Part shown: piece by piece, positions 1 through 64,000 of the stretch
How the letters are laid out: the number at the start of each line of letters is the position of its first letter
Numbering within the stretch: the stretch's first letter is position 1
Source: Chrysomallon squamiferum
Lineage: Eukaryota > Mollusca > Gastropoda > Neomphalida > Peltospiridae
Assembly (NCBI GenBank): GCA_012295275.1
Contig: CM022679.1
Span: 6,361,157 to 6,425,156, forward strand
DNA: 64,000 bases
Direction: 5' to 3'
Translations under genes and position numbers: made by a program
The notes under the pieces: model-generated
The model's database searches: none
What the model saw: the letters and a program-made list of their open reading frames with translations, nothing else
Told to the model about the DNA's origin: nothing

Positions 1-628
1 TAAATAAACAACAACAACAACAATAACAACAGTAACAACAACAATAATAAACAAATGTCAAAATACAAAAGAATGATAATTTAAAACAAAAAAAAATTAA
101 ACATATATATGTATATAAAGAAAAATGGGGTTAATAAAACTTTCCAATGATAATAAATACTTAATTTAATTTTTTTTTTAATTTATAAGTTAAATTGTTT
201 TTTGTTGTTGTTGTTGTTTCTGGAGCATGATTGGGTTAATTCATACTAGTCATAATATAGGCTAGTTTTAATGGTATATACTAAAACTATATTAAATTAT
301 ATATAAATATCAAATAGATTCATGTGCAGATACTTCTTAAACATTAATATTAAAATATGTTAACAAGTCAACATGTCAAACATTCATTTATTCTGTAAAT
401 TAGAAATTCACTTAGCATAAACCAGGATATATAATTTATTTCCTTAGGCACAATATTTATAATATCTCCACTGCACATGTAACTTAAACAACAAAAAAAA
501 AAAAAAAAAAAAAAAAAAAATAATAATGATAATAATAATAAGAATAATAAGAATAATAACAATGATGACAATAACAATAACAATAACAATAACAATAACA
601 ATAATAATAATAGTAATAATAATCATAA

Positions 629-3600
629 TCACAACCTGACTAGATCATTGGCATAGTCTGTGTTCTTTCCTGTGGACTGCCATACAACCACTGGCCCATC
701 TTCAGTTTTTATGTATGTTTTTCTTGCTGTTTTTGACATTGTGGATATCAGTTTGTCATTCCCCACATCACTTTTGTATGTGAAGTTTAGATCTCTTAAC
801 AGCTTTAAAATAAATTAAAAAGTCAAAATCAATATGGCTGTACTAAATAAATAGTGGTATAAAATAAGACAATGTTTTGAACAAATATATATATAAAATG
901 ATAGTGAGACACAAACAAAATCTTTAGGACTAAGAAAACAAGTTGGAAATACTCCCCTCCAAATACTTACTTTTATTTGAAACTCAGAAATTTTGATTTT
1001 TGTGTCATTTGTGATAATCATTCTCAGCTTAAGACAGTCTCCAGCTTGCTGAACTTGATTCTTTAATCTGGAAGAAAACCATTTCAAATTAAATATTTAA
1101 TAACGTGGATGTGTTTTTCTGTTCTAAAATATTTGTTAATAATGTTTGTTCAGTGTTTACTTTGGTGGTATGGATGTGTTTGGGAAAATCTGTTTGTATT
1201 TGTATTCATGACTAAGTGCCAACAGGTGTATGTGTGCCCCTGATTTGTATGTGAAAGAAAATTGCCAACCTTACTGTGAAGTTTATAGTCTTTTTTGACA
1301 AAAGGCCCTTCACAACATGTTGTACATTCTGGGCAGTGGTCAGCTTTGCATTGGTTGCCATTTCCTCTGAACACTGATTAATAACTATGTCTTGAGATGA
1401 CTGCAAGCAGAACAACACTTATAGTAAAAGGAAGGACCTAAAATATTTGCTTAAAGACATGCTGATATATTAAATGAACAAACATATTCAAATCCTTTAA
1501 ACTGTTAAGAAAACATAATATTTTGACACCTGATTGTATATAATTTAATCAGTGCTGTTTTTCAGAAAAATTAAAATTGTATATAATAAATGTTATGCAA
1601 AATAATTTGGACTTCCTATATTTATATAAACAAGTACTAAATGTAATATTTGGAAATGATTTTCATTAAAATGACCAGTCTATATTGAATTTTAAAGATT
1701 ATCTGTCATGCTTGATCAATAACAAATATGTCAAGTTTTAATATTTCATGTCATAAAGGACATGATCTCTTTTGAAATATAAACACAAACACACACATAC
1801 TACAACATACATATTGTCATAATGACAGTCAGACTTTAATAATACAACTTTAAAGTTATTAAAATACCTTTAAATCAGCACCAGTCACTGTAGCCTCCAA
1901 CCAAAACACAACCTTGCCTTCCCATGAGATATTGCCCTCTTTAGAAGCATAAAAACAACCTGAAAATAAAGAAACAGTTCTGTAAGGAAAAACATATATT
2001 TTTAATTTTCTGATCTTTAATCAATAAATATGATACTACACAGGAAAATTTGCCTAAAACATAAGCAGCTATTTTGAGTTACAGCCTGCAGAAAACCAGA
2101 ATAAGCTAATTTAAGGATCTTTTTTTTCTGTCTAAACCACTTTAAATTCACTGTTATTTAAACTTTTTCAAAAGGATTTTGTCTATAACATTAGTTGTTT
2201 CTTCATTTGATTGAGTTATGGATCAACTCTGGCTAAAATAATGGCATTAACTGGTCTGTTGTCATCCCACCTTGCATGTACACAAGTAGATTGATATATG
2301 AAATAACTTTTACAATCAGATTTTGTTTTTGTTTTTTAAATGAGGCACTCAAACATGGTTTTCTTATGCAATACAAATACTGGAATAATAATTATTCATC
2401 TTGTGACTGAAATAATAAATTACTATGTGTCAAACAGTTTTAAATTAAATAATTTTTTTCTCTGCTTTGACATTTATACGTAGATATACATTGAACATTT
2501 TCTTAAAGATCAAACACTGGGATTAACCCTTATTTTGCAGTCTCACCTGGAATTATGTTTGGAAGATTAACTTTAAATGGAAAACAATAACTTCCCATTG
2601 CAAAAGGTTCTGAAAAGAAGAACAACAACATGAATGAATAAATTAAAATGATTTATTGAATCTTCTATATGAATTTTCAATCAAGTTTTGTAACTTAAAA
2701 CATAACAGTAAATACATTATGTCTGAAAAAAAATAAAATAACAGAAGAAATAAAAATATATAAAAATAATTTTTTTTTTTTTCATAATCATCATCATTAT
2801 TATGTTTTTAATTTTTAATTTTATTCAGTAACTAAAAATATTCTAAGAAATTAAAATTAAAATTTCAAATTAAAGATTAATGAATTAACTACATGGTAAA
2901 AATAAATTAAAATATTAGAATAAACAATAATTTTATATTATTATTAATTAAAATTTGAGCTTTGTAACATATGTAAAAATAAAATAATGTACAAGAACAA
3001 AAACTAACTAAAATGTAAAAGTTATATCAGTTTTTCTGTTACCATTTTGAGAGTAGAGACTAACAGAACAGTCAACATAGTCCTTGGTTGATTCTATTCT
3101 ATTACGACCTTTCCCACATGGATATTCGTAAAAGACTAGAAAAAGATACAAATTAAATTAAATAAGTTTTAATTAAAAGTTACAAAAAGAAGAAAAATTA
3201 CAAAATAAATTATTGTACTCTATCTACTTGTATTACTATTCATATAGCTATTAATCTAATTAATTATTTTACAAGTTGTCCTTTTTTTCCTTTCAGTATG
3301 TCTAAGGAAAAAATTCTTATACATTATAATTATTTATAAAAAAAATAAAAATAAAAATATATAAATGTTACTCTTTTTATGTTAAAAATATACAACAAAT
3401 TATTTTATTTCTACCATTCTGATTTGTAGAAAATATTTAGTTATCACAAAACAATAAAAAAAAAATAATTTATTAAAAGTTTATCAAATTCTTCAGTGTG
3501 TTAAAACATGCTTCACATTGAACTAAAAACATATACAAAACCCCCCACATAACCCCCCACATACAATTCTTGTGGTTCATATGTTACACAGTACAAGATT

Positions 3601-4457
3601 GTGCAACAAAAACATTATGAAATAACACATTAAACTGGAGCATCACTGATCTACAAGCACTTTTCTGCACACACACCCTATAATAGATAAAAACATTCTA
3701 GTATGTGTGTGTGGTGTGTTGTGTAGTATTATTACAACAATAAAAAATGTATACATACACCACTCATATCCTTTAAACTGCAGCTGTATGCCATGACCTG
3801 AAGTTGGATTTTCAATATTCAAGTATATAACTCTGAAATTTATGAGCATATACACTAATTTTTAAAAATATATAAAAAAAAGGTTGTTTAAAAAATAATA
3901 ATAACAATAATAATGAAAAATAAAATAAAATACTAAAGCCAGTTGAGAAACTGGATCCTTACTTGATATTTAATTCAAAACTTGTATTATAAAAGATAAT
4001 TAAAAAAACAAACAACTACAAAAAAAACCATAACTATGTTATTATTATAATATGATATCATATTAATTCTGTAGCAATTTATTTACTGCATTTTTAATTT
4101 GATGTTACACTTAACCCCCCAAAAAAGAAGTAATAATAAAAATAAAAATAAAAATAATAATAATAATAATAAATAATAATAATATTTTTTGATAAAATTG
4201 GCAGTTTTGTGTTATGCTAAGAGATATTCCTTTTTCAGAGATAAATGAAGATGCATTCAAAAAGAAAACTCTGAATAGAATAAATTATTTACTATTTAGA
4301 TATTATCTATCATTCTACCATTTATGTTTATCTATGATTTAAATGTCTGTTATTATTGTGCAGTAATCTAATATCCATTATCATCCCTTGAATATCTGCA
4401 TTATTAACAGATGGTTGTCTTTTGCCTTACTAATTACTTCATTCCTTATAAATAAAA

Positions 4458-4488
<31 letters not shown>

Positions 4489-4579
4489 AACTGATATTAT
4501 ATCATCGATCTACTTACCCATAGATAACTTCTCCTGGAAAGTATTCACCTTTATTCGATCGAATAATAACTTCATTCAT
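629..4579 (-). CDS. Arrestin-domain-containing protein (spliced, 8 exons; 3' end uncertain)
   Basis: Exons read on the minus strand: 4579-4518, 3832-3759, 3135-3043, 2609-2547, 1959-1868, 1400-1275, 1060-971, 802-629. All have GT/AG ends and compatible phases, giving about 257 aa. The start ATG (4579) follows an in-frame TAA 15 nt upstream. The N-terminal part has the arrestin-N pattern: EYFPGEVIYGVIYLNIENP, then GYEWFFYEYPCGKG, then the hallmark YCFPFKVNLPNIIPG and SWEGKVVFWLEATV. Family members are adaptors that bind membrane proteins and ubiquitin ligases in trafficking. The second half (LRMIITNDTKIKISEFQIKL) fits arrestin-C strands. The model ends soon after where PPxP-type strands normally begin and is short for the family (usually over 300 aa), so exon 8 may instead end at a weak donor near 635 and continue off the window. 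The exon 7 acceptor at 1060 was chosen over the stronger-looking one at 1067 because the latter puts a stop in frame. Family call fairly sure; subfamily unknown. Confidence 0.75.
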
Positions 4580-4846
4580 TATAGCTAATACTTAGGATAA
4601 AACAAATGTCATTTTCTGATAATTTATATAATACTATTAAGTATTATTGTCAATTTGGAAGAGGAAGAAATTATTGACTGGTTCGTCGTACCTCTTCATT
4701 ATATCGTATGAAGCGGAATATCGTTTAATAAAGCAGTTTATACTTTCCGGTTCATGTTGGAACATTATTTGTTTTGTTTTTATGTTTTTATTAAAACATA
4801 AATTTTTGTTTTGTTATTAAATCATAAATTTAGAAATAAATTCAAA
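4580..4846. promoter_or_regulatory. Shared divergent promoter, arrestin-domain gene / CPSF4
   Basis: Only 267 bp separate the two start codons, which point away from each other, so both 5' UTRs and core promoters must fit here unless there are upstream non-coding exons. No TATA box is placed convincingly for either gene. An ETS-like CTTTCCGGTTC lies near 4743-4753, a motif often found in TATA-less housekeeping promoters. The regulatory role is inferred from geometry. Confidence 0.5.
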
Positions 4847-7800
4847 ATGCAGGAGATTGTAGCTCCAGTAAATCATATTAAGTTTGATATAGAAATTGCT
4901 TTAGAACAACAGTTAGGTTCTCAACCATTGCCATTCCCTGGAATGGATAGTAAGTCATAACAAAAGTCTTTTTGCAAATCGTTAAATCATAAATGAACTT
5001 TTTTTCTCTTACATACATATATATATATAATCCGTACCATCAAGTGTACATTAAATGATGTATCAAATGCACTGGAATGTGATTTACTTCTCTTATAAAG
5101 AAAAACAATAATAAAAAATAAATAATACTAATGTATATATGTAGTCTTTTCTTTAGGGAAATTAGGCTGCAACATCGAACGAATATGAACAACTTACAAG
5201 CAACCAATGTTTGTTAGAAAAATTCACAGAGTAAAAGTGGTAGATTTCCTTTTAGCATAAAGTCATAAACAACATAAAAAGAATAAACAAAAAACCCTAC
5301 TCAAAAAAAAATTCGGAATTTTGTTAATGTATGTATAAATTGTCCTCAAAATTGTTAGAATGTTATGTAAGTGGAATTTGTTTGAAAAACCATCCAAAAA
5401 CCAAAACAAAGTTATAGAATTATAAAATATATTAAGTCATTTGAGATAAATAGTAAATTCTGAGCCTTCATATCTAATTTGTAATATTCAGATTAAATAT
5501 TTTTTTAGTAATATTTTTTAATCTTTTTTTATTATGAATGTTATCTTGTTATAACATATAATGTTTGTGTCCATCTCGTTATTTTTCATTTTAGCTAAAA
5601 CAACATCTAATTTAACAGATTTCCTTTCTCATAAATATATACCAATACATAAATATAATTATGTAAACAATATAAAGCAAACCTAATAACTACTAATATA
5701 ATATATGATGAGTATTTTTAAACATATTCGTTCATTATTTTTCTTGGCAAAATGTACATTCAAGATATAGATCAGAAGAAAAACCCCAGTTATTTAAATC
5801 AAATTTAGTTTTTGGTAAAAAATTAGTTAATAATATTTGAATCAAATAGATATATAAATAAATAAAACAAACAAACAATTGACTAACTGAAATGGTAGTT
5901 GACCAAAAAAAAAAAAAAAAAAATAAAATAAAAATAAAATAAAATAATAATAATAAAAAAATAAAATAAAATGATTACATAGTTAAAAAGAGACAACATA
6001 ATTCAAATAATTAATAGTTTTGTTTGTATTATTATCAGAATCTGGTGCTGCCACATGCACATTCTATCTACATTCAATATGTAACAAAGGATCAGCTTGT
6101 CCGTTCAGACATGTACGTGGGGATAGGACTGTAGTGTGCAAACATTGGCTAAGAGGACTCTGCAAAAAGGGAGATGACTGTGAATTCTTACATGAATATG
6201 ACATGTCCAAAATGCCAGAATGTTACTTTTATTCCAAATTTGGTAAGTTTGTGAAAATATAATTTTTAGAAAAACATCATTTTTATTGTTGGACATTATT
6301 ATAAAAATTGTTATAATTTATTATTATTAATTTTTTATTTTTTTAATGTAAAATAACATTTTTGTATCACTTGTTTGTTTCACTGTTATCACAATTACAA
6401 AAATTATTTTAAATATTGTGTTGAATTTTTATTTTATTTTATTACTTCATCACTTTACTTGAGATTTTTAAATTTATTTTCAGTTATTTAAAAATATTTA
6501 TTTTATTATTGTTTATAAGTTAAATATATATTTGCACTTCATTGTTTATTTTCTCTATTTACAGGTATATGTAGTAATAAAGAATGTCCATTTTTACATA
6601 TTGATCCTGAAAAAAAAATTAAAGATTGCCCTTGGTATGATAGAGGATTTTGCAGACATGGTAAAATAGAGTTTTTACGTCTTTTTTTTCACTTATATTG
6701 TTTTTGAGCATGTGTTGTATGTGTATTGTTAATATTTCACGATCACAATCTTTTCATGTTGGAATGACCTTGTCAGAATTCTCACCATTAAGATTATTTC
6801 TCCAGTGATTATCATTGCACACATGATTACAGTTATATGTCTGGGTTATCTTACAGATAAATTAGACCAAAGTAAGAATTGAATTTAATGTAGTTGTTAA
6901 TACAGGTATAACAGTTGCACCATATATCATCTATATTTCTAAATTAATAATTCATAATATTCTTTCACATAACTGTAGGTGTGCAGAAAAATATGAACTT
7001 GTAAACATTTAAAATTTGAAGTGTAATTTCCTGTCTAAAATGATTAAAAGATGTTTACTTTGAGTATTCAGCTGATTAATTAATCATTTAAAAAAACAAC
7101 AATATGATTTTATTATTTTCATATTACTGATTTATTTAGTTGTAGATTATATAATATAACACTTTCTTTTATTTCCAGGTCCAAATTGCAAGAACAGACA
7201 TGTGCGGAGAGTTATCTGTCAGTGTTATCTCAATGGCTTCTGTATAGAAGGTCCTGACTGTGCATTTAAACAGTATGTAGAGGTTTTAATTAACACATAT
7301 ATTGTTACCATGGTAACATAGCTCTGTGTTATTGTGTCTTGAGAAACATAATAACATGCTTGATCATAGATCTGAGTCCTCATTTTTAAAAATTCCTTCA
7401 ATATATGATGAACTGATAAATAAATAACCTTTCACATATACCAAAATACTGGAATATCTTAATTTTTGTATTTATCTTCATTTGTAGTGATTTAGTGTGT
7501 GATCATTCTGAATTAGGCATTTAATTAAAGAAGCATTTAATTAAAGTTTCCAAACTTTTCTCCAGAAATTGTTTAAAGCCCTGGCATTTTCAAAATTTAT
7601 GCCCAAAGTATTTTATTAGTGGTTGATATAAAATATTACATATTAAGTAAAATTTAAGCATAATAAATCTTTCTTCTCCAGAAGAATCAGCTCATAATAA
7701 AAACATGCACTTTTGTTAACCATGCTGAACTTCTGAGATTATGTAAATCTTACAAGTATCTGCTTACTTTTATATCTGATCCTACATATTGTCTACAGAA

Positions 7801-9379
7801 AGCTTTTATTATTTTTAATTTTTAAAACATTTTCAGATATATTTTAAAATTTTACATTACAGTCCAAAGCATGATCTGCCAACCCCTGATCCAATAGAAC
7901 GATTACGAAAGGCATCCATTGTTTGCCATTTTTGTGGAGAATCGGGACATAAAGCTATACATTGTCACAAAATGCCAGCTGACATGAAAGCAGAAACACA
8001 AGAGGTTAGTGAAAGCATGTAAAAAAAAAAAACATTCATTTTAAAAAAAAAAAAAGGAAGGTAATTTTCGTTAATTCCCTGCTTGTTTACCTTTTTATAG
8101 CTACCAAGCATTTTTATATTTTTGATATGATTAAAGATGATTTGTTGTAGTAATTTATTACTTGATTTCTTTTGTTCAGCTATAAATAAATCTATACTGA
8201 AAAAAACATACCATAAACACACAGCACCTGGTCACTTTGCCAACAGATGTTTGGCTGATGGACATTTAGCAGAATAGACAAGTGACCAAATGGTCAAATG
8301 GCTGAGCTGCCAAATATTTTCCAAGCATTAAAATATTTGATTAAATAGCATTTGAATTTGGCCTTGGGAAAACATGGCCCACAGTCTTTAAATATTTTAT
8401 AAAATATTGATTTAAACTGCAATTTTTAATTAAATTACAATACAATTAATTTCTTTTATTGCAATCTATGTGTAATACAGACATTTTTATCATCCAGTTA
8501 TGTTAATTTTTTAATTGTTTTCATCATTGATTTTATAAGCAAGTTATAAAGTAGAAAAAAAATGAATGTTAAAAAGAAGAGGTAAAAATAACAAACAATA
8601 TAAAAAAAGGCCATGTGTCTGTCAGCATAATGTTCATCTGGTACGATGCCAATAGGTGACATGTATGCTGGTCACCTCTCCGGCCACAAAACATGCATAT
8701 AAACACAAAAACATATATATACACACACACAAAATGGAGAGATATTTGTATATAAATTTTGGTTTGTTTTAACTTTCAGCACAACCGAGACACATGGACT
8801 TCCAGACTCATGGATGATGACAGACGCCCTATACAAGAAGTTACTTGTTACAAGGTGAGAATATAATATATACCAAGATCAATGTAATACACACCCATAC
8901 ATTTTGACATGTCAGAATTGGAAATTTTCTGTTTCATTGATCATCAAAATTCTCAATATAAATTAACAAAACAAGTTTGGCTACTAAATAATAAAATAGT
9001 TCAGCTAGTTTATGCAAAATTCAGGTTATTGATTATTACATAATTATTGTCATAGTGCTTGCTTGTGGATTATTAAATTTTATTGTCTGTTTGCCAAAAC
9101 CAAATTAATCATTAATAATAAACTCAACTAAATTCTTTTTTTTTTTTTTTTTTTATAAAGTTAAACCATTTGTTAATTAAGACCAAGTATACACTAGCCC
9201 TTATATTCAGCTTGTTGATATTTTGAAATACTTAAGAAACTATTGTGGACATGAACATCAAATAATCTTTACCACTGTATTTAAACATTTTTAATTTTCA
9301 GTGTGGAGAAAAGGGTCACTATGCCAACAAATGTACAAAGGGCCATCTAGCTTTCCTGAGTGCTGGATTAGGAAAATAA
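4847..9379 (+). CDS. CPSF4: Cleavage and polyadenylation specificity factor subunit 4 (CPSF30), complete, 7 exons
   Basis: Exons 4847-4949, 6039-6242, 6565-6660, 7179-7272, 7863-8004, 8780-8854, 9302-9379; all phases join to a 263-aa protein (human about 269). The protein is the RNA-binding zinc-finger subunit of nuclear CPSF, which recognises the AAUAAA signal with WDR33 and contacts Fip1. The N-terminus, with [22 protein letters not shown], is nearly identical to vertebrate CPSF4. Five CCCH fingers follow: the first is C41-x8-C-x5-C-x3-H59 ([19 protein letters not shown]), the second contains [16 protein letters not shown], then [40 protein letters not shown] and [20 protein letters not shown]. 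There are two CCHC knuckles, [14 protein letters not shown] (187-200) and [14 protein letters not shown] (236-249). Human CPSF4 keeps only the second; as I recall the fly orthologue has two. The C-terminus [12 protein letters not shown] is conserved. Gene identity is secure. Confidence 0.97.
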
Positions 9380-9950
9380 CTGGAACTGTGTGGAAGATGT
9401 ATCTATTTTCTACAGCTGGAAATATCAGAGATCTTGGCAGAGCTGTTTGAATTGACTACAGTTACACTTTTGTTCTGATGTTAGTGACAGAAGTCATAAA
9501 TTAAGTGCAGATCTTTGTTAATGTTTCAGTAGATATCAAAGATCAGAGTTTTGGCACAAATGTTGATGACATAGAGTGGAACGCAGAGTTTGAGTATACT
9601 GAAAGTTTAGAAGAATGGTGTTTTCATTGTGTTCTGGCAGAGAACAAAAAGGTTTAGACAGAATGTTCTATGGAACTTTAAGTTAAATATTTAGTTTAGC
9701 CAGTGAATATACTGTGGAACTAAAAAATACCTGTATTCCAGATAAACCAGCAGTGTCTTTTGAAATCAAATTTAAAATTTTAATTAATATTAGAATTATT
9801 AATTAATAAGTAAATAAATAAGAAAGTAAAATAAATTTAGAACACAAATTTAAAAGGTTCACTAAATTCAGGGAAATGAAAAAAAAGACTAAATTTATTC
9901 TATTAGATTTGAAATGAATATAATTTCATAAATATATTCATAAGGCTTAG
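9380..9950 (+). other. CPSF4: Probable CPSF4 3' UTR and flank
   Basis: Sequence directly after the CPSF4 stop is noticeably less AT-rich than the intergenic background up to about 9700, as expected for a transcribed UTR. AATAAA-type hexamers occur around 9810-9835, but AT-rich background makes any single one weak evidence. The cleavage site cannot be placed. Confidence 0.4.
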
Positions 9951-10649
9951 AAGAATGTCAACCAATAACATATCTGTACTTAAAGACAACCAAATAAATC
10001 TTTACAATAAATATATATATATATATATATTATTTAAAGAAAAGAAAAATGAAAAAAAACCAAATGATGTTTCTTATTATTATTATTTTAAATTCTGTTT
10101 GTACACTTTTTCAAAACATGTAGGAATTGTTCCTTACATGTCTATATGACATTTATAATATTGGAATATAAATTGATGTTTGAGTTCATGTCATTAAAAG
10201 TGTATCAATGAAATGATTTATTTTGTCACAACTACTGTTTAGTACCAATACAGTTCCCACTATAATTATTGTAAGCACCCATATTCTACTTTCAGAACAT
10301 TCCCAAATACAATCAAGTATTTAGAAAGTCTATTCCTAATTATTTTGTTCCAGAGAATTTTTTATTTAGTTTTTCTATTCATTGTTTGGCCACACATGTC
10401 TAGACTTTGTTATATGCAGATAATTATTTTACTGAAACATGGATGGAATAGATATTACATAGTTAAATTAAAACATCAATAAGCGTATTAATTATTAATG
10501 ATTGATTATGTTAATATCATATTTTGAAATTTTTTAATAATGGAAACAAGATTGGTCTAGTGTTAACAAAAACTATACAAAGACTGAGTCACAGAAATCG
10601 GCATACCGTCCTATAAATAAATTTGTTTGTTTTGTGTGTTGTATGTGTG

Positions 10650-10691
10650 AGTGCGCGTGGCGCGTGGCGCGCACGTGTGTGTATGTGTGTA
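10650..10691. repeat. GC-rich alternating purine-pyrimidine island with inverted repeat
   Basis: In strongly AT-rich surroundings the sequence abruptly becomes GTGCGCG-TGGCGCGTGG-CGCGCAC followed by CGTGTGTGTATGTGTGT. The heptamers GTGCGCG and CGCGCAC are inverted copies, and the run is nearly alternating purine/pyrimidine, so it could extrude a hairpin or adopt Z-DNA. No gene is attached to it. Confidence 0.5.
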
Positions 10692-11881
10692 TATGGTTCT
10701 GATTAAAATTGGATCTTGTGGACCATAATGGTAGATACACGAGTAATTGCTAATAATATAATCACAAATTACATAAAATATTTATGTATTAATTAAACAG
10801 AAGAAACGAAATACAAATCGCAGTCGACGAAATAAAATGTCTAATACCTTGGAAACAATGATGGTATGGATAATTTCAAACAAAATAAATTAGAATATGA
10901 GGTCCCTTTATTTTGGCCTTGAATACGACTTTTATAGACGCGAATACACACACTCGTTCATATTTAAAACAAGCAACAAAAACAAATTAATTAATTAATC
11001 AAAAAAAGGTTCAAAAGTTAGCAGCCATTTTTAACATATTACTAGTAATCATATCTGGCAAGCGGTCAAAGAACACGATTAAAAAAAATTAATAATAATT
11101 AAAAAAAATAATGATAATAAAATATCAGTCATTCATTCAACACATACATATTTGTTTCTCGATGTAATTTGGCTAAGCATCAAATGCGATGCGAATACAG
11201 CATGTTTCTAAATATTCTATATTACTGGGCGAATGTTAATATAATTGCATTTATATGTAGGTTACTCTCTCTCTCTCACTCTTTGATCATTTGTTCTTTT
11301 CTTTCTCTCTCTCTGAAATTAAGAATATTTTCGAAATTCATATTGTTTGTTATCATTCTAACAAACAATCTTTATTTTAAATTATTCACAGTTTATTTTT
11401 TAAAAATCCATTGTTCTCCATGCAAGACGATATAAACAGTATAATATTACTGGCATAGATGCTTTGGTTTTGATTTGTTACTTTTCAGTATTTACTATTT
11501 CACGTACTATTCCATCACGACTGATTTATCAACGATGTGTACTTTCCTACCAATGGAAAGACGCACATAAAAATATCTTGCCGCTAATCGAATAGCCCGT
11601 CGACTGTCAGAGGTCTTATAACAATATTAACACTATAAAATTGTTAATAATAAAATATTATTTTGTTAATATTTTTGAAATAACTTTTAATAATATTATT
11701 ATAAAAATGTAATGTTAAAGTAGCGTTCTACCGTACAGTCGGCCCCCTTTATCCTCGATTCTGACTAGCCACATTTCAAAAATTAGTACTGAATGAAATC
11801 AAAGTTCCTATGTTTTTAATACCCTACATCGCTAACAAATAACATTAGATGAAAAAGGAATAATCAGAAAATGAACTATCA

Positions 11882-11912
<31 letters not shown>

Positions 11913-11923
11913 AGCTATAGTAT

Positions 11924-12041
11924 ATTTACCTCATCATTTTTATTTTAATAATCTAATTAATAGAATTTTACGTTATAATGAGATGCAACAATGGCAAAGT
12001 AGTCTTTATATATATATTAAAATAAAAATGATGAGGTAAAT
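11924..12041. repeat. Perfect 26-bp inverted repeat (hairpin-forming, 118 bp)
   Basis: 11924-11949 (ATTTACCTCATCATTTTTAT and on) and 12016-12041 are exact reverse complements over 26 bp with a 66-nt spacer. A TA-repeat lies on the left flank. It could be the termini of a very short MITE, a recent inverted duplication, or a cruciform-forming site. Perfect arms mean it is young or maintained. Confidence 0.8.
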
Positions 12042-14026
12042 TCAAGAAAAAAGTGAAAATGAAGCCTATTTATAACTCGTATGTATCTAAATTTATATTT
12101 TTATTGTGAGAAGTAAAACTATGATTTATGTATTAGCACATCAGGCGCACTGACAACAGGAGGTTGGTTACACAGTGTCTTAGCAAACCAATACTTCTCT
12201 ATTTGTCACGTCAGAAACTGTCAGTAGTTAACAGTATTCAGTTAGAGCATCGACGAATTACTAAAACATAAACATATTCAGAATAATTATTGCCTTTTAA
12301 AACTATCCATGCACAAAGTGCATCTCTGCTGGTTACATATATGCACATTTAAAGAGGATATAGTCGGTACAACCCCTTTCTTTCTAACCGATGTATTTTT
12401 GTTTTTGATAAAATTGATTTTTTCTTGAACAATTTTGTGCACACCTTTTATAAATCCTTTATTTTATAATTTAATTTTTTAAGATGTAAAATGTGCTATT
12501 ACAAAATAACAACTTTTTCTTTGTTGAAGTGATTTATGATCATTTTAAAACAGTTATCTTTTACTCACTCGAGATTTGTTCTTCTTAACAGCTAACATAA
12601 AAATCAAAACGGGACTGAAGTCGACATTTGTATATCCTATGACCAAGATTTGTAAAATTTTATTGTGTGTGTGTGTGTGTGTGTTCAATACAGTTAAACG
12701 AAGGAGAATAAAAACAACAATATCAAAAATAAAACACATTAATAAATCAAATAAATAACAATATCAACAACAGCGACAAGAACAAGGAACTATACAAACA
12801 CTACAATAATAAACAAACCAACCAACGAAAAAGCGTTTCGCAGACATACATGTCTCAAAAGAACATAAAAGAAACCCAAGTAACTGTTTGTTAAGTTCGT
12901 CGTCTACGTTGTTTTGTTATGCAATCTATTTCTATTTATTAGTATTCAGGTTAATAACTATTCTAACTACATCATGGATACATACCGATCTGTATAGTTG
13001 CAATTACTCATATTCTTAACATTTACCTTTGAAAAAAATAGAGCATATATAGATTTAGTAATACCATTTTATCCGATTAGGATAGAGGTACTTCGATCAT
13101 TAGGTAATATGTATTTTTGTAGTTGTTATAGCGTTAACATTTAGCTTTAATTCTTATATAAGAGTTAGATACGAATATTTGTATATGAAATACAAATCTC
13201 TAACAGGTTATTGAGGATACATCGATGCTAATATTTTTCACTTGGTCATGATGTCGGTTTATATATTCGTAGACATGTAAATACAAACATAAAGATACGG
13301 TAACTTTGCACTGATTTACTCCGTTATAATTATTATCAAAGATAAAAAAAATAAAAAAGCAATCAAAGCCTCTATGTACGAAATATGAAACGCTGACAAA
13401 TAACAACCTCCATAACAAACATATTAACTTGTATCCGATAGTTGTAACAATAGTTATTTGATAAAATATACATTTTCAGACTCCCCTCGCCCCCCCCCTC
13501 AAAAAAACCAAACATCTCCAAAACAAACAAACGTAAAGCTGTCTGACGAAGCCATGTAGAGTATCACAGAAAACTGCAGACGGTGATGTTCTGATTGTTC
13601 ATCACAGCGGTCATCTCAAATTGTGTAAGCAGGAGATTAGTGTATTTAGGCTATATTAAACAACAATTAGCTAAATACGGAAACGGCTTAATCGATTTAT
13701 AGTAGGGCATCGATTATGCAATATGTTTTTAGTGGATGCCAAACATGTTAAGAAAAAGGTAAAATGTCATAATGATATTATGTCTTCATAAACTGAACGT
13801 AGTGAAGTCGCCACATCCAAACATTTACAATAAAGAACCTGCAGACCAAAAACGAAACAGCAATTATACAACTTGCAGCCACTGGTCGACGGAAATAAAA
13901 GAAAAAAAAGTATCGAGACATTGAAAACAAACTTCAGAATCTGAAATTCCGTTTTCAACAGAGACATATGCCAGTTCAGGACTATGTCAATGCAGCTTCA
14001 TTCTACATTAATTTTTGAATTGTTTC

Positions 14027-14222
14027 AGTGTATTAATAGAGATTATTATTACTAATAGATAAATGCATTGTATTTTGATAACATAACAAAAATAAATCAT
14101 CTGTGTCAGTATTAAAATGAAGATACTGACGTGTATTAATAAAGATTATTATTACAAATAGATACATATTATATCGTAAATGAAATATATTTTTAGCGTC
14201 GAAATGAAGATTCTTGATACAG
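14027..14222. repeat. Tandem duplication of about 100 bp (two diverged units)
   Basis: Unit 1 (about 14027-14131) and unit 2 (about 14132-14222) both begin with GTGTATTAATA(G/A)AGATTATTATTAC followed by (A/T)AATAGATA, and both end with AAATGAAGAT(A/T)CT. Indels separate the middles. No coding potential. Confidence 0.65.
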
Positions 14223-15032
14223 ACTATAACACGAAACATAATGTTGTAATAGATTGATTTGGTTAGCTTATTGGCTAGATGGGAGGACACCGATTATGTT
14301 ACCTTTGGTAAAAGCATTACTACTGAAATGTGGACTGTTCTTTTAAATGTAATCTGTAAATGCATCCTAATCTATTCTTCGACGACTGAATTTCAGTGTA
14401 CTTTTAAACATTTTAAAATAGAAGGACTCCAAAGTTAAAAGTACAAACAGTTTAATATCTGTGGTCATATAATACTGATGTCACTGAAAACGAATGCAAC
14501 ACCTTCTTCTTTTTCAAAACACTGCAGGCTTGTGGAATTGGATAACTCCGTGATAATTTGTTTATCTCCGATTTATTTTATAATGGTTGTAATATTAACG
14601 ATTTTTAGTTCATTCATTATGCTTTCTTGTGTGGTCATGATATATGAGAGGAAGTCCCTGCAGCCATTCTATCGATTGCTGTTTTCTGTTAACAACAATA
14701 GAAGTTTTTTATGTCCACCTTCCTACAGACAGACTAAACATGTGCCACAGTATTTAATAAATCTCTCGTAGAGCATCGCTGAGACACGAGATAACCTTGG
14801 AGTTCTATGATGGTTAATAACTAATGGACTGATCCATCATACACTAGACAAGCGCTTTAACCATATCCTACAGACATTTATATATAATATGTATGTTTGC
14901 ATTGTTAGGTATAAAATACTCTAACGGACAAAAATTACATAAAATAATTATTTCATTTTCCGATTATCATGGATTAAGGAATGTCATCCAAGTTTCCAAA
15001 TTATTTTACATACTTGTAACCAATCGACGAAA

Positions 15033-15250
15033 CTATTATTATTATTACTACTACAACTACTACTACTAATATTGCTACTGTTATTACTATTAATAGTATT
15101 ACTACTACTGCTGCTGCTACAATTATTACTACTGTTTCAACTACTACTATTACAGTGACGACTGTACTATGACAGCTACAGTTACAGTTGCTATTACTCG
15201 TATTACCACAGATACTATTACTAGTGCAGCCATTATTACTACTTCTGATA
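15033..15250. repeat. Interrupted (ACT/ATT)n trinucleotide region
   Basis: About 200 bp of imperfect trinucleotide repeats, mainly ATT, ACT and CTG-type interruptions. A poly-A tract follows at about 15369-15399. Simple sequence. Confidence 0.8.
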
Positions 15251-16983
15251 TATTACTCACAAAACATTTACGGCTTATTTATTTATGAAGAATATGTTTG
15301 CACTGTTGTAATGATAATTGCTCTCGACAAAGATTATTAATATTCTTCCTAAATACAAGATTTAGGAAAAGAAAAAAAAAAAAAAAAAAAAAAAAAAAAG
15401 CCTGTTAAGGTATATCTGGAATACGTACAGAGCATTATGTGGCCATTCATAAATTCGGTTAAATCAGAATAATGTGCTTATGAATCCCTGTATATTTTAC
15501 AATTATGTGAGCATGTGTGTACATATGCGTTTAGTTTCATGTTGTAACTTTTTAATATCACTCTGTCAGTGCCTATGTGATTATAATGTGTAGTTGGTTG
15601 CGCACATATATGCATGTAACTTTGTGTGTTGTCTGTGTTTGTATTTGTATATGTCTGGCTAAGTGTCTGTGTGTGCTATGTGTTTGTTTCTGTATGTGGT
15701 TGTATGTGCGTCAGTGAATTAGTCCAAATATCACATGATTCACAAAGTTATTTTGTTTTATTTATTTCCTGATTTGTTATCAGTAATTAAACTTGGAATG
15801 TCGTTATTCTCATATAATCAATAATCTGGCTTACACGCGATATGTTCCGTTACACCAGCTTTCTAAGTCTAAACATTTAACATAAGAAATATAATTCGGA
15901 ATAGTTCATCCCCTTTTCAGTTTTTTAACCACAGAAGCCTAAAATGAATGGGCATTTCAGTACCCGGATCTTTTTCTACTTCAGACAACACTCGCCCAAA
16001 GCACGACAAATCGCGGGATCGTTCTGTGGATTGTTTCGTGAATGACACATTAAACAGCACTCGTTACGTAAAGTGCAGATGGATATAACTGTCTGCCTTT
16101 TTGCAGAATGGAAATACGTCAGACGGTTTCCTGTGTGCCAGTAAAAATTACAGTTACAATACTGCAGTTGTGGTTTGGAAGATAATCAAGGAAGGCTGAA
16201 TAAACCGTGGTCTAAAGTAGAGGTTTATAATGTGTATGTTCTTACTCGTGATCATACACTACCTACTGTGTGGGGATTAGTGTTCGTTTGTTTATTATTG
16301 CTCTTTTTGTTGCTGTTCTTTTTTTTTTTATCTTTTCTTTTATTTATCATCAGTATATTAAATATTTTCATATCTCTCTCTCTCTCTCTAAAAAAAAAAA
16401 AGATTTCAGTACTGGTATCGTTATCTAATCCTTACTATTTCCATTCAGTTTTATGTTTTAACAAAACAAAACAAAAATACATCTCCAACCCACAAAGGAC
16501 CCCAAAACTAATAAAACACATTAACAACAACAAAAACAGCAATCTGAGACAATTTAAAATGATATCGGCACTTCAGTGATTATAAATCCACTAAAAAACA
16601 GTGATACGATTATTTTAGCCGATGATGTTATGACGAAATCAGGTTGCGGTGTCCAGTCTTGTAATGAGCTCGACATCAGAGATTTTCAGAATGTACGGAA
16701 AAGGAAATAGGTCTTGTATCGGACTGGAATGTAAGATAGAACTGAAGCGATGAGTAAAAAGTATTGACGAACAGTTTTGCGAAATGCCTCAGTGGAAGAT
16801 TATTTGATTTTTTGGAATTATAGCACAAAGATGCTTTCAAATTGCTGTCTGGTGAGTCCGTAATGAGAAATGTCTAGACACAAACAGGCGTTGTCAGTTT
16901 TATTCTTCATTATTTATATTACATTATTTATATAAACAATTTCATTTGGATTTTCTTATTCAAACTTTCTGTCAGTTTTTTTT

Positions 16984-16988
<5 letters not shown>

Positions 16989-17046
<58 letters not shown>
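16989..17046. repeat. (CT)29 microsatellite
   Basis: Uninterrupted CT run preceded by oligo-T, with further degenerate TCTA/TCTG tetranucleotides at 17225-17345. The open frames across it (Arg-Glu or Ser-Leu repeats) are artefacts of the repeat. Confidence 0.95.
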
Positions 17047-17049
<3 letters not shown>

Positions 17050-17624
17050 AATGCAGAGCTGGAACACTAAACATCAAATAACCACTTCTCAATGAACCAA
17101 AGAGCTGTTTCCTGTTCCAACCATTATAATGGCTATAGCTGTTTTTCTTTGTCATATTTATCAACATTATACTAAAATAATTCCTTGTAGTTACCTAATA
17201 AAATTCATAAAAAAAAAAAAGTATTATTTCTCTTTCTCTAAGTCTCTCAATCTTTCTATTTCTTTCTCTCTCTATCTATCCTTCTGTCTTTTTGTCTATC
17301 TGTCTATCTATCGATCTATCTATCTGTCTGTCTGTCTCTCTCTTTATGTCTATACATCATTGCCTCTGGATGCATCATTCTCGCTATTATTGTCTATATT
17401 TATGTTTATATACTAATTATAGGAGCACTAAAGACATACAATACAAACTCGGCACTGATAAACTAACAAACATATCGATTATCTATAGTTTTTACCAAAC
17501 TGTCCATCTCGTGTTTTGTGCTCATGTTTTCAGTCCTAATAAAAATGTTACCAGTAATCCACATTTTCACAAATAAAAAATGCTGATGACCTGAATGATA
17601 ATAGAATGGCATGCATCTGTTTTA

Positions 17625-17765
17625 AATAAATCAGTCTGATCATGACATTTTACGTAGCTTTGTTGAATGGCATCTAACTTGTAACACAGCGGATAACTCC
17701 ATTGTTTAATCGGACAGCCCACTGTATTATCGGTCAACCCATTTCATGACGGGATTCCAATGTAG
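17625..17765. repeat. Dispersed repeat, copy A (pairs with 20290-20425)
   Basis: Matches 20290-20425 over about 135 bp at roughly 70-75% by eye: shared blocks TTTTACGTAG(C/T)TTTGTTGAA, ACA(C)AGC(G/A)GATAACTC and the final ATCGGT(C/T). Both copies are on the same strand, about 2.6 kb apart. Likely an old interspersed element; class not recognised. Confidence 0.6.
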
Positions 17766-19244
17766 TGTAGATGAGTAAAGGTCAAAAACATCAGTACATT
17801 ATGCTTAAGTAGGCTGTTTTGGAAACAATAAAAGATAGTAAATTATATTATCAATACTGAAGTTTGTTCGTTTGTCACATGCTAAATGTATATTGTCTTA
17901 AACAGATAAATTGGACCTACAAACTATATTTAAAGATTATTATATGAATATGTAAATAATGAGAATTATTCGCACATTTATGATCGGGGAGTCACTAACA
18001 GAGTGGAAAGCAGTGTGTTTTATGTTTGTTAACGTTAATCTGTAAAGGCAGATGTTTCAAGTAATGTCAAATATATTCAGTTTTTTTAGTAAAGAAAAGA
18101 ATAATAATTATGTTTCTATACACTATACACTCAGTAATATAATTCTGATGAGCTGAAACCTCCCACTTATAAATGCTTTGTCAGATGCATATCAGGTAAC
18201 AGCCAAATGCATTTGACATGCAGGTGTGTAACAAAATACAGAAGACTAGTAGAAAATAGTTTTTAACATAAACGTATATAATTTCTGAATACATTTTGAT
18301 GTAAGTTAACGATATTAGGAAACCGACATATTCCTCGAAGACATTTTAAATACTAATTAGTATGATTTAAGTTACCTTTTTCTCTGTTGATCAGTGAGCT
18401 GAAATAATTATATCATCTTTTGACACCATGATTTATTATGTGATAGAAAGCGTCATAACATGCTAGATAAATATTCATTTGAAACGTTTATTGAGACATA
18501 AGATCAAACTATTAAAACTTCGAGAAATTATTATTATTTTTAAATAATCTGGTAATAAACAGATCGGGTGCAGTTATTTATATGCAGTGATATATCTGGG
18601 CGTCTTAATCGGATGACATCTTGAATATGCATTCCAAGTTTTCACAACTTATCACTTTTTATTTTATTTTAATTAATTAATTTTTATTTATTATTATTAT
18701 TATTATTTTTAAAATTATAATTACAATTAATCTTTGTTGCTGTTGTTATTTAGGGACTGGATAGGCTGTTATAAAATGTTTTATCTTAATGTTTTTGAAA
18801 TTACGGTATAAAAGAAACTGAGAACAAATAATGAGATATATAAATTTGTACAGTTTGTCACTGATGATGTTGTTATCATGATGTTTACGATAAAACTACT
18901 TGACAGAAATTATTGTACTAAATTACAGACTCTCAACCCTTAACCCCACCTGTCTCTCAAACTGACTTAAAGTACAATGTTATAACACTTCTTTTAGACA
19001 TGGGTGATTGCAATCATCCGAATAATACAATTGATATTTGAATATACTGTTTGTATTTCCTATATCATTTTGTTTGTCATCGAGAAATATATTATAATAT
19101 GTCATCTACTTCTATTATAATGATTTTTATTATTATTGTTATTGTCGTCGTCGTTATGTTCATGGTTATTTTCGGTTTTCCACTATCTAAAGTTTATCTT
19201 ATTATCAGTCGGAAGGATGGATTTTCGACCTGCTGCTTTTGCAG

Positions 19245-19381
<137 letters not shown>

Positions 19382-20088
19382 ATTCCATCACACTATTTAA
19401 TTAAGATTTTGAACCAGATACCATTTCAAAAAAATTATTTTAACGTGATCGTCATTCCATTAGAAATTAGATATCTACCATGACACGCTTAATTTCATAG
19501 TTTGCAGGACAAATGATTAATTGTGTTAGTTTAAGGAATTACAAATGGTTCTATTTCTGTAGGAATCTAAGTCACAATATACCGATCTATTATAAGACGT
19601 ATTATCAAATTAAAAACGTGCTTTGGGCTGTAATTAATTAAGTAAAATATAGCTATTGGTTGTGAAGTTCATTTTATTTGTTCATGAAAAATCGATCAGC
19701 ATTCTCTAGAAGTTCTTTAATAATTCAAAATAGAAAACACGGGAGAGGAAGATACACGTAATCCATACAGATGTCTTTTTCACGTACAATGAAAAAGATT
19801 ATGACGTGTCTACGTATCAGTATTATACGAATACTAGACATACATAAATATATTTATACGAACAGCTACGAATAAAATAATACATATGCAAACGTATCAA
19901 CCTCCCTGTTTGGTTACGTGTATATGTATGCGTATGTGCATGTGCATATATGTATGTATGTATGCATTTACACCACATACTGACGTAACTGTATATCCAC
20001 TTATCCATTTAGACACACATACTTATGCGCATATATATGTTACACATTAACTCATATTAATTTACACGTACAATTAATTTATCCTAAC

Positions 20089-20091
<3 letters not shown>

Positions 20092-20165
<74 letters not shown>
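20092..20165. repeat. (CT)37 microsatellite
   Basis: Uninterrupted CT run ending at TGTAGATCACTG. It lies about 125 bp before dispersed repeat copy B. Confidence 0.95.
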
Positions 20166-20168
<3 letters not shown>

Positions 20169-20289
20169 GATCACTGATTTAAGGCATGATAGACTGTAGA
20201 ACCAATCTTCTTCAGTTTCTCAGAGTAGATGTTTTAGCGTCCTTGTCAGTGCCGCACGATTTCTCAAATAAATAGCTCTGTCAGCAAGA

Positions 20290-20425
20290 ACTAAATCTGT
20301 CTGACCATGACTTTTTACGTAGTTTTGTTGAAATGAAACTAATTAGACACAGCAGATAACTCTGTTGTCTAATCAGAATGCCCATTGTGTGATCGGTTGG
20401 TCAGTTCCGTGATTCAAGGTAACTG
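20290..20425. repeat. Dispersed repeat, copy B (pairs with 17625-17765)
   Basis: Second copy of the element described at 17625, with the same order of conserved blocks and no visible terminal repeats. Confidence 0.6.
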
Positions 20426-20635
20426 GATCTAGGATAATATCTTAAATGTATGTCAAAAACGGAGACAGTGGTAAAATTAATACCCCGATATTTTAAAGAA
20501 AGATGTTTGCATTAAATATAATGTGCAAATTTGTTAAGTGTGTGTGTGTGTATATATATAAGGATAAAAGTAGATACGTATAACAGGAAAATGTTTATAT
20601 CATTGATGGTAACTAATAGTTTTTTGTAATTTGAT

Positions 20636-20698
20636 AATGATAAATTGTATTTCTCGATATAAAGTATATGATAAATTATATTTCTCGATATAAAGTAT
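20636..20698. repeat. Tandem duplication of about 31 bp
   Basis: TATTTCTCGATATAAAGTAT occurs twice, each preceded by ATGATAAATT(G/A), giving two adjacent nearly identical units. Confidence 0.8.
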
Positions 20699-21084
20699 GT
20701 TATAATGATAAAAATAAATGAAAACTAATAAATAATGACATTTTATTCTCTTGATTTCTACTGTCTTTTTAAATAATATGAACTGTAATGGAGTGTATAT
20801 CTACCCAATGGTTTCCATGTTTTTTCAAGGAATAGAATAACAAACAATATGACAACAAAATGTCCACAATTACACTTTATTGTAAATTTATCGTCCCGTG
20901 AAATTTCACGCCATACATCACACATTGTTAATTGGTTGTTTGAGGATTTTCTTCAACAAACTAAAATATAAAATATGATTCAAAACAAAGCAAAACATTT
21001 GAAGTATCTTTAAATACGTGCAGTGTTACATGATACATGTAAAATGTATTCCGCGTTAAAACGTTTATATATTTAAAAATAAAA

Positions 21085-21172
21085 AATAAATATAGGAATA
21101 AATAAAAAAAGAAAAATAAAAATGAAAAAAGAATTAACTGAAACAACATATTGACGATGTTTTAAAAAATCA
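21085..21172. repeat. Dispersed repeat copy (pairs with 27545-27636)
   Basis: An approximately 85-bp segment containing AATATAGGAATA, an A-rich stretch, then GAATTAACTGAAACAACATA and TTGACGATGTTTTAAA recurs almost exactly at 27545-27636. A weaker third copy (AATTAATTGAAACCGCATAT) lies at about 21238-21262. Recent interspersed or segmental duplication of unknown class. Confidence 0.7.
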
Positions 21173-22879
21173 AACAAATATACGAGAATAATAATAAAAA
21201 ATAATAATAATAAAGAAAAAAAAAATCAAGAAAGAAAAAATTAATTGAAACCGCATATTAATAATACTGAAAAAAAAAAAAAAAAAAAAAAATCAAAATT
21301 AAATATAATTATGTAATTTTGTCATGGACTTTACATAAAAATATTTTTTTCTCCCGAAAATAAAACAAATGAATACTGATAATAAAAATTTATTATTTCA
21401 TGAAATTAATTCAAACATGCTCAAAGTAATGCACCAAATAAAAAGTGCCAGATATACTTTTCATAGCACAACATACATTTCACATAATATATATATTTTG
21501 TTTTTCAATATTTTCACTTTTCTTATTTTATATATTTAAAAAAAATTACTATTTTACCGACTTCTAAAGATAAGTGTCTAAAATTATTAGATCGAAATCA
21601 GTATCAATATTAAACAGTAAATCACATGGAAGGATTGTCCCTGTATGTGCGTATTAATGTCAACCGAAACAAACCATTTGGCTTAGAATTTCGTGGGATC
21701 TTTAGGAAGAGGTGTTTTATGTTAATATATATAGTTATGAACCATCGACCAATTTTCAAAAGATTGATATATGCTAAAAAAAAAAATGAAAAAAAAAAAA
21801 AATGTATACTTCAGGTGACAAAGCCTGGATTTCAAAATTATACGTATATAAACTTTACAATTTTAAATGTAATATAAAATGATTCAGTGTCTGTTTCCTT
21901 TATATCTTAAACTACTATAATATGCTACGCTGTGAAAAACAATACTACATATATTTATATAAAAACATAGGAAATATATATATTTTACAGTGATACAGTC
22001 TGCATGCGATAACATAAATAAAGGTCTATAGTTTAGTATTTTAACAATAAATAATTAAACACTTTACACCGGTTCTAATTAAATTGTAAAAATGAAAATA
22101 ATTATAATAATAATAACAGTAATAATAATAATAATAAAAATTGTAACAACAACAAATAAAATTCAAAAACACTACAAGATTCTTGGCTTAAACAACAAAC
22201 ACTGAAATATCTTTTGACAGAAATAAAAACAGTTACGGTATATACTTGATATTTTATACAAAGCTAAAGCATTACTATAAATTTTGTCTAGCATAAAAAT
22301 TACGTTTTCTATTGTTGTGCGTTACTCCTTTCAAATCTGTTGACATACGCATACGACGATGAACGAAACTAACGATGCCGTCGAATTTAGACCAGATTCA
22401 TTGATTATTTTAGCTATGATCACCGTAAACTGATGTAAATAAAATATTCATATATTAATAACAATACCTAATTTATTTTCTTTCTATCATGAAAATATTT
22501 TTGAAAAATAAATTTAAAAAATAACAAAAAGTAAAAAAAACAACATAATAATAAATAAATAAAAAATAACAAAAAAAAAAGTATACATAAACTACCTTTT
22601 GTTTTCTCATTCAGTAACTAAGTGGAATGTACTTAAAAAGTGTAACGAATGAATTGTTACTAAAATTAGCCTATTGATGATGATTATCGGATATTAAATC
22701 GAGAGTAGCAGCAGTACCATTACAGCACTATTGTTTGTGAATGACACTTTAGCAGCTTTATTATTTAACATTATAGTAGTAAATGTTCTACTGTCTAGCA
22801 CTAAAATTGGCAATAACATAGTAATATTAACATTAGCAGTAGCAATATTTCAGCATTTCCAATTCAAGTAAAATTGTAA

Positions 22880-22955
22880 TGGCATTTTTAAAATCGGAAC
22901 TGGGATTAAGCTACCAATCAATTACGTATCTGGTTCGAATCCAACCATGGTGAAA
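22880..22955 (+). repeat. Possible tRNA-derived remnant with perfect B-box
   Basis: GGTTCGAATCC at 22932-22942 matches the Pol III internal B-box exactly. The neighbouring bases form only 3 of 5 T-stem pairs and no good A-box is seen upstream, so this is not an intact tRNA. A decayed SINE head or chance are both possible. Confidence 0.25.
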
Positions 22956-23426
22956 ATTTATAAACATAATAATAATAATAAATAAATAAATACATTTTTA
23001 TTTTGACACGGAATTTTCTTTTCTTCTTATTTTTGTTTTTACCGTGATCTCTGTTACATTCATTTGTCGATTAAGCCTTAAATCTTATAGTATTTAATAC
23101 AAGAAAGTAAAATAATGAAAAGGGTAATCACTGGTCAAGCTCGGTAGAAGAACAACCAATATTAAATTCGTATGATTGTACATGGTGGAATATACAGAAC
23201 AAACTATGTGACAAACACCGGACAGACATGGAATGAACAGAAGCTAGTACATATGTATCAGGCCGTTATTTTGACAATGGACCTGAGCTGATTGCAGTTA
23301 TTAACCATGCACTGATGGTTTAACTACAATAACGGTAATATATCCGGTAAATACAACAATGACGAATAATACACATACATAGTTCCTGTTATTGTTATAC
23401 AATAGAAGAAAAAAAAATTAAATGAT

Positions 23427-23540
23427 TAAAAGGATGTTAATAAAATTAATTAAAAGAATATTAATAAAACTTAAAAGGATGTTAACAAAACTAACAAAAA
23501 GAATGTTAAAATTAATAAAAAGAATGTTAATAAAACTGAA
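23427..23540. repeat. Degenerate minisatellite, unit about 24-28 bp
   Basis: About four to five imperfect units of AAAAGGATGTTAATAAAACT-like sequence. In reverse translation this gives a repeating FINILLINF-type frame, which is a by-product of the repeat rather than a gene. Confidence 0.75.
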
Positions 23541-25956
23541 ATAAAATTTCACAATGTTATAATAATTATACTGCCAACGTAGCTTCTTAAAATGAGGGAA
23601 AATAACATTATTATTCATAGCCTACGACGTCCATATATTTCATGTAAAAATAAAAACAACAAAAAGAGCCAAAAGCCAAACCAAACATGCAAAAAGCAGA
23701 ATGATGTTAAAGGATGTAACAATAGTATGGAGATCATTAAAACGAATAACAGTTTTATATTAAAATGCCTGTTGAAAGTATTGAAGATACATTTAGCTGG
23801 GAATATCTTACAACTAAATAAGTAAACTTTGCATTTCTGAAGACTTCAGAATAATGAACAAACAAGACTTTTATCAAAAGTTCACAAGTGAGTTAACCTA
23901 AGGAAGGAATAGCGAAATTCTGAGAATAAGGCCGACGATCTTAATGATAAATATCAGAAAATGTTTTCTGGTTAATGGGTTTTACATCTTTTTGAACCGA
24001 TAATAAAACAGTTATAGTGGCTGAGGTTTCTATGAATGCCACCAAATATTTTCTGTAATTTGTTCTCCATCCCTGATCTTAAGTGACATTGGAAATATTT
24101 ATAAATTTACTAATGAACAATTCAAAACAATAAAAAGAAAACACCAAAACAATAGCACTGAAATTGAAAGGCATATCCACACGTTTTGAAAATACATATG
24201 TGCTCGTATATTCTGTACATAATAAATAAAATAAAAAATAAAATAAGTAAACAAATATATAACAACAGCACCATTCGATAACTTATCCACTAATTGAACG
24301 TACATGCACCTTATAATTGTAACAGCGTTATGCTGATCGATAAAATAGTACTTAGGTTCACTTGAATTATGACACTAACTTGTAAAACTACGATAGAAAA
24401 TCGACTAGAATGTTTTAAAACATGCCCAAGACACAAATAACAAAAACAAAGTAAATCAGTCCATATTACACTAAGTATTAATGAGTTTTTTTCAAAAAGA
24501 CTGAATAATTATTGCTTAGTTTCACATAGAAAATCATTTTATTAAAATAATAAAACATTTCGAGTTTTCAGAAAATCGGGGATCATATAGTATTTTTATA
24601 ATTTTTCGAAAAGTAGAAAAAAAAAAAAAAAAAAAAAAATTCAGATTAACGTAATAATACAGATACAGTATTTACCTTTCATTTTATAAAATCTCAGTTG
24701 TTGGAATGATGATAACTGGAATAATTCTACAAGTTACTGATGTTTCATTCGAATATTTCTGGTGCTTAATGAATAAAACCCAATTTCCTGATCACTGATT
24801 TTTTTCCCTTCATTTTTATAGCTAGTAACGAAATTGTAACTTGATATGTTATTCTACCTAGCACAACACGTTAATACTTCATTGATGTATGAAAGAGTCT
24901 GGAAAAAGAAGATGATACGGCGTCTAATTTCTTCTTTAAGTATATGGAAATAAATGTGTTCTTTAAATAAATATGGTTGATTCTTTTTTTCTTTTGTTTT
25001 TCCGACTAAGCTGAACGCTGATTCAGTTTTCATAAATCACGAAGCTTTTTTTTTCCTTCTGTCTTTTCCCTTTGCTCTTCAGTATTTCGTGATCTTCCAA
25101 TATTATAGTCCGACTCGTTCAGATAGCGGCTGGATACTTCGCTATCGATTTAATAATTTAGCTTAAGTGAACAGCTTGTGGAGAGTCGCTCCAGTAAGGT
25201 TGGAGGCGTCTGATGTAACAATACGAATGAGTAACCACATCATGCGTGCTGTAACGCAATCATTTTTTAAAAGTAGAACGTTAGCGATGACCGTACCGTT
25301 GTTCATAACGATGTTTAGTGACATTAATTAACGAGACTTCGTTCAGCAAAAACATTAGGTGATCTGTGAAACGGAAGGTTGTGAATGCCCTGCTGTTACC
25401 CATAAAAAAACAATAATACGATAAACCGGTTTAACAAAACATACATTAATGAATGAAAAATGATGATTTAAGTTCAAATACCTAAATAGATATACAAGCA
25501 TATATATGCTCAAAACAATGTAGCATATAAAAATTTTGAGTGCTGTTTACATTATCTCCACTTTTGTTCTTTTTATTTAATAATGATATCTTAGTAGATC
25601 TACTAATCACATTAAAATGTCTTAAGAATATTAACATTTCTGATTTTTTTGATTTTTTACTCTACAAGTTTAAAATGATTATTTTCTCTCCCGCTTTAAC
25701 TTTATGAATATTGCATAAATTTTGTCACACTTATATTAATATAATTATAATTATATGTTAGCACAAGTTTTGACTACACCAAAACCGGCATAATAAAATC
25801 TGAAAAATAATGTAATAAATCTCCATATTTCAACAACATTGTGGAAGTGCTTTCCTGAATTAATAATTTGATCGTGCTGCAACGTAAGGTCCAAAGTCAC
25901 TACATTGGCACTTTGGAAAGTTAATATCTCTTATTGTTTTAAGACTACAGCAGTAT

Positions 25957-26760
25957 CTATGCAGCTTTCTTAGTTTTAGACTTTTTGTCGATGTATGAGT
26001 TGTAGAAGAAATGGGCAAAGAGAATAAAATAACTCAAATACATCAAGGAAGAATATTTTAAATTTTCGTAGGTCTGTTCGCAGTATTCTCCTTTTGCCTT
26101 GACCATGTACACGGAAATATTAACAATACAACCAACCGTCATTTGCAACAACTGCAACGACGTGATGATTATGTTCACGTATTTAGGAAAGTTGACCCGC
26201 ATGGCTCGGCAAGCGTAGTAAGTATACATAAACGAATGCACTGTGAAGTTCATAACCATGAACCACCTACCGGCAGCAGTGTGGGATGCATAGCTGTACC
26301 ATACATAGAGTAAAACAGTGACATGGTGATACCAGTGAAGGAATATTAGCTGTTGTTTCCTCAAGACGATAAACAGTGTATCTCCTAGCTCAAAAACTTT
26401 CGAAACTGTAAATAAACAACACCAAAAACCGGTGGGTCCCATAAAATAGGACGGCACACATATAGAATATTGATATCCTTTATTGTTCAATGTTGTATAG
26501 AGTTCTGGTATCGTGCGGATGGCGCCAATTATGCTGAAAATTGCTAAAAGACCACTCCAGATCGCCAAAGCCGGTCGTAACCCATAGCTGGGCCGTTCTT
26601 TCATGTACATTTGGGCTCCAAAAATGACGAGAACGTACATTCCGGAGTAGATAAACGAATCAGTCCATCTCTCCAACATGAACTTGAGAAACGAAGGCTC
26701 GTCGAAGGATTTTTCGAAGTGGAATACATATGAATAGTTATGTTCTCCCATTACTGCCAT
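25957..26760 (-). CDS. Very-long-chain fatty acid elongase, ELOVL6-like, single exon
   Basis: Complete 267-aa frame with no intron. ELOVL enzymes are ER membrane 3-ketoacyl-CoA synthases that condense malonyl-CoA with acyl-CoA; the ELOVL3/6 branch extends C12-C16 saturated and monounsaturated chains. Family signatures in order: KVFELGDT (121-128), the catalytic histidine box HWYHH (142-146) and NFTVHSFMYTYY (171-182), with several hydrophobic spans. The tail ends KKSKTKKAA, a KKxx ER-retrieval signal. Motif wording (LHWYHHVTVLLYVWYSY) and length match ELOVL6 (about 265 aa) better than ELOVL2/4/5, but ELOVL3 is not excluded. Vertebrate ELOVL6 has introns, so intronless organisation suggests intron loss or retroposition. 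No frame damage is visible, so it is probably functional. Subclass assignment is from memory of the family. Confidence 0.93.
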   Translation of the reverse strand: MAVMGEHNYSYVFHFEKSFDEPSFLKFMLERWTDSFIYSGMYVLVIFGAQMYMKERPSYGLRPALAIWSGLLAIFSIIGAIRTIPELYTTLNNKGYQYSICVPSYFMGPTGFWCCLFTVSKVFELGDTLFIVLRKQQLIFLHWYHHVTVLLYVWYSYASHTAAGRWFMVMNFTVHSFMYTYYACRAMRVNFPKYVNIIITSLQLLQMTVGCIVNISVYMVKAKGEYCEQTYENLKYSSLMYLSYFILFAHFFYNSYIDKKSKTKKAA

Positions 26761-27120
26761 CTTGTTTGTAGTAATTCAGCGTTTCACTCACGTGCTTGAC
26801 TAATTGCAAGAAAAACCCAACACACACCCGCGTTTCTAGGATAAATTACCACACTGCTTTCTTTATCGAGAGGTCGCAATGTACACACCGGGCAACGACG
26901 AATGTGATTTGTTGAATGAATGAACTGAGTTCAGGTAGCCAATCAACATCGTGGATGCATTTGACAGTCGATGAATGTGCTTTCTGCACGACAGTTAACG
27001 GGATAGCATTAACGTGCTTGTCTGGTCACGTGCATGATCACGTATATGTCTGTTAAGTTAATTTTGTTTTGCACCAGTATACCCACGTGTATAAATAAAC
27101 ACACAGGTATGTCACAAGCC
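26761..27120 (-). promoter_or_regulatory. Upstream region of the elongase with three CACGTG E-boxes
   Basis: CACGTG palindromes at 26789-26794, 27027-27032 and 27084-27089, plus a near match (TCACGTA) at about 27038, in DNA where roughly 0.02 such sites would be expected by base composition. A CCAAT motif lies near 26938. The region is more GC-rich than its surroundings. CACGTG-type sites bind bHLH-ZIP factors (SREBP, MondoA/ChREBP-Mlx, USF), which control ELOVL6 in vertebrates. The regulatory role here is inferred. Confidence 0.5.
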
Positions 27121-27544
27121 ACAAAATCGCAGATACGGACAGTCTTTGACAGATAAATTAAGCTGCATCTTCATTATGTAAAAATATTAGCAGGGTTATC
27201 GTTCGAGTTAAATTATGAAGCGATTAATTTTTGGAATATGTAAATCTAATTAACGATGTTTCCGACAGTTCTTTTAATGCTTTACTTAGTACATGTCATT
27301 TGAAATAAAAGACAGAATACTGTTTTTAATTCAAATTTGAATGAGATACTTCTCTTTTCAAGAAGGGCTGCATAGTTCTTTCTCTCTATCGTGTACTGCA
27401 ATAATTTTGAAGATACTTTATTTACAGACGTATTTTTACAGATTAGTAGTTGGTTGAAATAAATCATTCTTTTTCCTTCTTTCTTTCTTTCTTTCTTTTT
27501 GTTGTTGTTGTTGTTGTTGTTCAGTCAGTCATTAATTAACAAAA

Positions 27545-27636
27545 AATAATAAATAAATATAGGAATACAAGAAAAATAAAAAATGAAAATGAAAAAAGAA
27601 TTAACTGAAACAACATATTGACGATGTTTTAAAGTA
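27545..27636. repeat. Dispersed repeat copy (pairs with 21085-21172)
   Basis: Same order and orientation of blocks as 21085-21172, about 90% identical by eye, 6.4 kb away and on the other side of the elongase gene. Confidence 0.7.
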
Positions 27637-28019
27637 TCCACTGATATCAATTTATAATTAATTTTATTACTGTTGTTTTTTAATTATTACGGTTGTTGTT
27701 GTTATTCGTCTTCTTTGTCTTCTCGTTCTTTTTATTATTTTTAAATATCTCAATTTAAACAAACTGGCAAATATAACAAGCAATGGTCACATGTCATGAT
27801 ACCTTATTTAATAACAGTTTCTTTCTGAAATGCTGAATGTGCAATGTTATCAGTTATGGACCCCTTCATCACTCGAACACTGACACGATGATAATGTTAA
27901 ATTATTGTTCTGTTATTTCGACGTAGATAAACAGGTGACCAAGGTGAACTTACACTAAACGGCGTGGAAAAAACTTATAAAATTTGAATGATAAACCGGA
28001 ATCATTATCATTACATGTT

Positions 28020-28041
28020 TTATTATTACTACTACTACTAC

Positions 28042-28093
<52 letters not shown>

Positions 28094-28107
28094 TTTTTTT
28101 TTTTTTT
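28020..28107. repeat. (ATT)n microsatellite with poly-T end
   Basis: ACT/ATT trinucleotides running into about 15 T residues. Confidence 0.9.
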
Positions 28108-29631
28108 ATATACATTGTGTGCTATAATCTCATAATGTACTGTCATGGTTTTGTTCGATGATGTATATAAAACAGCAGTACGTGGTACACGTTTAGGTTT
28201 TACAGCGATGAACATAAAAAAAAAAAATAATTATTATTTATCTAAATTGCAAACAGTTTGAACAGTTCTAAATATTTTAGATATTTCTCGTGTTTATATC
28301 GTATACGTTTATGCGCGCGCGCACACATACACACAGAGCAAATAAAAATAAAAAATAAATAAAAAAAGAGGGCAAAAAAAAAGAAAACCACACGGGTGGA
28401 ATACAAAGTTTGAACACATCACTATTTAAGAAAATGTTATGGTTATTATAATTATTTTGTAGGTTTCTTGAAGTTTTCCAAATCGCTGACTTTTAAATAA
28501 ACCACATGGCTGTCAAATATATGACTTTTTTATTTTTATTTTTATTTTTATTTTTTATTTTTTAAATTTATGTATATATATTTATATATATAAAACAATA
28601 ACAACAACAACAACAACAAAACAACAAAACAAAAAAACAAAACAGCAACAGCTTTCTATCTTGTCTTTCGATTAGCAGCATATTTCCTTTATGTGCACCT
28701 TCCTGTTGAGAGTTTTCTGCTACTAATTCAGTACTCGATTCACAGTGCACTGGACACACCAGTCTTGATTGGTCCTGCAACATCACACACCAAACACACT
28801 TTTTCCTTTCCTCTTTCTGTTCTTTCCTATCTATATCCCGCCCTCTCTTTTTATATTTTCTCTCTTTGTCTTTCATACATAGATAGTCTATGAGATGGAG
28901 TGATGGATATCGCAAGAGCATTTTTTTTTAACACTATTTCAGGTTTTTTCTGTATTTGAATTACTGTTGAAGAGAACATCAAATAATCATCAATAAATGA
29001 TTAAAGATCGATCTCAGATCATGTTATCAACTAGTGGGAACTGTGTCAGTGTACGAACGTGTCTCTAGGATTTAATCTTAGCTACATCGGAAGATTGTCG
29101 TTATCACATTAACATTTTAACCTGTCGCCTGATTATATATTTACATATGGCTGTATTCTTATCACATGAATAGAAGCACTTCGTTTTAAAATAAGGTGAA
29201 AACAATTATTAGCTAAAATTAAAACATAAAGAAAGGCTGTGTGTTCTATAACATATATTTTTGTACGGAATTACTACATTGAGTAAAAGCTTAGTTAAAG
29301 TACAGCAACTATTTTTATTTAAATATTTCGCAAGGAGAATAGTGTTATCTAGTTCACCTAATTTTATTATTATGTTGTTGCTGTTTTTTCACAGTGTATT
29401 ACTCTTACCCTAGATTTTGTAACAGTGTGGCAAAGTGTAAAGATAATGTTTATACTAAGTAGAAGACAAATAAACAAACTTGATTGTTGTAAGGGATTCG
29501 GGTAATGACTGCTTAATAGAAACATGTTATTATACCATCATTAATTCATTAACGTCTTTTAGGTTTATAGTTTTTGTATTTGTTTTTCTTGCAATACTCA
29601 TTTCTCGAGGAACTAGAAACAATATATTCTA

Positions 29632-29633
<2 letters not shown>

Positions 29634-29663
<30 letters not shown>
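29634..29663. repeat. (GT)n microsatellite
   Basis: Uninterrupted TG run followed by GAGTGCGCGTGTATGTG. Confidence 0.9.
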
Positions 29664-29665
<2 letters not shown>

Positions 29666-31977
29666 TGCGCGTGTATGTGTTATGTATATATTAATGCTTG
29701 TGTAGGCGCATACTCCTATGTTTAAATACTTTATATTTCGTCTGCTTCAAAGGATGTACACGTTTCACATAAATTATGAAATATTGTATGATTTGAACAG
29801 TTAAATCTTTCATTTTTCTGAATAAAACCCAACATGTTTTCCTACAACAACGACAATACAACAGCTAGTGACAATCGTGATCGTAATTAAGTCAAACTAT
29901 ATAAAAAGAAGTTAATAACGACAATAATACTTACATATATAATTTTTATTGTACTTGATTATTTGCATTATACATACAAGTGGATTAACTGAGATTAACC
30001 CATTACGGTTTAATGCAGTTAATACCGTCTGATTTTTTAGCTTAATACGGTTATAATATTGAATTGTTATAACTACGAATATTGAAGCCAATAGAACATA
30101 TCTTCTGAAAATGCTGCACAATGGAAAAGCCACAAGACATATGCATATACATACATACATACTCACGTAAATACATGCCATACAGACAAAAATACATATA
30201 CACACACATATAAATACATTCTTAAATGGAATATTAGGAGTATCAACTATTTCAAAGTTCACTTCAGAAAAAAAACGAACCGAAAAAAAAAAAAAAAAGA
30301 GAGAAGAAAACAATGATGTTGGTACAAGTTTAAAATAAATAATCGTTTTACATTGTCTTAACATTATTGACTGAACAGTTACAACAGTTGCAAGCTAATT
30401 AACTTATTCCATTTTCTCGCTTAGTTAGGGGTATATTGCACGAGTTCCATGGGACGTTTATAAAGATGGTGCAACGACCTAGATTACAGTTCTGCGTGCA
30501 CGACGGTGTGCAATATGTAAAATAGCTCATCCTTTTTTAACGGATGACTGATGAGGCAATAACAGTTTCCTGTCACTTATTTTGTTTTACCTTCGAGTAG
30601 GTACCAGCGGACAAAGTTTTAAGCTGCAATAACTTACTTTTTATAACCGAAGATATTAATGTTTATCTTGATCGGTTTAGGAAATATACTATTTTAAAAC
30701 TGAAACTGTACATCATAATTATTTGCTTTACCTTACAACCGTCAAAGTTTAATGCTTTGAATTTTATAATTTCCACAGCTTGTAGCAAAAATATTATTCC
30801 TTCGATTTAATTCAGATAATTTATACATGATCCTTATCTAACTATATTAGACCCCTCTTTGGAAAAATAGTAAAATGGAAAGATTGCGATGATTATACGA
30901 ATTATTATTTAGCTTCTTCTTTTGAACAGAAAGTTTTGCTGATGCCAAAAAAAACCCCCAAAACTTGGGAAAAGAAGTGGTGTGTGACGCGAGCTACAAC
31001 AAAACGTTTCAGTTTATAATTGTTTATTTTATTATTTCTTATTTTTGAGGAACTTGTTTTTTAAAATACAGTTCGAAATCTAACTCTTTTAAAATAGCTT
31101 TTTAATTGTTTATACATCATTAGCAATATACTGTGCTAAATTTACATGCAAACATAATTGTACAAAATGATGTACCTTCTGAGATGTTATGTCATCAATT
31201 TATAATCTTCAGACATTTTTGACTAGTTTGATGCTCCTAAGATCAAATCATTGCACATCGTCTCTCACTCATTCAAATCATCGCAAAATAATAATAAATT
31301 TCTATATTATAAATATTTATCTATTTATCCCTAACATTTTGTGTTATATTTGGAGATTTGACATAAATATTGTAAGTCTTTTATGGGGGATTTTTTAATA
31401 AAAAGTATTTTTTCTTGAAATTAAAACTCATAACTCTGAGATACTGAGCACGTTTATCCACATTATCCCATCCGGTTTCACTTTAACTGTCTACTGAACG
31501 CTAAAGAGTGTTTGTTCATTCTTATTATTGTTATTTGGATTATGAGTAATTATCGTTTTTCTTTTTTTTTAATTATTATTTATTTAAATTTGTTTGTTTA
31601 TTTACTTATATATTGATTTACATTTAGAATTTTTGTTTATTACCTTGATTATTTGTTTGACTTTTAACAATTAGCTTTAACAATTCAATTTAAACTTAAT
31701 TTTATTTATTTGTTTCTTCACATAAACATTGCTTGGATTTAAAAAAAAAGAAAAGAAAAAAAAAGAAGACTATTCAATTCTTTAAATTTTGTTTTACATA
31801 TTTGTTCCTTGGGATAGAATTGCTTGCATTAATTATTTTTTCTTGTTCTTCTTTTTTAAATTCAACTTAAATTTTATTTTATTTATTTGATTCTTGGGAT
31901 AGTGTTGCTTGCATTAATTTTTTTCTATTCTTATTCTTCTTTTTATTATTATTTTTATTAATTTTATTTTATATTCT

Positions 31978-32303
31978 GTACCTTTGGTGAACAGTCCCCC
32001 AGAACTCAGTTTTCAAGTACGAGTTCCGTATTATCCACTCTTCAGGTGGGGGTGTCATCACTCACCAGGTGACTCACTGTCGCTGCGTTCAAGGTACAGA
32101 GACGAATTTCAAGGAGTCTTGGGGAAACAGCGAGGAATAATCAAGGCTGTCTGTCCCGATGCCAAATTTGAGTGTCCCGTTAAAATATTTAAGCACCTCC
32201 ACATTCCAAAATCAAGTTTAAAAATTTTGGCGTATGGAGGGTATAGGGTACCCCCATCCCGGCTTCTCGAAATTAACGTCGATTCTTTGTCGTCGCTTAT
32301 ATA
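31978..32303. repeat. Array core, copy 1
   Basis: Core runs from GTACCTTTGGTGAACAGTCC to the GGCTTCTCGAAA block, then CTTATATA at 32296-32303 (TATATAAG on the minus strand). The plus strand is open from about 31984 to 32352 but has no ATG at the start of the shared frame. A 6-bp stem (GAACTC 32002-32007 / GAGTTC 32021-32026) lies near the left end. Nature of the core is discussed under findings. Confidence 0.8.
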
Positions 32304-32873
32304 CTCAGCCGAAGATCGGTGTCAAGGAAACGCTGTTAGCCGTGGCGTCTGAAATAACGTTCGTCCAGAACGAGTTGTGTTTTTGTCTTCGAAATGATTT
32401 CGTACTATAATTTACTGTCGTGACATTAGACTGTGATACATATACGTCTTTATTGGTGATATGATTCAGTTTCTCTTATATATTTTTTATCGGTATAATG
32501 TGAAAAGTGTCTTCGTATTGATTAAATAAAATAGGTTGCAAAATAGCATAATCTATAGTTTAATGCGTTTTAAAATACAATTTAAAATCTATAGTTACCT
32601 TTTGACATTGCTCAGCAGCAGTTTACAAAATACTAAGCAGTGTAGAATATGAAAGTTCCAACATTTTTACTCCATGCATTGCTAATATAAATAAATAACA
32701 AAGAAACAAAACACCGAGAAACACAGATTTAAAGTGCGAGTTTTCACAGAACTTTAAATTACTAAATATAGACTGTGACGTAACTGTCTACGATAATGCA
32801 AAATAGATACGCTTTCTCAACAATACACACTCAACTTTCACCAAATAAACTGTGATTTAAAATATTTAAGCTT

Positions 32874-32908
<35 letters not shown>

Positions 32909-32923
32909 TTTGTTTCCTTGTCT

Positions 32924-32959
<36 letters not shown>

Positions 32960-33330
32960 AGAGAGACAGATACACCTTTGGTTGTTGTTGTTCTTCTTTT
33001 TCAGCCTTCAATAAACTGATCTAAAATATTTGAGCTTGTTTTCTGGGGTTTATTTTTAGTAGGGTTGTTATTTTTATTTATTTGTTTATTTAATTTTTTG
33101 TTTATTTATTTATTTTTTTGTTGTTGTTTTTGTGTGTTTTTCTAATATAGCTAGATAGATATATTACCTTTTGTTGTTCTTCTTCTTTTTCATAATCTAT
33201 ATGTATGCTTACATATTTTTTACTCTTTAATGTATAATTATTTATTTACTTATTTTTTATTCATTTATTATCATCATCATAATCAAACGAGAGAAATGCT
33301 GCGTTTATAATATGGGCACCATATGTATAT

Positions 33331-33369
<39 letters not shown>

Positions 33370-33551
33370 TTGACTAACTTACTTATTTTATTTTTCATTT
33401 ATTCATGTCACTGACTTTGTTAATTGATTTTAATTTTTCTTTATATTCCTTTATTCTGTGGTTTTATTTTATTTTAATTTTTATTTCATTTTATTTTATT
33501 TATTTTTTGTTTCTTTGTTTTTATTTTTTGAGATAATACTGCATAGATTAC

Positions 33552-34004
33552 TTGATATTTATTTTATGTTCTGTACCTTTGGTGAACAGTCCCCCAGAAC
33601 TCAATTTTCAAGTACGAGTTCCGTATTATCCACTCTTCAGGTGGGGGTGTCATCACTCACCAGGTGACTCACTGTGGCTGCGTTCAAGGTACAGATTCGA
33701 ATTTCAAGGAGTCTTGGGGAAACAGCGAGGAATAATCAAGGCTGTCTGTCCCGATGCCAAATTTGAGTGTCCCGTTAAAATATTTAAGCACCTCCACATT
33801 CCAAAATCAAGTTTAAAAATTTGGCGTATGGAGGGTACAGGGTACCCCCATCCCGGCTTCTCGAAATTAACGTCGATTCTTTGTCGTCGCTTATATACTG
33901 AGCCGAAGATTGGTGTCAAAGAAACGCTGTTAGCCGTGGCGTCTGAAATAACGTTCGTTCAGAACGAGTTGTGTTTTTGTCTTCGAAATGATTTCGTACT
34001 ATAA
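33552..34004. repeat. Array core, copy 2 (frameshifted relative to the others)
   Basis: Core starts about 33571; the minus-strand TATA box is at 33890-33897. One base is missing in an A/T run near 33819 (AAAATTTGGCG against AAAATTTTGGCG), which shifts the plus frame for the rest of the ORF. The codon at the ATG position of copies 3 and 4 is ATA here. If the plus frame is a gene, this copy is broken. Confidence 0.8.
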
Positions 34005-35074
34005 TTTACTGCCGTGACATTAGCTTCTGATATATATACGTCTTTATTGGTGATGTGATTCTGTTTTTCGTATATATTTTTTATCGGTATAATGTGAAAA
34101 GTGTCTTCGTATTGATTAAAAAAATAGGTTGCAAAATAACATAATCTGTAGTTTAATGCGTTTTAAAATACAATTTAAAATCTATAGTTACCTTTTGACA
34201 TTGTTCAGCAGCAGTTTACAAAATACTAAGCCGTGTAGAATATGAAAGTTCCAACATTTTTACTCCATGCATTGCTAATATAAATAAATAACAAAGAAAC
34301 AAAACACCGAGAAACACAGATTTAAAGTGCGAGTTTTCACAGAACTTTAAATTACTAAATATAGACTGTGACGTAACTGTCTACGATAATGCAAAATAGA
34401 TACGCTATCTTAACAATACACACTCAGCTTTCACCAAATAAACTGTGATTTAAAATATTTGAGCTTATTTCTTCTTCTTTTTTTTTTTTTTTTTAATTTG
34501 TTTGTTTCCTTGTCTGTTTTTTTTTTTTTTTTTTTTTTTAAATAGATAGATAGACAGATACACCTTTGGTTGTTGTTGTTCTTCTTTTTCAGCCTTCAAT
34601 AAACTGATCTAAAATATTTGAGCTTGTTTTCTGGGGTTTATTTTTAGTAGGGTTGTTATTTTTATTTATTTGTTTATTTAATTTTTTGTTTATTTATTTA
34701 TTTTTTTGTTGTTGTTTTTGTGTGTTTTTCTAATATAGCTAGATAGATACATTACCTTTTGTTGTTGTTCTTCTTTTTCATAATCTATATGTATGCTTAC
34801 ATATTTTTTACTCTTTAATGTATAATTATTTATTTACTTATTTTTTATTCATTTATTATCATCATCATAATCAAACGAGAGAAATGCTGCGTTTATAATA
34901 TGGGCACCATATGTATATTTATTTATTTATTTATTTATTTATTTATTGACTAACTTACTTATTTTATTTTTCATTTATTCATGTCACTGACTTTGTTAAT
35001 TTATTTTAATTTTTATTTCATTTTATTTTATTTATTTTTTGTTTCTTTGTTTTTATTTTTTGAGATAATACTGC

Positions 35075-35434
35075 ATGGATTACTTGATATTTATTTTATG
35101 TTCTGTACCTTTGGTGAACAGTCCCCCAGAACTCAGTTTTCAAGTACGAGTTCCGTATTATCCACTCTTCAGGTGGGGGTGTCATCACTCACCAGGTGAC
35201 TCACTGTCGCTGCGTTCAAGGTACAGACTCGAATTTCTAGGAGCCTTGAGGAACCAGCGAGGAATAATCAAGGCTGTCTGTCCCGCTGCCAAATTTGAGT
35301 GTCCCGTTCAAATATTTAAGCACCTCCACATTCCAAAATCAAGTTTAAAAATTTTGGCGTGTGGACGTTATAGGGTACCCCCATCCCGGCTTCTCGAAAT
35401 TAACGTCGATTCTCTGTCGTCGCTTATATATTGA
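35075..35434. repeat. Array core, copy 3 (longest intact ATG frame of unit type 1-3)
   Basis: Has an ATG giving a 119-aa frame that starts MDYLIFILCSVPLVNS, a short hydrophobic leader. TATA box on the minus strand at 35423-35430. No similarity to a known family was recognised. Confidence 0.7.
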
Positions 35435-37361
35435 GCCGAAGATTGGTGCCAAGGAAACGCCGTTAGCCGTGGCGTCTGAAATAACGTCGCCAAGAACGAG
35501 TTGTGTTTATACCTTCGAAATGATTTCGTACTATAATTTACTGTCGTGAAATTAGCTTCTGATATATATACGTCTTTACTGGTGATGTGATTCTGTTTCT
35601 CTTATATATTTTTTATCGGTATAATGTGAAAAGTGTCTTCGTATTGATTAAAAATATAGGTTGCAAAATAACATAATCTATAGTTTAATGCGTTTTAAAA
35701 TACAATTTAAAATCTATAGTTACCTTTTGACATTGCTCAGCAGCAGTTTACAAAATACTAAGCAGTGTAGAATATGAAAGTTCCAAATTTTTTACTCCAT
35801 GCATTGCTAATATAAATAAATAACAAAGAAACAAAACACCGAGAAACACAGATTTAAAGTGCGAGTTTTCAAAGAACTTTAAATTACTAAATATAGACTG
35901 TGACGTAACTGTCAACGAATATCCAAAATAGATACGCTTTCTTAACAATAACACAGTCTACTCCAATTTTTACTAATCAATGACAGCTAAAAAAAAGAAA
36001 ATATAATATTACTAAAACAGCTAGATCCTGAAATAATTTATCCATATTTACCTTTTTCTTCTATTTTATTATTATTTTTTATATATATATATATATATAT
36101 ACGATATTTAAATTAGATTATGAATGAACTGATTTAGTTAAAAATAGAACCAGCGTCTGGCGTAAAAATACACCAATCTTCAAAAGAGTCACACAACTTT
36201 AGCTGTGGATATATACCAATTTCTAAAAATAAATAATAGCTTGGGGAAAAAAAGTAAATAAATAAATAAAAATACTTGTGAAATATAGAGATACTGAAAT
36301 AACTTAGTTATGAAAAAATGTATAAATAATCCAAACATTAATTTATTTATTGAAATGAGTAAAAATCAATTCAGTAGAATATTCTAGTTTATTGGTTACA
36401 AATTTTCGTATTACAAGTTATAATTACATAAATATCTGTAACAGTGTTTTCTTAACAGTTAACTTGATCAGTTACTGTTTTAAAAATTGCATTTCAACAA
36501 AAGTAAACAAGAGAAGCAATAAATAAATAAATGAATATGAACATAGTGTTACATTTTTGTTTTTAGTTATTTATTTATTTTTTGATATTATTATATATTA
36601 TTTTTTAATTAAGTACCAAGTGACAAAATATTGTGAAGTGTTGTTTAATACTATGTTATGTAGAGGTTGTCGTCACTATCATGCAAAATGGAGGTTTTCG
36701 AGCGAAAAGTGAGGTTACTAGAATCTCTTTCTGTATTTTAAGTCAACTTTCACCAAATAACCTGTGATTTAAAATATTTGAGCTTAATTTTTTTTTTCTT
36801 CTTTTTAGTTTGTTTCTTTCCTTGTCTGTTTGTTGGTTTTTAAATATAGATAGATAGACAGGTATACACTTTTGGTTGTTATTGTTCTTCTTTTTCAGCC
36901 TTCAATAAACTGTGATCTAAAATATCTGAGCTTGTTTTGTGGGGTTTATTTTTAGTAGGGTTGTTATTTTTATTTATTTATTTATTTATTTTTTGTTGTT
37001 GTTTTTGTATGTTTTTCTAATATAGCTAGATAGATACATTACCTTTTGTTGTTCTTCTTTTTCATAATCTATATGTATGCTTACATATTTTTTACTCTTT
37101 AATGTATAATTATTTATTTACTTATTTTTTTATCTATTTATTATCATCATCATAATCAAACGAGAGAAATTCTGCGTTTATAATATTGGCACCATATGTA
37201 TATTTATTTATTTATTTATTTATTTATTTTGCATTTATTCATGTCACTGATTTTGTTAACTGATTTTAATTTTTCTTTATTTTTCTTTTATTCTGTGGTT
37301 TTATTTTATTTTTATATTTATTTTATTTTATTTTATTTTATTTTATTTTATTTTATTTTAT

Positions 37362-37392
<31 letters not shown>

Positions 37393-37438
37393 TTTTTTTT
37401 TTTTTTTGGTTTGTTTTTATTTTTTGATATAATACTAC

Positions 37439-37981
37439 ATGGATTACTTGATATTTATTTTATGTTCTGTACCTTTGGTGAACAGTCCCCCAGAACTCAG
37501 TTTTCAAGTACGAGTTCCGTATTATCCACTCTTCAGGTGGGGGTGTCATCACTCACCAGGTGACTCACTGTGGCTGCGTTCAAGGTACAGATTCGAATTT
37601 CAAGGAATCTTGGAGGAACTGCGAGGAATAATCAAGGCTGTCTGTCCCGCTACCAAATTTGAGTGTCCCGTTCAAATATTTAAGCAGCTCCACATTCCAA
37701 AATCAAGTTTAAAAATTTTGGCGTATGGAGGGTATAGGGTACCCCCATCCCGGCTTCTCGAAACTGACGGCTGTTGTTTGACGCAGCTTATATACTCAGC
37801 CAAACTGGGCGTCAAGGTAGCTTTGGTGTCTGAAATAACGTCGCCCAGAAGAAGTTCTGTTTTTGTCTTCGAAATATTTTCCTTTCATAATTTACTACCG
37901 CGATATTACCGTATAACATATATATGTGTATATTTGCAATATAATTCGCTTTTCCTGTATGTAGCTTTTATCGGCCTCTGA
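37439..37981. repeat. Array core, copy 4 (diverged unit, 180-aa frame)
   Basis: Starts with the same MDYLIFILCSVPLVNS leader and stays open for 180 codons, with a different C-terminal third. TATA box on the minus strand at 37787-37794. The 290-bp core is about 95% identical to copy 1, while the next 500 bp drop to roughly 75%, so the core has been better conserved than its flank. Confidence 0.7.
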
Positions 37982-38399
37982 TAAGCATTTTCTTGAGAAT
38001 GTTTAAAGAAAGGTCAAAATGAAGCAAAATCTTTTGTTAAATTCGTTTTAAAATACAGTTTAAAATGTATTATTCGCTTTTAACAATAATGTGTGATGGT
38101 TTGTATTTCATTAAACACTGTATAATTTTAATCTGCATCATTTTACAGCAGAGAAATATAAAAATATATGTAAAAGCAAATAAATAAAGTACACACAGCC
38201 ATTCTTATTGTATTACAATATACTTTGACGGTTGTTGTAATCAGCGTGTGACGTAAAGCTACACAAACATTCAAGACAGTTACGCTTTCTTAGTTGTTGT
38301 CAAATTAGTCCAGTTTATAATAGCTGAAAATAATATAAATTTAATACGGAAATAGGAAAATACAATTTAATAACTTCTAAATACTGTTGTTTAAATCTA

Positions 38400-38401
<2 letters not shown>

Positions 38402-38458
<57 letters not shown>
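38402..38458. repeat. (AT)n-(T)n simple repeat
   Basis: About 15 TA units followed by about 28 T residues, just inside the inverted fragment. Confidence 0.9.
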
Positions 38459-38485
38459 CATAAACTGGGAGGTATTCGGTATATT

Positions 38486-38530
38486 TTTTTCAAAACTGCG
38501 TTTTGGGGGACTGTTGACCAAAGGTACATA
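38486..38530 (-). repeat. Inverted fragment of the array core end
   Basis: Read on the minus strand this gives TGTTATGTACCTTTGGTCAA followed by CAGTCCCCCAAAACGCAG, matching the left end of the four cores with about 5 mismatches in 45 bp. It lies about 1.06 kb from the same sequence in copy 4 and faces it, like a terminal inverted repeat. On the plus strand it contains a perfect hairpin CAAAAC-TGC-GTTTTG at 38491-38505. Confidence 0.8.
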
Positions 38531-39212
38531 ACAGTAAAAGTAATAATAATTATTATATAATAATAGTAAACCAGTATTTATTTACGTAAACGCATGTTCA
38601 GTTGATGTAGTTAAAGTAGAAACGGGTGAGATACGTAGATAAAAATGTATTGAATATCTTCCAAACCTGAGAGCTGAAAAAAAAAAAAAAAAAAAAAAAA
38701 AGCAAAGGATGAAAAGAACGAAAATTAAAAATTAAAAATAAATATAAAAGTATGATTTAAAACAATTGCAGTGTACTTTACTCATACTACGAAAAACAAT
38801 TTGTATGTGCAAGATATATGAACTATATGTCTATGCTCTGCACAAATTGTCGTTAAGCCTACCAAATAGATCGACCCTCTTAAAAAACCCTTATTATTAT
38901 TTATATGCACTTTATTACTAGCCTGCTCTATAATTAATTATATAACAGTTTATGCTAGTGTTCATTTTTCGTTGCAAAGTGTAGAATGTCCATTGAAAGT
39001 ACTGTTAACTTATACTGATAAAAAACACTAAAAGGAATTACTGTTAATGTTGCAATAGGATATAAAACTAAAAACTATTAATTAAGTTTATAATAGTAAA
39101 TACTTATTTATTTTAAACTTATATTAATTATCATAGCATTTTCTTGTGTACATATAAATATATGTAATATTATATAGGGTTTGAAGCAGGGAAATCAAGA
39201 TCAGAATTTATT

Positions 39213-39264
39213 TTTATTTATTTATTTTATTTTATTTTATTTATTTATTTATTATTATTATTTG

Positions 39265-39321
<57 letters not shown>
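39213..39321. repeat. (ATTTT)n and (ATT)n simple repeat
   Basis: Pentanucleotide T-rich repeats passing into an ATT trinucleotide array of about 55 bp. Confidence 0.9.
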
Positions 39322-39322
<1 letters not shown>

Positions 39323-39783
39323 TCACCACAGAATATACAGTATAAAACGAATTAAAAATAATACTAGCTAATATAACAAAATATAAATGTAAATTAATGT
39401 TAAAATATAGAAGTCTCAGAATCGTATGTATAAAGAAGAAAAAAACCCAAAAGAATAACCTATAAATATGTTCTACGTATTCCTAGCAGTAAATATGTGC
39501 CATATAAATACAAAGTGTATGTTATAATAAGAGTACATGATGAAAAATAAATAAAATCTTTCCATATTTTTGCATTTTCTATCCATAAATAGTTATGACA
39601 TTATTTACATTTTATACAACAAATGTTGCCAAAATATTCCATTTTTCTTCAACTATAATTGTTCCGTTATTTATATTACATTTTTGAATCCTATTAAAGT
39701 TAGTTATTGGTGTTTGCATTTTGATTTATATATGTATTGCTTGGCAAATAACAATATTAAATTTTTTTAAATATTTTTTTTTT

Positions 39784-40041
39784 TCAGAAAAATTTGGGTA
39801 GCCTAAAATTATTATTCGTGCACTTATTTTTAATTTTCACTTTGGTTCTGAAAAGTGGACAGTTTGTAACAGTGTTCCAAAATGTCTGAACATGTTTACA
39901 TAACCAAAAAATGTACATTAAATGTTCACTAGACATTTGACAAAAGTCACATTTGTCGGAATCTCTTACACCATATAGCACCAAATACTTATTTGTTGTT
40001 AAAATAAATAACAAGATCTTGTACTGAAAATATCTAAACAC
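39784..40041 (-). pseudogene. LINE retrotransposon relic (C-terminal zinc-finger part of the reverse transcriptase ORF)
   Basis: An 85-aa minus frame contains LVLYGVRDSDKCDFCQMSSE, then HLMYIFWLCKHVQTFWNTV. This is the C-x2-C ... H ... C ... fW pattern found after the reverse-transcriptase domain in many non-LTR elements (zf-RVT type). The polymerase domain itself is absent and no poly-A tail or target duplication could be delimited, so this is a 5'-truncated, dead fragment. Assignment rests on motif recognition only. Confidence 0.65.
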
Positions 40042-40086
40042 TGTGTTTGTAATTAGCTTTAACGGATATTATTTATTTATTATTGC

Positions 40087-40088
<2 letters not shown>

Positions 40089-40161
<73 letters not shown>

Positions 40162-40193
40162 TATTATTATTATTATGATTATTATTATTATTT
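40089..40193. repeat. (AAT)n/(ATT)n inverted microsatellite
   Basis: About 70 bp of AAT repeats directly followed by about 34 bp of ATT repeats, so the two halves are complementary and can fold back. It lies about 200 bp upstream of the TXNDC15 start. Confidence 0.9.
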
Positions 40194-40393
40194 TGTTGTT
40201 GTATGTTGTTTATTGCTTTTGATATTTTTGCAATAATACAGTAATATATTTTACTATATTAATTAACATTAATCACTTGTTTTCTTGTGAGTTTTTTTAT
40301 TAGTGGAGTTCAAAATAAATAAATTAAAATGAGAAACTAAAGGAAACGAAAGTTGTTGTCCTGAAAACATCTTTTATGATCGGAAATTAAATT

Positions 40394-40405
40394 CAAGATG
40401 GCGGC
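40394..40405 (+). promoter_or_regulatory. TXNDC15: TISU element at the TXNDC15 start codon
   Basis: CAAGATGGCGGC matches the published 12-base TISU consensus (SAASATGGCGGC) at every position, with the ATG being the predicted initiator. TISU combines a YY1-type promoter site with a start codon used by scanning-free initiation on very short 5' UTRs. If it works here, transcription should begin only about 5-30 nt upstream. No TATA box is visible upstream. Confidence 0.7.
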
Positions 40406-40880
40406 CTCCATAATGTGGAAATGTTTTGCTGTATTTATCAGTCTAACAGGTAGGATTCGGGCCTCTATATTAGGAAATATAATGTTGTTCTTTCTATGAA
40501 CTAATATAATTTTGCAATGTCTTTCCTATTATTTTAATTATAATAAACTTTAAGGTCAAATTAGTAAGTTATTGAAAACAAATTAGTAAGTTATTGCCAA
40601 AAAAACCTACATTCGGGATGACTATTGACTATGTATGTCACTATAAAATCGTGCTATCTTCACTCGAATTCTTTCGGATAAATTTATAATTTTATGAACA
40701 TGTCAGTAATTAGTCCGTATCAGAAAACAGATAATTAAATTGAAAAAAGTTCACAAAAATACTATAGTTTTAAGTTTAGCAAATTAAGATCCATCAGTAT
40801 TATTTACCCCTCGACAGCAGAGGTTTCAATACTTTTAGTTTTACAGAATATTTTTCTACGATTTGTTGCATAGCTTCCGT

Positions 40881-40931
<51 letters not shown>

Positions 40932-43900
40932 TCATACAAAACTATCTAAAATCACTGTTGTAAAAAAGGGACAAAAAAACAATAAAACCAAAAAAAATAA
41001 GAAAAAACATTTGGTGACAGGTAGATTAGAAGAAAAAGATGGTTGTATTTGTAAGTTTAATATACAAAGGCAAGCTTATACAGTCTTGAATTAAACGTCT
41101 TTGCCAAGTATTCTGTGAAACCATTTCTGTCATAAATTTCAAGATCAACTAACTATATTTTTATGCTCATTGTAATACAGAAAATGTATATGATTGTTGT
41201 GTATCACTGAGTGGCTTATTCAGTAACACTGTGACATAGCTAACTTTACTGCCATTTATAATTTCATCCAACCATACAACAATGCTGATGCAACATTTTA
41301 ATGCAAGAAAGTTAAGTTTTACTCATCATGAGATTGTCTTCACATTAAACTTACATAAAGGCCTAGTTCATGAAGTATTGAACTTATCCTCCTACAGATA
41401 TTCTTGGCATATCTGTGTATACTCTGCATAAGCAAGTTGAAAACAGATCACTAAATGTTTTCTTTTGATTTATTTATTTTTATATTTACCGTATATACTT
41501 GTGTACAAGGGGACCTTATGTATAAGTCAATGTGTATCTTAAGACCAAAAATTGCGTCATTTTAGGTATTACTTGTGTGTAAGTCGACTGTAGATTCCAG
41601 GCACCGTCACTATTTTTAGACCAGTGTGACAGTGCCATGAAGGCCTACATTGTACGCCTACTGTAACATAACTTGCATGAACATACCATTATAACGTAAA
41701 TGCATGTATTACACGAGCTATAGCCTAAATCATTGCAAGACGCCGTAAGGCATAACGCCGTACTGACGGTTTTCTCACTTTAAGATGTATTTTTATGTCA
41801 TTAAACGGAAGAATATCATGTTTTACATTCATATTTGGTTTTGTTATTTAATTTTTCAAAACTTTTTATATGATAAAATTATATTTTTGAAAAGCTGAAA
41901 GACCGCGATTATTTTAGATGCATCCCGTAGCAAAAAATAGTCAAAATGGCGACTCTTCAGCAACAGCTTCAAAAGCATTACCTATGTATAAGTCGACCCC
42001 CAAAATATTACCTTAATATAGTCTCCCAAAAATTCGACTTATACACAAGTATATACGGTATTTTTGTTATTACTGAAAAACTGCACCTATCTCTTCCAAT
42101 GAAATTACGTCCATTTAGCATCAAATACAGCTCAGTAGGATTAAAAAGAAGGTAAGATTTTCTTTAAAAATTCAGTTTTCCATCTAGGGTTGAGTTTATT
42201 CAAAACTGATTTTATTTTTGTATAATCAAGTAATTTAATGACAAACTAGCATTTTTGAGTGATGCCCCAGTGTTTTTTACATGTAGATAATAAACTTCAG
42301 TAGAAATGTAGTTCTGTTAATTAGGTAAAATAATGATCTATGAAAATTATAAATGTGACATTCATCTGTCAAGGAAAATTGTTTTATGAACTTGGATTAT
42401 GCAACTGTTTGCCATTTTAATGGCACATTGCAAAGTATAACAGCTGACCTAAACTGATGACACCACTGAAAAAAATTAATTGAAAGACAGTTACTGGCAG
42501 TTTATCTTGATAAATATCATGGAGAACAGTCTGAAATGACATGCAGTAATTAAAATCTAATAACATTTTTCCATATCAGACTAAAGTAGGCCCTGAAAGC
42601 TTTGAAAAAGTTCATTAAAATGTAAATTAAATAAAGTACATATTTCAATTATTTGGATAAAAAGAGTTATTGATATTCTGTAGCAGATATGTTCATATTA
42701 TCATATAAATATGCATATCTTTTTTTTTTTTCATTTTTCCACATGGAATTGTTGAAAAGATCTTTCTTCTTCTTTTTTGTTCTTTTATGAAATAACTGAT
42801 CAAGGTTCAGGGTTAATGCTTGTATTTGCAGTGTGTAGCAGCCGCGTTTGGTTAATATCATTGATTCTGACTTGTTCAAATCTGCAGTACTGCTCTGTAA
42901 TAACAAGATTCTCATATATAATTCTGTGGGAACAGTATCTAGGTTAGTTTAAAATATCCAATATTAAATAATACTTTTTATTAATGAGTATCATTGTTGA
43001 CATCTGGAGGATAATTTTATATTAGATTTAGTAGCATTGTTAAGTACCTGTATGCAGTGGTGTGTATATCATTATTTGATCTCTGGCTAGACCAAAGTCC
43101 AAGTACTCTTGTCAAAATAGACACTAAATTACATCGTACATGACATCTTATCTGAAAGGTAATCAAGAAAAATTTGAAGAATGTAACATCTCAATTACCA
43201 AGTGTTTGAAAATATAAAATCAATAGCATGGACTTCATTAAGCTTGTTACTAAAAATTGCAGTAACTATTAAGCTGTTTAAAAATAGACGTAACTCTCAA
43301 TTTTTACTGTCATTACAATCACATAACAAGTTAGACCATTGTTCAGTTTATAATTTTAAGTGGTCAAAATCAAATATTTTTGTCTAAGAGTAATTAAAAT
43401 TGAATATTTAAAGCAGATTAGAATTGCAACATGATACCTTTCAACCTTCAGTTTCAGTAATAATGTTACCCAAACTTTTTATGCTTTCTGTTGTAATCAG
43501 TTTATTGATAGAAAGGCTGCAGAAAGTTAGGCTGGCAGCATAAACAGAGGCATGCAGTACATGGCTTTTATTAAACATAATTAGTAATCACCATGATAAT
43601 CTCTGTAAATAAACCAGTGAATTTTAATTTGATTGTGCAGTAGATAAATACATCAGAATTTATCAGAGAATGTCAAAATCCTTTCATTATTGTTTTGTGT
43701 ATGTATGCTATAAACATATTATTACTAAATTAAATGATTATGGTAAATTAATATATATATTTTTTTATTTATTAATTTAAAAAAACAACAACAAATAAAT
43801 AAAAAAAATCTTTGTAAATAAAATAAAACGTGGAATGGTTGGAAAAGTTATATGATTTATCATTGTATGATGTGCTGTAATCTTATTTAATTAAAAAAGA

Positions 43901-46167
43901 GAAGGAAGATCACAGAATGCTTTCATATTGAAAGAATAAAATAACTGACTTATATGAATATAAGATGATTTTAGATTAGATGTTGCTTGTTTGCACTAAT
44001 TAATCACATGGTTTTCAGTCAAGTAGAATTTTCAGATAAGAATATATTAATTATGAATTATTTTTACATGGAAAATTATAATAGTACAAAATTGATTTAT
44101 TAAAATAAAAATAAAAAACCCAACAAAACAACAACAACATATATAACACAAAAAGAATAGCTCACCAGTTTTAAAAAGAAAGCTTAAAATAAGGGGTAAA
44201 ATTCTATATAACATTTTAAATCGGATAATTTTACTGACACCAATTTTATCTGTTTCTAGATCAAGTCATGAACTACAGTGATGTGATGATTAATGTTGAC
44301 ATTGCAGTACTGTCAAGTGAAAGAGGATGTCAGCACCAGTTCATTTTATTTTTATATGTACTTGATTAATCACATTATCAACATGGGGAATTCTCTCATA
44401 AATATGTATTTTATTATGAGTCATCTTCACAGTGAAAACATACATTCAGATATCTTTTACTAATAAACATTTACCAAGAGCACAGAGAAAAGAATGATTT
44501 GAATAAACTGTATATCATATTGTTGTTCTGAAACCACAATTTAAATAAATGATTAAATGGTGGTTGTGTTGTATTGGAATCATGTGCCCATTTACTGTTA
44601 AAATATATATGACAATCTGTTAAGAAAGTTGCAAATCAGTCTTTTAGACATATCATTGTAACACTGTAATATAGTTTTATTGCAGAGGTCTTTAATCCAA
44701 AGAGGGCATCAACTGAATCATGCCAAATAAAGATTATACATCCATACATTTGATCAAAACAAAGTAAAATGTCTGTCTTCATCTTAATAAATCCAGATTG
44801 CCTATCACTGACTAACTATAAACACATTTTATGATGTTCAAAAAATTCATACTCTTTGTACATTTCGCAAGCAGAAAGCTAAGATTTTGTTTGATATTAA
44901 TAGCTAAATTTTGGTTCTTTTATTTCTTTCCAGTGTTAACAGCACCATTCGCTAGAATATTATGTCAAGAAGCAGTTCTTAATAATTTGCAGTCAGAAAA
45001 GGCTGATGTTGAACAAGATGAAATTATATCAGTCACTGAATCAGAACAACCAATGGCAGCAGAGAACATTGAACCAGATATTAGAGAAGACAACAGTGCT
45101 GACCAATCAAAAACATTGTCTGAAACTGTTGTTGAAACTACACTCAGGGACCAGAAAGTTGAAGGAAAAAATGATAATAAAGAAAGTAAATTTTTTTCAC
45201 TGACAAATTTTGTCAAAAGCTTCTTGAATCCTTTCATACATGAATTCCAGGAAGATCTTCTGTTAGAAAAAGACAGAAATGAAACAGACAGTCATCTTCA
45301 CCCACAGAATATTTTATCAATGGTGTCACCAGGGAACTCAAGCACTGAAAATGGTGAAAACAAAGCTGGGTTAAAGAATGGAACAGAAGGTGGCAAAAAA
45401 TATAAATTTCAGTGCCTAGGTAAAAATGTGACTGAAAATACTACAAGCCAGCCCCCTGTGGTTGAAATTGTCAATGGCACTGTGTTGATAGAGATGTTGA
45501 GTTTTAATAAGAACTACACAGTTTCAGACTGTGTGCTGGTTTTATTTTATGCCCCCTGGTGTCATTTTTGTGCTAAAACTGCTCCTCACTATAATGCTAT
45601 GGCCCGGGCTTATCCACAGTTAGAAGTACTAGCGGTGGATGTTGCACAGTTCAGCAAGTAAGCCAAAAAGTTTTCTTTCATCAGTCAGATATGTTGTACC
45701 CTTTTGGCAGGACTGATGCCCAACAATAATTGTATCACAATCAAAATATTGTTTGTATATCATACTAAGTAAATGATAAGAAAAACATGAACAAAAAGGT
45801 TCCTTATAAAAATAGGTGTTATTGTTGAAATAAGTTTAATGGCTATGTTTGACAGTGAAATAATGTTATTTTTCAATAAATAAAGCTTTTTCTTGATAAT
45901 CAGTTATTGAAACTTTTTTTTTTTTTTTTTTGTTATATTTTTTCTTTACATTATTTTCTTCTATTTTTTTAACTTGTAGATATAAATATTAACATCTGAA
46001 AGGATTTTAGTTACAGCATATTTTTTATTATTATTATTCTTTTCATGATGCTAATAATTATTATAAATATAATAATCAGTACACCTGGTACATTTAGGAA
46101 CTTGTTATTTGTGTTCCACTGACTTATAAATGTAATGTTTAGCATTAATTTTCCATTCCATAATAAT

Positions 46168-46212
<45 letters not shown>

Positions 46213-46975
46213 CATTATTAATATTATTATTAAACATTACTTCAGCTCTTAGTTTCCAGTCTTTTTTTTTTTTTTCCACCACTAGAAATTAATGTTAATA
46301 GAAAATGGTGATAAAGACAAATAATTTACATTTTTGTTTCAGTTTAAATGCCAGATTTGGAACTGTTGCTGTGCCTAACATAATGTTGTTTCACATTTCT
46401 AAATCTGCAGTCAGATTTAACCACTCTGAGCGCAACTTCAACACTTTTGTACAATTTATGAAAAATGTCACAGGTAAGGTGAAATTTTGAAAAATGTTTT
46501 GTCCCTAAAATATATTTTATCAGTGTGTTAATTAATAATTTAATGTTATCACTCAGAATGAAAAAAAAAAAGAAAAGAATGAAGAATAGAACACAAAGTG
46601 TCTGGTACTCCCCAAAACTGAAATCTAAAACAATTTTCATATTATGTTTATTTTAACACTGCTGCTACTAATAATAATGACAATGATGATGAAATACATG
46701 TTGTTACACTATTTTCAGATTTATAATAATGACAATGATTACATTTTGTTAAAATATTTTCAGGTTTAGAAGCTAACAGTACTGTGAATGTTACAGAAAG
46801 TGATTACATAGGCCCTGTGCCAAGTATACCTACAAAAGATACAGACTATCTGTTGTGGCTGGCCTGGGTGTTTGTCATAGCGTGCAGTGGCTGGATGTTT
46901 GTACACAGTCACTATGGACAGCAGTCCATAAACAGAGTCCGTGTCTTGTGGCAGGAACATCAGCATATAGAGTGA
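40398..46975 (+). CDS. TXNDC15: Thioredoxin domain-containing protein 15, complete, 4 exons
   Basis: Exons 40398-40449, 44934-45657, 46343-46473, 46764-46975 join in phase to 372 aa (human about 360). TXNDC15 is a single-pass ER/secretory membrane protein needed for ciliogenesis and hedgehog signalling, mutated in Meckel-Gruber syndrome. Residues 1-27 form a signal peptide (KCFAVFISLTVLTAPFA). An acidic, N-glycosylation-rich linker follows (NET, NSS, NGT, NVT, NTT, NYT). The thioredoxin fold has FYAPWCHFCAKTAPHYNAMA with C227 and C230, then RFGTVAVPNIMLFH, which contains the cis-Pro loop. A transmembrane helix spans about 331-351 (YLLWLAWVFVIACSGWMFVHS), and the conserved tail ends QEHQHIE. 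The ATG before exon 2 in the 44831 frame is intronic and was rejected in favour of exon 1. The human active site, as I recall, is CRFS, so the second cysteine here is notable. Confidence 0.93.
41488..42059. mobile_element. 572-bp MITE-like element with terminal inverted repeats, in TXNDC15 intron 1
   Basis: Left end ACCGTATATACTTGTGTACA and right end (reverse complement ACCGTATATACTTGTGTATA) differ at one base in 20. Further TATGTATAAGTC-type matches lie inside. Both ends are flanked by ATTT (41484-41487 and 42060-42063), a plausible 4-bp target duplication, although AT-rich flanks make chance possible. The interior has no transposase frame, so it is non-autonomous. Similar ACCGTATATACT-CGTATAAGTCGAC ends are, to my recollection, widespread in animal MITEs; superfamily not assigned. 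Confidence 0.75.
46168..46212. repeat. (ACT)n microsatellite in TXNDC15 intron 3
   Basis: About 15 uninterrupted ACT units in the intron between exons 2 and 3. Confidence 0.9.
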
Positions 46976-47603
46976 TTGTACAGTGATGACTTCTGTTAAT
47001 CTGTTCAAATCATGTGATAAATAGGCTTAATATTTATTTAATGATAAAAAGTGAAAATTTAAAATGCTTCATAAATCATTAAGTGAAAATTTATTTCTTA
47101 TTTTGTTTGAAAATGGAAAAAGAAATTATCATCATTTTCCCATGTACTACTATTATTTTTATTTTTTATTTTTAATGGTTTCTCAACTAAATAACAACAT
47201 CTGTGTAAAAAATAAAAAAATAAAAATAAAAATCCTTTATTTAAAAACACCTGCAACTAAATTTAATCAATTTATTAATAACATCAAAATTCATTTAACT
47301 TCTCAGTACATCACATTATTGATTCTATAATTTGTTATTCATAACAAAAGTTGGACATGTTTTCATTACAGGTAACTAGTTATCAATACACACATAATCA
47401 CATCTGGTTTTATACCTTTGTAATGACTCAGCTCAGTAAACTTATTACTTCCAGTCTTTCAGAAAATATTGACAAATTATAAACCATTTTCTTTATGCCA
47501 TTAATGTATTCACTTTATGATCAGGCCTGAATTTTATGCTTGTTTAAAATATGTTTTTACATGTTGTGTAATTAAACTTTTGATATATAATATTAATGTG
47601 ATG

Positions 47604-47699
47604 TTTTGATGTGTTGTATAAATTATATTTTGTTGTGTTGTATAAATGAAGTTTTGGTGTGTTGTGTAAATGCAATTTCAACATCTTGTATAAAAGCTG
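47604..47699 (+). repeat. TXNDC15: 24-bp minisatellite, four units, in the TXNDC15 3' UTR
   Basis: Units 47604-47627, 47628-47651, 47652-47675 and 47676-47699 are exactly 24 bp each; the first begins TTTTGATGTGTTGTATAAAT. The first three are closely similar and the fourth is diverged. It lies between the stop codon and the likely polyadenylation site, so it should be in the mRNA. Confidence 0.8.
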
Positions 47700-47784
47700 T
47701 TTTAAAGTGTTTATTTTTTGAGTGCTGTTAATTCACTGTATTTCAGATTTGTGAGCATTTACTGATGGACTCTAGAAGTTTGGA

Positions 47785-47790
47785 AATAAA
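47785..47790 (+). terminator. TXNDC15: Likely TXNDC15 polyadenylation signal
   Basis: AATAAA followed 30-60 nt later by a GT-rich stretch (TCTGGTTGTGATATTTATTG and GTTGTC) at about 47819-47849. This is the usual hexamer plus downstream-element layout and implies a 3' UTR of about 830 nt. Nearer A-rich hexamers at about 47215-47230 lack such a downstream element. Confidence 0.5.
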
Positions 47791-50598
47791 GCTCATTCCA
47801 GTCACCTCTATATATAATCTCTGGTTGTGATATTTATTGTTGTCAGAAAATCATTTCAGACTACTTTAGTACAGGGTACCTCTTTTTAAATATCAGAAAT
47901 TTTCAAACCCAGATTCCAGTTAAATTCAGTGTTTACAAATGGAGGTGTATCGGTACAATAATCAGTATTTAAATCTGTAGCTAGAATTGTTCAGTTTGTG
48001 TAAAAATGTACATACACAAATACATCGGTTTAAATTCTGTTTGAATTCAGTGTACTCAGAACATTGTCATACTTAAAAATTAGAATCACCAATAAAAAAT
48101 AAATAAATAAATATTGTAAATGATATCTTTTGACTTGAATTATTTAATTATAGAAATATTTCAAAAGATGGGCTTGCAATGTATAAATCAAAATCAGTAA
48201 AACAAAAACAATTAAAATATTTAAAGTTCTTGTGGCATTATGAATAAAAAGTCTAATAAAATTCCTTATTCTTCCAAGTTGTTTCTTTGTTGGTTGTCCT
48301 TTCATCGTCATAACAATGTACGACAATAAACTAACAGTGTTACAAACCATTTGAATACTGCCTTTTTTATCTCTTCATGGCTGGATTTGTATTGCTGTGT
48401 TTGAAACTAGGTGATGGGTAGCTAAATTTTTTCTGGCAGCATTAGAAGAAATTAAAATAAATTGTCCACCATTTACACTGACAAAACAAAAAAAGAAAAA
48501 AATAAAGTGAAAAATAGCTGTGTCCAGTTTTTTTTAAACTACTCTTTTAATGTTATATTTGAAAAATATTTGAAAAAAAACCAAACAAATCCAGTAAAAC
48601 AATTTGAATGTGTGCAGAATAGATTGTTCTTTTTTATTTCATCTTTTTGTTTTTTGTATCACTAAAGGTACACTTTAAATATCTTTTATTGTAGCAAGGT
48701 GTGTACAATATTTCTCTGACAAAAGACTTACATTTTAAAACTACATTTTTAATTAGCAAAATATGTTTTGGCATGTTTGTGTATTTATAAGTAATAGGTA
48801 TTTTCACATGATCATCCAAAACATTTATTTAATAATAATAATAATATATTACTGTTGTTATTTTGACTGCCATAATAAAAAATAAAAATTATAACAGTGT
48901 ATTAATGTAAAAAAGTGAATATATAAATTGGTTTAGGGCTTAAAATAATGTACACATCAAATCTTTGTGAATGTTTTCTTTTTTTCTGTTTATTAATTAA
49001 TTTTACTGGTATTGTTATTTTTTATTGAATATTTACAAAATAAATCTTAAAATAAATGCAGCATATTATGCAATAATTTCCATGTAAAGTGTTATCTTTT
49101 ACTCTAGTTTTCTCTTCTTTTTTTGTAATGCTAGTTAATTATAATGAAATATAATGTAAAAAAAAAAAAAAAATTAAAATATCAATGTTCTGTTGAGGTT
49201 AGATTTAATAATAGTAATAGTTATTGATATTTATTCAGTGCCTGTATATATTAAACTGCATTTCTTTTTAATAAGTCATTAATAGTTAATTTTAGAAACT
49301 TGGTGCTCTTTTTATTATTATTATTATTATTATTATTTTTGTTGGTGTTGTTGTTAATTTTGTTTTCTTTATATACATAAATTATAAATTAACATATTTG
49401 AATGATAAAATAATGATGCCAACACCAACATGGCTTAATTTAGTAACAGCTTTATTTTTATGTTCTTGTATTTAGTTTTTGCTTGCATCAACAAATTAAA
49501 TCTTATTTTCACTATTTAATAAAATTGTTTTTTGAAAATTTTAGTTGGCTTGTACACTCATATATATCTACATATGTACCGAATATAATTAACAAACTTT
49601 TGTCACGACATTAGTGCTGTACAGTAATTTTCTACAGCCAGTGTTCTGATATATTCTACCGCCACATTTTTACTGCAGTATTCATCAGAACGTTTTGACA
49701 GGGGACATAACCCGTGGCATCAAAATATTTTGTATTTATTTCCCTTGGAATGTGGCTTCATTTCATTCCTGTTCACAAATAAAAGACTTAATAATCCATT
49801 TACGGACATAGAAATTTAAACAACACGTTGTTTATGCCGTCGACTCTCTTCGTGCGAAGGAATTATGATATTATTTCATCGTCCAAATCTGGAAGTTATC
49901 TTAATGTCTTTCCATATTTTAAATTGTCGACTGCAAATTTTTAGTCCAGCTTCTAAATATTTGTTTTATATGTCATGTTTATGAAAAAAAATTAATAATA
50001 ATAATAATTTAAAAAAAGTATAGTATTAACATAATAATAATAAATAGATAAATTCGAACGAACCTGAAATTTTATAGCTGAAAGCTTTCGATAAGCTTTA
50101 ATTAAAAAAAAAAAAAAAAAAAAAAAATTGAAATTGAAAGAAAAAGAAAAAAAAACATCAATTTTGCGTGTAATTTCCTGAAGCTGACATATTTTAAAAG
50201 AAACCAATAAATCTGTAATAAACAAAAGTCTTAAATTTCACTCAGTCTGAAAAATAAAATAACTGTTTATTTATTTATTTTTGCAAATTATATGTAACGT
50301 AATGGTCTTTTATAACTTTTAATGTTCACAAAAGCATCAAATATTTTATGTCATTTTGTGAATTTGCAGGCTTAAAACATTAGTTTTATGTCATTTTAAT
50401 TACTAAAGCTCCTGTACTAAATGAGAATACGGGTGTACAACACCTTAACACTGTAAGTGCACAGCACTAATGCAAAACAAACGAGAGGTGAATATTACAA
50501 AAATTATCAGTAGAATACAGCTGTACAAAACCAGTACGAAACTAGCTCTAGAATTATACAATATAACACAAGTGTAGAATATTCCTGTTCAACACTGG

Positions 50599-50818
50599 GT
50601 GTAGTATATTTACAGTACAAAACGTGCTGAAGAATACTGCAGTACTATACTGGCTGTAGAATATTACAGTACAAAACGTTCTGACGAATACTGCAGTAAA
50701 GAATATTACAGAAAAACACTGACTGTAGAATACTGCAGAATGAAAGTCGCTGTAGAATAATGCTGTACAAAACTTATTGCAGAATAATACTTGCTGCGGA
50801 ATATTGCAACACAAAGTT
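50599..50818. repeat. Degenerate minisatellite, unit about 20-27 bp
   Basis: Seven to nine irregular units built from TGTAGAATA-TNCAGTACAAAAC with many indels. The 86-aa minus frame across it (repeated FYSQ/FCT motifs) is explained by the repeat. Confidence 0.7.
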
Positions 50819-51238
50819 TACCAGGTCATTGACTACGAAATTTACAATATGACACACCAAATACTAGCGGTAAAATACTCGAGGACATTAATTAAGGTAT
50901 ATAGTTTGCAGTATAGTAACAGTACAAAATTACAAGCGATAGAATACAATAAATAAATAAATAAATGAATAAGCAAACAAACAAAAAATAATAATAATAA
51001 AATAAAATAAAACAAAATAGAATCACTAGCAGAAGATAGGAGGGATTTTCCACAGATGTTACATCGTGTTGTGATCTAATAGTTTAATTTTTCAAATTAT
51101 AAGTAGCATGATAGTCATTTAGAATTTGTGTGTTGTGGCTAACGAAATTCCTATCTGTTAATGGAACCGGAGCACAGTTACTCCTAATATTGCTTTTCTT
51201 TATTGCTGTTTTACGGATACGCCCTCATACACAAAATG

Positions 51239-51360
51239 TTATTACTACTATTACTACTGTGCTACTGTTATTGCTACTACTACCATTACTACTACTGCTG
51301 CTGCTACTACTACTAATACTACTACTACTGCTAATAATAATAATAATAACAATAATGATG
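51239..51360. repeat. (CTA/ATT/CTG)n trinucleotide region
   Basis: About 120 bp of trinucleotide repeats of changing composition; it produces a false poly-Leu/Ile frame. Confidence 0.85.
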
Positions 51361-52415
51361 ATGACGAAGATGATTTTACAAACTACAGCTATAAGCGCAA
51401 AATATTATAAATCCTTGTCAGTGTGTGTGGGGGTATGTCACGTGACAAGGATATGATTAATCATCTGTCATGGTTTGTTTGTCGAGCCGTGCACACGATG
51501 TGTTGTGTGTCTTGGTTAATTGTTTCGCTTCGTTAATAGTTTCACCTCGTTAACTCTTTTCCCGAAGATTTTGCTAACGTGGTCTTATAAATTATTCAGA
51601 AGAAATATCCGTTAGAACAAATTGCCTGAACCGCGACCTTGTCATCAGTGACTAAGCCGAGCATTTTTATACATAACAAAAATCAAATGCAAATTTTTAA
51701 TAAATAAATAAATTAATTAATTAATTAATTAAAAATTAAAAATATTAATATCTGTATCTGTCTGTTAATCTGATTGCCTGTCGGTCTATTGCTCTTTCTC
51801 TCTATTTTTCTTTTTCTCAAGTATGTATATACATATATGTGTTTGTGTAGGGGTGAGGGGTCGGGGTGGGGGTGGAGAGAGTGTACTGGTGCCTGACTTT
51901 TTATACAAACACATATTTAAACCTGCATTTATGTACTGTATGCCAGACAAAATTAATATACATTAACAACCTTAGAAACAAAGTCTGGTACTAATGTCAG
52001 CTGAATCCACATATTATTTATTATGTTAATATTCTGTTTTCGCCGGTGTTCATTGTTTTCCTTATGTTTGGATATCTTTAAATATTCATTATTTATTCTT
52101 TTGTTGCTGGTTTATCTACCTGCTCGACACCAGTTAGAAGTAAAAAGGTTATTGCATTTCTTTACATTTCCCACAATTAAAAAAAGAGTAATAAAATTAT
52201 AAACATTTAAATATGGAAACATAAACTTAAAATAAAAAGGAATAAATAGAATGAAAAGGAAAGAGGTAAGGAGAGAAAATAAACTATAAATAAATAGATA
52301 TTAAATAAATATGCAAAAAACATTTTAAAAAAAAAAAAAAAAAGAAAGAAAGAAAGGAGAGTGGAATAATTTTGAAAAAATGAAATGGTTAATAGTAAAA
52401 CACACACACACAAAA

Positions 52416-52446
<31 letters not shown>

Positions 52447-52689
52447 CATTACACAGCACGACAAGAAAAGTAGAAAATTGAACGAATTAACGAGAGAATG
52501 AAATGTAAAACTAATAGATTAAAAAAAAAAATGTTTCAATAATAAACGAAACACTTGTGATTACGGACACACACACACACACTACTATAGTCTTTCTCCA
52601 AAATTTCCACTTCACCGGTATCGAATAAAGAAAAGCAGCAGAAAATGGTTCTGTGACACAATTATCTATAAACAAGCACGTTGAATATT

Positions 52690-52858
52690 TATTAAACGCC
52701 TGATTGTGTCGTTCGTTTATTCCTTGCCGAACGACAACGCACACGGACCTGTCAATACGGCGGCGCTGGGTAACGCTGGACAACCATATTGATACCAACA
52801 CACAGAAACAGAAAAGAAAGCACGCTACAATCGGTTGGGAGCTTCGTTTTCTTTAAGC
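52690..52858 (+). promoter_or_regulatory. Promoter / 5' UTR of the death-domain gene
   Basis: A CpG-containing patch (CCGAACGACAACGCACACGG and GGCGGCGCTGGGTAACG) within AT-rich DNA, directly upstream of the predicted first exon. No TATA box. Role inferred from position and composition. Confidence 0.45.
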
Positions 52859-63082
<10,224 letters not shown>

Positions 63083-63097
<15 letters not shown>

Positions 63098-63403
63098 AAC
63101 AATATTTATTCATTTATTTATTTATTTAAACCAGAATTTCACCGTCTTCCTAGATTGTGCCTTTAAGATATATTTCCATTTACTGGAGAATTATTATATT
63201 TTATTTATTTTATTTTATTTTATTATTTATTTTTTGTTGTTATTATGATATGTATTTCACAATGCTATTATTCATTCATTCACTCATTCATTTTTTTTAA
63301 ATTATTGTTATTTTGTTTACTCGATGGAATAAATTTGGTCATTATATTTGATTTCCTCGTAGATGTAGAAAACAGAATTTAATCTTTTAAAAAATTTCTA
63401 TTA

Positions 63404-63444
<41 letters not shown>

Positions 63445-64000
63445 TAATCATAATCAAAATAATAAATAATAGAAAATACAACATTAATAAATAAATTTGA
63501 GAAAAATAATTTTTCAAAATATTGTTATTTTGTTTACTTCACTTGATGAAATAAATTTGGTCATAATATTATTTGTTTTCCTCGTAGATGCTCACTTATT
63601 CACTGGCGTATTCAGGTATTTTCTTTTCTTGTGTCATTTTATTTCTTTTTAGACATTTTAAGTTTTAAAACGTAAAGGCAAGAACATTTGCGGTCTAAGG
63701 GAAATAACTCTATTTAAGAATCTTTATGCCATGGACAGTTTGAAAAATTGTTTATTTATTTATTTGAAACCAGAATTTCATCGTCTTCCTAGATTGTGCT
63801 TTTAATATACATTTCCATTTACTGAAAAATTATTTTATTTTATTTTATTTTATTATTTCTTATTGTTATTATCGTATTTACTTCACAATTCGTTCATTCA
63901 TTTTTTTCTTTAAATCTTTTTCTTACAGTTATATCATGATCAAAGACGTCATAATAACGAATGTAGAAAACAAAATTTCATCTTTTTCAAAATTCTTTAA
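63083..64000 (+). repeat. Three partial tandem copies of the death-domain gene's 3' end
   Basis: Unit 1 (63076-63400) contains the last codons (GCCATGGGCAGAGTTTGA), then AACCAGAATTTCACCGTCTT, CCTAGATTGTGCCTTTAA, TTTATTTTATTTTATT, AATAAATTTGGTCAT and TCCTCGTAGATGTAGAAAAC. Unit 2 (about 63520-63590) repeats only the AATAAATTTGGTCAT-TCCTCGTAGATG part. Unit 3 (63723 to the window end) repeats from TATGCCATGGACAGTTTGA, through CCAGAATTTCATCGTCTTCC, to GAATGTAGAAAAC. A poly-A run of about 34 bp (63409-63441) separates units 1 and 2. Confidence 0.8.
63328..63333 (+). terminator. Candidate polyadenylation signal of the death-domain gene
   Basis: AATAAA 231 nt after the stop codon, in GATGGAATAAATTTGGTC. 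The same hexamer and context is duplicated at 63550-63555 (GATGAAATAAATTTGGTC), so two alternative 3' ends are possible. Confidence 0.4.

Follow-up and report, generated by a model that had tools for sequence, protein, structure and literature searches.

Organization of the repeat array

The window (the whole 64,000-nt stretch of DNA that was analyzed) contains four direct repeat units and one inverted fragment that share a core, as the preliminary description had proposed. The core common to the direct units is ~310 bp long. The features are as follows, with bit scores from R1, a model of the whole base-paired module.

31963..33557, plus strand: unit 1 (core 31963-32272, body to 32825, then AT-rich spacer); 31963 is the left edge of the similarity
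33558..35089, plus strand: unit 2
35090..37453, plus strand: unit 3, with an extra ~790 bp (~35952-36742) absent from units 1 and 2
37454..38488, plus strand: unit 4 (core through 37763, diverged body after it)
38489..38545, minus strand: truncated copy of the start of the module, in inverted orientation and absent from the R1 matches
31973..32100, plus strand: base-paired module of unit 1 (159.5 bits; used in the model's alignment)
33568..33695, plus strand: base-paired module of unit 2 (155.5 bits; used in the model's alignment)
35100..35227, plus strand: base-paired module of unit 3 (159.9 bits; outside the model's alignment)
37464..37591, plus strand: base-paired module of unit 4 (155.1 bits; used in the model's alignment)
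32129..32141, plus strand: second conserved box of unit 1, a form of GGTGAGGAATNAT
33724, 35256 and 37620: starts of the second conserved box in the other units
32196..32240, plus strand: hairpin-like stretch of the C15 type, in the second half of the unit 1 core, from a consensus fold and without covariation

A 24-mer from the core start, with up to three mismatches allowed, has five matches in the window, and 0 of 100 shuffles contain it. The inverted fragment is identical to the core start at 49 of 57 nt (alignment z of 19.9 against shuffles). A loose pattern for the second conserved box fits, at variable distances, in 64 of 84 copies, a count without a chance control. The left flank of the array aligns locally with the spacers at z values of 3.1 and 1.9; anchored at the core start, its match beats all 25 shuffles for one of three spacers and does not for the other two.

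Divergence of core and body

The core of unit 4 differs from those of units 1, 2 and 3 at 12/310, 10/309 and 15/310 positions (3-5%), as compared to 187/533, 190/533 and 196/534 (35-37%) in the body, where divergence is 27-30% close to the core and 47% farther out. The changepoint lies at 37764 (points within 2 log units, 37760-37764). The core identity of ~95% between copies 4 and 1 that was initially reported is upheld by these counts, whereas the reported flank identity of about 75% understates the fall. To the left of unit 4 similarity continues into the spacer without any drop, because this spacer belongs to the tandem repeat. Among themselves, units 1-3 are not significantly less diverged in the core than in the body (Fisher p of 0.29, 0.41 and 0.62).

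A whole-genome search for the core, which the preliminary description had called for, was run on the window's own 404.6-Mb genome. Further arrays with the same core and body were found at 7.76, 10.5, 14.81 and 14.90 Mb of the window's contig (C15), together with a lone core and body unit at 15.1 Mb, which brings the contig to five arrays and one single unit. Core distance from unit 1 is 4-5% at 7.76 Mb, 8-10% at 10.5 Mb, 12-13% at 14.8-14.9 Mb and 15% at 15.1 Mb. Between arrays (11 representative units), distances are 4-16% in the core and 21-42% in the body, with the exception of the neighboring arrays A14.81 and A14.90 (core 1.9%, body 2.5%). Across 20 full-length units, each spanning nearly the whole profile (incomplete units, among them A7.76 at 8868 and A14.90 at 6465, fall outside this set), the core diverges less than the body in 190/190 pairs (159/159 between arrays and 31/31 within them). 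Edge units A14.81_10153 and A10.5_18159 show the same contrast as unit 4; in the three full A7.76 units, core and body do not differ significantly.

A 24-nt motif of the module, with at most three mismatches, marks 165 places in the genome, as compared to 0 for the reversed control. These places are spread over many contigs, and C15, with 7.8% of the bases, holds 38 of the 100 listed out of the 165. R1 matches at the motif in 47 of 50 fetched places, the exceptions being L035, L037 and L060. At A2.49, C5, C6, C7_26.88 and C8_14.0, which lie outside arrays like that of the window, a whole-unit profile matches over its first ~140 columns only, so one start precedes different bodies. The first ~125 nt of the core are therefore a wider module than the core and body of the C15 arrays.

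Base pairing and compensatory change

In a MAFFT alignment of 26 copies (A1), picked by hand and not fitted to structure, six pairs changed on both sides versus 2.8 ± 1.0 in shuffled alignments (2/500), and 91.8% of cells pair versus 41-48% when slid. Among 77 distinct model matches, compensatory change is seen in 14 of 32 pairs versus 7.4 ± 1.5 shuffled (0/500), and in 54 cells versus 21.7 ± 3.5, with slid versions never exceeding 7 pairs and 26 cells; this alignment, being fitted to the model, leans towards it. Because the copies are related, none of these counts represents independent events. An arm-swap analysis of the P3 hairpin, which parsed 76 of 84 copies, found native duplexes to beat re-dealt ones (p = 0.0006; 37 distinct arm pairs).

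The consensus fold of 31 copies scores -57.5, versus -38.1 ± 4.6 for column shuffles and -50.5 for the best of 100. This set kept 31 of 44 rows after removal of identical ones, and is without L035, L037, the window's inverted fragment, one L029 copy that has no recognizable end, and L031 and L032, whose hairpin is duplicated. An extra hairpin of the same kind is inserted in L031, L032, L044, L061 and L072 (pairing read by eye). In the outer stem, four of the 11 pairs are frequently disrupted (in 29, 34, 22 and 40 of the 77 rows), and folded as a single sequence the unit 4 core is no more stable than its shuffles (z of 0.07). The second half of the core also has a consensus fold (-57.8 versus -30.9 ± 4.5 in column shuffles) and no covariation (3 pairs versus 2.1 ± 1.2, a value reached in 164/500 shuffles); pairs kept by compensatory change are found in the first 125 nt only. 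The helices contain 147 G-U and 52 A-C oppositions. A single pair contributes 70 of the 147, however, and this strand is the one on which the structure was drawn, so the ratio leaves RNA versus DNA undecided.

The compensatory changes in the first 125 nt favor selection on base pairing. A module whose fold is maintained across many copies by compensatory mutation would be under selection, and would thus do something. These changes, together with the 190/190 pairs, bear out the initial suggestion that the core is under selection or undergoes conversion confined to it. Conversion probably contributes to the contrast between core and body.

Searches for known families and coding capacity

The preliminary description had recognized no known gene, RNA or transposon protein in the repeat, and Rfam, Pfam, protein and tRNA searches agree. 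A covariance-model search of the window with Rfam 15 (4227 families) gave no match at gathering thresholds. Sub-threshold matches fall outside the modules with one exception, a queA match at L041 on the module's opposite strand (20.7 bits; cut-off of 52.6, E of 1.9). Fourteen frames from core and array units, four of them in the window and 10 elsewhere, match no Pfam family at cut-off, and seven candidate proteins have no relative at E ≤ 10. Among frames of at least 90 aa in the fetched stretches, read by eye, no transposase was recognized, nor any gene in the repeated units themselves. The 22 variable core columns fall 7/11/4 over codon positions 1/2/3. On this spread, and with no Pfam family or protein relative in these searches, a protein-coding tandem gene was rejected.

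ARAGORN (bacterial settings) found 0 tRNAs in the window, SINE heads that are no longer tRNA-like being beyond the reach of this test. Literal core strings match nothing in viral contigs, prokaryote genome contigs or PMC text; a 10-mer does match the text of 35 papers, which are unrelated as judged by the 15 titles listed. Upstream of the module the subfamilies share little sequence, as judged by eye, so no promoter was recognized. With no module match to Rfam beyond chance, to Pfam at cut-off or to proteins, the earlier view of the repeat as an undescribed element still applies.

Discussion

The family, its arrays, the core/body contrast and the compensatory pairs in the first 125 nt are established. 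The well-kept module start points to an undescribed structured RNA or to the folding end of a mobile element. We favor, at a probability of about 0.5, arrays of a conserved, base-paired ~125-nt module selected for its fold, most likely as a structured noncoding RNA, with spacers that are replaced. Each repeat unit begins with this module, followed by the second conserved box and, in the subfamily of this contig, by further conserved sequence, which together form the 310-bp core; the remainder would be drifting spacer. In the mechanism we envisage, selection on the fold would keep the module, the most likely reason being its production as a structured noncoding RNA, and the arrays would be multi-copy genes whose spacers get replaced while unequal exchange and conversion also homogenize adjoining units. 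Transcription, pairing in RNA rather than in single-stranded DNA, and function of any kind are what we infer in this model.

A non-autonomous mobile element, whose folding end (the module) is recognized as single-stranded DNA by a transposase or Rep protein, is a possible but rather unlikely alternative. Selection would then act on active copies, and the arrays would arise via rolling-circle replication or unequal exchange. The motif places on many contigs and the single start before different bodies both suit such an element, as do the complementary module ends (TGTACCT...AGGTACA), an inward-facing pair 436 bp apart (C15:22843293/22843728) and the three arrays that end in inverted copies (the window, A10.5 and A14.81). 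Facing copies are present in these same arrays and at L016 and L029, but nine single dispersed places have no facing core partner in the ~2 kb beside them. Neither a transposase (frames of at least 90 aa by eye; 14 frames against Pfam) nor a reliable target-site duplication was recognized: an 8-bp, 1-mismatch candidate flanks the whole array, taken as a single TIR transposon (31964-38543), and the chance of such a duplication for AT-rich pairs is 0.46-0.56 within the searched slack and 0.019 at one exact position pair. Compensatory change in the internal hairpin needs selection on pairing, which a folding DNA end could also supply. Double insertion of TEs, reportedly put forward as a satellite seed by McGurk and Barbash 2018, would account for head-to-tail growth via unequal exchange and leaves the compensatory pairing unexplained.

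Precedents for elements with tandem repeats exist, as MITEs and Helentrons, bivalve ones included, carry them according to parts of PMC9659126, PMC7492417 and PMC12628747. MITEs that carry or seed satellite arrays, namely miDNA4 of Xenopus tropicalis and Xstir, share inverted end motifs, tandem amplification and homogenized arrays with the repeat described here, as far as the relevant passages of PMC9659126 go. The present arrays differ from that account in having an internal covarying hairpin, a unit spacing of ~1.5-6 kb and the end itself inside each unit, and in lacking a demonstrated target-site duplication or transposase link. The non-autonomous Helentron elements of the Pacific oyster (Cg_HINE), also from a mollusc, combine a conserved flank with tandem repeats and stem-loops in the portion of PMC7492417 concerned; in contrast, the conserved start here recurs in every unit.

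Our first reading, drawn from the changepoint and the null result for units 1-3, took the contrast for no more than a recombination edge between two TIR elements. On a recombination-only view, gene conversion or unequal exchange would homogenize the core, and the core edge would be the end of homologous tracts. The sharp, 5-bp changepoint in unit 4, the lack of a significant difference in units 1-3 and the A7.76 units, and the growth of core distance along the contig are all consistent with this view. It was rejected as the whole explanation because the drop recurs near the same place in arrays megabases apart, as it does in other edge units. Compensatory changes and the persistence of the first 125 nt before different bodies on other contigs also argue against recombination only, which we regard as improbable. 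Still less probable is a DNA regulatory or structural element (promoter, enhancer or insulator) carried in tandem duplications, which near some genes may act in cis. A ribosomal S11-family exon does sit between two facing copies at L016, a glycosyltransferase frame overlaps an inverted copy at L014, and a duplicated small secreted peptide gene lies near two copies at L019. The repeated units themselves, however, contain no recognized gene, and a protein-binding DNA site is not expected to show compensatory pairing.

Within the structured RNA reading, we tentatively suggest a new class of noncoding RNA in an invertebrate (a mollusc, judging from its elongase gene). It would have roughly 150 gene copies, organized in array-specific tandem series and concentrated on one chromosome, and its arrays would retain a folded core of 125-310 nt as their spacers are replaced. 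The genes for 5S rRNA and the U snRNAs are structured noncoding RNA genes found in tandem arrays. The likeness extends to a short, conserved, folded unit, head-to-tail order, fast-changing array-specific spacers and dispersed copies, but the modules here have no Rfam match or recognized promoter. If a family of this size matches nothing in Rfam, the catalogue of animal RNAs would have a gap. Were the module a mobile-element end, a folded end could be traced through array birth, homogenization and spread along one chromosome. Under either reading, the core/spacer contrast over several arrays provides a natural experiment that sets selection against conversion.

Organization of the array

The repeat array consists of four direct, head-to-tail units and one inverted fragment with a common core, in agreement with the preliminary description.

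Repeat elements in the window
31963, start of unit 1: direct, head-to-tail, 1595 bp to unit 2
33558, start of unit 2: direct, head-to-tail, 1532 bp to unit 3
35090, start of unit 3: direct, head-to-tail, 2364 bp to unit 4
37454, start of unit 4: direct, head-to-tail, last unit
38489–38545, inverted fragment: 57 bp

Each of units 1–3 is laid out as a core (~310 bp), a body (~550 bp) and an AT-rich spacer (~700 bp); the greater length of unit 3 is due to ~790 bp absent from units 1 and 2. In 200-bp windows, GC content is as high as 0.47 across the cores, and parts of the spacers drop to 0.2 or below. The left side of the array is adjoined by a 117-nt direct repeat (79%; 31773–31882 and 31856–31972).

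Conservation of core and body

The core of unit 4 had been described as better kept than the adjoining sequence, and this was borne out: unit 4 differs from units 1–3 at 10–15 of ~310 core positions as compared to 187–196 of ~533 body positions. The best changepoint lies at 37764, with every point within 2 log units falling in 37760–37764. Units 1–3 compared with one another show no significant excess of core over body conservation (p = 0.29, 0.41 and 0.62); their first 138 columns do vary less than the body (3/138 vs 41/557 columns, p = 0.03). On the window data alone, a recombination edge was the favored reading of this contrast, which was overturned as the full explanation by arrays elsewhere in the genome.

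The genome-wide search proposed earlier was run over 404.6 Mb in 22 contigs, the window lying on contig C15. A 1001-bp unit-1 query gave at least 49 matches, the window's own among them, a lower bound because only 40 of 189 candidates were scored. Twenty stretches were fetched from these matches. Arrays with both core and body were found on C15 at 7.76, 10.5, 14.81 and 14.90 Mb (A7.76, A10.5, A14.81 and A14.90), with unit lengths differing from those in the window, together with a single full unit at 15.1 Mb. Across 20 full-length units, core divergence is below body divergence in 159/159 between-array and 31/31 within-array pairs. Between-array distances for 11 representatives are 4–16% in the core and 21–42% in the body, the exception being A14.81 and its neighbor A14.90 (1.9% and 2.5%). 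Two edge units resemble unit 4: A14.81_10153 (core 2.6%, body 20%) and A10.5_18159 (core 2–4%, body 13–15%). In the A7.76 units, as in units 1–3, the core/body difference is not significant (p = 0.28, 0.30 and 0.85).

Units of A10.5 (stretches L011/L012) hold direct and inverted partial body copies (nhmmer; inverted E 5e-12 to 6e-14), and each may therefore contain a long imperfect palindrome.

Fold of the module

A base-paired module of ~125 nt at the start of the core is conserved in most copies, beginning with TTCTGTACCT and ending with AGGTACA. In a MAFFT alignment built from 26 copies picked by hand, 91.8% of cells pair under a structure drawn from the consensus fold, as compared to 41–48% with partners slid. 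The covariance model built on this alignment, R1, gave 88 matches across 71 sources. Both sides changed in 6 pairs of the initial alignment (2.8 ± 1.0 in shuffles; 2/500 shuffles) and in 14/32 pairs of the 77 distinct rows aligned to R1 (7.4 ± 1.5; 0/500), tests that overstate independence because the copies are related. With partners slid, at most 7 pairs of the 77-row alignment changed on both sides; this alignment leans towards R1 because its rows were fitted to it. Arms of the inner hairpin, P3, were parsed independently of alignment in 76/84 copies, yielding 37 distinct arm pairs (e.g., GAACTC/GAGTTC, TTAACTCA/TGAGTTAA, GATTCA/TGAATT and GGATAA/TTATCC). Native duplexes average −5.8 kcal/mol vs −4.9 ± 0.27 kcal/mol when re-dealt (p = 0.0006).

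Five fetched copies (L031, L032, L044, L061 and L072) carry an extra inserted P3-type hairpin, its complementarity judged by eye. In 64/84 copies the module is followed, at varying distance on its 3' side, by a second box, GGTGAGGAATNAT or a close variant, as counted with a loose pattern without a chance control. Some observations count against the structured-RNA reading. Among the 11 outer-stem pairs, four are frequently disrupted (in 29, 34, 22 and 40 of 77 rows), and the unit-4 core folded as a single sequence has ordinary stability (z = 0.07). The second half of the core has a stable consensus fold (−57.8 vs −30.9 ± 4.5 in column shuffles) but shows no covariation (3 pairs vs 2.1 ± 1.2).

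A wider family

The 24-nt signature motif inside the module, GTACCTTTGGTNAACAGTCCCCCA, occurs 165 times in the genome at up to three mismatches (74 forward, 91 reverse), with five occurrences in the window; its reversed control gave none in the same genome. Among the matches listed, 38 of 100 motif places lie on C15, which makes up 7.8% of the genome, and the two bases 3' of GTACCT largely follow the chromosome: TT, TA and TG on C15, GT mainly on C4, AT on C1, C7, C8, C9 and C13, and AA on many contigs. By their spacing, these matches include further tandem series: seven on C7 (~3.3 kb spacing), five on C4 (5.4–6.2 kb) and five on C1 (3.8–10.6 kb). In 47 of 50 stretches fetched from the motif list (10, then 40, chosen for diversity of contig and motif), R1 matches at the motif; L035, L037 and L060 have the module start only. 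When the complete window unit is used as a profile, five places (A2.49, C5, C6, C7_26.88 and C8_14.0) match just its first ~140 columns.

Identity and origin of the repeat

As first described, no known gene, snRNA, rRNA, tRNA or transposon protein was recognised in the core. No Rfam family was found in the window at gathering thresholds, permissive searches gave nothing over a module bar a sub-threshold queA match (E 1.9), and the window holds no detected tRNA. A protein-coding core was rejected on the lack of a Pfam domain in the window's four core frames, the lack of relatives of candidate core proteins in a protein search, and variable columns without a codon pattern (codon positions 1/2/3: 7/11/4). 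Ten frames from other fetched places gave no Pfam match at cut-off and three weak ones. No promoter was recognised. Searches of viral_contigs, genome_contigs and PMC text, which are not animal-genome collections as such, gave no match to literal core strings, and literature searches with these strings and by topic found no description of the repeat.

The most likely reading of these sequence comparisons, with a probability of about 0.5, is a putative structured noncoding RNA family. Selection on the fold would account for the compensatory changes in the module, for one conserved start ahead of different bodies, and for a core/body drop recurring in several arrays. Near-identical neighboring units, and the low core/body contrast of young units, would follow from unequal exchange and conversion acting locally. 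The original proposal of selection on the core or conversion limited to it is supported: the compensatory changes and the drop in several arrays favor selection, with conversion probably a local contributor and not the sole cause. The main rival, somewhat less likely, is a mobile element whose end folds: facing copies exist, 436 bp apart in stretch L029, and tandem repeats borne by MITEs or Helentrons are on record (PMC9659126, PMC12628747 and PMC7492417). A target-site duplication could not be demonstrated.

Genes and remnants near modules and in the window

L014 4005–4499 (+): glycosyltransferase frame (PF04488), overlapping the initial part of an inverted module copy (3916–4045)
L016 4635–4916 (−): ribosomal protein S11-family exon between facing core copies (2425 +, 8564 −)
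L019 3865–4080 and 7230–7445 (−): duplicated gene for a small, secreted, cationic peptide with cysteines, near two modules
Window 25957–26775 (−): 272-aa ELOVL6-like elongase, one frame
Window 39784–40068 (−): remnant weakly matching zf-RVT (retrotransposon zinc-binding; E 0.0044, short of the Pfam cut-off)
Window 62648–63097 (+): Death-domain exon, PF00531, E 3.9e-6

The L019 peptide (72 aa, copies 97% alike) has no Pfam match; its start is signal-peptide-like by eye, and it looks like an antimicrobial-type peptide. The elongase places the window in an animal, probably a mollusc: among the best 120 of 1893 matches listed, the best relative is at 88% and the nearest named ones are molluscs, Littorina (69%), Nucella (67%), and Patella and Octopus (66%).
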